Positions 1 through 45,037 of a stretch of 45,037 nucleotides of DNA are shown here, piece after piece. The notes beneath the pieces are model-generated. The model worked only from the letters and a program-made list of their open reading frames with translations, did no database searches and was not told where the DNA came from. Origin of the DNA: Candidatus Stahliibacteriota bacterium (GTDB lineage Bacteria > Hydrothermota > Tepidihabitantia > SM23-42). Location: positions 1-45,037 of the forward strand of contig JAUVZL010000016.1 in assembly GCA_030602565.1 (NCBI GenBank). The letters run 5' to 3'. Each line of letters opens with the position of its first letter. Position 1 is the stretch's first letter. The translations under genes and the position numbers were made by a program.

Positions 1-599
1 ACTATCACTGGAATGATTGTCCAAACAGAGCCTAAAGCCAGCACAATGCCCGGTAGTGCTAGAATATTTCCAGCATAACCAGGATGTCTTACAATCCGAT
101 ATGGACCGCTGTCACATACCATATGCCCTCGGTCCGTCTGAATACGCACCACGCTTGAGAAAAAGCGGTTCTCTACCAAAGACCATCCTGCGAAGGTGTA
201 TCCAAGCACAATCAAGATGAAGCCCAAGATGTTGAGCCATGTCGGAAATACATGTGACCACCCAAAGTGGTGATCTAGTCCCGCCACAATAAATAATGGG
301 AAAGTCATACTCACTGCCATTAATGGAGAAAGCACTTTATCCCACGATTTCACATCCTGAGCTTTTCCAAATTTGCCTCGTTCTGCCAGCAATCCCGGAT
401 GCCTTTTTTCTGCCCACATACGTGGACCTATTCCCGCTACAACTATCAGCGCTGAATAAAGCCAACCCTGCCACCAACTGAGATCCCATCCGCTTATCAA
501 GAGAACCAGTGGTATGAGGAGATGCGTTATTATTAATCCAACCCAATATTTGGGGCTTGCTGGTTGAAATGCATTTTTATCAACTGTTTTCGATGCCAT
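1..599 (-). CDS. Isoprenylcysteine carboxyl methyltransferase-family membrane protein (3' end outside window)
   Basis: This reading frame is open from an ATG at 599 to the left edge of the window, so the C-terminus is missing. A strong ribosome site (aaggaggaat) lies just before the ATG. About 200 residues are visible, with several hydrophobic segments (around residues 20-38, 50-65, 95-110 and 125-145). They are followed by a GPYRIVRHPGYAGN stretch, which matches the SAM-binding signature of the ICMT/phospholipid methyltransferase superfamily. Such proteins methylate a lipid or prenyl-type acceptor in the membrane using S-adenosylmethionine. Bacterial members rarely have a proven substrate, so I do not name one. 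I checked the frame across the whole visible part and found no break. Confidence 0.85.
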   Translation of the reverse strand, partial: MASKTVDKNAFQPASPKYWVGLIITHLLIPLVLLISGWDLSWWQGWLYSALIVVAGIGPRMWAEKRHPGLLAERGKFGKAQDVKSWDKVLSPLMAVSMTFPLFIVAGLDHHFGWSHVFPTWLNILGFILIVLGYTFAGWSLVENRFFSSVVRIQTDRGHMVCDSGPYRIVRHPGYAGNILALPGIVLALGSVWTIIPVI

Positions 600-870
600 A
601 CCTATTCCTCCTTATTAAACTGTATGTCTTCTTCCTAAGTATTTTTGGAAATGACATTGCGCCTAACTTGTTTATACCCGCATTGCAGATATACTGCCAA
701 ATCAGAGGTATGGACGCATTGCGTATACACTGCCGTTTTGGGAGGATATACGCAGTATCGCAGAGATATTTCCTTCTCGATGAATCTAACTTATCCCTCA
801 TTTCAACCTTCATAAAGAGATTATAGATGTATCTTCCACTATGTCAATCCACCTTTCTTTTCCCGCTGTG
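600..870. other. Intergenic DNA, mosaic of short palindromic motifs
   Basis: I see no convincing gene here. The stretch at 668-760 has repeated motifs of the gcattgc / gtatacactgcc / ggatatacgcag type. They resemble the ends of the GC-rich repeat at 2534-2730 and of the element at 5085-5220, so this is probably repeat debris. The open frame on the plus strand has no codon or family signal. Confidence 0.4.
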
Positions 871-1032
871 TTATCGAATGTGTGATGGTGTCTTCTTCCT
901 TTCCTTAGTAATACTATATTTCTTTCTAATTTCATCGAGTTCTCTCATCTCTAATTCAGGAGACTTCTGATACCTCTTCACCATTTTATTCCTTATATCA
1001 CGCATCATCTTAACACAATCAAATTTCTTCAC
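871..1032 (-). CDS. Small PIN-associated antitoxin-like protein
   Basis: A 53-residue charged protein starts at a GTG (1032) with a gaggtg ribosome site a few bases upstream. It begins VKKFDCVKMMRDIRNKM, which resembles the small antitoxin-like proteins encoded directly downstream of PIN-domain (VapC-type) toxins in many uncultured bacteria and archaea. The usual job of such a partner is to mask the RNase active site. Here the upstream toxin gene is reduced to a 21-codon stub (1019-1084) whose 3' end overlaps this start. The antitoxin therefore appears to have survived without its toxin. The family assignment comes from sequence resemblance and position only. Confidence 0.5.
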   Translation of the reverse strand: MKKFDCVKMMRDIRNKMVKRYQKSPELEMRELDEIRKKYSITKERKKTPSHIR

Positions 1033-1084
1033 GGAGCACCTCAAAATATCCACCAAGTACAGACGTATCAACGTATACTCTCAT
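1019..1084 (-). pseudogene. PIN-domain toxin reduced to N- and C-terminal ends
   Basis: The ATG at 1084 opens with MRVYVDTSVLGGYF, the typical first strand of a PIN-domain nuclease with its first catalytic aspartate (D6). After 14 residues the frame jumps to EVLREEI and a stop. That ending resembles the C-terminus of the same family, where a ...P-x-EVL.. motif is common. About 110-120 residues are missing, including the other catalytic acids, so this cannot be an active nuclease. The deletion kept the ribosome site and the overlap with the downstream antitoxin-like gene. Confidence 0.6.
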
Positions 1085-1502
1085 ATTATCACCCATTCAA
1101 TAATATATACAGCAACCATCATCATCTATTTATTTGCCCCAAATTAATCATCTCGATTCTCTCCATAAAACCCAGGTCTCTGCATTCATTCTGTTTATTA
1201 TAATTATTCTATTCTCAGTGTCAACAGGAAAGCAAAAAAAATCTCATTGCCCGTGCCTCTCAGGCTGTAGGAGACATATGGGGTCAAATCTCGACAGGGT
1301 GACCGAGAATGTCGAAATTTCTTGGAGTAGAGCCTTTAGGCTCGTTAAATGTGATTAAATTTCGACATATTTTCACGGGCGTAAACACCCTACTCCTAAT
1401 TCTCGGTCAGCCTGTCAACAGGCTGACCGAGAACTCAAAAGATGGAGTAGCAGACCTTGATCTGCGTTAAAAAATAGATGTAATTTCTTCATAAAAACCA
1501 AG
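1085..1502. repeat. Intergenic repeat block with short hairpins
   Basis: No gene is supported. The block contains two units with the flank ggagtag followed by a short hairpin and then cgttaa. At 1330-1343 the stem is gagcc/ggctc, and at 1449-1464 it is gcaga/tctgc. The stems differ but both pair, which marks them as members of one structured repeat family. A much longer perfect hairpin lies between them (1400-1433, listed separately). Confidence 0.6.
1400..1433. repeat. Perfect 16-bp inverted repeat (hairpin)
   Basis: The arm ttctcggtcagcctgt is followed after two bases by its exact reverse complement. A related half-site (tgaccgagaa) recurs near 1300-1313, so this looks like part of a mobile or dispersed palindromic element. 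It is not a dedicated terminator: no gene ends here and no T-run follows. Confidence 0.8.
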
Positions 1503-1806
1503 TAAACATCACTCTGCTATAGCATATTTTTCCTTCACTGTTCTTTCATCTGCTATCAAAAATGTCAAAATGCCTGCCCTCGCCTGCCATGTGTAATTTG
1601 TTTCATATATTACATCGTGGTGCAATTTTTGTTTATTTCACCGGGGTCATGTCGAAGATATCGCCTGTCCCGTCGTTTAACTACGGGGAGTTTACCGAGA
1701 TGTTGAAAATATCGCTATAGTCTCGAATCTAACGAAGTTAGAGAGAGGAAGTAATGAGATGTCGAAGATCCCGAATATTTGTATTGAGGGGCACCGTTCC
1801 CACTAC
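1503..1806. repeat. Long dispersed direct repeat, copy A
   Basis: This segment matches 4279-4524 almost base for base from gtaaacatcactctgc to gaggggcaccgt and cactac. Copy A carries about 58 extra bases near 1702-1760. The extra part contains a variant of the tcgaagat motif found on either side, so copy B may have lost a unit or copy A gained one. On the minus strand the right-hand edge of the repeat interrupts the DUF1016 pseudogene, showing that it inserted into or recombined with that gene. No transposase is encoded within it. Confidence 0.85.
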
Positions 1807-2190
1807 TTTTAAAGTAGCATAAAACTTTCTTTTTAAATCATCGTTAAGATAAATAATAGATTTAAGATGCGTCCAGGATAACCCTTGTAATTCTCTCTGC
1901 ACTGCGGAGAGAATTGGATAAGTATCGTAAAACTTAACCATATGCTACAAACTTTGTTCAGCAAATCCCTTCCCATATCTCTGGGCTAATTCTCCACTCA
2001 GTGAGTGGACTATTTGTTTTCCATATTCTGCTCTTTTTGATTTTATTATCTCCTCTTTTATGGTTTTGCCAATATTCCAATAGAGCATCACCATCTCCTG
2101 GTTAATTGTAGTAGCAACCTTTCTTCTTGCTTGCTCAATTAAACCAGAGACCTTATCAAAAATACCTGTGGTTTTTGTAATTTTACCCAT
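1807..2190 (-). pseudogene. DUF1016 (YhcG-type) N-terminal domain pseudogene
   Basis: Reading from the ATG at 2190 (aaaggtga ribosome site seven bases upstream), the product begins MGKITKTTGIFDKVSGLIEQ. It continues through NQEMVMLYWNIGKTI, RAEYGKQIVHSLSGELAQRY and LSWTHLKSI, all typical of the DUF1016 N-terminal domain found before a PDDEXK-type nuclease. Two lesions are visible. An in-frame TAG at 1945 follows FAEQSL, where the family normally continues with arginine. After ...KFYATLK the coding sequence then runs into the dispersed repeat, so the C-terminal domain is gone. A longer relative lies at 27703-28434. Confidence 0.8.
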
Positions 2191-2460
2191 CTTCAAATCA
2201 CCTTTAATCTCATAAAAGTACTCAAATTTATTTTGTCATTATCCGTTAATGCCTTGTCTAAAAAGACAAACATTTTACCTTCTCTAAATTTATTTTTTGC
2301 GCCATTACTTAAATGCAGGGTTTGGAATTTTATATAACTCGGTTATATCCGACAGTGTCGGATGTCCTGCCAATTTGGCGTATAGGCGACATCATCGTAT
2401 ATACACCTCTTTAGTTGATACTCAATTCTTTTCATCGTTCAGACCTCATTTCCGTATCAA

Positions 2461-2533
2461 ATCCAAAGCGCTTTTAATCTTTTCTATGGCAATTATAACT
2501 ATTTTAGCAATGTTGTCAAGAAAGCAATGTAGT
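2461..2533. repeat. 73-bp direct repeat, copy 1
   Basis: This stretch, from atccaaagcgcttttaat to aagcaatgtagt, recurs at 3703-3775 with a handful of substitutions, and its first part recurs near 6514-6550. Read on the minus strand both full copies keep an open frame reading IAKIVIIAIEKIKSALD. The ancestral sequence may therefore have been the end of a gene, but no start or full-length relative is present. Confidence 0.75.
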
Positions 2534-2730
2534 CTGCTCTATTGTGTATAACGTTTCCAGCATATACGATGTGGCGACCGAAGGCAGCAATGTCCCCTGT
2601 CTGCGTGCGAACACGCACAGGCAGGCGAAAGGCAAGGGCGTAACCCGTAGCGTATATCCGCCAGTTATATGACCGAACCGAAGACGAGGCAAGGACACGA
2701 AGTGTCCGCAGAGTTGCCCGCATTTCATGG
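2534..2730. repeat. GC-rich multi-hairpin interspersed element
   Basis: This is markedly richer in G+C than its surroundings. It holds several short hairpins, such as ggacacttcgtgtcc (2691-2705) and gcgtgttcgcacgc, plus cggatatacgct and gttatac motifs shared with the repeat debris at 668-760. It is open on the minus strand in two frames, which suggests structured RNA or DNA rather than a gene. It is likely a non-autonomous element, and no transposase is present. Confidence 0.55.
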
Positions 2731-2770
2731 CTGTGTGCCTTTAATTCTCACTTATCTAATTGTTCTAATT

Positions 2771-3472
2771 TTAACAAATCCCCCCTCTTTTGGTTTTCTT
2801 TTTTGGATGACAACCGTTGTTTTCTTCTGAATCTGGCAGATATCGTTCGCAATTTCTTTCTTTCAATTCCTTCAATTTCTCGATAATTATTTTAGGATTT
2901 TTAAAGCTATATTTTCTATAAAAGGGACCTTTATTTCCCTCAGGTATCCATTTTAATTCAGGGATACCCCACTCCTCCATAGACAAGACCTCTCTTCTTC
3001 CGTTTCGCCAGTCATAATAGCAATAGTCAGTCGATATTAACACATACTGCCCTTTCCCAATATCGTGCTCTCTACTATGGTCTTTAGGTGGATCTCTAAC
3101 TTCTTCAAAACAATTAGGATCCAACCTATGACAGCAATTGTCTTCTGAGCATCCACAACTTTCGGTTAATTTATATAGATTGTCATCGCGGTTTTTGCCA
3201 AATTCACGATAGTAACGGTCAAAACTCATTACGTCTTCTACCTTCATGAAATATATTAACCAATTCCTCTTTTCAGATTTCAATGTACTAGCCACGCGCC
3301 CTACAACCCAATACTCCAAATCCTCCTTTGGATTTTCCCTGCCAAACCAGAGCCCACCAACATGTTTTCTTATGTTTACCATGCAACAAGCCAATGACAT
3401 GAGTTTACCATCGTGATGGGGGGCAAAATTTTTATCTGAAGTGAGATTGTAAATATCCACAACTTTTTCCAT
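2771..3472 (-). CDS. Nmad2-like (nucleotide modification associated domain 2) protein
   Basis: A 233-residue soluble protein starts at an ATG preceded by aaagaggtga. The order YNLTSDKNFAPHHDGKLMSLACC, then NIRKHVGG, then a WLIYFMKVEDVMSFDRYY stretch, then HDIGKGQYVLISTDYCYYDW, resembles the Nmad2 family. That family was described next to DNA base-modification genes in phages and defence islands. Four clustered cysteines (CGCSEDNCC, about residues 106-114) and the lysine-rich tail (PKKKTKRGG) are extra features. No modification enzyme is adjacent here, so its role is open. It stands alone between repeats, which fits horizontal acquisition. Confidence 0.5.
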   Translation of the reverse strand: MEKVVDIYNLTSDKNFAPHHDGKLMSLACCMVNIRKHVGGLWFGRENPKEDLEYWVVGRVASTLKSEKRNWLIYFMKVEDVMSFDRYYREFGKNRDDNLYKLTESCGCSEDNCCHRLDPNCFEEVRDPPKDHSREHDIGKGQYVLISTDYCYYDWRNGRREVLSMEEWGIPELKWIPEGNKGPFYRKYSFKNPKIIIEKLKELKERNCERYLPDSEENNGCHPKKKTKRGGIC

Positions 3473-3800
3473 CTTAAATCACCTCTTTTGGTACATGCAC
3501 ACAGCCTTTTATTCTTTTTCCTCTTGAAATGCGGGCAATTTCATATAATTCATTCACAAACGAAGTGGTTCGTTTATACTCCATATTTGACAGTATAAAC
3601 GAAGTATTTTGGTTATACCAACTTTGGCTGTCAAGGGTCAAAAAGATTCCCCACTTTTAAGAAGATTTGTCACCTCTCTCTCCTTTCTTTTAGATTTAAA
3701 ACATCCAAAGCGCTTTTGATTTTTTCTATGGCAATTATAACTATTTTAGCAATACTGTCAAGAAAGCAATGTAGTGGCTGCAGTTTTATAAATCATAGTA
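3473..3800. other. Intergenic region with hairpin and 73-bp repeat copy 2
   Basis: There is no gene here. The inverted repeat cgtttatac / gtataaacg lies near 3569-3601, and the second copy of the 73-bp direct repeat occupies 3703-3775. The end of the region leads into the promoter at 3801. Confidence 0.6.
3703..3775. repeat. 73-bp direct repeat, copy 2
   Basis: The match to 2461-2533 is about 90 percent by eye. The upstream tttagatttaaa flank of this copy is also shared with the partial third copy near 6514-6550, so the repeat unit was originally longer than 73 bp. Confidence 0.75.
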
Positions 3801-3828
3801 TTGACACCACACAATATGTATTTATAAT
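3801..3828 (+). promoter_or_regulatory. Consensus promoter TTGACA-16-TATAAT
   Basis: TTGACA at 3801-3806 and TATAAT at 3823-3828 are separated by 16 bases. The first ATG lies six bases past the -10 box, so transcription should start on or next to that codon. It drives the stub/antitoxin-like pair at 3897-4212. Confidence 0.75.
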
Positions 3829-3833
3829 TAACT

Positions 3834-3878
3834 ATGCGTGGCTATATAAGTAATTTTGAAAAGAGATTTAGGGAATGA
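3834..3878 (+). CDS. 14-codon leaderless mini-ORF
   Basis: The ATG sits at the predicted transcription start and is followed by 14 codons (MRGYISNFEKRFRE) and a stop. It could be a leader peptide, or the surviving start of a gene lost by deletion, as seen for its neighbours. No function can be inferred, and expression is supported only by the promoter position. Confidence 0.3.
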   Translation: MRGYISNFEKRFRE

Positions 3879-3896
3879 TGTAAAAAAGGAATAGAG

Positions 3897-4034
3897 ATGT
3901 TAAAGAAACTCAAATTATATCTTGATACATCAGTACCCAATGCTTATTTTGATGAAAAAAATCCACCGCGACAAATAACTACTAAGGAATTCTGGCAGAA
4001 ATTGGCTAAGGAGGTGCAACATGTCTTATTTTAG
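3897..4034 (+). pseudogene. PIN-domain toxin, N-terminal stub (45 codons)
   Basis: The product begins MLKKLKLYLDTSVPNAYFDE, the first strand and loop of a PIN nuclease including the first catalytic aspartate, and continues to a TTKEFWQKLAKE helix. It then reads EVQHVLF and stops, where about 100 residues with the remaining acidic residues should follow. The end overlaps the start of the next gene, whose ribosome site aaggaggtg lies inside this stub. The deletion therefore preserved translational coupling. It cannot be an active nuclease. Confidence 0.65.
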
Positions 4035-4212
4035 TAAATTTTACCAAATTGAAGTCAGAGATAGTATTGCAAAAGAGTTTACCGATGTCAATGGTAAGGT
4101 GGATGATATGATGGCAGGATTACATGAAATCAGAGTAAGGCGAGCAGAGCAAAAGTATGATTTAAAAAAATTAGAAAAGACGATTAAGAAAAGGAAGTTT
4201 GTGTTGAGATAA
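4021..4212 (+). CDS. Small antitoxin-like protein next to PIN stub
   Basis: A 63-residue, very charged, probably helical protein has a strong ribosome site (aaggaggtg, five bases before the ATG). The stretch EVRDSIAKEF and the basic, lysine-rich C-terminus recall small partner proteins of PIN toxins. The position directly behind a PIN stub supports that reading. With the toxin gone it would be a solitary antitoxin. I cannot assign a specific family. Confidence 0.4.
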   Translation: MSYFSKFYQIEVRDSIAKEFTDVNGKVDDMMAGLHEIRVRRAEQKYDLKKLEKTIKKRKFVLR

Positions 4213-4278
4213 CATGAATTGGGGTCGGATCTTCTCGGGATACTCGATACTTTCAGCTTCACTCTTCACATAAGCTAT

Positions 4279-4524
4279 GTAAACATCACTCTGCTATAGC
4301 ATATTTTTCCTTCACTGTTCTTTCATCTACTATCAAAATATCAAAATGCCTGCCCTCGCCTGCCATGTGTAATTTGTTTCATATATTACATCGTGGTGCA
4401 ATTTTTGTTTATTTCACCGGGGTCAAGCCGAAGATATTGCCTGTCCCGTCGTTTAACTACGGGAAGTTTATCGAGATATCGAAGATCCCGAATATTTGTA
4501 TTGAGGGGCACCGTCCCCACTACT
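4279..4524. repeat. Long dispersed direct repeat, copy B
   Basis: This is the partner of 1503-1806, in the same orientation. It lacks the 58-bp internal segment of copy A and has scattered substitutions. The two copies bracket the Nmad2-like gene and the PIN stub, so recombination between them would excise that 2.8-kb segment. Confidence 0.85.
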
Positions 4525-4905
4525 AAAAATTCTTTAGCCGTCAACCCGATCTGGCGAGCCCATCGCCGACCCGCCGCGCCGATAGACAAAATGTGAATGC
4601 CAAACATTCCGCTATACCCTTTTAAGTCTCTAACTAACCTTATTCTTTCCTTTACACCTCTCTATATCATTCAATCTCTGGCATTCAAGCGAAGCGGCAT
4701 TTCAGCTATCGTTCTGCGTGTTTGCGAAGTTGCCTTTAGGCAATTTAGCGAAGCGTCGCAAAAACGCTGTTAGGCGAAGGAGAGGACTGTTTCTTCATTT
4801 TATTCAATCCATTTAAGGCATGGTTTGTCTTCATTTCGAGCAGTCGTAGACTCGTAATTTGACATTTTGTAATAATTATTTGCGTTGACGTCTTCATTTG
4901 ACACC
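4525..4905. repeat. Intergenic repeat debris with gcgaag hairpins
   Basis: No gene is supported. Between 4690 and 4790 there is a dense palindromic block with repeated gcgaag motifs and the hairpin ttgcctttaggcaa (4731-4744). This looks like a dispersed structured repeat. The minus-strand frame at 4530-4607 joins directly onto the repeat copy B reading frame and has no family signal I trust. Confidence 0.5.
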
Positions 4906-5028
4906 TTAAGGAAAATATTTCTTTATAGCCGAATTAAGAAATTCCGCTTGTTGTTCATAATTTCTAAAATAGTGAGTCAAGTCGTAATATTTGGCTAACT
5001 CAGTGTAACGGATATCTTTTTTAACCAT
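4906..5028 (-). pseudogene. SAM-dependent methyltransferase, N-terminal stub
   Basis: From an ATG at 5028 with a gagagga ribosome site, 40 codons read MVKKDIRYTELAKYYDLTHY and onward to SAIKKYFP, then stop. The motif YTELAKYYDL is the usual opening of small class I methyltransferases, but the glycine-rich SAM-binding loop should follow and does not. About 200 residues are missing. As with the PIN stubs, a healthy start region has been kept while the body of the gene is gone. Confidence 0.55.
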
Positions 5029-5084
5029 GGTCTTCCTCTCATTAAGTAATGCCATTTTAGACACACCAATCACTGGCTATTTCA

Positions 5085-5220
5085 TATAACGGTAAAGTAT
5101 ATGCCCAGTGGCTGTTTGCGGGCGTTTCAGCATCAAGTTACCACAAAGTTTAAGCGGGGCAAAACTACTCAAACTCGCACTATCCCAGCCATTGGGTATA
5201 TACAGTGTTCTGTGCAGTAT
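5085..5220. repeat. Short interspersed element
   Basis: The segment runs from atataacggtaaagtatatgcc to gggtatatacagtgttctg and is more GC-rich than its surroundings. Its end motifs (atataac, gtatatac) recall those of the elements at 668-760 and 2534-2730. It directly abuts the 3' end of the lipoprotein gene at 5221. Confidence 0.4.
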
Positions 5221-6204
5221 TTATTTATCCTTTATCATTAAATACGTATTTATAAAATTTCCAGAAGGTTCAGAGATTAGGCTAACCAATTTTTTTCTTC
5301 CAAGATTCTTGTCAATTGTTTGCGCCATGCTTGCGCCTACTCTATACCACAGTCTTTTTTTATCCGATAGAATGGAAAGCTTAGCCCAATCTTCTTCAGT
5401 TATTAAACTATCTGGATTATTTTTAAAATGAAAATAAATATCAAAGAATTCTTTTTCATACTCTTTCATTAGTCCAGAATCTTGCAGTGCAATATAGTCC
5501 TTATCGATATTCATAGCATTCTCTTTCTTCCTGATATCAAGTGGAACAAATGTACCCATGCCTTCCAAGTGAGTAAGATACTCTATTAATTGTGTCATTT
5601 CCTTATAATTAGTAATGTCAAGCGATGGCATGATATTGTTTTTTAGCATCACAAATCCCGCATGGTGTAATTCATGAATGGAATAATACTTAATCTCATT
5701 CGTGTTTTTTAAATAGTATGAATGAGCTAAATTCACACTGGCATTTTTACCGTAGACGACTCCTAAGTCGTAACCAAAAGTAAAAAACAGATTACTCGAG
5801 TAATGAAAGCTGTCTGGGAGATATTGTAAGCACACCTTTTGTGCCAAATCAATTTTCGCAATATTGTTTTTTGCATATCGCAGATTTCTTTTAAAATCAT
5901 CTAATATTTCCTTCTTCTCATTTGCTGGAGACAATAAATATGTTACAAGCTCTATTTTAGAATTTTTAGGAACATTATAATTAAAAAATTTCGCGTGGTT
6001 TAATATATGCTCTGTAGCTTCAAGTTCAGCAATTCTTTGTAAATAAGTAGAATCATCAGATTCAAGATATTTAACCGCCAATTCCGCAAAAGTAAAATCA
6101 TAAACAATATTACCTTTTCGAATAATACCAGTTTGTTCGTTATCTTGTCTGCAGGATAAAAATCCAGCCAGAAAGATGATTATCGCATAAAAATATTTTT
6201 TCAT
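5221..6204 (-). CDS. Lipoprotein with HExxH zinc-peptidase motif (DUF5700-like)
   Basis: A 327-residue protein has an N-terminal signal (MKKYFYAIIIFLAGFLSC) whose last cysteine is a plausible lipidation site, so it should sit on the outer face of a membrane. Near residue 178 it has HELHH, a zincin HExxH motif. About 35 residues later comes THLEGMGTF, whose glutamate could be the third zinc ligand. This arrangement resembles the DUF5700 putative zinc-dependent proteases. The substrate is unknown. The gene stands alone, with repeats on both sides. A 13-codon mini-ORF (6201-6242) overlaps its start. Confidence 0.55.
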   Translation of the reverse strand: MKKYFYAIIIFLAGFLSCRQDNEQTGIIRKGNIVYDFTFAELAVKYLESDDSTYLQRIAELEATEHILNHAKFFNYNVPKNSKIELVTYLLSPANEKKEILDDFKRNLRYAKNNIAKIDLAQKVCLQYLPDSFHYSSNLFFTFGYDLGVVYGKNASVNLAHSYYLKNTNEIKYYSIHELHHAGFVMLKNNIMPSLDITNYKEMTQLIEYLTHLEGMGTFVPLDIRKKENAMNIDKDYIALQDSGLMKEYEKEFFDIYFHFKNNPDSLITEEDWAKLSILSDKKRLWYRVGASMAQTIDKNLGRKKLVSLISEPSGNFINTYLMIKDK

Positions 6205-6630
6205 ATGTCTCTCTTTTTTAATATTTCACTTAACTCGTTCATATCAGCACTCAGAGTGCGGATATACCCCTTTCTGGGAATGATATCAGCACCTTTTACA
6301 GATAGTCTGACTGAATTGCCATAAGTCTTTTTCAATCATTACCTCCCTTTGTTACTGAGGAAAACATGAAATAGTTCTCACATCATCCACGATATGATGT
6401 AGTCGCCTCAGCCTGAGACAGACAGGTGATTTACCCACGCCCCTTATGAAGGAGCGGGGTTTATCAGGCTTTGTCCAATAAATTGGACAACTACAATTAT
6501 TAATGCCCGATTCCTTTAGATTTAAAGCATCCAAAGGGCTTTTAATTTTCCCTCAGGGTACCAGCTTCGGCTTTTGATACACTTACTAAGGAGAACATAT
6601 AATAGATTAATCACCAAAATCACCCCCACC
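6205..6630. other. Intergenic repeats and minus-strand mini-ORFs
   Basis: No full gene is supported. On the minus strand there are short frames with good ribosome sites. One is 17 codons after gggaggta near 6340; another is 13 codons at 6242-6201, overlapping the lipoprotein start. A hairpin gcactcagagtgc lies near 6247-6259. The plus strand carries one 30-bp unit (6434-6463) of the repeat that is tripled at 23351-23440, and a partial copy of the 73-bp repeat near 6514-6550. Confidence 0.45.
6434..6463. repeat. Single copy of the 30-bp cccacgcccc repeat
   Basis: The unit is identical to each unit of the triple array at 23351-23440 and has the same left flank (gacaggtgattta) and right flank (tcaggc). 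A diverged relative lies at 19418-19447. Confidence 0.85.
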
Positions 6631-6783
6631 TTAATCCTCCCCCGTCGAAGGGGGAGGAAAATTAAAGTAATATATGTTCTCCTTAATAATTCCTTCCACA
6701 AATTCTTGACTATAAGGAAACGAAATTTTTATCCTATCTGATACCTCTTTTAAAATTTTAACCATTTGTTCCTTATGGTCCAT
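6631..6783 (-). CDS. Short hypothetical protein, probably truncated gene
   Basis: A 50-codon frame starts at an ATG placed seven bases after a consensus -10 box, so it would be read from a leaderless transcript. The product (MDHKEQMVKILKEVSDRIKI and onward) is amphipathic and unrecognised. Its last residues are encoded by a GC-rich hairpin repeat (6635-6658), so the natural 3' end was probably lost to repeat insertion. The promoter is the best argument that it is, or was, a real gene. Confidence 0.35.
   Translation of the reverse strand: MDHKEQMVKILKEVSDRIKISFPYSQEFVEGIIKENIYYFNFPPPSTGED
6635..6658. terminator. Strong hairpin, possible terminator for the minus-strand gene
   Basis: The stem tcctccccc pairs with gggggagga around a six-base loop. 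On the minus strand it is followed by an A- and T-containing tail but no clean T-run. The same loop style occurs in the hairpin at 6923-6945, so it may be a dispersed repeat that also stops transcription. Confidence 0.45.
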
Positions 6784-6790
6784 TTTAATC

Positions 6791-6819
6791 GTTATACCCG
6801 TATTGTCAAGGCGTGTCAA
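6791..6819 (-). promoter_or_regulatory. Promoter TTGACA-17-TATAAC (minus strand)
   Basis: On the minus strand the -35 box TTGACA occupies 6819-6814 and the -10 box TATAAC 6796-6791. The ATG at 6783 lies eight positions past the -10 box, so the message should be leaderless. Confidence 0.65.
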
Positions 6820-6922
6820 TAGAAACTCGGACACATTTTTATCCCTTGATTTTGAATTTATCAAATGAACTCCTCACCTCAAGGGGCGGGGTATCTTGCT
6901 TTCAATTTCACCCTCACCCCTA

Positions 6923-6945
6923 CCCTCTCCCGTCAAGGGAGAGGG
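6923..6945. repeat. ccctctccc hairpin repeat
   Basis: Perfect nine-base arms surround a short loop and are embedded in a ctcacccctaccctctcccg context of the kind found scattered in many uncultured bacterial genomes. The flanking gtgagggttcccc near 7000 can pair with the upstream caccctcacccc, giving a long stem that includes this hairpin. Confidence 0.6.
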
Positions 6946-7053
6946 ATGGAACTGTCCTGTTAGTACTGAGTGTAATCGAAGTGAGCGAAATCGAAGGGGT
7001 GAGGGTTCCCCGAAAACATCTAATTTGATATTTTACTAACCTTAAAGAAACAC

Positions 7054-7082
7054 TTGAATTTTATCAAAAATTGTCTTATAAT
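7054..7082 (+). promoter_or_regulatory. Promoter TTGAAT-17-TATAAT for the DUF512-der operon
   Basis: TTGAAT at 7054-7059 and TATAAT at 7077-7082 are spaced 17 bases apart. The ATG of the first gene is at 7088, six bases after the -10 box, with no ribosome site. The operon message should therefore begin at the start codon. Confidence 0.75.
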
Positions 7083-7087
7083 TCATT

Positions 7088-8317
7088 ATGATTAAGGTCT
7101 CCTCTTCAAAAGAACCAAGCATCCCGGTCAATGCATTGCTCATTGCCATTAATGATCAACGCATTGACGACATCTTGGAATACCGTTTTTACAATGACCA
7201 ATCTAAAACAAGACGTGTTTTGATTGAACACGAGGGAAAAAAGATTGAAGTAATATTTAAACCTGACAAAGCAATCTTTATTCAATTAGAAGACCCAGTA
7301 TACAAAGAGTGTGAGAATAACTGTGATTTCTGTTTTATAAATGGTCTGCCCCCTGGTTTGAGAAAAGAACTCTATTTCCGGGATGATGATTACCGACTCT
7401 CGTTCATGTTTGGTCATTTCCTCAGTCTTACTAATATCGATGAGAAAGATATCCAAAGGATTGCGCGCTTAAGGCTCTCGCCTCTATATGTATCAGTTCA
7501 CACTACTGATCCGGAACTGCGCAAGAAACTATTCAAGCATGAAAAAGCGAGGTTTATCATGGAACAACTCCGTACCTTAATCGACCACGATATAAAGATC
7601 CATTGTCAAGTCGTTGTCATCCCAGGGGTTAATGATGGCGCCAATCTGATCAAGACGATTACTGACCTCGGCGCATTATATCCGGGCATTGCTTCTATCG
7701 GCATCGTACCAGTAGGCAAGACCAGACACACAAATAAAATCCCTTCAGTATCTCAGAACCAGGCTAAGAAGATAATCCACGCCACAAAAGAGCTCCATAA
7801 TACCTACCGAAAAAAGTATAAGCAGGGCTTGGTATACTTTGCCGACGAATTCTTCATAAAAGCCAATATGCCGATCCCTGAAACCGAGTATTATGATGAC
7901 TTTCCTCAATATGAAAATGGTATTGGCATAACACGAACTTTTCTCAGTGAAATAGACAAATTAAATCTAAAGAGGAAAATACACGGCAGGTATTTGTTCC
8001 TGACTGGTTTCTTAGCTTTACCATTTGTCAATGAGCTGAAAGCAAAACTACAGACGCTTGGCTGTATTGATGAGAACCTTATCGTCGCTGCAGTCCCTAA
8101 TTCTTTTCTCGGTCCCTCAGTTACTGTTTCTGGATTGCTCGGCGCCAGGGATTTCACCGAGGCGTTAAGCAAAATCAATGGTAAATACGACAGGATCATT
8201 CTGCCACCAAATTGTGTCAATGATTCAAAACAGTTTATTGATAATCAGACCTTAAATGATCCGCGCATTATTATTGCACCCAAGAGCCTGAAAGAGTTAT
8301 TGACGTGGCTACAATAG
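7088..8317 (+). CDS. DUF512 family Fe-S protein
   Basis: The 409-residue product has a degenerate PDZ-like N-terminus (IPVNALLIAINDQRIDDILE). This is followed by a radical-SAM-like cysteine cluster, CENNCDFCFING near residue 78. The C-terminal DUF512 region carries the family signatures FRDDDYRLSFMFGHFLSLTN and VSVHTTDPELRKKL. The biochemical role of DUF512 is not established; members are thought to bind an iron-sulfur cluster. It overlaps the start of der by 13 bases, and this DUF512-der adjacency is common in bacteria. Translation starts at 7088 on a predicted leaderless message. Confidence 0.9.
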   Translation: MIKVSSSKEPSIPVNALLIAINDQRIDDILEYRFYNDQSKTRRVLIEHEGKKIEVIFKPDKAIFIQLEDPVYKECENNCDFCFINGLPPGLRKELYFRDDDYRLSFMFGHFLSLTNIDEKDIQRIARLRLSPLYVSVHTTDPELRKKLFKHEKARFIMEQLRTLIDHDIKIHCQVVVIPGVNDGANLIKTITDLGALYPGIASIGIVPVGKTRHTNKIPSVSQNQAKKIIHATKELHNTYRKKYKQGLVYFADEFFIKANMPIPETEYYDDFPQYENGIGITRTFLSEIDKLNLKRKIHGRYLFLTGFLALPFVNELKAKLQTLGCIDENLIVAAVPNSFLGPSVTVSGLLGARDFTEALSKINGKYDRIILPPNCVNDSKQFIDNQTLNDPRIIIAPKSLKELLTWLQ

Positions 8318-9594
8318 TAATAGTAGGTAGAAAGAATGTAGGCAAATCAACAATCTTTAACCGGTTGATCGGGATGAGATTGAATATCGTGTATAAAGAA
8401 CCTGGCGTGACCCGGGATAGAATCTATGGCGAAGTAGAATGGTGCAGTCAAGTATTCAACATCATCGATACCGGTGGTTTTTTCCTCGGTGGAAAAGAAG
8501 AACTCGCGGTCAAAATCAATCGCCAAATCGAATATGGCTTAGCTGAAGCAGACCTTATTTATTTGGTGGTCGATGCTAAAGACGGTCTAAAACCAGGGGA
8601 CCAAGACATCTGCCAGTCGGTCCGTAAAAGCAATAAACCAGTATTGTTGTTAATAAACAAAATCGATTGTAAGTACATTGAGAGTGAGACTTTAGAATTC
8701 TCTAAGCTGGGATTCAAGAATTCATTCTTGGTCTCAGGAGAAGCGGGTATCGGGTTTGGTGATGTTTTGGACAAAACTATTAAAACCCTGCCCAGGATGA
8801 CAAAGAAACGTATCCGTAAGAACATAAAGGTATTGATTCTTGGACGACCTAATGTCGGCAAGTCAACGTTGTTAAATGCCCTAACAAAACAAGAACGTGC
8901 AATCGTTGATGAACGACCTGGCACCACCCGAGATGTGGTGCGCGCCACATTCAAATATCAGGACAAAAACATCGAAATTATTGATACCTGTGGTTTGCGC
9001 CGCAGGACGCACATTAAAACCTCGGTTGAGTTCTACTCCATGGTACGCGCGGTGAATGCTATCGAAGATGCTGATATTGCGATTGTGCTATTTGATACGA
9101 CCGAAGGCGTCGTTGATCAGGACCGTCGTATTGCCTCGATGGTGCTGTCAAAAGCAAAAAGCCTGGTCCTGGCGCCCAATAAGATTGATCTTATAAAAAC
9201 AACAAATAGAAATAGAATTGTCCCCTCAACCTATAAATCATTCAAATCCCTGGAATTCGTACCGATCGTACCCATCTCCGCGAAAGAAGACATCGGTTTA
9301 GAACAACTCTTGACCTGTATCATAAACGTTAATGCTGAATCCCACAAGTTTGCTGACAAGACCATTGTTCAAAATATGGCAAAGAGTCTGCAAAATCCAA
9401 CCAATGGATTTCTTGTCAGCTTGAAGCAGGTAAACACTGGACCGCCCCTATTCCGAGCCACTCTATCCACCAAAGTCAAAGAACACTATATAAGGTATTT
9501 ACGCAAATCAATTCGTCAGTACTTCGGCTTCAAAGGTGTGCCGATACTGATAAAAACAAAAAAATGTCAACCCCGGTCAAGATATTCTCCGTGA
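8305..9594 (+). CDS. der: Ribosome assembly GTPase Der
   Basis: The 429-residue product contains two GTPase domains in tandem and a C-terminal KH-like domain, the diagnostic Der architecture. The first P-loop is GRKNVGKST (residues 8-16) and the second GRPNVGKST near residue 180. NKID motifs follow in each domain. Der acts in late assembly of the large ribosomal subunit. Translation begins with GTG inside the end of the DUF512 gene, so the two are translationally coupled. Length is normal and no motif is missing. Confidence 0.97.
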   Translation: MATIVIVGRKNVGKSTIFNRLIGMRLNIVYKEPGVTRDRIYGEVEWCSQVFNIIDTGGFFLGGKEELAVKINRQIEYGLAEADLIYLVVDAKDGLKPGDQDICQSVRKSNKPVLLLINKIDCKYIESETLEFSKLGFKNSFLVSGEAGIGFGDVLDKTIKTLPRMTKKRIRKNIKVLILGRPNVGKSTLLNALTKQERAIVDERPGTTRDVVRATFKYQDKNIEIIDTCGLRRRTHIKTSVEFYSMVRAVNAIEDADIAIVLFDTTEGVVDQDRRIASMVLSKAKSLVLAPNKIDLIKTTNRNRIVPSTYKSFKSLEFVPIVPISAKEDIGLEQLLTCIINVNAESHKFADKTIVQNMAKSLQNPTNGFLVSLKQVNTGPPLFRATLSTKVKEHYIRYLRKSIRQYFGFKGVPILIKTKKCQPRSRYSP

Positions 9595-9604
9595 GGTGCA
9601 GATC

Positions 9605-10192
9605 ATGGGCTACGTGCTCCCTTTTATCATAGGTTTTGTTTTTGGAATAATCCCCTTTTCTTACATACTTGGTAAAATAAAAGGGCTTGATCTGAAAAAA
9701 GTCGGCAGCGGAAATATCGGTGCCACAAACCTCGGTCGCGAAGCAGGCTTACCATTCTTTGTCCTCGGTTTTATATTAGATGGACTGAAAGGTCTCATCC
9801 CGGTCCTTTTAGCGAGGAACCTTGGATATCTTACGGCGCTTGCTGGTGCTGGCGCAATACTTGGTCATATCTTCAACCCTTTGTTCAAATTCCGCGGCGG
9901 CAAAGGCGTCTCGACCACGATCGGCGTGGCTATTGGAATAGTACCGAAATCTTTCCTGATCTCCCTGGCGGTCTGGGTTGTAGTTTACCTAAGTACGTTT
10001 ATTGTTGCTTTAGCATCTATCGGGTTTGCGGTCGCCTTACCAATTTTCGGTTTTGTGATGAATGAAGCTACCCTGACCGACCGGGTATTCATGGTAATAA
10101 TGGCTGGGTTTATTATTTACGCCCATCGTTCTAATATAAAAAGGATATTAAAAAAAGAAGAAGCGAAATTTATTCTCTGGAGAAGGAAATGA
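9605..10192 (+). CDS. plsY: Glycerol-3-phosphate acyltransferase PlsY
   Basis: This integral membrane enzyme transfers an acyl group from acyl phosphate to glycerol 3-phosphate, the first step of phospholipid synthesis. The conserved SGNIGATN (near residue 32) and FRGGKGVST loops are present, with five or so hydrophobic segments. I chose the ATG at 9605 rather than the in-frame GTG at 9596, because gaggtg at 9593-9598 then sits at proper ribosome-site distance. The stop overlaps the gpsA start (ATGA). Confidence 0.96.
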   Translation: MGYVLPFIIGFVFGIIPFSYILGKIKGLDLKKVGSGNIGATNLGREAGLPFFVLGFILDGLKGLIPVLLARNLGYLTALAGAGAILGHIFNPLFKFRGGKGVSTTIGVAIGIVPKSFLISLAVWVVVYLSTFIVALASIGFAVALPIFGFVMNEATLTDRVFMVIMAGFIIYAHRSNIKRILKKEEAKFILWRRK

Positions 10193-11178
10193 GGTTGTCC
10201 ATACTCGGCTGCGGCAACTGGGGTTCAGTGTTCGGTATCATTCAGCAGCGAAATGGTCATGATGTGAAGATCTGGGAATTTGATAGAAAAAGGGCTGAGC
10301 ATATTTCGCAGACAAGGGATAATGCACCGTTTCTCATCGGTAAAAAAATACCTGAAGAGATATTTGTGCACTGGGATATTGAAAAGGTCCTGGTTGGCGC
10401 TGAGGTCGTAGTCTTTGCTATACCCTCCCAGGCATTGCATAGCACTATCGATAAATTAACCAAGGTTGATATAAATAGCGCGTATTTTTTAAGTCTGACA
10501 AAAGGGGTTGATATTAAAACGCTAAAAAGGCCATCAGAAATCATCGACCTGCTGGCATCAGCAAGGGGCCGAGTCTACGTACTATCTGGTCCATCAATAG
10601 CCAATGAAATAATTCGAGGAGAACCGACCGCGGTAGTGCTTGTTGGTCCGGATCCTGCAGGTGCCACAAACCTCCAGCATGAATTAGCATCAAACAACTT
10701 CCGGATTTATATCGGGGATGATATTATCGGCGTGGAGCTCGGTGCAGCGATCAAGAATGTTATCGCTATTGGCTGTGGGATAAGCGCTGGCTTGGGCTTT
10801 GGAAAGAACGCCAAAGGCGCTTTGCTCGCTCGGGGGATCGTCGAAATGCAGCGCTTAGGCATTGAACTAGGCGCCAAAGCAAAGACCTTTTGGGGCCTTT
10901 CTGGCTTAGGTGATATGGTAACGACCTCATTTAGTGAAGAATCACGTAACCATAGGTTTGGTAAATGCATCGGCGCTGGCAAGAGTGTGGCTGAGATCCA
11001 AGCCGAGATGATCATGGTTGCCGAGGGTGTCCCGACCTCAAAAGCAGTCATGGCGCTAGTCAGTAAGTGTAAAATTGAAATGCCGATATGTGAAGTGGTA
11101 TACAGTATATTGTTTGAGAACAAACCTCCAAAACAGGGGTTAAGGGACCTCATGACCAGGCCATTAAAATATGAATAA
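10189..11178 (+). CDS. gpsA: NAD(P)-dependent glycerol-3-phosphate dehydrogenase
   Basis: The 329-residue protein begins with the dinucleotide-binding GCGNWG motif and has the conserved catalytic lysine in GAAIKNVIAIGCGISAGL. Further family motifs are LSGPSIANEI and GLSGLGDMVTT. It reduces dihydroxyacetone phosphate to glycerol 3-phosphate, the substrate of PlsY encoded just upstream, so the two genes form a lipid-precursor unit. The start overlaps the plsY stop by four bases. Confidence 0.97.
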   Translation: MRLSILGCGNWGSVFGIIQQRNGHDVKIWEFDRKRAEHISQTRDNAPFLIGKKIPEEIFVHWDIEKVLVGAEVVVFAIPSQALHSTIDKLTKVDINSAYFLSLTKGVDIKTLKRPSEIIDLLASARGRVYVLSGPSIANEIIRGEPTAVVLVGPDPAGATNLQHELASNNFRIYIGDDIIGVELGAAIKNVIAIGCGISAGLGFGKNAKGALLARGIVEMQRLGIELGAKAKTFWGLSGLGDMVTTSFSEESRNHRFGKCIGAGKSVAEIQAEMIMVAEGVPTSKAVMALVSKCKIEMPICEVVYSILFENKPPKQGLRDLMTRPLKYE

Positions 11179-11291
11179 TACAAGTATTATTAGATGCAGA
11201 CAGATGGGAACGGATGCAAACGGATATTATCTGTCTAAATCCGCTTTAATCCGTCTGAATCCAAGTTTTCTCCGAAAACTAAGGAGGGAAT

Positions 11292-11627
11292 ATGATTGAA
11301 AAAGAATTTTTTTCGATTAAAGAAGTCGCTGAAATGCTGGACTTAAAGCCGTATATATTGAGATACTGGGAAAAGGAATTTGCGATTCTCAAACCAAAAC
11401 GGAATCGTGTGGATCGAAGATACTATTCAAAAAAGGACATCGACATCATTAAGTTGATAAAAGGTGTCTTGTATGACCAGGGCTATACCATTGCTGGGGC
11501 AAAAAAGAAACTCGTGCGATTGAGAGATGGACCGGAACAGTTATCGCTTCCACTTCGGAATAGAAATAAGATGTTGAAAGAAATAAAGGCCGAGCTGCAA
11601 AAAATCAGCAACCTTCTAAACGAATAA
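11292..11627 (+). CDS. MerR-family transcriptional regulator
   Basis: The 111-residue protein has an N-terminal winged helix (FSIKEVAEMLDLKPYILRYWEKEF) and the second MerR helix pair (DRRYYSKKDIDIIKLIKGVL). A short C-terminal coiled segment follows, with no obvious metal-binding cysteines. Small MerR proteins of this kind follow gpsA in several bacterial lineages, and their ligand is unknown. The aaggaggga ribosome site is excellent. The gene ends only six bases from the convergent TPR gene, with no visible terminator between them. Confidence 0.88.
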   Translation: MIEKEFFSIKEVAEMLDLKPYILRYWEKEFAILKPKRNRVDRRYYSKKDIDIIKLIKGVLYDQGYTIAGAKKKLVRLRDGPEQLSLPLRNRNKMLKEIKAELQKISNLLNE

Positions 11628-11633
11628 GACAAG

Positions 11634-13706
11634 CTATTCTTCACCTATCGCACTGATTTTTGCAGTAGCTTGATTCTTTAAGCTCAGCGATTCAGCAATA
11701 AAGTTTGCCTGAAGATAGTATTCTCGGGCTACCTCTTTATCACCTAAGCCTATCGATGCATCGCCGGCAAGGAGTAATACCCTTGCTGCATCATCCCTTT
11801 TTTGTTCAAAATACTCACAAGCCAAGAGGTAGTGCTCACGCGCGCGCAGGTAGTCCTCTATCTCAAGATATATGTTGCCGATTTCAACGTAGACTTCGGG
11901 TTTTTTGCCGACATTCCGTATTAGGTCTTCCAATGTCTCCACGGCTTTGTCGTAGTAACCCGCTCTTCGATAAGCTTTTGACTTTAAAATATAGGCATCG
12001 AACAGGAAAACCGATGACGGAAATTCATCAATGAGTTTATCAATCATCGTTTCTGATTCTTTATTCTGACCCAGTATATCATATACTTTGGCGATTTCGA
12101 AAATGGCTTTTTCGCGATATTTCTCATCCTCCAAAAGTAAATTATAGTAATGCAGTGCAGAATCATATTTTGATTCCTCGACATAAATCATGCCGAGTTC
12201 ATCAGCGGCATAGAAATGGTATAACTCAGTATTCTTACCAGCTAACAGTTGAGCAAAGACCCTTTTGACCTCATGAATATTACCCGTTGTTTGATATACC
12301 CTTGCTTTTTCAATGAGCGCCTTATGCGCAACCGATGATCCGGGTTTATGCTTAATTATCTTGTTAAGGATTGAAAGACTCCGGTAATATTCCTTTTTCT
12401 TGAACAATATCTTGGCAATACGCAGCTGGGTACTGAGGCTAAGACTTGATAGCGGATTATCGTCAACAAATCTCTGCAGCGCATCTATCAATGTAGGATA
12501 TTTCTTCAGATAATACAGCGTTTCATAAGTTCTTAAAAGTGTCTGCGCCTCAATGTTCGGCGATGGTTTGAATTCCTTGACTCGATTGTAGGATTTCAGA
12601 GCTTGATTATACTCCTTCAAGTCGAAATATGAATCACCGAGATTTTTCTGCGCCGCTGCCGCATAAAACGACCTGGGATAGACCTTCACAAGTTCGCTGT
12701 AGAAATCAATCGCCTGGTCATATTCCTTTCTTTTGAAGTTTATTGAAGCAAGGATAAATGTAGCTCTATCCCCGTACCGAGAATCTGGGAAATCTTCCCG
12801 TTGCCGCAAGAGCAACTCTTCTGCCTTTCCCCAGAAGCCGAGGAAATAGACAGCCCTTCCCTTATGAAATAGGTATTGGTCCACTGAATCAGGCAAACCT
12901 TCAAAGTAATGAACCGCCGAATCATATCTTGACTCATTACTAAAGGTCATGCCAAGAAGAAATTGAGCTTTGCAATCAGTTTGGAAATCCGGATATTGTC
13001 TTAGATACTCGCGTGCCTTTAAGTTATCTTTGAGAAAGTAGTATATTCTGGCTAGTTCATATATTGCGCGCTGCCTGAGCGTTTCGTTATTACTGCAGCA
13101 AACAACTGAATCGAGCAATGCAAGGCTTGTTTTGTACTCCTTTACTTTGGAAAAAGCAAGCGCCAGCCCGATCTCTCGATAACCAAAAAAGTAATTCACG
13201 TCCTGATATTGCCTGATAGCATCCTGGAACAAACCGCGCTCAAATGTTTGACGCGCACTAACTAATTGATTGTAGTCCCCAATATAATCAATTAACAGTA
13301 CGATGTCTACTGAATCTGGAGTTTTTCTAAAATACTGCATCGCCGCGTCAACTTCGTTCTGTTTCAGTTTTATCAAACCCAAGTAGTAATAAGCCTGCCA
13401 AATATCGTTACGTTTTTTCAACAAACGCTCAAAGTATTCTGCCGATTTGTCGTACAAGCCGAGTTGATACTGGACCACACCAAGATAGTAGAGTACGCAA
13501 GATATCTTGGAGCCAACAGCCTCAAGGTATTGCCTGCTTTTGTCCAATTCACCATGGATCAAAGCATAAACCCCGGCGCGGTAGTAATTCTCGTACGAAG
13601 GGTCAATCGATGAAACAAGTTCGAAATACCTTGATGTCTCTTCAAAGGATTGCTCATTAAACGAGACTCCACCCGATAGCATAATCAACAAAAGGATGCT
13701 ACTCAA
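11634..13706 (-). CDS. Exported TPR-repeat protein
   Basis: The 690-residue protein starts with a short hydrophobic signal (MSSILLLIMLSGGVSF) followed by some 15-18 tetratricopeptide-like repeats with the usual A-x-x-x-Y/F-A pattern (for example YYLGVVQYQLGLYDKSAEYF). It is most likely a periplasmic or outer-membrane-associated scaffold. TTG is the likely start, with gaggtg five bases upstream lying inside the end of the preceding lipoprotein gene, so the two are coupled. No enzymatic domain is visible. Confidence 0.85.
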   Translation of the reverse strand: MSSILLLIMLSGGVSFNEQSFEETSRYFELVSSIDPSYENYYRAGVYALIHGELDKSRQYLEAVGSKISCVLYYLGVVQYQLGLYDKSAEYFERLLKKRNDIWQAYYYLGLIKLKQNEVDAAMQYFRKTPDSVDIVLLIDYIGDYNQLVSARQTFERGLFQDAIRQYQDVNYFFGYREIGLALAFSKVKEYKTSLALLDSVVCCSNNETLRQRAIYELARIYYFLKDNLKAREYLRQYPDFQTDCKAQFLLGMTFSNESRYDSAVHYFEGLPDSVDQYLFHKGRAVYFLGFWGKAEELLLRQREDFPDSRYGDRATFILASINFKRKEYDQAIDFYSELVKVYPRSFYAAAAQKNLGDSYFDLKEYNQALKSYNRVKEFKPSPNIEAQTLLRTYETLYYLKKYPTLIDALQRFVDDNPLSSLSLSTQLRIAKILFKKKEYYRSLSILNKIIKHKPGSSVAHKALIEKARVYQTTGNIHEVKRVFAQLLAGKNTELYHFYAADELGMIYVEESKYDSALHYYNLLLEDEKYREKAIFEIAKVYDILGQNKESETMIDKLIDEFPSSVFLFDAYILKSKAYRRAGYYDKAVETLEDLIRNVGKKPEVYVEIGNIYLEIEDYLRAREHYLLACEYFEQKRDDAARVLLLAGDASIGLGDKEVAREYYLQANFIAESLSLKNQATAKISAIGEE

Positions 13707-14154
13707 GTGCCACCTCTGCTGTGTATATTTTGATTAGTTCGCGAGACTCAGCATTAAAAACAAATTGAATCTGATAACCGGCAAGTAGCGGGTGATTGTA
13801 TATCCTGGCAAAATATCTTAGTATCAAGTAAGTCCTAATACTATCCAGTGCAGCAAACTTGAACTTGTAAAACAGCATCCCTGAAACATCATAGTGCTCT
13901 TTCGTTATCATTAGCAATAAAGCTCGATTCTTTTCAATCTCGGACCTGAATCCATCTACGACACGCTTGTACTCAGCACCATCGCGCAAAAAAATAGTTG
14001 CCTCTTTGTATTTTCCTGCGACGACAATGTCAAAATCTCCTTGTTTGAGGCTTTTGAACGGGTTATAAGTCTGGCATGCAAGAATTGGCAGTAAAGCAAT
14101 AATGAAAATTCCAAGAAGATAACCCGCCAATACCCTATATCTACTATCAATCAT
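13699..14154 (-). CDS. Small predicted lipoprotein or membrane-anchored protein
   Basis: The 151-residue protein has one N-terminal hydrophobic segment ending in LLPILAC, where the cysteine may be lipidated. The rest is soluble, with an alternating strand-helix pattern and no family I can name. It is sandwiched between the recombinase and the TPR gene and overlaps the latter by eight bases, so it probably works with the TPR protein in the cell envelope. Confidence 0.65.
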   Translation of the reverse strand: MIDSRYRVLAGYLLGIFIIALLPILACQTYNPFKSLKQGDFDIVVAGKYKEATIFLRDGAEYKRVVDGFRSEIEKNRALLLMITKEHYDVSGMLFYKFKFAALDSIRTYLILRYFARIYNHPLLAGYQIQFVFNAESRELIKIYTAEVALE

Positions 14155-14191
14155 CTTTCATCTCCCATCTTCCATCCCCCATCTTTATCCT
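14155..14191. repeat. Purine-rich gatggga micro-repeat
   Basis: The minus strand reads as consecutive gatggg/gatgga/gatgaaa units between the recombinase stop and the lipoprotein start. It supplies a purine-rich leader that may act as the ribosome site. It looks like a slippage-prone tract. Confidence 0.5.
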
Positions 14192-15079
14192 TTATTCTGC
14201 CCTCGGGTGTTTTTTTCTATAGATTTCTTTTAGACGCTTGGTTGTCATATGCGTGTATATCTGGACTGTTGAAAGTGATGCATGACCAAGTAATTCCTGC
14301 ACCGCCCTTAAATTCGCTCCGTTCTCTAGCAGGTGCGTAGCAAAACTGTGTCTTAAAATATGCGGGTTAGTGCCGGCTGCTCGAGCCAGTCTGACAAGAT
14401 ATTTACGTACTATACGCTGCAGGGAACGCGTTGATAAAGATCCCCCTCGATAATTCAGGAATAACTCAGGCACATTTAACCCAGCAGCTTTGCATTTATC
14501 AGGGTTACGGCGGACTCCAAGATAGTCAAGAACCGCATTCTTGGCAGGTTTACCGATCGGGACAATGCGTTGTTTATTACCCTTACCTTTAACTTTAATT
14601 TCGTCACGATTAAAATCAATGTCGGCGATTTTCATATTCACCAGTTCACCGGCGCGGAGCCCACAGCTGTACAATACTTCCATGATCGCCCGGTCTCTCG
14701 GGTTACTTATTTGCATAGCCTTTTCAACCTGTGCGTAGCTCAAGAAACCGGGTAGATGTTTCTTGATCTTCGGCGTCTTGATTATGACCGCAGGATTTTC
14801 TGAAATCACATCAGTCTTCTTCAAGAATTTAAAAAACGATTTGATGCATGATAGTTTCCGTGCCACACTCCTTGCATCGAGTCCATACTTGAGGAGAAAT
14901 CCCATGAATAAAGTGATCGCGTTTTGATCTACCTGTTTTCTTTTCTTGACCCGTAAAAAATCAAAGAAACCTTCAAGATCAGCACGGTAAGCCCGTAGTG
15001 TATGATGGGAACTGTTCTTCTCCTTTTGCAGGTATACGATAAAATCATTGACTTTGCCAAAAAGATCTTCCCGTTCCAT
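14192..15079 (-). CDS. XerC/XerD-type tyrosine recombinase
   Basis: The 295-residue protein has the N-terminal SAM-like core-binding domain and a C-terminal catalytic domain. The catalytic set is complete: R142 (SCGLRAGEL), K166 (KGKGNK), H240 and R243 (HILRHSF), H266 (LLGHASL) and Y275 (VQIYTHM). The length and the C-terminal layout match the housekeeping Xer recombinases that resolve chromosome dimers. There is no integrase-type neighbourhood or attachment site nearby, which supports a housekeeping role. Whether it is the XerC or XerD equivalent cannot be decided from the sequence alone. Confidence 0.92.
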   Translation of the reverse strand: MEREDLFGKVNDFIVYLQKEKNSSHHTLRAYRADLEGFFDFLRVKKRKQVDQNAITLFMGFLLKYGLDARSVARKLSCIKSFFKFLKKTDVISENPAVIIKTPKIKKHLPGFLSYAQVEKAMQISNPRDRAIMEVLYSCGLRAGELVNMKIADIDFNRDEIKVKGKGNKQRIVPIGKPAKNAVLDYLGVRRNPDKCKAAGLNVPELFLNYRGGSLSTRSLQRIVRKYLVRLARAAGTNPHILRHSFATHLLENGANLRAVQELLGHASLSTVQIYTHMTTKRLKEIYRKKHPRAE

Positions 15080-15093
15080 TTGTCACCTGGTTA

Positions 15094-15121
15094 ATTCTAA
15101 TGGAATTAAGTACTTTGTCAA
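15094..15121 (-). promoter_or_regulatory. Promoter TTGACA-16-TAGAAT for the xer operon
   Basis: On the minus strand TTGACA (15121-15116) and TAGAAT (15099-15094) are 16 bases apart. A short leader with an aggtg ribosome site follows before the ATG at 15079. Confidence 0.7.
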
Positions 15122-15144
15122 TGAAGTAATATGGACAAACCAGC

Positions 15145-15172
15145 TTGACTCAAGATAGATATTTTATATAAT
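15145..15172 (+). promoter_or_regulatory. Promoter TTGACT-16-TATAAT for the secreted peptidase
   Basis: TTGACT (15145-15150) and TATAAT (15167-15172) precede a short leader with a ggaggcgg ribosome site before the ATG at 15191. This gene uses a leader, unlike the leaderless ones in the window. It lies back to back with the xer promoter. Confidence 0.75.
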
Positions 15173-15190
15173 ATACTGAATGGAGGCGGT

Positions 15191-17761
15191 ATGAAAAAGA
15201 GCACATTCATCTTTTGCCTATGCACAACAATGCTCTTTGGTCAAATAAAGGGTGTTAAGCAGTTGGAGTGGATTGAGCCACATGGAAGGCAACCCTTAAC
15301 CTATAGCAAGTGGTGTTCTGTATGTCTTCACCAGTCCAAGCCAACAAGAATCAGTAGTGTGATGAGTAAAACATCTGGTCATAGACAAAACGTTGTTGAT
15401 ATTATAGTAAATGCACGTATCTACCCAGAACTTATCAATGAACTGACAGTTTTTACGCAAGACCTTGTCAATGCCGGATATTCTGTACAACTCGATACTA
15501 TATCAGGGATGTCCCATACTGCATTGAGAAACCATCTTGGTTCAATAGCCAACCTTCATGGCGCTATTTTTGTTGGTGAAATACCGATTGCCTGGTTCGA
15601 AACATCCGGCTTTGGTGGCTGGGAAGAATTCCCCCATGATTTGTATTTCAGTGATCTCGACGGTACTTATATCGATACGGATGGCGACGGCATCTATGAC
15701 GACCATACCGGCAATGTTGCACCAGAAATATGGGTTGGTAGACTCTATACGCGTGCTCTAACGTGGGATAGTGAAGTGCGCCTGCTCAAGAATTATTTCC
15801 ACAAAAATCATCTGTATCGGATTGACAGTCTAACTGTACAGCAGAGGGCATTATCCTTTGTCGACGATGATTGGTCATACTGGACAACGTGCTACCTTGA
15901 TCACATCTATAGCAACGTTGTGGTAATCAATGACAACCTTCAAACGATCGCCTCGAACTATCGAACTCAACTCAATCAAGGTTATGAGTGGATACATCTC
16001 TGTGCCCATTCCTCTCCATGGGGTCACACATTTAGGTACGGCTCCAGTGGCTATCGGGGCACTGTTTTTAATTATGAAATATTCTCTTTGGAGCCAAGCG
16101 CACTATTTTATAATCTATTTGCCTGTTCTGGAACACGCTTTGTCGAAGAGAATCACTCAGCAGGTTGGTACTTGTTTGTTGACCCGTATGGTCTTCTTGT
16201 CATTGGTAGTACAAAGACCGGCAGCATGTTGTATTTCGAAGATTTCTATTATCCGATTGGACAACAAAATATGTCGATCGGCGACGGATTTAAGCATTGG
16301 TTCACAACCTGGGGAGAAGAGGACTGGGATTGGTTCTACGGGATGAATATCCTCGGCGATCCAACCCTTAAACCCAGGGGTCAAGTCAAGTATGTCGCCG
16401 AGTCAGCATCAGCTTTTCCTCCAACATATGTGGGTGACTGGCAGACCCCTGAAGTAATTGCACCGGATCCAGAATCTGATGCATTTCCGAAAATCGGTGT
16501 ACGAAACAATGGTATTATATGGTCAGTATGGGAATCCGGAAGGTCGTATGTCAATGGTCGTTCAGAGATCTATGGTTCATACTACAATGGCAATGTTTGG
16601 ACAAATGCCATGACGATTGGACCGCATACTTATTGGGATTATTGTCCGGCAATCGGTTTTGATAACCAAAATAGACCGGTCACTGTGTGGGCAGGGTATT
16701 ATGCAGGGCAGTATGACCTTTATTACAGTATTTACACTGGTTCGTGGTCAGCAAGACAACTCCTCCATACGCACGACCCAGCATATGATGTAAGACCATC
16801 AATGATGCGCGATAATGTAAATAGACTATGGGTTGTTTGGGAATCAAGGCGCAATTTAAACAGTGACATCTATGCAGCATATTTCAATGGCTCGGTCTGG
16901 ACAACACCCCAGCAAGTAACAAACACTTCAGCCGATGAAAAAATGCCCGTCATAATTGCTGATAGCCTCGGGCACACTTGGGCATTTTACAGTCAACGCC
17001 ACGCAACAAAAAGCGAAATATGGGGTAGTTATTATACGGGTTCACAGTGGTTGACATCCGGACCTATTTCCGGAACTCAAAAACACGCCTTTCATCCCTG
17101 TGCAGCAGTTGATGAAAATGGGGATATCTGGGTGGTCTGGCAATCAGCTGACAATGGAAATGTTGATATCTACGCAAGCGTATTCAATGGCAGTAACTGG
17201 TCAACACCTGTTCAAGTAACAACCTCAGTAGAAAGCGATCTCTTTCCATGTTTAACGACCCATACCAGTGGCACGATCTGCCTGGTCTATCAGTCAAAAG
17301 CCACGGGTGATTGGAACATATACTACACCTATTGTGTTGATTCGACCTGGGTAATACCAGAGGTTGTCGCTGACCTTGCTGGTGCTGATCTCAATCCTCA
17401 AATCGCCTGCGATAGCACAGGTGAGCTGTGGATATGCTGGCAGAGCTATTCAAACAGCAACTGGGAAATAATGGTGACCCATAAACCTGGGTATGGGATT
17501 ATTGAACAAAACAATCACTCTCCAGAATATGCCCTTAACGTATCATCTACGGTCTTTTGTAAAAACCTCGGTATCACGACAAAACAAAAACATCAAGAAA
17601 TCGCTATTTATGATATTAATGGTTGCCTTGTACAACGGCTCATGTCTAATGACCAAAGACGTGCATCCTGGTCTGGACAAGGTATACCTGCAGGTATATA
17701 TTTCATAAGCACGATGGATAACACCAACTTGGTTGTCAAAAAAGTCTTGCTGCTGCGTTGA
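15191..17761 (+). CDS. Secreted C25-like (gingipain-type) peptidase with propeller and type IX sorting tail
   Basis: The 856-residue protein starts with a signal peptide. Residues about 60-390 resemble clan CD cysteine peptidases of family C25. The candidate catalytic histidine is H273 (HLCAHSSPWGH) and the candidate cysteine C312 (NLFACSGTRF). An acidic DLDGTYIDTDGDGIYDD segment looks like a calcium site. Residues about 410-765 are repeated blades with WxVWES, IYxSYYNGxxW and similar motifs, probably a beta-propeller. The last 80 residues (IAIYDINGCLVQRL, GIPAGIYFIS, KKVLLLR) match type IX secretion type A sorting tails. The protein should be exported and surface-attached or released. Confidence 0.8.
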   Translation: MKKSTFIFCLCTTMLFGQIKGVKQLEWIEPHGRQPLTYSKWCSVCLHQSKPTRISSVMSKTSGHRQNVVDIIVNARIYPELINELTVFTQDLVNAGYSVQLDTISGMSHTALRNHLGSIANLHGAIFVGEIPIAWFETSGFGGWEEFPHDLYFSDLDGTYIDTDGDGIYDDHTGNVAPEIWVGRLYTRALTWDSEVRLLKNYFHKNHLYRIDSLTVQQRALSFVDDDWSYWTTCYLDHIYSNVVVINDNLQTIASNYRTQLNQGYEWIHLCAHSSPWGHTFRYGSSGYRGTVFNYEIFSLEPSALFYNLFACSGTRFVEENHSAGWYLFVDPYGLLVIGSTKTGSMLYFEDFYYPIGQQNMSIGDGFKHWFTTWGEEDWDWFYGMNILGDPTLKPRGQVKYVAESASAFPPTYVGDWQTPEVIAPDPESDAFPKIGVRNNGIIWSVWESGRSYVNGRSEIYGSYYNGNVWTNAMTIGPHTYWDYCPAIGFDNQNRPVTVWAGYYAGQYDLYYSIYTGSWSARQLLHTHDPAYDVRPSMMRDNVNRLWVVWESRRNLNSDIYAAYFNGSVWTTPQQVTNTSADEKMPVIIADSLGHTWAFYSQRHATKSEIWGSYYTGSQWLTSGPISGTQKHAFHPCAAVDENGDIWVVWQSADNGNVDIYASVFNGSNWSTPVQVTTSVESDLFPCLTTHTSGTICLVYQSKATGDWNIYYTYCVDSTWVIPEVVADLAGADLNPQIACDSTGELWICWQSYSNSNWEIMVTHKPGYGIIEQNNHSPEYALNVSSTVFCKNLGITTKQKHQEIAIYDINGCLVQRLMSNDQRRASWSGQGIPAGIYFISTMDNTNLVVKKVLLLR

Positions 17762-17776
17762 ACAGAAATTTCATAT

Positions 17777-17819
17777 AAAGGAAAAAGGGGATAACATAAT
17801 GTCATCCCCTTTTTCCTTT
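17777..17819. terminator. Bidirectional terminator between peptidase and HU genes
   Basis: The inverted repeat aaggaaaaaggggat / atccccttttttcctt encloses a short loop and is T-rich on both strands. It lies between two convergent genes and can end transcription from either side. Confidence 0.85.
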
Positions 17820-17830
17820 GCATTAAGGAA

Positions 17831-18103
17831 TTATCTTACCGCCTTTTTCAAATCACGTCCAGCCTTGAATTTTGGCGCCTTCCTCGCAGGCACATGAATA
17901 GGCTCACCCGTACGCGGGTTACGTGCAGTTCTTGCCTTCCTCTTGGTAACTGAGAACGTTCCAAAGCCCACTAATGCTACTCTGTCACCCTTCTTAAGAG
18001 CTGTGGTAACTGAGCCCACAAAAGTATTCAACGCAACGTTCGCTGCCTTCTTAGAAATCTTTGCCTTTGCCGCAATCTTCTCGATTAGATCAGCTTTAGT
18101 CAT
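17831..18103 (-). CDS. hup: HU family DNA-binding protein
   Basis: The 90-residue protein has the full HU/IHF fold sequence: the N-terminal helix pair (MTKADLIEKIAAKA), VALVGFGTFSVTKRKARTARNPRTGEPI and the DNA-clamping arm RNPRTGEPIHVPARKAPKF. It compacts and bends DNA in the nucleoid. The ribosome site aaggaggtg lies seven bases before the ATG. It is a single gene with its own promoter. Confidence 0.97.
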   Translation of the reverse strand: MTKADLIEKIAAKAKISKKAANVALNTFVGSVTTALKKGDRVALVGFGTFSVTKRKARTARNPRTGEPIHVPARKAPKFKAGRDLKKAVR

Positions 18104-18134
18104 GTTTTTTCACCTCCTTTCCAATCATTAAATA

Positions 18135-18162
18135 ATTATACTGATAATTCCACATTTGTCAA
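18135..18162 (-). promoter_or_regulatory. Promoter TTGACA-16-TATAAT for HU
   Basis: On the minus strand TTGACA occupies 18162-18157 and TATAAT 18140-18135. A leader of about 25 bases with a strong ribosome site follows. Confidence 0.8.
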
Positions 18163-18361
18163 GCCCCAACTTAAGTATTCACAAGGCTTTGAGCCACGTC
18201 CGTGCAGGAGACTTAAGTTATACAGTGATTTGCGCAATCAATACTACAAAAACCCTCAGTAATCGTTGTAATTCAGGCATTTGCGCTATTTAATGCTGCA
18301 GCATTTTTTATTTGAAGCAGATGTTTAGGTATTTTGGAATTCTAAGATTTTGTCCACTCGG

Positions 18362-18389
18362 TTGACATGAAGAAGTCGTTGACTATAAT
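18362..18389 (+). promoter_or_regulatory. Perfect consensus promoter abutting pfkA start
   Basis: TTGACA (18362-18367) and TATAAT (18384-18389) are spaced 16 bases apart. The GTG start of pfkA is at 18395, six bases after the -10 box, and no ribosome site is present. The message is predicted to be leaderless. Confidence 0.85.
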
Positions 18390-18394
18390 ACTCT

Positions 18395-19369
18395 GTGCGA
18401 CCAAAGAGAATCGGTATCCTAACGAGCGGCGGCGATGCGCCTGGTATGAATGCCGCTATCCGCGCTGCCGTACGAACTGCAATACACTATCAAATAAGGA
18501 TATTCGGTTTTAAACACGGCTACAATGGCGTTATCAAAGGGGACATCGTCGAATTAAAACGCAACTCAGTCGCCAATATTATCCAGCGCGGCGGTACAAT
18601 CTTAGGAACTGCGCGCTCTGCGCAATTTACAACTGACCAGGGTATGGCAAAAGCTAAAAAAACCTTGAACCGATATAAAATCGATGCACTCATTGTAATC
18701 GGTGGTGATGGTTCAATGCGGGGCGCTTATGAATTTGCAAAAAAAACCAGGGTAAAAATGATCGGTCTTCCTGGGACAATTGATAATGATCTACTTGGCA
18801 GTGATTTCACTATTGGTTTTGATACTGCGGTAAATAGTGCCTTAGAAGCAGTCGACAAAATCAGGGATACTGCTTCATCTTTGGAAAGACTCTTTTTCAT
18901 AGAAGTCATGGGTCGATATGCCGGCTTCATTGGTTTGGCAGTCGGGCTGGCCGGCGGTGCTGAGGATGTCCTCATCCCGGAAACGCCGACTGACATACCT
19001 GGCTTGGCTAAGCAAATCAAACACAATATAGAAAAAGGCAAAAAATCCAATATTGTCATTGTCTCTGAAGGCGACGAAGCCGGCGATGCCTTTACTATCG
19101 CCGAGAAAATAAAGGCAATTTTGGATGAAGATTACCGCGTTGCGGTTCTCGGCTATATCCAGCGTGGCGGTGCGCCAACTGCGATCGACCGCATCCTCGC
19201 ATCCAAGCTTGGCTATGCAGCAGTCAACGGTTTAAAGAAAAATATGTATGGCTGTATGGTCGGCGAAATAAACAAAAAAATAGTCGACACGCCATTTGAA
19301 AAGACTTATTCAAGAAAGAAAAAAATCGATCCGGACATCTACACAATAATAAAAATCCTCGCCGAATAA
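18395..19369 (+). CDS. pfkA: 6-phosphofructokinase (ATP-type)
   Basis: The 324-residue enzyme phosphorylates fructose 6-phosphate, the committed step of glycolysis. It shows GILTSGGDAPGMNAAIRA at the start, IGGDGSMRGA (ATP-binding; glycine rather than aspartate at the discriminating position) and LPGTIDNDL (glycine rather than lysine). These residues point to ATP rather than pyrophosphate as phosphate donor. MGRYAGFIG and QRGGAPTAIDRI are also present. That is notable because the genome also encodes a membrane pyrophosphatase. Initiation is at GTG on a predicted leaderless transcript. Confidence 0.95.
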   Translation: MRPKRIGILTSGGDAPGMNAAIRAAVRTAIHYQIRIFGFKHGYNGVIKGDIVELKRNSVANIIQRGGTILGTARSAQFTTDQGMAKAKKTLNRYKIDALIVIGGDGSMRGAYEFAKKTRVKMIGLPGTIDNDLLGSDFTIGFDTAVNSALEAVDKIRDTASSLERLFFIEVMGRYAGFIGLAVGLAGGAEDVLIPETPTDIPGLAKQIKHNIEKGKKSNIVIVSEGDEAGDAFTIAEKIKAILDEDYRVAVLGYIQRGGAPTAIDRILASKLGYAAVNGLKKNMYGCMVGEINKKIVDTPFEKTYSRKKKIDPDIYTIIKILAE

Positions 19370-19403
19370 CCAATCTACTCACTATTCTATCGCCATTAAC
19401 AAT

Positions 19404-19462
19404 GTAGTGGTCTGATTCACCCACGCCCATCGTGGATGAGCGGGGTTCATCAGACTCCCCGT
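19404..19462. repeat. Hairpin repeat between convergent pfkA and radC
   Basis: The outer arms gtctgat (19410-19416) and atcagac (19449-19455) enclose a diverged version of the 30-bp cccacgcccc repeat. The unit starts with the tgtagt flank shared by other hairpins in this window. It lies between convergent genes and may stop transcription, although there is no good T-run. Confidence 0.6.
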
Positions 19463-19528
19463 TTGAGTTTAGAAATTGTGGTTTCGATATTGTTTGTGAT
19501 TTGGTGTCTTGGGATTTGTGATTTTCTT

Positions 19529-20209
19529 CTAAAGTAGATTATGCTGCGAAAATGAGTAAAATCCTTTTTCCGCAATGATAATGTGATCTACGATACGTAT
19601 ACCCATCAACTCACCGGCACTCCGTAATCGTTCCGTCACTTTCAAATCATCTTCGGATGGTTTTAATATGCCGCTCGGGTGATTGTGCACGAGAAAAATC
19701 GCACTGGCGTTTTCATTGAGGGCGAATTTGAAAACCTCGCGCGGATGGACCAGACTTGCATCGAGGATACCTTTTGAAATCGTCGTTTCGTTAATATGTG
19801 CGTTCCTGCCATCAACTGCCACAACCTTAAATAATTCATGTCTCAACCCGGAAATTAATGGGTAATAATAATCATAAATATCTTTGGGGTCTTTGAAAAT
19901 GATCTGCTCATCATTTTTCTTTGAGAGCGAACGTCTGCCCAATTCGAGTGCTGCGAGCATCGAAACAATCTTAGCTCTACCAAGACCTTTTATACTAAGC
20001 CGTTCAATTTCACTGACTGTTTTCTGGTTCAATTTCTTCAGGTTGCCAATTTTATTAAGGATCTCCTTAGCTAATTCAAGTGCTGATTTGTTCTTTACAC
20101 CTTTGCCAATAATAATCGCCAAAAGTTCCGTATCGGTTACACCATAACTGCCCTTTTGAAAAAACTTTTCTCTTGGCCGATCATTTTCTGGCCAGTCTTT
20201 GATTTTCAT
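19529..20209 (-). CDS. radC: RadC-family JAB/MPN domain protein
   Basis: The 226-residue protein has an N-terminal helix-hairpin-helix region (LSIKGLGRAKIVSMLAALELGRR) and a C-terminal JAMM metal-binding motif HNHPSG...PSEDD (H175, H177, D188). RadC proteins are widespread, and their role in repair is doubtful despite the name. It lies 16 bases behind the pyrophosphatase gene in the same direction and is likely co-transcribed with it. Confidence 0.92.
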   Translation of the reverse strand: MKIKDWPENDRPREKFFQKGSYGVTDTELLAIIIGKGVKNKSALELAKEILNKIGNLKKLNQKTVSEIERLSIKGLGRAKIVSMLAALELGRRSLSKKNDEQIIFKDPKDIYDYYYPLISGLRHELFKVVAVDGRNAHINETTISKGILDASLVHPREVFKFALNENASAIFLVHNHPSGILKPSEDDLKVTERLRSAGELMGIRIVDHIIIAEKGFYSFSQHNLL

Positions 20210-20225
20210 GTGTTTTTTATATTGT

Positions 20226-22310
20226 CTACTTAAATAGGGTCATGCGCAGCACAAAACCAGCTAAGGTAATCGATGACGTTGACATTAGCTTAATCAAAAT
20301 ATTGAGTGATGGTCCAGCCGTATCCTTAAATGGATCACCTACTGTATCACCGACCACTGCTGCTTTGTGCTCAGCCGATCCTTTTCCTCCAAGGGCTCCT
20401 TTTTCAATATACTTCTTGGCATTATCCCAGGCACCACCAGCATTCGCCATTTTCAAGGCAACCGCGAACCCAGATACCAAAGCGCCAGCAAGCAACCCGA
20501 CCACCGCACTCGGGCCTAACAGCACGCCGACAAGAATCGGTGCAATGATCGCCATAAAGGAAGGTATAATCATTTCTTTTTGTGCTGACGCCGTACAAAT
20601 TGTCACGACCCGTGCATAATCGGGCTTTGCCTTGCCTTCCATTAAGCCCTTTATGCTTTTGAACTGCCGACGAACCTCTATGACAACCTTACCCGCGGTT
20701 CGACTCACGGCGCGGATCGTCTGAGAACAAAATGCAAAGGGCATCATTGCGCCGAGGAAAAGACCGATCATAACTGCTGGATTCATTAAACTCAAGTCAA
20801 GTTTGTATCCGAACTGCAGAATCTGATCACGGTAAGCAGCGATCAAGGCAAGTGCAGTCAAAGCTGCAGAGCCGATTGCAAAACCTTTACCCGTCGCTGC
20901 TGTGGTATTGCCCAGAGAATCAAGCGCATCAGTCCTTTTCCTTACTTCGGCCGGGAGTTTTGCCATCTCAGCGTTCCCTCCGGCATTATCAGCCACTGGC
21001 CCATATGCGTCCGTAGCCAGGGTAATACCTAATGTCGAGAGCATCGCGACTGCAGAAATCGCGACACCAAACAGACCTAATTCTGGATGGCTCCCACCAC
21101 CGGACAGATAATATGCTGCCAGAACCGCCGCGACGACAGCAAGCACCGATGGCACCACCGAAATCATGCCAACGCTCAGACCTTCCAATATTACAGTTGC
21201 CGGACCAGTCTTAGCAGCTTGAGCAATGCCGCGCGTTGGCTTGTAATGGTCAGAAGTAAAAAACTCTGCGGTGTATCCAATGAAAACTCCAGCACCAAGT
21301 CCCGCAAGGATCGCCCAAAAAATACCAAAATTATCGGGTAATAGATAATAAATAATCAAACCTGAAATGACGGCGACGAAGATACCCGCACCCCACACGC
21401 CTCTTCTCAATGCCGCAAGCAGAGCAACTTGAGTTGCATCCTCTTTCGTGTATACAAGGAATGTTCCGATGATCGATGAAAGTACCCCAATAACAGCCAA
21501 CAGCAGCGGCAAAAGCACGCCCGTCATGCCCAGCCCCGCTGAAAATGCTAATGCCATCGTGGCAACTATAGAACCGACGTACGATTCATAGAGATCCGCA
21601 CCCATACCCGCCACGTCGCCCACATTATCGCCAACATTATCGGCAATCGTAGCCGGATTACGGGGATCATCCTCAGGGATATTCGCCTCGACCTTACCCA
21701 CAAGATCAGCCCCGACATCTGCTGCTTTGGTAAATATACCACCTCCAACGCGTGCAAAAAGTGCCTGAAAAGAAGCACCCACTCCATAACAGATGAGTGT
21801 TTGTGTCACAGCAAGCAGCCTCTCGTTCACAGGTAGACCACCGTAGTACCAGTTCAGCACGAAAAACCACACGCTCAAATCTAAAAGGCTCAACCCGACT
21901 ACGACGAACCCCATGACGCCGCCCGCACCGAACGCAACACGCAATGCACTGTTGAGGCTTGTCCGCGCTGCATTAGCAGTCCGAGCAGAAGAATTCGTTG
22001 CCTGTGTCATTCCAATGAAACCAGAGAGCGCTGAGAAGAAACCACCGGTAAGAAATGTAAATGGCACAAATGTCGGCAACAACCTATTGTATGAGAGAAT
22101 AAGAAGAAGAACAAAGATGACAGCAAAGATAATAACGACGATACGATACTGCCTCTTGAGGTATGCTCTGGCGCCTTCCCTGATTGCCTGTGCAATCTGC
22201 CGCATGACCTCAGTGCCCTCGTCGAACCTTCTGGTCGTCCATGACAGATAGCATGCAAACAGTAATGCGAGCAACGAGCCAGCGGGTGCTATCCAGAATA
22301 AAGGAAACAT
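20226..22310 (-). CDS. hppA: Membrane-bound pyrophosphatase, K+-dependent, probably Na+-translocating
   Basis: The 694-residue protein has about 16 membrane segments and couples pyrophosphate hydrolysis to ion pumping. The catalytic loops are intact (ADVGADLVGKVEANIPEDD, ADNVGDNVGDVAGMGADLYE, DAYGPVADNAGG, GDTVGDPFKDTAGPS). Alanine in GNTTAATGKG marks the K+-dependent class, whereas K+-independent pumps have lysine there. The glutamate in GADLYESYVG sits where Na+-transporting or Na+/H+-transporting members carry their gate residue. Ion specificity is therefore more likely Na+ (or dual) than H+ only; this is inference from known subclasses. Confidence 0.93.
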   Translation of the reverse strand: MFPLFWIAPAGSLLALLFACYLSWTTRRFDEGTEVMRQIAQAIREGARAYLKRQYRIVVIIFAVIFVLLLILSYNRLLPTFVPFTFLTGGFFSALSGFIGMTQATNSSARTANAARTSLNSALRVAFGAGGVMGFVVVGLSLLDLSVWFFVLNWYYGGLPVNERLLAVTQTLICYGVGASFQALFARVGGGIFTKAADVGADLVGKVEANIPEDDPRNPATIADNVGDNVGDVAGMGADLYESYVGSIVATMALAFSAGLGMTGVLLPLLLAVIGVLSSIIGTFLVYTKEDATQVALLAALRRGVWGAGIFVAVISGLIIYYLLPDNFGIFWAILAGLGAGVFIGYTAEFFTSDHYKPTRGIAQAAKTGPATVILEGLSVGMISVVPSVLAVVAAVLAAYYLSGGGSHPELGLFGVAISAVAMLSTLGITLATDAYGPVADNAGGNAEMAKLPAEVRKRTDALDSLGNTTAATGKGFAIGSAALTALALIAAYRDQILQFGYKLDLSLMNPAVMIGLFLGAMMPFAFCSQTIRAVSRTAGKVVIEVRRQFKSIKGLMEGKAKPDYARVVTICTASAQKEMIIPSFMAIIAPILVGVLLGPSAVVGLLAGALVSGFAVALKMANAGGAWDNAKKYIEKGALGGKGSAEHKAAVVGDTVGDPFKDTAGPSLNILIKLMSTSSITLAGFVLRMTLFK

Positions 22311-22375
22311 CTTATCCTCTTAGAATACATCAAATTCCTAAACCCAGCCCGTTTACAACGGGCATGGGTAAATGC

Positions 22376-23104
22376 CTAAACACCTAAATGCCTAAAAAAG
22401 CATATTTTAGGTGGTTTTCTCTTGTGTTCATTCTGTTCAATCCTAAATTTCAGCTTTTCAGCACAATTACCTTTGATTTGACTGCTTGAGATCTCCTGCA
22501 ATGTTCTATCGATCTCATCATATGAAAAGCCAATTTCGCCTTCATCAGTCTGTCCTTTCCAGAGACCTGCGCTTGGTGTCTTGTCTATGATCGTCTTGGG
22601 AACGTGAAGTACCTTGGCAAGCTCCCTTACTTCGAACTTATAGAGGTCACCAAACGGCAGAATATCGCAGGCACCATCACCATATTTTGTAAAGTAGCCA
22701 AGTGTTAACTCGGTTTTGTTCCCGGTGCCGCAGACGAGATAGTTATTGAGGTTTGCGTAGTAATAGAGAACGACCATTCTTAAGCGCGCTTTGATGTTGC
22801 CAAGGGCAACCTGATCACCTCCAGGTAGCAACTTCGTCAAATGACCGTAAACCGACGTCAAATCGATATACTCAGTCCGCACATTGAGCGCGTCTGCGAC
22901 CCTTGAAGCATCGTCTATATCTTGCACTTCTGATTCAATGGGCATGATCAATCCAAGACAGTTATCAGTGACTCTTTTCATGAGTGCCGCACACACTGCT
23001 GAATCCAAACCACCGCTCACCCCCAACACAAAACCCTTTGTCTGGGATTCATTCAATTGTTTTTTCAACCATGCAACGATTTGTGTAGTAACATCTTCCC
23101 TCAT
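22376..23104 (-). CDS. nadE: NH3-dependent NAD+ synthetase
   Basis: The 242-residue protein carries the N-type ATP pyrophosphatase loop GVSGGLDSAVCAAL near residue 28, and the later motifs CGTGNKTELTLGYFTKYGDGACDI and KTPSAGLWKGQTDEGEIG. It converts deamido-NAD to NAD using ammonia and ATP. The glutamine amidotransferase domain of the larger type is absent, hence the ammonia-dependent form. It is a single gene with its own promoter. Confidence 0.95.
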   Translation of the reverse strand: MREDVTTQIVAWLKKQLNESQTKGFVLGVSGGLDSAVCAALMKRVTDNCLGLIMPIESEVQDIDDASRVADALNVRTEYIDLTSVYGHLTKLLPGGDQVALGNIKARLRMVVLYYYANLNNYLVCGTGNKTELTLGYFTKYGDGACDILPFGDLYKFEVRELAKVLHVPKTIIDKTPSAGLWKGQTDEGEIGFSYDEIDRTLQEISSSQIKGNCAEKLKFRIEQNEHKRKPPKICFFRHLGV

Positions 23105-23114
23105 ATAATCAAAG

Positions 23115-23142
23115 ATTATACAAAAAACTAATTAAAAATCAA
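23115..23142 (-). promoter_or_regulatory. Promoter TTGATT-16-TATAAT for nadE
   Basis: On the minus strand TTGATT (23142-23137) and TATAAT (23120-23115) precede the ATG at 23104 by ten bases. That leaves a leader of only a few nucleotides and no room for a ribosome site. Confidence 0.7.
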
Positions 23143-23556
23143 GAGTTACATATGTATATTTTTAAAATTTTGTGTAGTTGCCTCTACCTGAGGCAGACAG
23201 GTGATTTATCAGGTGTTTCCCAGCCCCTGTAGTTGCCTCTGCCTGAGGCAGACAGGCCTGCCTGTGCGTCGCACCTGTCTGCCCTGTCTGCGTCGCCAAC
23301 GCGACAGGCAGGCGTGCCAACGGTACAGGTAGACGCAGACAGGTGATTTACCCACGCCCCTTATGAAGGAGCGGGGTTTACCCACGCCCCTTATGAAGGA
23401 GCGGGGTTTACCCACGCCCCTTATGAAGGAGCGGGGTTTATCAGGCATCCTTCACTTCTCGAACACTATTTCGGTATTTCGCTAATTACCAAAATACCAA
23501 ATTGGCACACTAACGCAATTCTCATTAATCACAATATGTTTGTAGCGAAAATACAA
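23143..23556. repeat. Intergenic repeat block with triple 30-bp array
   Basis: No gene is supported. The sequence is built from tgcctctgcctgaggcagacagg-like palindromes (23170-23350) and the exact triple array at 23351-23440. The minus-strand frame across it simply repeats a ten-residue unit and is not a credible protein. Confidence 0.75.
23351..23440. repeat. Three exact tandem copies of a 30-bp unit
   Basis: Units at 23351-23380, 23381-23410 and 23411-23440 are identical, head to tail with no spacer. Single copies with the same flanks occur at 6434-6463 and, diverged, at 19418-19447. The absence of spacers rules out a CRISPR array. Slippage or unequal crossing-over of a single unit is the simplest origin. 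Confidence 0.9.
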
Positions 23557-23584
23557 TTGACATCAGGTTCTTATTCCATATAAT
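23557..23584 (+). promoter_or_regulatory. Promoter TTGACA-16-TATAAT for the restriction-modification operon
   Basis: TTGACA (23557-23562) and TATAAT (23579-23584) lie just before the ATG at 23592. The message is predicted to be leaderless or nearly so. Confidence 0.8.
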
Positions 23585-23591
23585 TCATTGA

Positions 23592-26500
23592 ATGAGTAAA
23601 GAGAAAAAATACTGGCAGATAAATACTGAAAAATTAGCACGAGACATTAAACAAGCAGCAAGGACTGCTAACACTGAAGAAGACCTCAAAATGAAAGTTG
23701 AGCCTTTACTGCAAAATGTATTTAAGAAAATTGGAGTAGATATTGACATCGTCCGATATGAAAAAACGAGCACATCTTATAGAGGTAGATCAGATGCAGT
23801 CTATGGTTATCTTACTATTGAGTACAAAACACCTGGCAAATTATCTGCAAAACCGAATGTTAAAAAAACAGTTAAGCAGCTTCAAAATTATCTTGTAGGA
23901 CAGGCTACACAGTTTGCTGAACAAAAGGAAGACTTTCTGGAAAAAGCAGTTGGTGTGGCATTAGACGGCGATTATATTCTTTTTGTAAGATTCACAAAAG
24001 TTCCCACAATATTACAGACACCAGTGCCTGTGCAAGAAAAGCAGGGCGCATTGTTCCCTGTAGCCAAAACAGGACGTGGTTTTCAGGTATTGGGTCCATA
24101 TTCAATTAGCCATTCAAGTTTAACTAATCTTTTAATATTTGTCCGGGCTTCAGCCAGGAGACCACTTACTGCAAAGGATTTAGCCACAGTGTTTGGACCT
24201 GACTGTTCTATTGCTCGGCAAGCAGTTTCTGAACTATACTCAGCAGCAATGAGGGCGCAACGCAGACAAACACCTTCTCGAATAAAGACTTTTTTCATAG
24301 AATGGGACAGAATTTTTGGTGTTGTTTATGGACAGGAACTCGAAAAGGCTGAAAAAACTGCAGAAGAAACTGCAAAGGTCTATCAATTACCAGCAGGGAG
24401 CAGATTAAAACAGCTCCTCTTTGCAATCCATACATATTATGCCTTTCTAATGAAACTCATTGCGTATGAACTCGTTGCTCTACAAAGGGAACAAACTGTT
24501 GAATCATTTGTGAAAGATATAGCACCATTGGATGATATGAAATTATTTGACAAACTCAGTCATTTGGAGAGTGGTCTCGATTTTGTCAATCAGGGGATCG
24601 AAAATTTCCTTGAGGCAGATTTTTTCTCATGGTATCTTGATGCCTGGACATCACAGCTTGCTAATGTCTTTCGTAGTATTGTTCGAGCATTCTCGGATTT
24701 TGAATCCGCCACGCCCATTCTTGAACCAGAGTGGACAAGGGATTTGCTGCAGAAATTATATGAGGTTATTGTTCCGCAGAAACTGCGCCATGACTTGGGA
24801 GAATATTATACCCCTGATTGGCTCGCAGGCTATGTAACAGATAAAAGCGGCTATGATGGTAGAATCGGTATTCGTTTCCTTGACCCTGCGTGCGGTTCAG
24901 GAACCTTTTTAGTACAGGCGATAAACAAAGTAATTGGATACGCAAAGGGACATAAGAAGATACAAACAAAAGAAGTTGCACAACATATCCTCAAGAATAT
25001 TGTGGGCTTTGATCTGAATCCGCTTGCTGTTTTAGCAGCACGTACAAACTATCTCATAGCGTTTTCCAGATTTATTCCATATGTAAGACCAATTACGATC
25101 CCGGTGTATCTTTGCGATTCTATTCTCGCACCAAGTCGGTACGAGGAGGAAGGTGAGTTGCCTTTCAATAGCAATACTTTGATCTTCACAACTACAAAAG
25201 GTAATTACATCTTTCCAATTTGCATGCAAGACAAAACACAAATTGATAAGTTCACTTCAGAGGTTGACATCGCATTACGGAGCAAATTAGTGCCAGAGCA
25301 ATTCAAAAGCAAACTCAAAATTGCGTTTAATCTTTCAGAGAAAGAAAACGAACTTCTTCTAAATATCTACGGACAAATAAAGAAATTAGATGACGCTGGT
25401 GAAAATGGAATCTGGGCGCGTTATATAAAGAATGCCTTTGCACCAGTGTATCTAGGTAAATTTGACTATGTAATCGGCAATCCACCCTGGATAAGATGGG
25501 ATTTCCTTTCTGATGATTATAGAGCAAGAACATTGAAATTATGGCAAAAATATGGACTTTTTTCTTTGAAAGGTTATGAAACACGATTAGGTGGAGGTAA
25601 AAAAGATTTCTCAATGTTATTCACATATGCCTGTGCTGATAATTATCTTAAAGATAAAGGAATTTTAGGGTTCGTCATTACCATGGAAGTGTTTAAATCC
25701 AAGGGTGCTGGAGAGGGATTTAGAAGATTTGAATTAAAAAACAAAAAAGAACCCCTCAAGATTATCAGCATGGAAGATATGGTGAATTTGAAACCATTTC
25801 AAGCAGCCAATAAAACATCCATATTCTGCTTGCAAAAAGGTAAAAAGACAACCTATCCACTCCCTGTTATTGAATGGAAAAGAAAAAAAGGAGTTGGACG
25901 TATTAAACCAGAATGGAGTTTGAATGACGTCCTGACAAATACTACAAAAAAGAAACTTAAAGCAATACCTATCAATCCTGAGAAACTTGCTTCAGCGTGG
26001 CAAACCGCATCGTCTGCAGATCTTCAAATTTATTCACAATTAAAAGGAAATAATCCATACAGAGCTTATAGTGGAGTATATGCTAGCCCTTATGGCGTAT
26101 TTTGGCTGAATGTGAAGGATGTTCGACCTGATGGAAAAATTGTTGTTGAAAACATGCATATGCGAGGGAAATGGCAAATAAAATCTGTATCACAATCTAT
26201 AGAGCCCAATTTAGTTTTCCCGGCAGTTTGCGGTAAGGATTTACGTAAATATGGTATAGCGAGTAATTTTGTTTTATTGGTCCCTCAGGAACCAATAAAA
26301 CAAAAACCTTATACTGCAGATTGGATGCTACAAAACACACCTCTTACCTATGCATATTTAAAACAATTTGAGAAAGTCTTAAATACTAGAGCATCACGTG
26401 CCCTGAAGGAACTTGCTGACAAGACTGAGTTCTACGCCATATTGGGAGTTGGTAAGTACACGTTTTCAAGATATAAAGTAGTCTGGAAACAAATGGGGAC

Positions 26501-26867
26501 AAAAATAGCAACAGTGGTTTTATCAAGTATGAAAACGAATTTTGGCATGAAATCTATAGTCTCAACACACACAACCGCACTATTTGCTACCGACAATAGA
26601 AAAGAAGCACATTACCTTTGTGCAATTTTAAACTCAGAAATTGTTAATAACTTTATAAAAAGTTTTTCAGCCGCAGGTAGGGGTTTTGGCACACCATCAG
26701 TTATGGAAAATCTTGCAATCCCTAAGTTCAAACTGAACAACAGAATTCACGAAAAACTCGCAGAGCTTTCTGAAAAGGCTCATGCTTTGGTCAAAAAAAG
26801 TAATGATATTCAAGATATACAAGATGAAATAAATTCAAATGTTTTGAGATTATGGAATATAAAGTAA
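23592..26867 (+). CDS. Single-chain type IIG/IIL-like restriction-modification enzyme
   Basis: The 1091-residue protein has an N-terminal PD-(D/E)XK-like nuclease region: D68 and E77-Y-K79 within GRSDAVYGYLTIEYKTPGKL, preceded by a helix containing E38. A helical linker follows. The N6-adenine methyltransferase core then has motif I FLDPACGSGTF (about 428-440) and motif IV NPPW (about 630). The C-terminal part resembles TaqI/Eco57I-type target recognition domains (KYTFSRYKVVWKQM). It would methylate and cut the same site as one polypeptide. The recognition site cannot be read from sequence. The next gene starts 16 bases before its stop. Confidence 0.85.
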   Translation: MSKEKKYWQINTEKLARDIKQAARTANTEEDLKMKVEPLLQNVFKKIGVDIDIVRYEKTSTSYRGRSDAVYGYLTIEYKTPGKLSAKPNVKKTVKQLQNYLVGQATQFAEQKEDFLEKAVGVALDGDYILFVRFTKVPTILQTPVPVQEKQGALFPVAKTGRGFQVLGPYSISHSSLTNLLIFVRASARRPLTAKDLATVFGPDCSIARQAVSELYSAAMRAQRRQTPSRIKTFFIEWDRIFGVVYGQELEKAEKTAEETAKVYQLPAGSRLKQLLFAIHTYYAFLMKLIAYELVALQREQTVESFVKDIAPLDDMKLFDKLSHLESGLDFVNQGIENFLEADFFSWYLDAWTSQLANVFRSIVRAFSDFESATPILEPEWTRDLLQKLYEVIVPQKLRHDLGEYYTPDWLAGYVTDKSGYDGRIGIRFLDPACGSGTFLVQAINKVIGYAKGHKKIQTKEVAQHILKNIVGFDLNPLAVLAARTNYLIAFSRFIPYVRPITIPVYLCDSILAPSRYEEEGELPFNSNTLIFTTTKGNYIFPICMQDKTQIDKFTSEVDIALRSKLVPEQFKSKLKIAFNLSEKENELLLNIYGQIKKLDDAGENGIWARYIKNAFAPVYLGKFDYVIGNPPWIRWDFLSDDYRARTLKLWQKYGLFSLKGYETRLGGGKKDFSMLFTYACADNYLKDKGILGFVITMEVFKSKGAGEGFRRFELKNKKEPLKIISMEDMVNLKPFQAANKTSIFCLQKGKKTTYPLPVIEWKRKKGVGRIKPEWSLNDVLTNTTKKKLKAIPINPEKLASAWQTASSADLQIYSQLKGNNPYRAYSGVYASPYGVFWLNVKDVRPDGKIVVENMHMRGKWQIKSVSQSIEPNLVFPAVCGKDLRKYGIASNFVLLVPQEPIKQKPYTADWMLQNTPLTYAYLKQFEKVLNTRASRALKELADKTEFYAILGVGKYTFSRYKVVWKQMGTKIATVVLSSMKTNFGMKSIVSTHTTALFATDNRKEAHYLCAILNSEIVNNFIKSFSAAGRGFGTPSVMENLAIPKFKLNNRIHEKLAELSEKAHALVKKSNDIQDIQDEINSNVLRLWNIK

Positions 26868-27670
26868 TAACTACACAGGATACCAAGTTTCCACGAAAGC
26901 TGATTGAACGGCTGGCCAATGAAGCTCCGGAAAGAATGTATTATCATGGTCTGCTGGAACTTCTCGACCACTGGACCATGGCATTTTTCTGCGCTGACGC
27001 TGCTGGTGGTACTGTGCTTAATGAAATGAACCAGCTTTTTTTCACAATTCGAGAATATGCAATCAATTATATTGGTTCCTGGCATTCAGTTATGGAAACC
27101 GAGGTGTTTAGATTGGGGTTGTATTTCAAGTACGATACTGTCACTCTATTTACTGCCAAGGGATTGGGTGTTGAAACATTTGATTCGTATCTGCTCGACC
27201 GATTCTATCCTCCGCTCCATGAGTTTCCGGAAAGAGATGAATATTTCAGACGTGCTAAAGAGAATGAGCTTCTTATGCTGTCAGCAGTCGCACCAGATGA
27301 AACAAGACAGAAACGAAAGAACATAATGCAGAGAAACTGGCTTTCTTGTATTCTTAGTAATCTGGTCTTTATACCATATGGACCAAAAGATTCAAAAACC
27401 TATACTACAGCAAAAAAGATTATCAATGCTAAAATTCCTGTCTTTACACTTGAGCATTCGATAGCAAATGACCTCCATAAACTTGGAATTCCTGGATTCA
27501 ATCGCAAAACTGTTCGAGCTTTTTTAGAAAAAATGGGTGCAAAAAAACCTGTTGAAAAAGAAAAGCCAGAAACAATTACACCAGAAGAAATCACCCCATA
27601 TAAATCATCAAAAAAAATAGTGCAGAATAAGATAAAGTTTTTAAAAGGCAAAAATGATGACGCAGAATAA
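26852..27670 (+). CDS. DprA/SLOG-like Rossmann protein in restriction-modification operon
   Basis: The 272-residue protein begins like DprA/Smf proteins (TKFPRKLIERLANEAPERMYYHG). It has GSWHSVMETEVFR at the place of the first nucleotide-binding turn, and RNWLSCILSNLVFIPYG...TYTTAKKII matching the second half of the DprA Rossmann fold. The C-terminal tail is lysine-rich and ends in a charged extension. It is shorter than true DprA, and its operon partner is a restriction-modification enzyme. A sensor or accessory role of the SLOG type in defence is therefore more likely than natural transformation. That role is inference. Confidence 0.6.
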   Translation: MEYKVITTQDTKFPRKLIERLANEAPERMYYHGLLELLDHWTMAFFCADAAGGTVLNEMNQLFFTIREYAINYIGSWHSVMETEVFRLGLYFKYDTVTLFTAKGLGVETFDSYLLDRFYPPLHEFPERDEYFRRAKENELLMLSAVAPDETRQKRKNIMQRNWLSCILSNLVFIPYGPKDSKTYTTAKKIINAKIPVFTLEHSIANDLHKLGIPGFNRKTVRAFLEKMGAKKPVEKEKPETITPEEITPYKSSKKIVQNKIKFLKGKNDDAE

Positions 27671-27702
27671 GAAATTCGTAAAAGTAAACAGTATCGATAG
27701 AA

Positions 27703-28434
27703 ATGAAAAATATATATAAATCCAAAAATTATTCCAACCTCATAACCGACCTTTCATCCTTAATTAACCAGGGCCGAAAGGCGGCAGTGCGGTATGTGAA
27801 TACCGCACTGGTCATTACTTACTGGCTCATTGGCAGACGGATTGTGGGATTTGAGCAGAAAGGGAAAAAACGGGCGGAGTATGGCGAAGCTCTTCTTGAA
27901 AAATTGTCTATTGACTTAACCCAGCGATTCGGTAAAGGATGGGGACTAACTAATTTGAAAACCATCAGACAATTCTATCTTACATATTCAAAGGTCATTC
28001 AAAAAGGTCACACACCGTGTGACCAATTGCCTTCCAGGAGTTCCCTGCGAAAAAGTCGCACAGTGTGTACCGAATTACAACCAATTTCCGAGACATTATC
28101 ACGGAAATTACTTTTATCGTGGTCTCATTATCGTCTTCTTATGCGTATTGATGAGTCTTTTAAACAAGATTTCTATGAGGCAGAGTGCATCCGTGGTAAC
28201 TGGTCAGTAAGACAACTGGATAGGCAAATCCAGTCAATGCTATATGAGCGGACTGCTCTTTCCAAACGTAAACTGGCAGTCATTGCCAAAGCTCATAAAA
28301 AGCCAATTATCCTCAAACCCGAAGACGAAATCAAGGATCCATATATTTTAGAATTTCTTGGCTTAAAAGATGAATATTCTGAATCGCAGTTAGAAGATGA
28401 GAATGAAAAACAAGGAATTGGCAAAACTATTTAA
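27703..28434 (+). CDS. DUF1016 N-terminal domain protein, lacking the usual nuclease domain
   Basis: The 243-residue product matches the DUF1016 N-terminal domain: TALVITYWLIGRRIV, RAEYGEALLEKLSIDLTQRFGKGW and LSWSHYRLLMRI. It continues to the conserved junction DPYILEFLGLKDEYSESQLE. At that point YhcG-type proteins continue into a PDDEXK nuclease of about 120 residues. Here the frame instead runs about a dozen residues into the polX start and stops. It is therefore an N-domain-only form, probably produced by deletion up to polX. The last codons overlap polX by 38 bases. Confidence 0.75.
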   Translation: MKNIYKSKNYSNLITDLSSLINQGRKAAVRYVNTALVITYWLIGRRIVGFEQKGKKRAEYGEALLEKLSIDLTQRFGKGWGLTNLKTIRQFYLTYSKVIQKGHTPCDQLPSRSSLRKSRTVCTELQPISETLSRKLLLSWSHYRLLMRIDESFKQDFYEAECIRGNWSVRQLDRQIQSMLYERTALSKRKLAVIAKAHKKPIILKPEDEIKDPYILEFLGLKDEYSESQLEDENEKQGIGKTI

Positions 28435-30142
28435 TCGCATTGCTGATGCATTAGAATTCAAAGACGTTAATGTTTTTCGTATTGTAGCATATCGCAGGGC
28501 GGGACGTGTTCTCGATGATCTTGTCGAGGACATTGAAGTGTTGAATAAACAAGGCAGACTTGCTGAGCTACCCGGCATTGGCAAGGCAATTGCTGAAAAG
28601 ATTAATGAATATCTCTCTACTGGCAAGATGAAAAAATATAAAGAGGTAACCAAAGGCATTCCAAATACTCTGCTCGACATGCTCGATATACAAAACCTCG
28701 GTCCAAAAACACTTGCATTGGCACATAAAAAACTGCGTGTAAAAAACTTAAAAGACCTGAAAAAGGTCATAAAAAATGGCAGCCTTGCAAAACTGCCACA
28801 AATGGGCAAAAAAAAGGTTGAAAATATTAAGAAAGGGTTAGACCTGTATGAACGAGCTCATGAGAGACTTTCTATTGCAGTTGCGCAAAATGTAGCACGC
28901 GAGATTATTGAATATCTAAAAAAGAATACCAAAATAAAAGATATCTCGTCAGCCGGGTCTTTACGCAGATGGAAAGAGACAATCGGAGACATTGATATTC
29001 TTACTACTGGAAAAAATGGAGCAGAAATTATCAAAATATTCACAAAGTTTCCCAAAACCGAACGGGTACTTGCTGCCGGTGAAACAAAGAGCTCAATAAT
29101 TGTTAAAGGCGGAATCCAGGTCGATTTGAGGATTGTCAAACCAAAATCTTATGGCGCTGCACTCCAGTATTTTACTGGTTCAAAGGCGCACAATATTAAG
29201 CTGCGTAATATTGCCAAATCAAAGGGATTGAAATTGAGTGAATATGGTGTATTCTCTCTACGAGATACAGGCGTAAAAGGTAAAAAAATGGTTGCCGGTA
29301 AGACAGAAAAAGAAGTTTACAAAATCCTTGGTCTAACATATGTTCCGCCAGAATTGCGTGAAGATCGTGGTGAAGTTGAGGTAGCGCTCCAGAATAAAAT
29401 ACCAAAGCTCATTGAAATGAAAGACATCAAAGGTGATTTGCACATGCATTCGACATATTCAGATTCTACAGCTACTATTAGACAACTCACAAATTTTGCC
29501 TGGAGACTTAATTATGAATATATCCTGGTAACTGACCATTCAGAATCTGCAAAATATGCCCATGGACTGGAACCGAAAAGGTTATATAAACAGTGGCAGG
29601 AGATTGATAAAATTAACCAACAATCCAAAAAATTGCACGTATTAAAGGGTGTTGAGGTTGACATTCTAAAAAGTGGTAAACTGGATTATCCTGATAAAAT
29701 TTTGAAACGATGTGATTTTGTTATCGCTGCAATTCACCAAGGTTTTACAAAGAATGTTACAGAAAGAATCTACGCGGCAATGGATAACCCTTATGTGGAT
29801 ATTATCGCTCATCCGACTGGAAGACTCATCTCACAACGAGAGGGGTATGCTATCAACATCCACAAGGTCATGGAGCACGCAGCTCAAACTGGTACCTGGC
29901 TGGAGCTCAATGCCTACCCGGATAGATTAGATGTGAATGATGTATATTTAAAGATTGCAAAGGAGATGGATATAAAAATTTCAATCGGCACTGATGCCCA
30001 TAGTATCAAGGCTCTTTTATGGATGAAGTTCGGTGTTGCTCAGGCACGCCGCGGTTGGCTTGAAGCAAAGAATGTAGTAAATACTTATTCACTGAAAAAG
30101 TTACAGACAATCAGGAAAATAAATAAAAACAGGATTGAATAG
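28397..30142 (+). CDS. polX: DNA polymerase/3'-5' exonuclease PolX
   Basis: The 581-residue protein has helix-hairpin-helix motifs (LPGIGKAIAEKINEYL; LPQMGKKKVENIK). The family X polymerase core has SAGSLRRWKETIGDIDIL (about 185-202) with the metal aspartates D198 and D200 and a third in QVDLRIV. The C-terminal PHP phosphoesterase domain starts at DLHMHSTYSD (about 346). PolX fills short gaps and removes mismatched ends during base-excision or end-joining repair. It is full length, and its start is inside the DUF1016 gene. Its place as the last gene of a restriction-modification operon is unusual. Confidence 0.93.
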   Translation: MRMKNKELAKLFNRIADALEFKDVNVFRIVAYRRAGRVLDDLVEDIEVLNKQGRLAELPGIGKAIAEKINEYLSTGKMKKYKEVTKGIPNTLLDMLDIQNLGPKTLALAHKKLRVKNLKDLKKVIKNGSLAKLPQMGKKKVENIKKGLDLYERAHERLSIAVAQNVAREIIEYLKKNTKIKDISSAGSLRRWKETIGDIDILTTGKNGAEIIKIFTKFPKTERVLAAGETKSSIIVKGGIQVDLRIVKPKSYGAALQYFTGSKAHNIKLRNIAKSKGLKLSEYGVFSLRDTGVKGKKMVAGKTEKEVYKILGLTYVPPELREDRGEVEVALQNKIPKLIEMKDIKGDLHMHSTYSDSTATIRQLTNFAWRLNYEYILVTDHSESAKYAHGLEPKRLYKQWQEIDKINQQSKKLHVLKGVEVDILKSGKLDYPDKILKRCDFVIAAIHQGFTKNVTERIYAAMDNPYVDIIAHPTGRLISQREGYAINIHKVMEHAAQTGTWLELNAYPDRLDVNDVYLKIAKEMDIKISIGTDAHSIKALLWMKFGVAQARRGWLEAKNVVNTYSLKKLQTIRKINKNRIE

Positions 30143-30203
30143 TTGAAATCTTGTGCCGTTTCAAATAGTTCGTGTCTTATTTTTGCACGAACATTTAAAA
30201 ATT

Positions 30204-30259
30204 GTAGTGGCAGAGTTTACTCTGCAAATAAAGAAGAATCGAGCAAGCTCGACCACTAC
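30204..30259. repeat. Three-way-junction hairpin element
   Basis: The outer arms gtagtgg (30204-30210) and ccactac (30253-30259) enclose two smaller hairpins, cagagtttactctg and cgagcaagctcg. The stems are perfect, giving a cloverleaf-like fold. It lies between the convergent polX and HEAT-repeat genes and belongs to the gtag-flanked hairpin family of this window. Confidence 0.75.
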
Positions 30260-30311
30260 ATAATTTACAAAATTAAATATTAATAATTGAAAACGGCAAC
30301 AGGTAACCCAG

Positions 30312-32483
30312 TTACTTGTTGAGTCTATCTAGTATTTCTTCGGCAGTTGCCGCAACAAATTGATCTTTATGATTGGTCGCTTCACGTAAAGCTCCCATTG
30401 TTTTTTCACTACCTATCTTTGCCAAGCTATTGAGGACTGCGCGTTTTGTTGGGTGCAGGAGATCAGCTTTGAAAATCGGGCGTTCGCTCAAAATCGCGAC
30501 TAATAGTTCGAGCACTGAGTCGTCACCAAAGCGTCCCAGGACACCGATTATCTCCTGTCTGAACTGCTCTTCTTTGATATCTGGGATGCCCTTACGGGAT
30601 TTCAACCATCCTGCCACTTCGGTAAGCTTATCCAGCACGTCCTCCTTTTCCAGGTGTTTCATCGCCGCAATAACCACCTTATTGTACTTGCTTTGCAGTC
30701 CTTTAAGAAGATAGGATTTTATGTTTTCGCTACCAGTTTTCATGAGACTATCGATGACTGCTAATTGCACCTGCTCTTCGTCGTCATTTATTAACGGACC
30801 GATTCTATCAATCACTACACTTGTTTTCATTTCACCCAAGATAAAAATGCCGTTTCTGCGGATGTACCATTCCGATGAGTCGAGAAGCTTCTGAACTTCG
30901 GGCACTGCACGTTCACCCATTTTAATGATTACATCGATGATCTTCATTCTCACGGCTCGGTTCTCAGTTTCATTTAATGCTGCAATAAGTACTGGCATTG
31001 AAAACTCAGCCAACGAAATGAGTGCCGCGCGTGCTTCGACAAAGGTTCCAGGATCCCAAAGTAGCGAGACCAGCTCAGGCACATAGTTTTCATCTTTGAT
31101 CTCATTAATCGTGCGAATCACCGTCTTCTTTCTTTCCAGTAATGCTGTATCTTTTCTCAACAAGTGCTTGCCGAATTTCTTTGAGATAAATTGTATCATA
31201 TCATCTTGCTTCAATGCTTTTGCTTTCAAGTAAATATTTTCGAGTGCGCTGATCACGCTGACAAAAGTCTTCAATTCTGTTTCCGCATCAGCCATTGTGT
31301 CAAAGCGATCAACGAGAAGTCTGAGCACATCGTAATTCTTTGATTCAAAAATCCGGTCCTGGAACCCCATGAGATCTTCAACTGCCTTAATACGTTCATC
31401 ACGTGATGAATCACGCAAGCGCGGAAAAATCAACCTCATTTCTTGTTCCATATTTTTACTCATGAATTTATCCGCCGCCTTCTTTCCTTTAACAGTTTTC
31501 AACTCACTCATTAAACGTGAAGCAATTTTTTCAAAATCCAATTCTGGCACATTTACTCTTAAGGTAGACAGGATGCCAGGCAATCTTGAACCCGTAACAT
31601 TCTTCAAAATATCAACAATCTCTTGCTCGACCCGAGGTGACCTCTCTTTCGCCTTCACTGAAACGACGTCAATGATGTCCTCGTCAGACATTGTCGGTAT
31701 CAAACTTTTGAAGAGAACAGCTAGTTTCTTGTTCTCGGTGCGATACTTGGCAATATTCTTTTTTATGGTTGGTGACAGAACAGACAGCATTCGCGAGAAC
31801 ACTATCGAGTATTCATCCCACCGATCTTCACCATACTGGTCGGCAACCATGAGGGCTAATTTCTCAAGACCTGAGACAATTTTCCCTGTCTGCACCTCTA
31901 TCGGCTCACTGCCACCAATGCCAATCCCCGCCAGGAAACCGCTAAGCTCCTTTACCTTATCGTCGTCACTCATTGCGATCTGACCCGTAGTCAAAGATTC
32001 TAAAAACTGATCCCAATTTATCGACTGTGCTCCAGCATCACTCGATATTACACCCACACGAAATTTGTTAACTGTAATTCTGGTGACGCCTCGCGCTCTC
32101 AGTAAAGCAACGATATCACCATAATCAGCGATATCAGCAGGCGTGGCGGCCATTGCATTGAAGAACTCCTGGAGATCCTCCTCGGTTTGCTGAACACTAA
32201 AGGTTATACTTTTAACGCCCAATTGACTAAATCTGTTCACCAGACTCTTCACGATCGGCAACCGCTTTGAATCAAAGCGTTCTTCCCCAATCATTATTAT
32301 ACCTTCAACGATCACCAAGGAAATCGTCTCCTGCTCTATCGGTACTTCTCTGAGCAATATTCTCAAGCGTTTTACAATTGGTATCAATGAAGGATGCCCC
32401 TTTGGATATGTTTTGGATATATTGGCACCCAACCCAATCTGTTTGATCAAATCATTGAGGAATTTCATTGAATAATCTGCCAT
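30312..32483 (-). CDS. HEAT-repeat protein
   Basis: The 723-residue soluble protein has an N-terminal alpha/beta region (YPKGHPSLIPIVKRL, then GVKSITFSVQQTEEDLQEFF). This resembles the domain that precedes HD or HEAT domains in other bacterial signalling proteins. The C-terminal half carries HEAT-type repeats (for example AVPEVQKLLDSSEWYIRRNGIFILGEM; about residues 470-720). It has no catalytic motif. It is the third gene of a cyclase operon, two bases behind the 214-residue cyclase protein, so a protein-binding or effector role downstream of the cyclase proteins is plausible. Confidence 0.8.
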   Translation of the reverse strand: MADYSMKFLNDLIKQIGLGANISKTYPKGHPSLIPIVKRLRILLREVPIEQETISLVIVEGIIMIGEERFDSKRLPIVKSLVNRFSQLGVKSITFSVQQTEEDLQEFFNAMAATPADIADYGDIVALLRARGVTRITVNKFRVGVISSDAGAQSINWDQFLESLTTGQIAMSDDDKVKELSGFLAGIGIGGSEPIEVQTGKIVSGLEKLALMVADQYGEDRWDEYSIVFSRMLSVLSPTIKKNIAKYRTENKKLAVLFKSLIPTMSDEDIIDVVSVKAKERSPRVEQEIVDILKNVTGSRLPGILSTLRVNVPELDFEKIASRLMSELKTVKGKKAADKFMSKNMEQEMRLIFPRLRDSSRDERIKAVEDLMGFQDRIFESKNYDVLRLLVDRFDTMADAETELKTFVSVISALENIYLKAKALKQDDMIQFISKKFGKHLLRKDTALLERKKTVIRTINEIKDENYVPELVSLLWDPGTFVEARAALISLAEFSMPVLIAALNETENRAVRMKIIDVIIKMGERAVPEVQKLLDSSEWYIRRNGIFILGEMKTSVVIDRIGPLINDDEEQVQLAVIDSLMKTGSENIKSYLLKGLQSKYNKVVIAAMKHLEKEDVLDKLTEVAGWLKSRKGIPDIKEEQFRQEIIGVLGRFGDDSVLELLVAILSERPIFKADLLHPTKRAVLNSLAKIGSEKTMGALREATNHKDQFVAATAEEILDRLNK

Positions 32484-32485
32484 AA

Positions 32486-33130
32486 TTATTTTTGTTTCAC
32501 CTTATACTCATAAGCCTTCACAGACAAAGCGTCTTTAATAAACTCTCCAACTTCACTAAAGCTGAAAAAGGCCTTTGTTGCATCATATAAGTTTTCACAA
32601 ACAAGCAGCGAGTTCTCAACCGCGTTCTTCTGCAAAATCTGACATTTCTTAAACCCTTTGGTGACAAGCAAGGTATCACGTAAATTACTGTATATATTGA
32701 CCACTGAAACCGGTTCAAGGACCATACCTATTTTCAAACCAACCGGACTCGCCAAGTACTCCTTCTTATTTATTTCACCCAATTTCTTGAGCATATCCTC
32801 TGCTGCAAAAACCGCCATATGTGCAGCAAAGCCGGATTCTTTGGGAAAACCAAATACACTGACAACTTCATCGCCGATAATTTGATATATTACTCCTTTA
32901 TATGATTCAATAATTCTTGAAAAAAGCGCGAATACCTCATTGAGAAAAACCATGACATCTTCGGCAATCATTGTTTCACTCATCTTTGTAAAACCTGAAA
33001 GATCAGCACGCATAAAAACCATATCGAGTTTTTCCATGGGCAAATAACTGTTTTTATCGAGTAAAGTACCACACCAAGGACAGAAGCGTGATGGGTCATC
33101 AATTTCTTTGCTGCAAGCTGGACATTTCAT
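32486..33130 (-). CDS. Zinc-ribbon class III cyclase-domain protein (C1-like half)
   Basis: The 214-residue protein has an N-terminal zinc ribbon (C3, C6, C17, C20) and a class III nucleotidyl cyclase domain. Both metal-binding aspartates are present: D43 in MRADLSGFTKMSE and D87 in IIGDEVVSVFG. The substrate lysine three residues before the GD glycine is replaced (Q83), and the N-x3-R transition-state motif cannot be found in the second half. On its own it therefore has only half of an active site. The upstream gene supplies the other half, see findings. The gap to the upstream gene is three bases. Confidence 0.8.
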   Translation of the reverse strand: MKCPACSKEIDDPSRFCPWCGTLLDKNSYLPMEKLDMVFMRADLSGFTKMSETMIAEDVMVFLNEVFALFSRIIESYKGVIYQIIGDEVVSVFGFPKESGFAAHMAVFAAEDMLKKLGEINKKEYLASPVGLKIGMVLEPVSVVNIYSNLRDTLLVTKGFKKCQILQKNAVENSLLVCENLYDATKAFFSFSEVGEFIKDALSVKAYEYKVKQK

Positions 33131-33133
33131 AGT

Positions 33134-36100
33134 CTATAACTCCAGCAGCTTTACGTATTCAGGTCTACTGATATATGCTTGACGTCGTGTTTCTTTCAGT
33201 TTAAGTTTGATATCATCGTGTATGAGCAATGCCTTCCTGGCATAATGTCTGGCTTTCTCAAAATCCTCTTCAGCAAGATGCAGCTCAGTCATTCGAAAAA
33301 GAGCAGCGGCAATCAAGGGCGGCAGCTTTATCTCCTCAGCGATATCCAGGGCGTCTCGAGCATATTCATCGGCTTGCTCCCTCTCTAGCGAAGAGAGTAA
33401 TCTACAACACTGACATTCAATATCCCGACGACTCAGTTTCTGTGCCGCCTTGAGAGCAATCATCGCAAAATCAATTGCCTTTTGGTGGTTCGACTTATAG
33501 GAGTTAATCATCGCCTTTCTCAAGTTTATTTCAGCAAGCAACTCATCTCTTATGAAAAATGAAAATTTTGCATCAGCGAGTTGGGTGTACTCATCTACTT
33601 TTTGAGAATCGCCATTAATTGAGTAAATGATTGCAAGGTCTAATGCTGATTTTACATATGTTTCAACATTATCAATACTGTCAGCGATTTCAAAACACTC
33701 TAATAGAGCTTCTTGAGATTGGGTAAGAGCCCAAATTTCAAGCATGGTTTCCGCGATTTGGTATTTATACTGCAATTGCCAGCGTATATCCTCGTTCGGG
33801 ATCAAATCACTCAAGCCATAATCAAGATATTCCAGTGTCTGTTCATAATTACCTAAATTATTGTGAAGCTTCGCCATATTGAGCAGACACAATATCTCAC
33901 CCTTTTTTATTTTATGCTCCTGGGCTGTTTTCCAACTCATATTATAATTGAGAAGGCTCCTCTCATATTCATTCCTTGTTTGATAAAGAAGACCCAAATC
34001 CGAATACAGAACAGCAAGGATTTCAACCATCTCTCCACCACATTTATCAGTCGCACTAAGGAACAATTCTTCGGCTTCACTGAATCTATTTATAAGGAAA
34101 AGCGAGTAACCATAGCGTTCCAGAAAACCAACCTCACTTTCGACGTTTTTGTCAAAACGTGCGCTCTTTAGTCCTTGCTCAGCAATTTTCTCCATTTTTT
34201 TGATATCGCCGGTAATCTCGTAAAGGTCGGTCATATTAAGAAAAACCGAACGCATCAAACTATTTGCTAAGGTTGCCGTATCCTTGTCAATTCCGAGCAC
34301 CCTATTGTAGAACTCCAGTGCCTGTCCAACCGCGTATAGGTTCTTTGCTTTGTCGCCCGCCAATGCAAAATAAGTGGCTGCCTTTCCATGATCTTCACAG
34401 GATAAATAATGGTGGGCAATATCCTCATAAAAGGTCGAGAGTTGATTACTATAGAATTCTTCAAACAATGTAGCCACGAGTTTATGTATTTCCCGTCTTT
34501 TTCGCACTGGCAACATAGTATAAGCAGCATCTTTAAGAAGGTTATGACGGAATACGTAAATTGGATCCTGGCCATTCTTGGAAATAATAATATAACCCTC
34601 TTCAATAAGGTAGTCCAGTTGTTCTCGTAAACCTTCGTATTTTAAAAGACCGTGGAGAATACGATAGCTAAAACTATAACCGACTACTGATGCATAGTCA
34701 ATTATTAAACGATATCTTGCGGGCAGTGAATCAATCGTTGACATCACGACACCGTACAAATCATCGAGAAAGGAAAGGCGCTGATCCTTCTCTAATACCC
34801 ACCGGCCAGCTACTTTCTTAATGACTTCTGTGCGGCGCGTATTTCGTACAGCTTCAATGGTAAAAAGCGGGTTCCCACCAGCCGACTTATACATAAACTG
34901 CACTAAATTCTTCTCCACATCATCAAGGATATGAGTAACCAGATCCTTTACTTCATGAAAAGCCAACGGCGTTAGATTAATTTCTTCAATCGGGGTATCA
35001 ATGTTCGTAAGGAATTCCTTCGATACATTAACCAGGAGGAACATAACAGGTTCATCTCTTAATTCAGAAGTAAGATAGGCCATTAAATACTTCGACATCT
35101 CATCCGCCTTATTGAATTCTTCGAAGATAATAACCAATGGATAAACCCGGCCTTCGAAGCGAATAAGGTTTTTCACCGAGTTGTATATCTCCTCATTTAT
35201 GGAAAGCATCTCATCCTGTTTGATGCGGTGCATATCAGTGAGGAATAGATGCTGCAACCCTTTGGCAACTAACGGCGATAAGTGTCTCCGGGCAATACTT
35301 TCATCAATCTTCTTGGCTATTGCGACACTACTATCATATTCAGTTATCTCAAAATAACGAGCCAGCAGAAATTTAAAAGGAAAATAAGGCGATGGTACTT
35401 CAACTGAACAGTGAGTTTCAAAATACTTGAAGACTCCATCCTCACTGAGGAACTTCTCGAATTCCTCTTTTAGACGACTCTTGCCAATACCCATCTGACC
35501 AGTAATTATACACAACCCGGCTTTGTTTTCTTTAATAGACTGAGCGATTTCGAGCAACTTGTTTAATTCCCGCTGCCGACCGCAAAATGGGATTTTCTTA
35601 GTCACGCCTACTCGTTCTGGTTTTTTCAGATTTCTAACAAGATAGATATTGACTTTGGCTGCCTTGCCTTTGATACTACGCTCCCCGATGTGTTCCGTAT
35701 CAACATGCTCCTCGACTCGACTAAAGGTATTTTCACTCATTAACATCTCATTGGGCGGACACATCTCAGCAATACGAGATGCTGTATTAATTGTATCGCC
35801 GATTACTGTAAGGAACGCGGATTCCTCAAGAATATAGCCAAAAAAGGCACGGCCGGTGTTCATCCCTATTGTGAGTTCAATATCTTTGCATAAATCGACT
35901 TCTTTTTTGTATTCTAACCACCGATTCTTAATTTCCCACGCACAATTGAGACTCCGTACCGGATCATCTTGGTGCGCTTTAGGCGCACCAAAAATCCCTA
36001 ATATCCGGTTATCTGGAACAATCCGATTGGATGTCCCTTGGAAACGCATTATGATATCTTCAACATCGGTCATGCACTTTCTTAAGGTAATCATTATATC

Positions 36101-36307
36101 CTGGTCATCCTTTTTATCGATTATGTTCTCCAAACCGATGAAGCTGACAAAAAAAACTGAAAGGATGCGCAATTCACCGCCCCAGAATTTCAGGCGGTCA
36201 GAGGCGGTTGATTGCTTATCATCAATGGATATGCGCGCGCCGCATGTTGGGCAATACAATGCTTGCTCAGCGCTGTATTTATGGTGGCATAATGAACACT
36301 CTTTCAT
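33134..36307 (-). CDS. Zinc ribbon/cyclase/AAA ATPase/TPR signalling protein (C2-like half)
   Basis: The 1057-residue protein has a zinc ribbon (C4, C7, C19, C22), a class III cyclase domain (about 45-225), an AAA-type ATPase (Walker A GQMGIGKS at 270-277) and TPR-like repeats to the end. In the cyclase domain the first metal aspartate is serine (S55 in VFFVSFIGLE), but the second (D99), T167, N174 and R178 (IGDTINTASRI) are kept. The ATPase-TPR part resembles STAND-type sensors. It is probably the sensory partner of the next gene in the operon. Confidence 0.85.
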   Translation of the reverse strand: MKECSLCHHKYSAEQALYCPTCGARISIDDKQSTASDRLKFWGGELRILSVFFVSFIGLENIIDKKDDQDIMITLRKCMTDVEDIIMRFQGTSNRIVPDNRILGIFGAPKAHQDDPVRSLNCAWEIKNRWLEYKKEVDLCKDIELTIGMNTGRAFFGYILEESAFLTVIGDTINTASRIAEMCPPNEMLMSENTFSRVEEHVDTEHIGERSIKGKAAKVNIYLVRNLKKPERVGVTKKIPFCGRQRELNKLLEIAQSIKENKAGLCIITGQMGIGKSRLKEEFEKFLSEDGVFKYFETHCSVEVPSPYFPFKFLLARYFEITEYDSSVAIAKKIDESIARRHLSPLVAKGLQHLFLTDMHRIKQDEMLSINEEIYNSVKNLIRFEGRVYPLVIIFEEFNKADEMSKYLMAYLTSELRDEPVMFLLVNVSKEFLTNIDTPIEEINLTPLAFHEVKDLVTHILDDVEKNLVQFMYKSAGGNPLFTIEAVRNTRRTEVIKKVAGRWVLEKDQRLSFLDDLYGVVMSTIDSLPARYRLIIDYASVVGYSFSYRILHGLLKYEGLREQLDYLIEEGYIIISKNGQDPIYVFRHNLLKDAAYTMLPVRKRREIHKLVATLFEEFYSNQLSTFYEDIAHHYLSCEDHGKAATYFALAGDKAKNLYAVGQALEFYNRVLGIDKDTATLANSLMRSVFLNMTDLYEITGDIKKMEKIAEQGLKSARFDKNVESEVGFLERYGYSLFLINRFSEAEELFLSATDKCGGEMVEILAVLYSDLGLLYQTRNEYERSLLNYNMSWKTAQEHKIKKGEILCLLNMAKLHNNLGNYEQTLEYLDYGLSDLIPNEDIRWQLQYKYQIAETMLEIWALTQSQEALLECFEIADSIDNVETYVKSALDLAIIYSINGDSQKVDEYTQLADAKFSFFIRDELLAEINLRKAMINSYKSNHQKAIDFAMIALKAAQKLSRRDIECQCCRLLSSLEREQADEYARDALDIAEEIKLPPLIAAALFRMTELHLAEEDFEKARHYARKALLIHDDIKLKLKETRRQAYISRPEYVKLLEL

Positions 36308-36380
36308 ATAAAACCCTTAATGAATGACTCCCCCCATTTTTTCCCATAAGTGAACCTTGTAGCCAAAATTCATACACTGA

Positions 36381-36408
36381 ATTATAAATAGATTAATGAA
36401 TTTGTCAA
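36381..36408 (-). promoter_or_regulatory. Promoter TTGACA-16-TATAAT for the cyclase operon
   Basis: On the minus strand TTGACA (36408-36403) and TATAAT (36386-36381) give an untranslated leader of about 67 bases before the ATG at 36307. That is unusually long for this window and leaves room for regulation. It lies 32 bases from the divergent rlmN promoter. Confidence 0.75.
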
Positions 36409-36440
36409 GACTTAAGCCTTCCTAAGCCAAATAACAGTGG

Positions 36441-36469
36441 TTGACTGAAGAGTTCAATTCGAATATAAT
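36441..36469 (+). promoter_or_regulatory. Promoter TTGACT-17-TATAAT for rlmN
   Basis: TTGACT (36441-36446) and TATAAT (36464-36469) precede the ATG at 36476 by six bases. There is no ribosome site, so the message should be leaderless. Confidence 0.8.
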
Positions 36470-36475
36470 TATATT

Positions 36476-37495
36476 ATGAGAGTCAATCTGAGGGCATATT
36501 CACTTGAGCGAATTAAATGCGCTATGGCAGCACGCAATATCGAACCATACCGTGCTGCCCAAATATTCCAGTGGATCTGGCAAAAGAACGCACAAGATTT
36601 CTCGGTAATGACCAACATCTCAAAAACACTAAGGCACGCACTCGCTGAAGAATTCGACATTAGAGGATTAGTTATAGAAAAGATAGCGGGAACAAAAGAT
36701 GGTGTTCAGAAGTTTTTGTTCAGAACTGAAGATAATCTAAACATCGAAACGGTATCCATCCCCGAGCAAAAAAGATGGACAATCTGTATTTCAACTCAGG
36801 TTGGCTGTCCATTAAATTGCAAGTTCTGCGCTACTGGATTGATGGACTTCAAACGAAATCTTGGGGCACATGAGATCGTTGATCAAATCCGCCTTGTCCA
36901 ACAAAGTATCGGTAGTAAAATAACCAATATTGTCTTTATGGGTATGGGTGAGCCCTTATTAAATCTCAAACAAGTCATCGAGGCACTTGATATCATTAGT
37001 TCGCCGATTGGGCTCAGCATTAGTCAACGACATACGACAATCTCAACCGTAGGGATTATTAAAGGTATCAGAGAGCTCCTTAGATCAACGCTTAAAGCCA
37101 AGTTGGCAATATCATTAAATTTTGCCGATGATCAGCTACGCCAAAAGATGATGCCTGTAGCAAAACGTAATTCCCTCAAAGAACTCATGAGCGTTGCACG
37201 CGAGTATTCAACAAAGAAATCTATGGTTACCTTTGAATATGTTTTGATCGACCGTATCAATGATCATTTGGAGGATGCCGAACGTCTATTAAAGCTGGTT
37301 AATGGGATACCGTCAAAAATAAACCTTATTACCTACAACCCCTATCCGCGGCTACCCTATAAAAAGCCTTCTCCAACTAAGGTCAAGCGATTTCATGATT
37401 TTCTATTAAAGTCAACTCATAGTATCACGCTTCGAAAATCGCGCGGTAATAGAATACGTGCTGGCTGCGGTCAGCTCGCCGCATCAAATGCTTGA
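36476..37495 (+). CDS. rlmN: Dual-specificity RNA methyltransferase RlmN
   Basis: The 339-residue radical-SAM enzyme has the cluster motif GCPLNCKFCATG. It also carries the second catalytic cysteine near the C-terminus, in GNRIRAGCGQL. It methylates C2 of A2503 in 23S rRNA and of A37 in some tRNAs. MGMGEPLLNL and ISLNFADDQLR are further RlmN motifs. The length is normal. It is a single gene, with a glycan cassette of different base composition beginning about 70 bases downstream. Confidence 0.96.
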   Translation: MRVNLRAYSLERIKCAMAARNIEPYRAAQIFQWIWQKNAQDFSVMTNISKTLRHALAEEFDIRGLVIEKIAGTKDGVQKFLFRTEDNLNIETVSIPEQKRWTICISTQVGCPLNCKFCATGLMDFKRNLGAHEIVDQIRLVQQSIGSKITNIVFMGMGEPLLNLKQVIEALDIISSPIGLSISQRHTTISTVGIIKGIRELLRSTLKAKLAISLNFADDQLRQKMMPVAKRNSLKELMSVAREYSTKKSMVTFEYVLIDRINDHLEDAERLLKLVNGIPSKINLITYNPYPRLPYKKPSPTKVKRFHDFLLKSTHSITLRKSRGNRIRAGCGQLAASNA

Positions 37496-37566
37496 TGTAA
37501 AGAAAAAATTGGGTATAATTACCAAGGAATATTAATGGATTGAGTATGCTGGATTAACCTGGTTAG

Positions 37567-37710
37567 AGAATTACCTGTTTTTATAATGATGAATGGGAAA
37601 AAAATGGTATATCAGTATTAAAAGTAAAGGATGCAATAAATGGAAATTTTATTCTTTTGATGAGTGATCATATTTTTAATGAAGATAGGGAACATGCGAC
37701 GGATAGTTGA
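37567..37710 (+). pseudogene. Nucleotidyltransferase fragment (sugar/inositol-phosphate type)
   Basis: A 47-codon stretch without its own start reads ITCFYNDEWEKNGISVLKVKDAINGNFILLMSDHIF. This corresponds to the middle of MobA-like/sugar-phosphate nucleotidyltransferases, where the LLMSDHIF strand carries the metal-binding aspartate. The N-terminal signature and the C-terminal half are missing, and stops bracket the piece. It is likely the remnant of the original first gene of the glycan cassette that follows 12 bases later. Confidence 0.55.
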
Positions 37711-37722
37711 TCTGGCAAGGGT

Positions 37723-38844
37723 ATGAGCTTAGCCTATGTTTCAACATATTTACCACAACACTGTGGTATTGCGACATATACTGACTATCTTGTTCACGGA
37801 ATAAGAACAGTAGAGCCCAAATTAGGCGTTACAATAATTGCAGAAAAGGGAGCATCTTCAGTAGATGAAGGAAATTTCAAGGTAATTCCATGCTGGAGCC
37901 GGGATGAAGATTATACAGAGGCAATCTTTGCCCAAACCAGGAATTTTGATACGGTCCATATTCAGCATGAATATAGCATTTATAAGTTTGACAATCGCCT
38001 ACCGAATTTACTTGAAAAACTGAAGACAAAGGTAAAACTTGTAATAACAATACACTGTATACGATCAGCCCAATTTTCTGAGCGAGGCCCGGTAGATGAA
38101 AAGTATGCACAAAGAATTGCCCAACTCGCTGATACTGTAATTGTTCATCTTGAGTCTCAAAAGGCAATTCTTGAACGACTTGGTATATCAAGCAAAAAGA
38201 TTAATATCATTCCCCATGGTTCAGAGCTCAGTAATAAAAATAGGCAAAGATCGAGAAAAAGGCTTGAATTACCTCAGGATGGAAGAATCATTTTGAGTTT
38301 TGGTTTTGTTAAACCGCATAAATGTCTCCATATAATGCTTGAGGCACTCAAAGAAATAATTGAAAATAATATCAATGCCTATCTTTTTATAGCAGGTGGA
38401 CTTGCACCTACAGCAGGTAAAAAACAAAAGGAATATCTGGAGTTTATGAAGAAAAAAATAAGGGAACTCCATCTCCAGTCTCGGGTAATATTTCCCAATA
38501 AATTCTTCCCGAATGAAGATGTCGCGTACATTTTAGGTGCGTCGGATTTGGTGCTTTTTCCGTATTATGAAGAGGACCGCTCAGCATCCGGCTCATTCCA
38601 TCTTTCAATTGGTGCAAAAAAGCCGATAATTGCCTCAAGAATTCCAAAGTTTGAAGAGTTGAAGAATATCTCTGATGAACTATTGATCCTGCCATATAAT
38701 TCTTCAGGGATTGCAAAGATTGCCCTTAGACTCTTTCAAGACCAAGAGTTTGAGAATTATGTCCTTAAACAGACTGAAGAATATAGCAACAAAACTTCCT
38801 GGCCATCGGTAGCAAAAATGCATCTGAAACTTTATAAAAAATGA
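37723..38844 (+). CDS. GT4-like glycosyltransferase
   Basis: The 373-residue GT-B protein begins with LAYVSTYLPQHCGIATYTDYL, the glycine-rich N-terminal loop typical of GT4 enzymes. It contains INIIPHGSE, IILSFGFVKPHKCL, and ASDLVLFPYYEEDRSASGSFHLSIGAKKPIIAS at the nucleotide-sugar site. It probably transfers a hexose from a nucleotide sugar during polysaccharide or glycolipid assembly. The stop overlaps the next start (ATGA). Confidence 0.82.
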   Translation: MSLAYVSTYLPQHCGIATYTDYLVHGIRTVEPKLGVTIIAEKGASSVDEGNFKVIPCWSRDEDYTEAIFAQTRNFDTVHIQHEYSIYKFDNRLPNLLEKLKTKVKLVITIHCIRSAQFSERGPVDEKYAQRIAQLADTVIVHLESQKAILERLGISSKKINIIPHGSELSNKNRQRSRKRLELPQDGRIILSFGFVKPHKCLHIMLEALKEIIENNINAYLFIAGGLAPTAGKKQKEYLEFMKKKIRELHLQSRVIFPNKFFPNEDVAYILGASDLVLFPYYEEDRSASGSFHLSIGAKKPIIASRIPKFEELKNISDELLILPYNSSGIAKIALRLFQDQEFENYVLKQTEEYSNKTSWPSVAKMHLKLYKK

Positions 38845-39899
38845 ATATTGCAATATTATCAAGATGGAATTCTGCCTGCGGCGTATCATTGCACTCAGAA
38901 TTTATCGGTAGAGAATTTGTAAAAAAAGGGCATGAATTAACTATCTTTGCACCCGAGAATGTCAGACCAATAGATAAGGACGAGGACTATGTAATTAGAT
39001 GCTGTAGTGATGAGGGGGATCATAGTAAAACATTCTTTCACGCCAAACCCTTTTTAGAAAATGATTATGAAATTATGGTAATTCAGCGTTTAGAATGGAT
39101 ACCATTAGAACCTTTAAAAAGGATCTTTTCAGCAATCAGGAAGAAGGCAAAGATAATCTATGTGGTCCATGAAAGAAAATTGCCTTTAAATCCCCTATTC
39201 TATGATTTTACCTTTGATACAGTGATATGTTTTGATGAACGTTATAAAAAACAGTGGGCAAAAAAACATAAAGATATTTATATAATCCCTTATCCGGTTG
39301 GTTATCTACAAAAGGGCGACAAAATAACTGCAAGAAGAGAATTGGGTATGCCCGAGGATAAAAAGATAATCTTCAGTTATGGCTGGGCACCAGAATTGCA
39401 TATCTTCCCAATTTTACCATCATTGAAAAACATCTATGAAGAACACCCATTTTTATTTCTTGTCTTGGCTGACCCCAAATATACAAAAGCAGATCTAAAA
39501 ATATTTAAAGAATATCAATTCGTAGAATTGAGATATGAACTCGCCTCAACAGAAAGAATTTACAAATATCTTAATGCCTCAGACATCTATCTTATTCATA
39601 AAGAAAAAAGTGAGGTACGACAAGGTGAAGCAGTTGTCCCGAGTGCAATTCTGATGTGTCTTGGTGCACCAACACCAGTTTTAACATCAGATACAGAATT
39701 TGTCTGGTTTTTGGATAAAGAAGTTATTAGATACTCAAATGAAGATGAATTTAAGAATTTTATCGCCAAAATTTTTAATAAAAATAAGATTGTGGGTGAA
39801 ACTATAAAGGCTGCAGAAAATTATGCAACAAGCAATTCTCCCAGTACAATTGCTGATGAATTTATTAAATTATTTAATCAATTATTAAAATATGGTTAG
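38841..39899 (+). CDS. Second GT-B glycosyltransferase
   Basis: The 352-residue protein has a GT4-type start (MNIAILSRWNSACGVSLHSEFIG) and a C-terminal nucleotide-sugar half (KKIIFSYGWAPE, LNASDIYLIH, VVPSAILMCLGAPTPVLTS). The acidic donor-binding motif is poorly conserved, so it may use an unusual donor or have a structural role beside the first enzyme. It overlaps the previous gene by four bases and the next by eight. Confidence 0.72.
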   Translation: MNIAILSRWNSACGVSLHSEFIGREFVKKGHELTIFAPENVRPIDKDEDYVIRCCSDEGDHSKTFFHAKPFLENDYEIMVIQRLEWIPLEPLKRIFSAIRKKAKIIYVVHERKLPLNPLFYDFTFDTVICFDERYKKQWAKKHKDIYIIPYPVGYLQKGDKITARRELGMPEDKKIIFSYGWAPELHIFPILPSLKNIYEEHPFLFLVLADPKYTKADLKIFKEYQFVELRYELASTERIYKYLNASDIYLIHKEKSEVRQGEAVVPSAILMCLGAPTPVLTSDTEFVWFLDKEVIRYSNEDEFKNFIAKIFNKNKIVGETIKAAENYATSNSPSTIADEFIKLFNQLLKYG

Positions 39900-41067
39900 G
39901 CAAACTCCGAATAAAAAAATTAATAAGTTAGGTGATGGCGATCTCATTAGAACCAAATCAAATAAGATAATCTTTAAACTATCCTGTTATAAAAATAATC
40001 CTGTGGTTAAACCAAAAGATATTGGTCTCACCTGGTATGAAAATAAGAAATTAAAAATTGGTGCAGTATTTAATCCTGGTGCAGAGATCTATAAGGACAA
40101 GATAATATTACTCCCTCGCTGTCATAAAGGTTACAAAAGAGGCATGTATTTTGATTCGAAATTAGGTATCAAAAGATACTACCTTGAAAACTACATATCT
40201 GAAATCTGGCCACTCGTAAGCGGTGATGGGGTAAAGTTCAAAAGGTTGAAAAATGCGGTTATTCGTGGTGATGGCACAGATCACACTGATTTTGCCTATG
40301 GTATAGAGGATACAAGAATTGTAAAATATAAACAACAATATCTTTTAATTGGCTGTGGCAAAATAAAACCGCCATTTAAGGGAGGGAATGCAGATAGAAT
40401 TGCGATATATTCGACAAAGGATTTTCTAAATATCAAATATCATGGGATGGTTGACTCTTTTGACAGCCGAAATATTGTTCCTTTTTTTGTTGATAAAAAA
40501 GTTTATCTTCTTTTGAGGTTTCACCCCAATATCCACCTAACCACCCTTGATGCCGGAATCGAACAATTATTAAATCCTGAAAAATACAAAAGATATTGGC
40601 AGAAATTGTATAGAGAGAAAAATAGAAGTTTACTCTTCTCATCTGGAGAATTCTCGCACGAAAAAGAGAAAATTGGTCCATCTACTCAGTTAATTAAAAC
40701 AAATAAAGGCCTGTTATCCCTATATCATGCAGTTGGCGAGATAGACATTAATATTACCCGTGAATATGGATTAAACAGAAAGATTAAGCGAGGTTATTCA
40801 ATTTGTGCTGCCCTTTTGGATTCAGAAAACCCGAAAAAAGTTATTGCCCGAACTCAGCATCCAATATATATACCGTCATTGCCCTATGAATTAAAGGGCA
40901 ATAAAAAGATTCCTGTTGATGTTCCCAATGTTATTTTTCCAGTCGGAGCAATTTCAATAAAAGATAAACTACTTATATATTGCGGTGCCGGCGACAAATA
41001 TATTACACTATTGAGCTGTAGTTTAAACAATTTGATTGATTATCTGATTAAATACTGCAAAACATGA
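39892..41067 (+). CDS. GH130-type mannoside phosphorylase/hydrolase
   Basis: The 391-residue five-bladed-propeller type protein carries GH130 signatures: VFNPGAEIYKDKIILLPR, GIEDTRIVKY (with the proposed catalytic aspartate), GPSTQLIKTNKGLLSLYHAV and VPNVIFPVGAI. Family members mostly phosphorolyse beta-mannosides, running in either direction depending on conditions. Placed behind two glycosyltransferases, it may trim or build a mannose-containing oligosaccharide. The exact linkage cannot be inferred. Confidence 0.8.
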   Translation: MVRQTPNKKINKLGDGDLIRTKSNKIIFKLSCYKNNPVVKPKDIGLTWYENKKLKIGAVFNPGAEIYKDKIILLPRCHKGYKRGMYFDSKLGIKRYYLENYISEIWPLVSGDGVKFKRLKNAVIRGDGTDHTDFAYGIEDTRIVKYKQQYLLIGCGKIKPPFKGGNADRIAIYSTKDFLNIKYHGMVDSFDSRNIVPFFVDKKVYLLLRFHPNIHLTTLDAGIEQLLNPEKYKRYWQKLYREKNRSLLFSSGEFSHEKEKIGPSTQLIKTNKGLLSLYHAVGEIDINITREYGLNRKIKRGYSICAALLDSENPKKVIARTQHPIYIPSLPYELKGNKKIPVDVPNVIFPVGAISIKDKLLIYCGAGDKYITLLSCSLNNLIDYLIKYCKT

Positions 41068-41345
41068 AGAAGATTGTAAGGGCACACCTCTATATTTCAG
41101 GAATTGTTCAAGGTGTATTTTTCAGGGCACATACCCAGGATGTTGCGAGAAGTTTGGATTTAACAGGTTGGGTAAGAAATCTGCATGATGCAAGGGTTGA
41201 GGTTGTTACCGAAGGGCCAAAAGATAAACTGGAAAAACTTATCCAATGGTGCCATAAAGGTCCCCCTGGTGCTTCAGTTACCAATGTAGAAATTAAATGG
41301 GGCAATGCTATAGGTGAGTTTAGAGATTTTGAAACCAGGTATTAG
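41064..41345 (+). CDS. acyP: Acylphosphatase
   Basis: The 93-residue protein has both catalytic residues: R21 in GIVQGVFFRAHTQ and N39 in LTGWVRNLHD. It hydrolyses carboxyl-phosphate bonds of small acyl phosphates. The four-base overlap with the GH130 gene indicates co-translation, though no metabolic link is obvious. Confidence 0.95.
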   Translation: MKKIVRAHLYISGIVQGVFFRAHTQDVARSLDLTGWVRNLHDARVEVVTEGPKDKLEKLIQWCHKGPPGASVTNVEIKWGNAIGEFRDFETRY

Positions 41346-41798
41346 ATCCTGGGAGCCAAAAACAGTCAGGGATTCGGTATGATTGAACAATGGAACCGTC
41401 CATCTTCTTCCTTCTCTTGATGCCTGTCTACCTCAGGAGGAGAGGGAAATGCCTGCCCTGTCTTTGGAGTGCAATGTGTCCTCACATTGCAATAAAAAGA
41501 AAATGTAGTCGCCCAATTCATTGGGCTTAAAAAAGGTTTTTGGAGTGCAATGTGTCCTCACATTGCAATAAAAAGAAGATGTAGTTGCCCAATTCATTGG
41601 GCTTGAAAAAGGGTGTTATGGAGTGCGACGAGTCTCTCGTTGCGAGAATCGTCGCAAAGAAAGGAGTCTAAATGTCAAAGATAGGTCGAGAGAACACCAG
41701 CTGAACTATCAAAAGAAATAGGCGTTTCCTTAACTACCATCTCTGAAGTCCTGCATGATTTACGCTGAGAATCACGAGATTTTGATCTCACAAAGAGT
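41346..41798. repeat. Tandem hairpin repeats and HTH remnant upstream of the RES module
   Basis: No intact gene is present. Two near-identical units of 76 bp start at 41465 and 41541, and a diverged third unit starts at 41619. Each full unit holds two hairpins, gcaatgtgtcctcacattgc and gcccaattcattgggc, with tggagtg and tgtagt flanks. The 41685-41768 stretch is a helix-turn-helix remnant. Confidence 0.8.
41685..41768 (+). pseudogene. Helix-turn-helix fragment
   Basis: An open stretch with no start codon reads TPAELSKEIGVSLTTISEVL, a clear DNA-recognition helix-turn-helix, then stops after HDLR. The N-terminal part of the regulator is missing. It is probably what is left of a MarR- or ArsR-like gene. 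No function is expected. Confidence 0.5.
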
Positions 41799-41827
41799 AT
41801 TGACAATTGTCAATACTTTATTATAAT
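41799..41827 (+). promoter_or_regulatory. Promoter with perfect palindromic operator for the RES module
   Basis: TTGACA (41800-41805) and TATAAT (41822-41827) are 16 bases apart. The -35 box lies inside the perfect palindrome attgacaattgtcaat (41799-41814). This is a natural operator for autoregulation by the Xre-type antitoxin encoded immediately downstream. Confidence 0.8.
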
Positions 41828-41848
41828 GATAGTAGGAGGTATTATACA

Positions 41849-42241
41849 ATGATCAAATTGATGCAAGCTCTACCAGCAGAGGGACAAAATAAGCTATCTG
41901 CCAAGGATGTCAAAGCCTTTATTCATGAACTTATTAAGGCTACCGGAGTTCCTGAAAGAATTCTGGCTCAATCCGTAGCTATGGCCGAATCACAATTGAG
42001 TCGAATGGCATCAAAAAAGACAGGTTCGTTAAGAGTACAAACAATTCATCCACTAAGACGTATCGCTATTCTTGTTGAAGAAGCCCGCAAAGTGCTAACG
42101 ATTAATGGTGTTAAACGATGGATTAATACACCAAATCCTTATCTTAACGATGTACCTCCAATCCTTTGTTTGAGGTCTGATAAGGAATTAGAAAAGGTTT
42201 TGTCCATTTTAGCCTCAATTCGTTACGGGTTTCCTGCTTGA
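41849..42241 (+). CDS. Xre/MbcA/ParS-type antitoxin of a RES toxin
   Basis: The 130-residue protein has an N-terminal Xre-like helix-turn-helix (ATGVPERILAQSVAMAESQLSRM) and the C-terminal toxin-binding domain (KRWINTPNPYLNDVPPILCL, LASIRYG) of the MbcA/ParS group. I chose the ATG at 41849 because aggaggt lies eight bases before it. The upstream in-frame ATG at 41807 sits inside the promoter. It should both neutralise the RES toxin and repress its own promoter. Confidence 0.88.
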   Translation: MIKLMQALPAEGQNKLSAKDVKAFIHELIKATGVPERILAQSVAMAESQLSRMASKKTGSLRVQTIHPLRRIAILVEEARKVLTINGVKRWINTPNPYLNDVPPILCLRSDKELEKVLSILASIRYGFPA

Positions 42242-42759
42242 ACCTTTCCGCTCTAAAAAAATTTCTGCCTGGCATATCGCCTCCTTCCAAGACATATTAC
42301 CGCTTGGTGGATGCTCGTTATGCCTCTGAAATCGACGAAATTGCCCACACGGTCATATACGCCTGGCGCTATAATCTCAAAGGTGAGTTTGGTGTTTTGT
42401 ACCTCTCGATAAGTCCGGAATGCGCCTATCGGGAAAAACTAAAGCAGGTCCATGGTCGCAAATCAGATTTATCTTCTCAAGTAGTTGGGACTTTCCAAGT
42501 TAACTTATCCAAATGTCTGGATTTAACAGCTCCTTCTGTACGGCAAGCTCTCAAAGTGATCATTGATCAGCTCATTGATCCATCAGACTTCACAATGACT
42601 CAATCTATCGCAAGGGAAGCAAGAAAATTAGGTTTTGAAGCGATTATTGCTCCCTCGGCTGTTGGTGAAGACTGTAGTTCCTTGGTCGTATTCAAAGATA
42701 AATTAAATCCTCCCTCATACTGCATCTACGATGCACAGTCCATTCGTCCCTATCCATAA
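42238..42759 (+). CDS. RES-domain toxin
   Basis: The 173-residue protein starts at TTG within the end of the antitoxin gene (four-base overlap), so the two are translated together. It carries the RES-domain pattern YYRLVDARYAS, GVLYLSISPECAYRE and RKLGFEAIIAPSAV...SSLVVF. RES toxins of the MbcT/ParT group degrade NAD+ or ADP-ribosylate targets. The arginine, tyrosine and serine positions expected in the active site are present. The pair appears complete. Confidence 0.85.
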   Translation: MNLSALKKFLPGISPPSKTYYRLVDARYASEIDEIAHTVIYAWRYNLKGEFGVLYLSISPECAYREKLKQVHGRKSDLSSQVVGTFQVNLSKCLDLTAPSVRQALKVIIDQLIDPSDFTMTQSIAREARKLGFEAIIAPSAVGEDCSSLVVFKDKLNPPSYCIYDAQSIRPYP

Positions 42760-42900
42760 CCAATTCATGAAGAAAGTATACTCATCATGATTTCAGGCTA
42801 CGCTAATTGGCGTAATGGCATAAAGGTAAGAGATACGGACAGAAAAATGAAAAAGGGGTTGTTTGATTGCTTCGGAACCATTTACCCGAGAATTTTATGC
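42760..42900. other. Short intergenic stretch
   Basis: No promoter motif or gene is convincing here. A plus-strand frame begins at 42787 but has no ribosome site and no recognisable sequence. Only its last 19 codons have expression support. Confidence 0.4.
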
Positions 42901-42928
42901 TTGACTTTTAAAAGATACTGTATAAAAT
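42901..42928 (+). promoter_or_regulatory. Promoter TTGACT-16-TAAAAT upstream of ATPase
   Basis: TTGACT (42901-42906) and TAAAAT (42923-42928) are 16 bases apart. An ATG at 42934 lies six bases downstream and opens a 19-codon frame that overlaps the ATPase start. Confidence 0.5.
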
Positions 42929-42933
42929 TACCT

Positions 42934-42993
42934 ATGGATTTTTATAATATACCTTATAAAATTCTTACAATAGGATACAAAATATGGCACTAA
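42934..42993 (+). CDS. Leaderless 19-residue leader peptide, overlapping ATPase start
   Basis: The ATG sits at the predicted transcription start. The peptide MDFYNIPYKILTIGYKIWH ends ten bases inside the ATPase gene, so ribosomes finishing it could reinitiate at 42984. The ATPase start itself lacks a ribosome site. Expression of the peptide is an inference from position only. Confidence 0.35.
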   Translation: MDFYNIPYKILTIGYKIWH

Positions 42994-44282
42994 TATACCG
43001 CTCTTTAGTCGATGACATAAAGAAACAGATAGAGAGTGGAAATATCGTTATTTTATTGGGTGCACGGCAGGTAGGTAAAACCTCGATACTGATGATATTG
43101 ATTGAGGAGTTTAAAAAAGTGAAGCCTGTCAATTCTATTTTCTATTTTGATCTGGAAAAAGGTGAAAATCTTGAACTTTTAAGTGATTATCGCAACCTGA
43201 TAAACTATCTCACGCTTCAAGGTGCTGATCTGAAACGTGTAAATTATCTCTTTATTGATGAGTTTCATTATTTGCCCACACCGAATAAGATATTAAAGAT
43301 TCTTCATGACTCGCACCCTGATTTAAGAATCATTGCTACTGGATCTTCATCACTTGAAATAACATCAAAAATAAAAGAGTCTCTGGCTGGCAGAAAACGT
43401 GTCTTCACAATTTATGCGCTCAATTTTGAAGAGTACCTTCGTTTTAAAACATCGCCTTTAATTGACATACTCTTACGTGCAAAGCAGAACAAAATTCAGT
43501 TAACCCAGCCAATTCTGAATGAAATATTAAGCGAATGGGAGGAATTTTGCGTGTTTGGTGGCTATCCAAAAGTAACGTTAACTCAAGAGAAAGAAGAAAA
43601 AATAAAGGAGATAGAAGAAATCTATAATTCTTATGTACAAAAAGATATAAAAGCTTTTTTAAAACTGGAGAATGTTCTTGCATATAACAAACTGGTTAAG
43701 ATACTTGCCACGCAAATCGGTTCCTTGGTCAATATTCATCAGCTCGTGCCATTGATAGGTGTTGCACGACAGACCATTGAAAGGTACTTATTTGTTCTTG
43801 AAAATACATATGTCATGAAACTATTAGCGCCATTTTTTACGAACAAACAGAAAGAGATTACAAAAATGGCAAAATCATTTTTTTATGATACGGGTATAAG
43901 GAACTATGCTCTGAAAGACTTCAGGACATTAGGTTTACGACCCGATTGTGGCAACCTGGTAGAGAACGGCGTCTTTAGCGAGGCAACAAAATCACTTAGC
44001 GTATTACAGAATCTGCATTTCTGGCGAACCCAGGCAAAGACCGAGGTCGACTTTATACTCTCACATAACGGGAAAATAATTCCGATAGAAGTAAAGTACC
44101 AGCATTTTGATAGACCAAAAATCTCATCATCTTTAAAGGCTTTTATATCTCAATATCGTCCTTCAAAAGGCTATGTTTTAAACAAAGATTATTACGGCGT
44201 TGTTTCCTACTTAGAAGCTGAGATTGAATTTTTACCGGTATTTCTGGTTGGAACATTAATCTCTGAGAATTTCAATATCTAA
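42984..44282 (+). CDS. AAA ATPase with DUF4143 domain
   Basis: The 432-residue protein has Walker A GARQVGKTS (residues 27-35), Walker B LFIDEFHYL and sensor IIATGSSSLE in the AAA_14 domain. A DUF4143 C-terminal domain follows, with TEVDFILSHNGKIIPIEVKY, a nuclease-like D-x(n)-E-x-K pattern. Such proteins are common, mobile and of unclear function, and the DUF4143 end may be a degenerate PDDEXK fold. The gene lies in an AT-rich accessory stretch. Confidence 0.88.
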   Translation: MALIYRSLVDDIKKQIESGNIVILLGARQVGKTSILMILIEEFKKVKPVNSIFYFDLEKGENLELLSDYRNLINYLTLQGADLKRVNYLFIDEFHYLPTPNKILKILHDSHPDLRIIATGSSSLEITSKIKESLAGRKRVFTIYALNFEEYLRFKTSPLIDILLRAKQNKIQLTQPILNEILSEWEEFCVFGGYPKVTLTQEKEEKIKEIEEIYNSYVQKDIKAFLKLENVLAYNKLVKILATQIGSLVNIHQLVPLIGVARQTIERYLFVLENTYVMKLLAPFFTNKQKEITKMAKSFFYDTGIRNYALKDFRTLGLRPDCGNLVENGVFSEATKSLSVLQNLHFWRTQAKTEVDFILSHNGKIIPIEVKYQHFDRPKISSSLKAFISQYRPSKGYVLNKDYYGVVSYLEAEIEFLPVFLVGTLISENFNI

Positions 44283-44450
44283 ATGAAAAATATAACCGGG
44301 ACTTTAATCTGGTATTATTATATATGTGAACGGGAATGCTGGCTTATGGCGCATCAGATTAATCCGCATCAGGAGAATGCTTTGCTTGGTAATATCACTA
44401 TTTCAGAAGTGGTTGACATGTTATTATTCTTGGATAAAGTTTATATATGA
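44283..44450 (+). pseudogene. Cas4 N-terminal remnant (55 codons)
   Basis: The product begins KNITGTLIWYYYICERECWL, the start of the Cas4 nuclease family including the first iron-sulfur cysteine (CxRE). It continues to AHQINPHQEN. After about 35 residues it reads unrelated sequence (NITISEVVDMLLFLDKVYI) and stops. The nuclease core with its catalytic acids, the lysine motif and the three other cysteines are absent. No other cas gene or CRISPR array is in the window. The stop overlaps the next start (ATGA). Confidence 0.6.
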
Positions 44451-44641
44451 GAGTTAGGATAAGATTATATATTGAAACTTCGGTGTTCGGTTTCTATTTT
44501 GATAAAAATGAAGTCAATCGTTATAAGCGAGATATAACCAGGAAATTGTTTGAGCAAATAAAATCAATAACTTTGGATAATGGCTATGAGTTTAATTGTA
44601 GAATCTTAACCCCTGAGGAGGTAATAATCTATGAAGTATAA
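44447..44641 (+). pseudogene. PIN-domain toxin with internal deletion
   Basis: The 64-codon frame opens with RIRLYIETSVFGFYFDKNEV and the following helix (YKRDITRKLFEQIKS), the normal start of a PIN toxin. It then continues at NCRILTPEEVIIYE, which is the normal end of the same family. About 90-100 residues with the remaining catalytic acids are missing, in frame. The overlap with the antitoxin-like gene that follows (44631) is preserved. Confidence 0.7.
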
Positions 44642-44828
44642 AAATATGGACTGGCTTAAAGAAATCTGGCGAATTAAAAAAGAATTATCACAAGAAGCAA
44701 AAAAAATGGGAATGAAGAGATATTTAGATTTCGCCGAAACAGAAGCGAGAAGAATTTTTCCTATCAGCGGGGAAAAAAGTGAACCTATTTTTGTTAAAGA
44801 TAAAAAACAAAAAGATTCCTGGAGGTAA
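44631..44828 (+). CDS. Small PIN-associated antitoxin-like protein
   Basis: The 65-residue charged protein has a strong gaggaggt ribosome site upstream. It begins MKYKNMDWLKEIWRIKKELS, the helical pattern (x-x-E-I-x-x-I-x-x-E) typical of small partners that bind PIN toxins. Its natural partner is the internally deleted PIN gene just upstream. No other toxin candidate is adjacent. Confidence 0.5.
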   Translation: MKYKNMDWLKEIWRIKKELSQEAKKMGMKRYLDFAETEARRIFPISGEKSEPIFVKDKKQKDSWR

Positions 44829-45037
44829 CTGAAATGAAAATTAACCTAAAAATCGGCCCTCGTTTTGCCTACCCCGCCTGCCTCGTATGATATTTGATAT
44901 CATATCGGGGTTAGACATAAAGTGTCTAATCGGGGTCCTCTGTCTTTCTCTTTTTGTCATTCCGTGCCTGACACGGAATCTCTTTTTACTTCTGTCTTTT
45001 GTGTTCTACAAGGTGATCCCATGATTGGGGCGATTAG
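44829..45037. repeat. Right-edge intergenic hairpins
   Basis: No gene is supported. Three short hairpins follow one another: atgatatttgatatcat (44888-44904), tagacataaagtgtcta (44914-44930) and attccgtgcctgacacggaat (44961-44981). They are linked by repeated cggggt motifs. An 18-codon frame (44834-44890) is probably chance. Confidence 0.5.

Follow-up and report, generated by a model that had tools for sequence, protein, structure and literature searches.

Results

The locus

The window (the whole stretch of DNA that was analysed, 45,037 nucleotides long) makes up contig C67 in full; the genome bin to which it belongs measures 2.7 Mb, and its nearest named relative, a Candidatus Stahlbacteria bin (L048), places it in Stahlbacteria/WOR-3. 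An earlier reading made from the DNA alone (hereafter the sequence-only reading) had described in it a tightly spaced run of four genes on one strand, behind one consensus promoter, coding for a type IIG-like restriction-modification (R-M) enzyme, a DprA/SLOG-like protein, a DUF1016 N-domain and PolX. This description holds: all four are open reading frames of the + strand, a profile match backs each of the four identities, and a perfect TTGACA-16-TATAAT promoter was found ahead of them. The genes, the promoter and the two flanking genes are the following:

22376-23104, - strand: nadE (NAD_synthase match), left flank of the insertion site, kept beside polX in relatives
23557-23584, + strand: promoter TTGACA-16-TATAAT, 12/12 consensus matches
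23592-26867, + strand: gene 1, type IIG restriction-modification enzyme, 1091 aa (PADLOC REase_MTase_IIG PDLC03630, 884 bits)
26852-27670, + strand: gene 2, DprA-fold SLOG protein, 272 aa (DNA_processg_A, 30.6 bits for a cut-off of 29.6 bits)
27703-28434, + strand: gene 3, DUF1016_N, 243 aa (139.9 bits)
28397-30142, + strand: gene 4, polX, 581 aa (NF006375, 550.6 bits)
30312-32483, - strand: right flank, conserved protein of 723 aa with HEAT-like repeats (named from sequence), adjoining polX in relatives

Gene 1 also has the Pfam matches Eco57I and N6_Mtase. It overlaps gene 2 by 16 bp, a gap of 32 bp separates gene 2 from gene 3, and genes 3 and 4 overlap by 38 bp; translation of polX probably begins at its second ATG (28403), which gives the start typical of the family (MKNKEL...). 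The locus was not found to belong to a BREX or MADS system, as PglX reached 37 bits for a profile cut-off of 400 and MAD reached 33 bits for a cut-off of 720.

The promoter is the best-scoring site of the region. Its -10 box and the ATG of the IIG gene are 7 bp apart, so that the IIG mRNA is probably leaderless. Where the pair formed by genes 1 and 2 is absent, CTTGATT-N16-GATAAT sites lie directly before polX, and their geometry (16-bp spacer, offset of 5-7 bp from the ATG) is like that found before the IIG gene. We considered a derivation of the IIG promoter from the polX promoter: the geometry agrees with it, and the sequence evidence is too short for a decision.

polX and the DUF1016_N fragment

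Gene 3 is, from its domain content, a fragment comprising a DUF1016 N-domain. It lacks the C-terminal PD-DEXK domain YhcG_C and hence does not belong to the DUF1016/YhcG nucleases (PDC-S02); its residues 208-233 match the first 27 positions of the YhcG_C nuclease, under the cut-off, and its last codons run out of frame into polX. Another genome of the window's genus (G080) has the IIG gene, the SLOG gene and polX at the corresponding place, a genome of another genus (G075) has the order IIG-SLOG-polX, and a third (G071) has SLOG-polX on a contig which begins within the SLOG gene. Since DUF1016 is absent from all three, the DUF1016_N gene is, on this comparison, a later insertion which stands outside the unit.

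polX was present in 50 of the 61 relatives searched. Most genomes of the family have it directly beside a divergent nadE with nothing between them (L067, L068, L069, L079, L081 and others), and the 723-aa protein with HEAT-like repeats adjoins it in L010, L011, L067, L069, L079 and L081. Judged from these gene orders, polX is a housekeeping gene which serves as the local landing site and is not a component of the system.

The sequence-only reading had gone further and proposed a four-gene defence operon, in which DUF1016 participates and PolX repairs breaks. The single promoter and the tight spacing in this contig speak for such an operon, as does the order IIG-SLOG-polX, which at least two genera of the family share. 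However, DUF1016 occurs here only, and truncated, and no other locus compared has all four genes in this order. The claim that polX and the R-M genes belong together fares no better, as most of the relatives fetched have nadE and polX without R-M genes. Because polX stands alone in relatives and the pair elsewhere has other neighbours, the repair role given to PolX has no genomic support beyond its position. A four-gene operon is therefore highly improbable, and we are confident that PolX and DUF1016_N play no part in the function of the pair.

The IIG and SLOG genes form a two-gene unit

We scanned GTDB-representative genomes with the DprA-like protein and obtained 19 relatives, whose record titles name Stahlbacteria/WOR-3, KSB1, Neomarinimicrobiota, Cloacimonadota, Desulfobacteraceae and Deltaproteobacteria, Nitrospirae, Nitrospinota, Desantisbacteria and Planctomycetota. 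More copies of the pair came from samples of Nitrospirota and Desulfobacterota genomes. Where the stretch ahead of the SLOG gene could be read and is unbroken, an IIG gene lies directly upstream, with one exception (L049), where the SLOG gene is alone and the IIG-type matches of the genome are weak methyltransferase ones only. In L054 the IIG gene is reduced to its C-terminal end, which lies downstream of a transposase gene. The paired IIG enzymes are about 51-87% identical to that of the window. Of the 16 junctions between the two genes, 15 show an overlap of exactly 16 bp and one an overlap of 19 bp, and the protein distances of the IIG enzymes correlate with those of the SLOG proteins (Mantel r 0.89, p 2e-4). 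Because the exact 16-bp overlap recurs across about nine phyla and the two proteins diverge together, we concluded that the IIG and SLOG genes form a real two-gene unit.

This unit is rare and patchy. There were 7 convincing matches in 147 genomes of the window's phylum, 4 strong ones in 345 genomes of the Nitrospirota sample and 7 in 395 of the Desulfobacterota sample, with one copy of the pair per genome and no match in the plasmid, phage and viral contig sets. More distant IIG enzymes of the window's phylum (at most 47% identity) have no DprA-like partner, and no obvious companion methyltransferase either.

The IIG enzyme

The following parts of the enzyme were located, the motifs by alignment:

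23793-23828, + strand: PD-(D/E)XK nuclease motif D68...E77-Y-K79
24864-24926, + strand: methyltransferase motif I, DPACGSGTF
25479-25490, + strand: NPPW, catalytic motif of gamma-class N6-adenine methyltransferases
26229-26678, + strand: TaqI_C-like target recognition domain (TRD), residues 880-1029 (E 5e-5, just under the Pfam cut-off)

As far as the sequence tells, the catalytic motifs are intact and a TRD is present. The signature D-x(8)-E-Y-K is present in all 15 of the SLOG-paired IIG enzymes aligned; a strict link between the EYK motif and the SLOG partner was nevertheless dropped, since the solitary IIG enzymes L124, L125 and L127 also carry it. When the enzyme of the window is compared with the copy from the same genus, residues 1-700 are 89-100% identical (mostly 97%) and residues 801-1000, where much of the TRD lies, are 59-64% identical, which makes the TRD region the most variable one. 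This divergence of the TRD between sister genomes can be taken as a sign of a predicted change of specificity, which fits an active R-M enzyme. None of the loci read has a companion methyltransferase gene next to the pair. With one TRD and no such companion, the IIG enzyme is likely, by analogy with IIG/IIL enzymes, to methylate one strand.

The SLOG protein and its tail

The AlphaFold2 model of the SLOG protein (pLDDT 84.6) has as its best Foldseek match the DprA of S. pneumoniae (3uqz, E 7e-13), and ShosA (8zva) is the fourth-ranked fold match; a sequence search against the sequences of solved structures gave no match. The PsyrA and ShosA profiles match the protein weakly and not over their full length. 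It scores 27.8 bits with the DprA equivalog, far under the cut-off of 191.15 bits. That this gene could be the DprA of the host was ruled out, the true DprA of the genome being on a separate contig (C53).

Residues 237-272 are modelled with very low confidence, which is consistent with a disordered C-terminal tail. This tail contains the following element:

27623-27640, + strand: QNKIKF, residues 258-263, candidate beta-clamp-binding motif in the disordered C-terminal tail

A motif of the form Qxx[LIMF](x)[FLY] is found in 26 of the 26 tails of DprA-like homologues examined, in the midst of an otherwise poorly conserved tail. Shuffling each tail gives an expected count of 2.98, a comparison which is not a probability, as the 26 homologues share kinship. 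The motif is mostly a hexamer (QNKIKF, QTELNF, QIKLKF), is pentameric in three homologues (QAKLF, QRELF, QLDLL) and forms the final residues of the protein in six. The beta-clamp-binding motif is known as Q-aliphatic-x-[L/M]-(x)-[F/L], with a tolerant position 2 (PMC11139829), and is frequently located in C-terminal tails (PMC11139829, PMC4549789), so that the motif of the SLOG tails agrees with it in form and in placement. Only about 6 of the 26 motifs satisfy the consensus in its strict form, which has an aliphatic residue at position 2, and for this reason the binding of the SLOG protein to the beta sliding clamp through its tail is only a prediction, although one that we hold to be reasonably likely.

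Where the pair sits

Outside the polX site, the pair was found between the V-ATPase subunits E and C in L050, between V-ATPase E and A in L059, over the first codons of accC in L052 and L053, which are of two different phyla, ahead of kdsC in L057, between yggS and proC in L058, ahead of a radical-SAM gene in L062 and ahead of an aminotransferase gene in L146 (neighbouring genes were named by NCBIfam, except the aminotransferase, which was named from its sequence). These embedded copies have the same direction as the unrelated housekeeping genes around them and are tightly spaced with them; at polX and at accC, the SLOG gene even ends, out of frame, within the opening codons of the target. For polX, V-ATPase E/C and yggS/proC, relatives show the corresponding site without the pair: no gene separates V-ATPase E from C in L156 and L159-L163, where the two touch or overlap, and yggS likewise touches or overlaps proC in L173, L177, L178, L180, L183 and L184.

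A chimeric assembly is an unlikely origin of this embedding, as V-ATPase genes lie on both sides of the pair in two unrelated genomes; it is also countered by yggS and proC flanking the pair in a third. The copies of L051, L055, L056, L060 and L064 are not embedded in this way. A codirectional gene lies within about 35 bp in about 10 of the 17 paired lineages, against 3-4 of about 11 solitary IIG enzymes, which is a weak excess, and the case for embedding rests on the named operons and on the sites without the pair. As embedding is not general and is only modestly more frequent than among solitary IIG enzymes, we do not claim a dedicated insertion mechanism for the pair. Most simply, the cassette would depend on the transcription of the host operon or tolerate it, and the surviving insertions would be only those which spared the downstream gene.

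Discussion

We propose that the pair is an IIG R-M system with a DprA-fold accessory protein, which is predicted to be probably clamp-bound. The sequence-only reading had suggested that the DprA-like protein senses or regulates the nuclease; pairing and co-divergence make this idea reasonable, once it is taken out of the four-gene frame in which it was put and which did not stand.

The explanation that we prefer, tentatively, is a two-protein R-M unit with clamp-bound, replication-coupled protection. The pair would be a compact cassette using the promoter or operon of the host at its landing site. The IIG enzyme would cut unmethylated targets and methylate the sites of the host; as it would mark one strand, each round of replication would leave one daughter duplex unmarked. 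The DprA-like protein, translated together with the enzyme through the 16-bp overlap, would grip the beta sliding clamp with its tail and thereby be present on freshly replicated host DNA, where it might tip the IIG enzyme towards methylation over cutting, by recruiting or by restraining it. Incoming DNA would be cut and nascent host DNA spared. According to a review (PMC3874165), one-strand marks alone cannot tell infecting DNA from newly replicated DNA; because nascent DNA is left indistinguishable in this way, a DprA-fold partner of the clamp type would be a natural answer. The combination of one-strand methylation with replication-coupled protection is held with slightly more reserve than the explanation as a whole. 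Against the explanation count the mostly relaxed form of the tail motifs, the more distant IIG enzymes of the phylum, which manage with neither a DprA-like partner nor an obvious companion methyltransferase, and the solitary SLOG gene of L049. A bolder form, in which the clamp and not methylation identifies new host DNA through the DprA-like adaptor, and in which the pair moves about as a cassette that makes use of promoters and inserts between the genes of essential operons, seems to us rather unlikely.

A role opposite to protection can be imagined for the same proteins: bound to the clamps or to the single-stranded gaps of a replicating invader, the SLOG protein would bring or activate the IIG nuclease as the restriction effector. 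Pairing, fold and tail motif fit such an activation equally, DprA relatives bind single-stranded DNA (according to the titles of H. pylori DprA structures), and the defence proteins ShosA and PsyrA have DprA-like domains. Sequence does not separate activation from protection. However, host DNA has the same clamps, so that clamp binding alone cannot mark the invader, and we give activation a limited probability, about that of the bolder form above. R-M enzymes can damage the DNA of their own host. The SLOG protein, whose closest fold is that of DprA, might then be a repair helper which loads RecA on single-stranded DNA and mends, guided by the clamp, the breaks made by the IIG enzyme. Its score so far under the DprA equivalog cut-off (27.8 versus 191 bits) and the presence of a true DprA in the genome make this role improbable. 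Still less probable is a mobile cassette in which cutting by the IIG enzyme and the clamp-bound SLOG protein drive insertion at gene starts by break repair, in the manner of homing elements or of clamp-binding transposases. The precise insertion at the start codons of unrelated genes, with SLOG stops in the first codons of polX and accC, would be explained by it, transposases do employ C-terminal clamp motifs (PMC4549789), and R-M systems are known to move, some leaving target duplications (PMC3874152). But no terminal repeats or target duplications were noticed in the junctions read (a non-systematic reading), matches are few, single-copy in each genome and absent from the plasmid, phage and viral contigs, and the same picture would arise if the pair were transferred in the ordinary way and copies inside operons were then selected.

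The sequence-only reading had also not recognised the combination as a described system. The four genes are not one system; as for the pair, neither an IIG-DprA-like pair nor a clamp-tethered R-M component was found described in the parts of the open-access literature consulted. Like single-chain IIG enzymes of the Eco57I and MmeI types, the enzyme has an N-terminal PD-ExK nuclease, a gamma-class m6A core and one C-terminal TRD. Unlike them, it has an overlapping DprA-fold partner which looks obligatory, the pair habitually sits within housekeeping operons, and a companion methyltransferase of the Eco57I kind is missing. The partner shares with DprA the SLOG fold and the region of the RN signature, but in place of a folded C-terminal domain it has a disordered tail with a clamp-type motif. 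ShosTA and PsyrTA also combine a DprA-like protein with a defence context, whereas here the neighbour is an IIG enzyme and not the cognate toxin of those systems. The candidate motif of the SLOG tails resembles the short Qxx[L]x[F] or QxxLF motif that clamp-tethered proteins (Pol II, Pol IV, Hda, IS transposases) have in disordered tails (PMC11139829, PMC4549789), but its matches are mostly relaxed.

How lone one-strand IIG enzymes manage to spare nascent host DNA is a recognised puzzle, and the reliance on one strand has been called "astonishing" (PMC3874165). Since the partner is conserved and has a clamp-type motif, the matter can be tested directly and cheaply; if the prediction is true, restriction would be tied to the replication machinery. 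As in the mobile R-M systems described by Kobayashi and colleagues (PMC3874152), the sites of the pair are variable and relatives have no R-M genes there; unlike those systems, the pair is repeatedly inside essential operons, often with start/stop overlaps, and no terminal inverted repeats were noticed around it. Its embedding at V-ATPase, accC and proC offers a natural data set on the movement and survival of R-M genes.

Possible exchange at the polX and accC sites

The polX gene of the window (28397-30142) and that of L067, a locus of genome G092 (genus g11), are 88% identical although the two organisms belong to different genera. The flanking genes are only 72% (nadE) and 66% (the downstream gene, 30312-32483) identical, which is ordinary at that distance. 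Hence, polX itself seems to have been swapped between genera at the nadE/polX site. The sequence CTTGATT-N16-GATAAT-N5-7-ATG, found before polX, is common to the relatives L067-L079. This suggests that leaderless transcripts are common in this lineage.

The pair formed by the type IIG restriction-modification gene (IIG) and the DprA-fold gene (SLOG) also occurs before accC, at an identical position and with an 8-bp overlap, in L052 and L053, two loci from two phyla, which share 78% identity in accC and 76% in SLOG. To judge from these shared features, either the entire block was transferred or the same site was hit twice.

Tandem repeats of the window

23347-23440: 30-bp unit TTTACCCACGCCCCTTATGAAGGAGCGGGG, present as three perfect tandem copies between nadE and IIG
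41463-41626: 76-bp unit repeated in tandem, 2.1 copies with 93% matches

The 30-bp copies adjoin a stretch rich in short repeats, and were not observed in this form in the sister genome.

Neighbours of the pair and solitary genes

L049, 10001-10831: solitary, intact SLOG gene, tail motif QTKLKF present
L056 (genome G145), 777-1919: full-length DUF1016 gene, 380 aa, directly upstream of the pair
Window, 1744-2106, minus strand: second DUF1016-like fragment (tblastn E 2e-8, query G145 protein)

Despite its intact SLOG, the L049 genome has no IIG gene; this solitary gene could reveal any role of SLOG independent of IIG. The IIG relatives without SLOG in L117-L121, L123 and L126 carry the nuclease motif E-Y-E, not E-Y-K. 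In two of them, L119 and L120, IIG is preceded by a small gene which reads like an XRE/HTH regulator.

Since G145 has a full-length DUF1016 gene just upstream of the pair, DUF1016 and the pair encountered each other at least twice, in differing arrangements. The second DUF1016-like fragment of the window lies close to the left end of the contig.

Follow-up and report, generated by a model that had tools for sequence, protein, structure and literature searches.

Do two neighbouring genes of a bacterium of the candidate phylum WOR-3 (Ca. Stahlbacteria), each encoding a class III nucleotidyl cyclase domain with only part of an active site, encode the two halves of one enzyme? The genes lie in a stretch of 45,037 nucleotides, hereafter the window, which was analysed as a whole. 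A sequence-only reading had described two adjacent cyclase proteins of 214 and 1057 residues, encoded three bases apart, and the open reading frames agree with it in coordinates, strand and lengths. On the minus strand, three genes follow each other head to tail and closely packed, in the order P2, P1, P3; P2 ends in a TAG stop and, 3 bases further on, P1 starts in the frame of P2. The genes, and the domains recognised within P2, are as follows.

33134..36307, minus strand: P2, 1057 aa; zinc ribbon, C2-like class III domain, STAND/AAA_16 ATPase and TPR (open reading frame; Pfam AAA_16, Guanylate_cyc and TPR_12; fold matches)
35630..36175, minus strand: class III domain of P2, residues 45–226 (Pfam 50–224; profile best on the C2 half of human sAC)
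35039..35590, minus strand: STAND/AAA_16 NTPase domain of P2, residues 240–423 (Pfam)
33158..34510, minus strand: helical TPR region of P2, residues ~600–1050 (TPR hits; helical repeats in the model)
32486..33130, minus strand: P1, 214 aa; zinc ribbon and C1-like class III domain (open reading frame; Pfam; profile best on the C1 halves of sAC, AC5, AC8 and AC9)
30312..32483, minus strand: P3, 723 aa, the conserved third gene; N-terminal alpha/beta domain and HEAT repeats (HEAT_2; helical solenoid in the model; adjoins P1 in all close-family loci)

The class III fold is recognisable in both P1 and P2, which score 37.8 and 39.1 bits with Pfam Guanylate_cyc, above its curated cut-off of 21.9 bits, and both proteins begin with a CxxC...CxxC zinc ribbon. 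Fold and confidence were also read from a predicted structure of a read-through chain, comprising P2 from residue 47, the TAG read through, and P1 to residue 187. This model (mean pLDDT 82.6, pTM 0.57) matches the STAND-TPR protein 6mfv, class III catalytic domains (CyaB 3r5g, TM 0.85) and Apaf-1; the length of the CyaB match fits a single class III domain, probably that of P2. The model of P3 combines a helical HEAT solenoid with an alpha/beta domain of ~140 residues at the N terminus.

Aligned to a profile derived from complete WOR-3 class III domains, P1 reads D-Q-D and P2 reads S-R-(D, with one insertion)-T-N-R. A search for Asn-x3-Arg in P1 and its orthologues (25 P1 sequences) found none; a different motif, TxGFxKxQxLQKNA, occupies the expected place and is invariant or nearly so in families f1 and f2. 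In P2, the one-residue insertion in the second metal loop places the substrate-lysine position at R95. An ungapped reading would put it at I96, which is ruled out by the profile alignment and by the lysine found in the R95 column in distant families. The earlier reading had picked out the following, correctly in each case: D43 and D87 kept in P1, with Q83 and no N-x3-R, and S55 at the first metal position of P2, with T167, N174 and R178 retained. The insertion in P2 and its shifted, invariant D99 are additions to that reading. The individual positions are listed below.

33002..33004, minus strand: P1 D43, first metal aspartate, invariant in 25 (alignment)
32882..32884, minus strand: P1 Q83, lysine position, Q in 23 of 25 (alignment)
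32870..32872, minus strand: P1 D87, second metal aspartate, invariant in 25 (alignment)
32630..32662, minus strand: P1 residues 157–167 (TxGFxKxQxLQ), conserved motif at the expected Asn-x3-Arg place (alignment)
36143..36145, minus strand: P2 S55, first metal position lost (N, S or Q; D in 1 of 21) (alignment)
36023..36025, minus strand: P2 R95, substrate-lysine position; K in f2 and distant families, mostly R in the close family (profile alignment)
36005..36013, minus strand: P2 D99-N100-R101, second metal loop, altered by a one-residue insertion; D99 and R101 do not vary across the close family (alignment)
35807..35809, minus strand: P2 T167, base-contact position, invariant (alignment)
35786..35788, minus strand: P2 N174, transition-state Asn position, invariant (alignment)
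35774..35776, minus strand: P2 R178, transition-state Arg position, invariant (alignment)

Conservation was followed in 25 P1 sequences, from the window and 24 further genomes of the same family and order, and in 21 P2 sequences. D43 and D87 are invariant in all 25 P1 sequences, and T167, G170, D171, N174 and R178 in all 21 P2 sequences, whereas the first metal aspartate of P2 is absent from 20 of 21 (N, S or Q in its place) and present in one. About 15% of domain columns are invariant, and the hypergeometric chance of joint invariance is 0.024 for D43/D87 of P1 and 0.0026 for T167/N174/R178 of P2. The complementary halves hold down to 41–43% identity, and since the pattern is kept across 25 P1 and 21 P2 orthologues it is inherited rather than the product of decay in one genome. 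No complete active site was found in P1, P2 or any orthologue; the complete cyclases encountered are distant homologues only. P2 lies directly upstream of P1 wherever the contig reaches (in one locus, L042, the contig ends within 139 bases of P1), with a spacing of −4 to +3 bases across close-family loci, and P3 lies directly downstream of P1 in all of them. One genome, G085, has no P1 beside P2, at a locus that resembles an assembly chimera and contains a masked stretch.

These comparisons also bear on the idea that a frameshift or stop, arising in sequencing or annotation, divided one two-domain protein. In the window, P1 does continue the frame of P2 beyond its TAG, but the two genes are likewise separate in 24 other genomes, with TAG, TGA or TAA as the stop, variable spacing and, in many cases, different frames; every P1 begins with a start and a zinc ribbon of its own; and in two more distant families, f20 and f21, P3 lies between P1 and P2. 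Comparison across relatives refutes such an artefact, to which we assign a negligible probability.

The same division recurs in distant WOR-3 families: f15 (L069), f29 (L065, L071), f20 (L067) and f21 (L156, L157), with the f21 residues read by eye from the sequences and the P2 gene of L071 cut by the contig end before its lysine. In these four families, the P1-like protein, of ~200 aa, has both metal aspartates and lacks Asn-x3-Arg, and the P2-like protein has the lysine, threonine, asparagine and arginine and lacks both metal aspartates. Judged by its residues, this split is the textbook mammalian C1/C2 division. The gene order in f20 and f21 is P1-P3-P2, so the trio remains clustered despite rearrangement. 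The f5 pair (L066) is more degenerate than those of the other families, with Lys in place of Arg and no lysine at the substrate position, which counts against reading P1 and P2 as one cyclase. In f30, a GGDEF domain (GGDAF in one of two members) takes the place of the class III domain before a P2-like STAND-TPR region, with a P3-like protein nearby, a domain swap that fits an exchangeable cyclic-nucleotide output. The sequence-only reading had suggested checking close homologues of both genes for co-conservation, and this holds in close and distant families alike, with C1-role residues kept by P1 and C2-role residues by P2. It had also named homologues with a complete site in either protein as evidence to the contrary, and none appeared among the orthologues found. 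Its interpretation, a split class III cyclase, thus gains support from complementary residues kept across homologues.

Incompleteness is not the local norm, because almost all of the remaining class III domains sampled from WOR-3 are complete and read D-K-D-T-N-R; departures from this pattern include L146, whose first metal position is N, L151, which has D in the lysine column, and L008 (Gln in place of Arg). A 55-domain tree agrees with a single group for P1 and another for P2, with weak deep support (36/96, 45/86). When 84,980 species genomes were scanned with the two most conserved stretches of P1, P1-type halves came only from WOR-3 within the reach of these patterns, and the matches outside the phylum (Bacteroidota, Myxococcales, Alphaproteobacteria, Rokuibacteriota and Opitutia) were complete cyclases with Q at the lysine position.

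The genome of the window encodes nine other class III domains besides P1 and P2, and degenerate stand-alone class III domains occur in it, for example a 262-aa open reading frame. Both observations would suit an arrangement in which P1 and P2 do not pair, the degenerate domains instead forming homodimers or serving as spare regulatory partners for the genome's complete cyclases. We regard this as very improbable: a P1 homodimer would lack Asn and Arg and a P2 homodimer the first metal Asp, the two genes are coupled at every close-family locus and are also found together in distant families, and there are genomes that retain both in which Pfam detects no complete class III partner. Because relatives keep exactly complementary halves, P1 and P2 most likely pair into one enzyme.

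In mammalian transmembrane adenylyl cyclases (C1/C2) and in sGC (alpha/beta), the metal aspartates lie on one half and the Asn and Arg on the other, and sGC is encoded by two genes. The residue division is the same as that of P1 and P2, and sGC shares with them the two-gene arrangement. Unlike P1 and P2, these enzymes are eukaryotic and have other sensors (membrane/G protein and H-NOX). In the chytrid rhodopsin guanylyl cyclases NeoR/RGC, NeoR supplies the metal aspartates and RGC1 the base residues, and the second site appears regulatory (PMC12264004). NeoR/RGC thus combines two genes and one catalytic site, as we propose for P1 and P2, but is fungal and takes its input from a membrane rhodopsin, where P1 and P2 have STAND and TPR. 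The known two-gene heterodimeric class III cases are sGC and this chytrid pair.

A closer likeness in layout is to human soluble adenylyl cyclase (ADCY10, sAC). The P1 profile matches the C1 half of sAC (residues 40–196) and the C1 domains of AC5, AC8 and AC9, and the P2 profile matches the C2 half of sAC (288–418, E ~1e-19) and the C2 of AC5; in AC8 and AC9 the P2 profile does best on the C1 half, so its preference for C2 is only partial. C1 and C2 of sAC make a single competent site (PMC4506562) and are followed by a predicted STAND P-loop region, for which no specific regulator was found in the full-length human protein (PMC12802110). From the profile matches, the single site and the STAND region, the bacterial pair has the layout of sAC severed behind C1, which is encoded by a gene of its own. 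The C2-STAND-TPR order is present in P2, and in the window the gene for C1 follows that for C2. Every relative here likewise encodes C1 separately, in contrast to the single chain of sAC, and the zinc ribbons and the HEAT partner are extras of the bacterial system. Taking alignment columns as equivalent, the bicarbonate-pocket lysine of sAC C1 falls at Q83 of P1, and the C1 arginine is absent from P1. Judging by these columns, Q83 and the missing arginine argue against the same bicarbonate pocket.

Among bacterial proteins, the homodimeric cyclases CyaB, CyaC and Cya2 share the domain fold of the P1/P2 system (3r5g, TM 0.85), and WOR-3 STAND-TPR cyclases have the class III-ATPase-TPR layout of P2, but with all residues in one domain (D-K-D-T/S-N-R). 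Rv1359 of Mycobacterium tuberculosis, whose gene adjoins another cyclase gene, is a degenerate class III protein like P1 and P2. It lacks a critical arginine as well as the first metal aspartate, and its homodimer is presumed inactive (PMC3961136); in contrast to P1 and P2, the deficits of Rv1359 are not known to be complementary to those of a demonstrated partner. Prokaryotic class III cyclases have been described as typically acting as homodimers (PMC4886424). The complete site in a single domain that marks a bacterial homodimeric cyclase is present in neither P1 nor P2. A search of the open-access literature for a paper on a natural bacterial heterodimeric class III cyclase found none.

On these sequence comparisons, P1 and P2 are likely the C1 and C2 halves of one two-gene class III cyclase. 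P1 would supply the two metal aspartates, D43 and D87, and P2 the base-contact T167 and the transition-state N174 and R178, with R95 as a candidate substitute for the lysine. Paired head to tail, the two would form a heterodimer in which only one site works, the pseudo-site opposite it being either dead or allosteric. The STAND ATPase and TPR of P2 may gate cyclase activity, P3 is a probable scaffold, and the product would most likely be cAMP, read by CRP-like proteins.

The substrate-lysine position counts against this enzyme. In heterodimeric class III cyclases the C2 half carries a lysine there, or Glu in the guanylyl type. The position is Q83 in P1, and in the 21 close-family P2 sequences it drifts: R in nine, K in five, Q in four, and E, V and Y in one each, the lysines being those of all four order-mates in f2 and of L054. 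D99 of P2, displaced by one residue but invariant in the close family, is likewise awkward, as a C2 role does not need it. Such features would be expected if P1 and P2 paired and bound nucleotide at the composite site without cyclising it, so that binding would switch the STAND ATPase and the HEAT partner allosterically. In favour of this pseudoenzyme pair, the chief rival, the new P1 motif and the invariance of D99/R101 in P2 indicate a constraint outside catalysis, and residues alone cannot separate binding from turnover. We nonetheless consider it unlikely, given that N174 and R178, known for transition-state stabilisation, are as invariant as the metal aspartates, that the lysine is kept in distant families and that other phyla have otherwise complete class III cyclases with Q at this position.

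The signalling context also speaks against a loss of turnover. In two genomes, G084 (97% complete) and G073 (79%), Pfam detects no class III domain other than those of P1 and P2, and searches for class I and CYTH cyclases found none in either; each encodes three cNMP_binding proteins whose phosphate-binding cassette, of the FFGEM...PRS type, is conserved. A CNB domain does not by itself imply cAMP binding. With a more sensitive profile, two further matches came up in G084, a degenerate fragment and a divergent class III-like protein (739 aa) with D, K and D present and no clear N-x3-R, and both weaken the case for P1 and P2 as its only cyclase. The argument from the signalling context is therefore circumstantial.

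By class III geometry, D99/R101 of P2 and the TxGFxKxQxLQKNA motif of P1 should face each other, which suggests an allosteric pocket. A bolder version of the two-gene cyclase, which we hold to be rather doubtful, would make it an ancient, phylum-wide heterodimer and the two-gene counterpart of sAC, in which the pseudo-site forms a new allosteric ligand pocket, and the STAND region and HEAT scaffold license assembly of the active site.

Eukaryotes are known to have natural heterodimeric class III cyclases, and the bacterial enzymes have been described as typically homodimers (PMC4886424). If P1 and P2 do form one cyclase, C1/C2 specialisation would also have arisen, or been kept, in bacteria, in a soluble two-gene system in which each half is separately mutable or titratable. 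Through the link to STAND, one could then test whether second-messenger synthesis is switched by ATPase-driven assembly, as is still being asked of full-length human sAC (PMC12802110).

The layout of P2, the 1,057-residue protein with a C2-like class III domain, recurs with a different catalytic domain. In family f30, a GGDEF domain takes the place of the class III domain ahead of a P2-like STAND–TPR region, and a protein similar to P3, the HEAT-repeat protein, is encoded within a few genes:
L152, 350-3526: P2-like STAND–TPR gene with GGDEF
L153, 6070-9276: the same layout, with the motif GGDAF

Two genomes carry disrupted P2 loci, both also flanked by the rlmN-like gene found upstream of P2 in the window, whose position is given first:
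Window, 36476-37495: rlmN-like radical-SAM methyltransferase gene, divergent from P2
L118, 6756-8069, and L058, 7032-8999: broken P2 gene, G086
L117, 3408-9006: P2 locus, G085
The G086 gene is interrupted at approximately residue 395, apparently by a 15-kb or so inversion, biological or a misassembly, within an assembly that consists of a single contig. In G085, masked letters and a SecA-like frame occur where P2 should continue; the locus is probably a chimeric assembly, and the missing P1, the C1-like half, therefore carries little meaning.

The glutamine at the substrate-lysine position of P1 (Q83) also occurs outside WOR-3, in class III cyclases of Bacteroidota, Myxococcales and others (L092–L116; YQYVGDEIVGVFG) that are otherwise complete.

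Further class III-like proteins are encoded in G084 and the window genome:
L198, from base 2, + strand: 739-residue protein, G084 contig C157
L122, 5774-6562: 262-residue degenerate protein, window genome contig C2
L121, 1378-1974: stand-alone protein of about 200 residues, window genome contig C85
L164, 1879-3924: locus grouped with L121, window genome contig C5
The G084 domain is divergent and below Pfam detection, with YDIRGSS and KDTGDGG and no clear Asn-x3-Arg motif. The 262-residue protein carries D, R and D, lacks Asn-x3-Arg and has no obvious C2-like neighbour. The stand-alone protein, a class III protein, has Gln for Arg; several relatives encode a short cyclase like it approximately 11 kb from a P3 paralogue (about 680 residues), and the two perhaps constitute a second related system.
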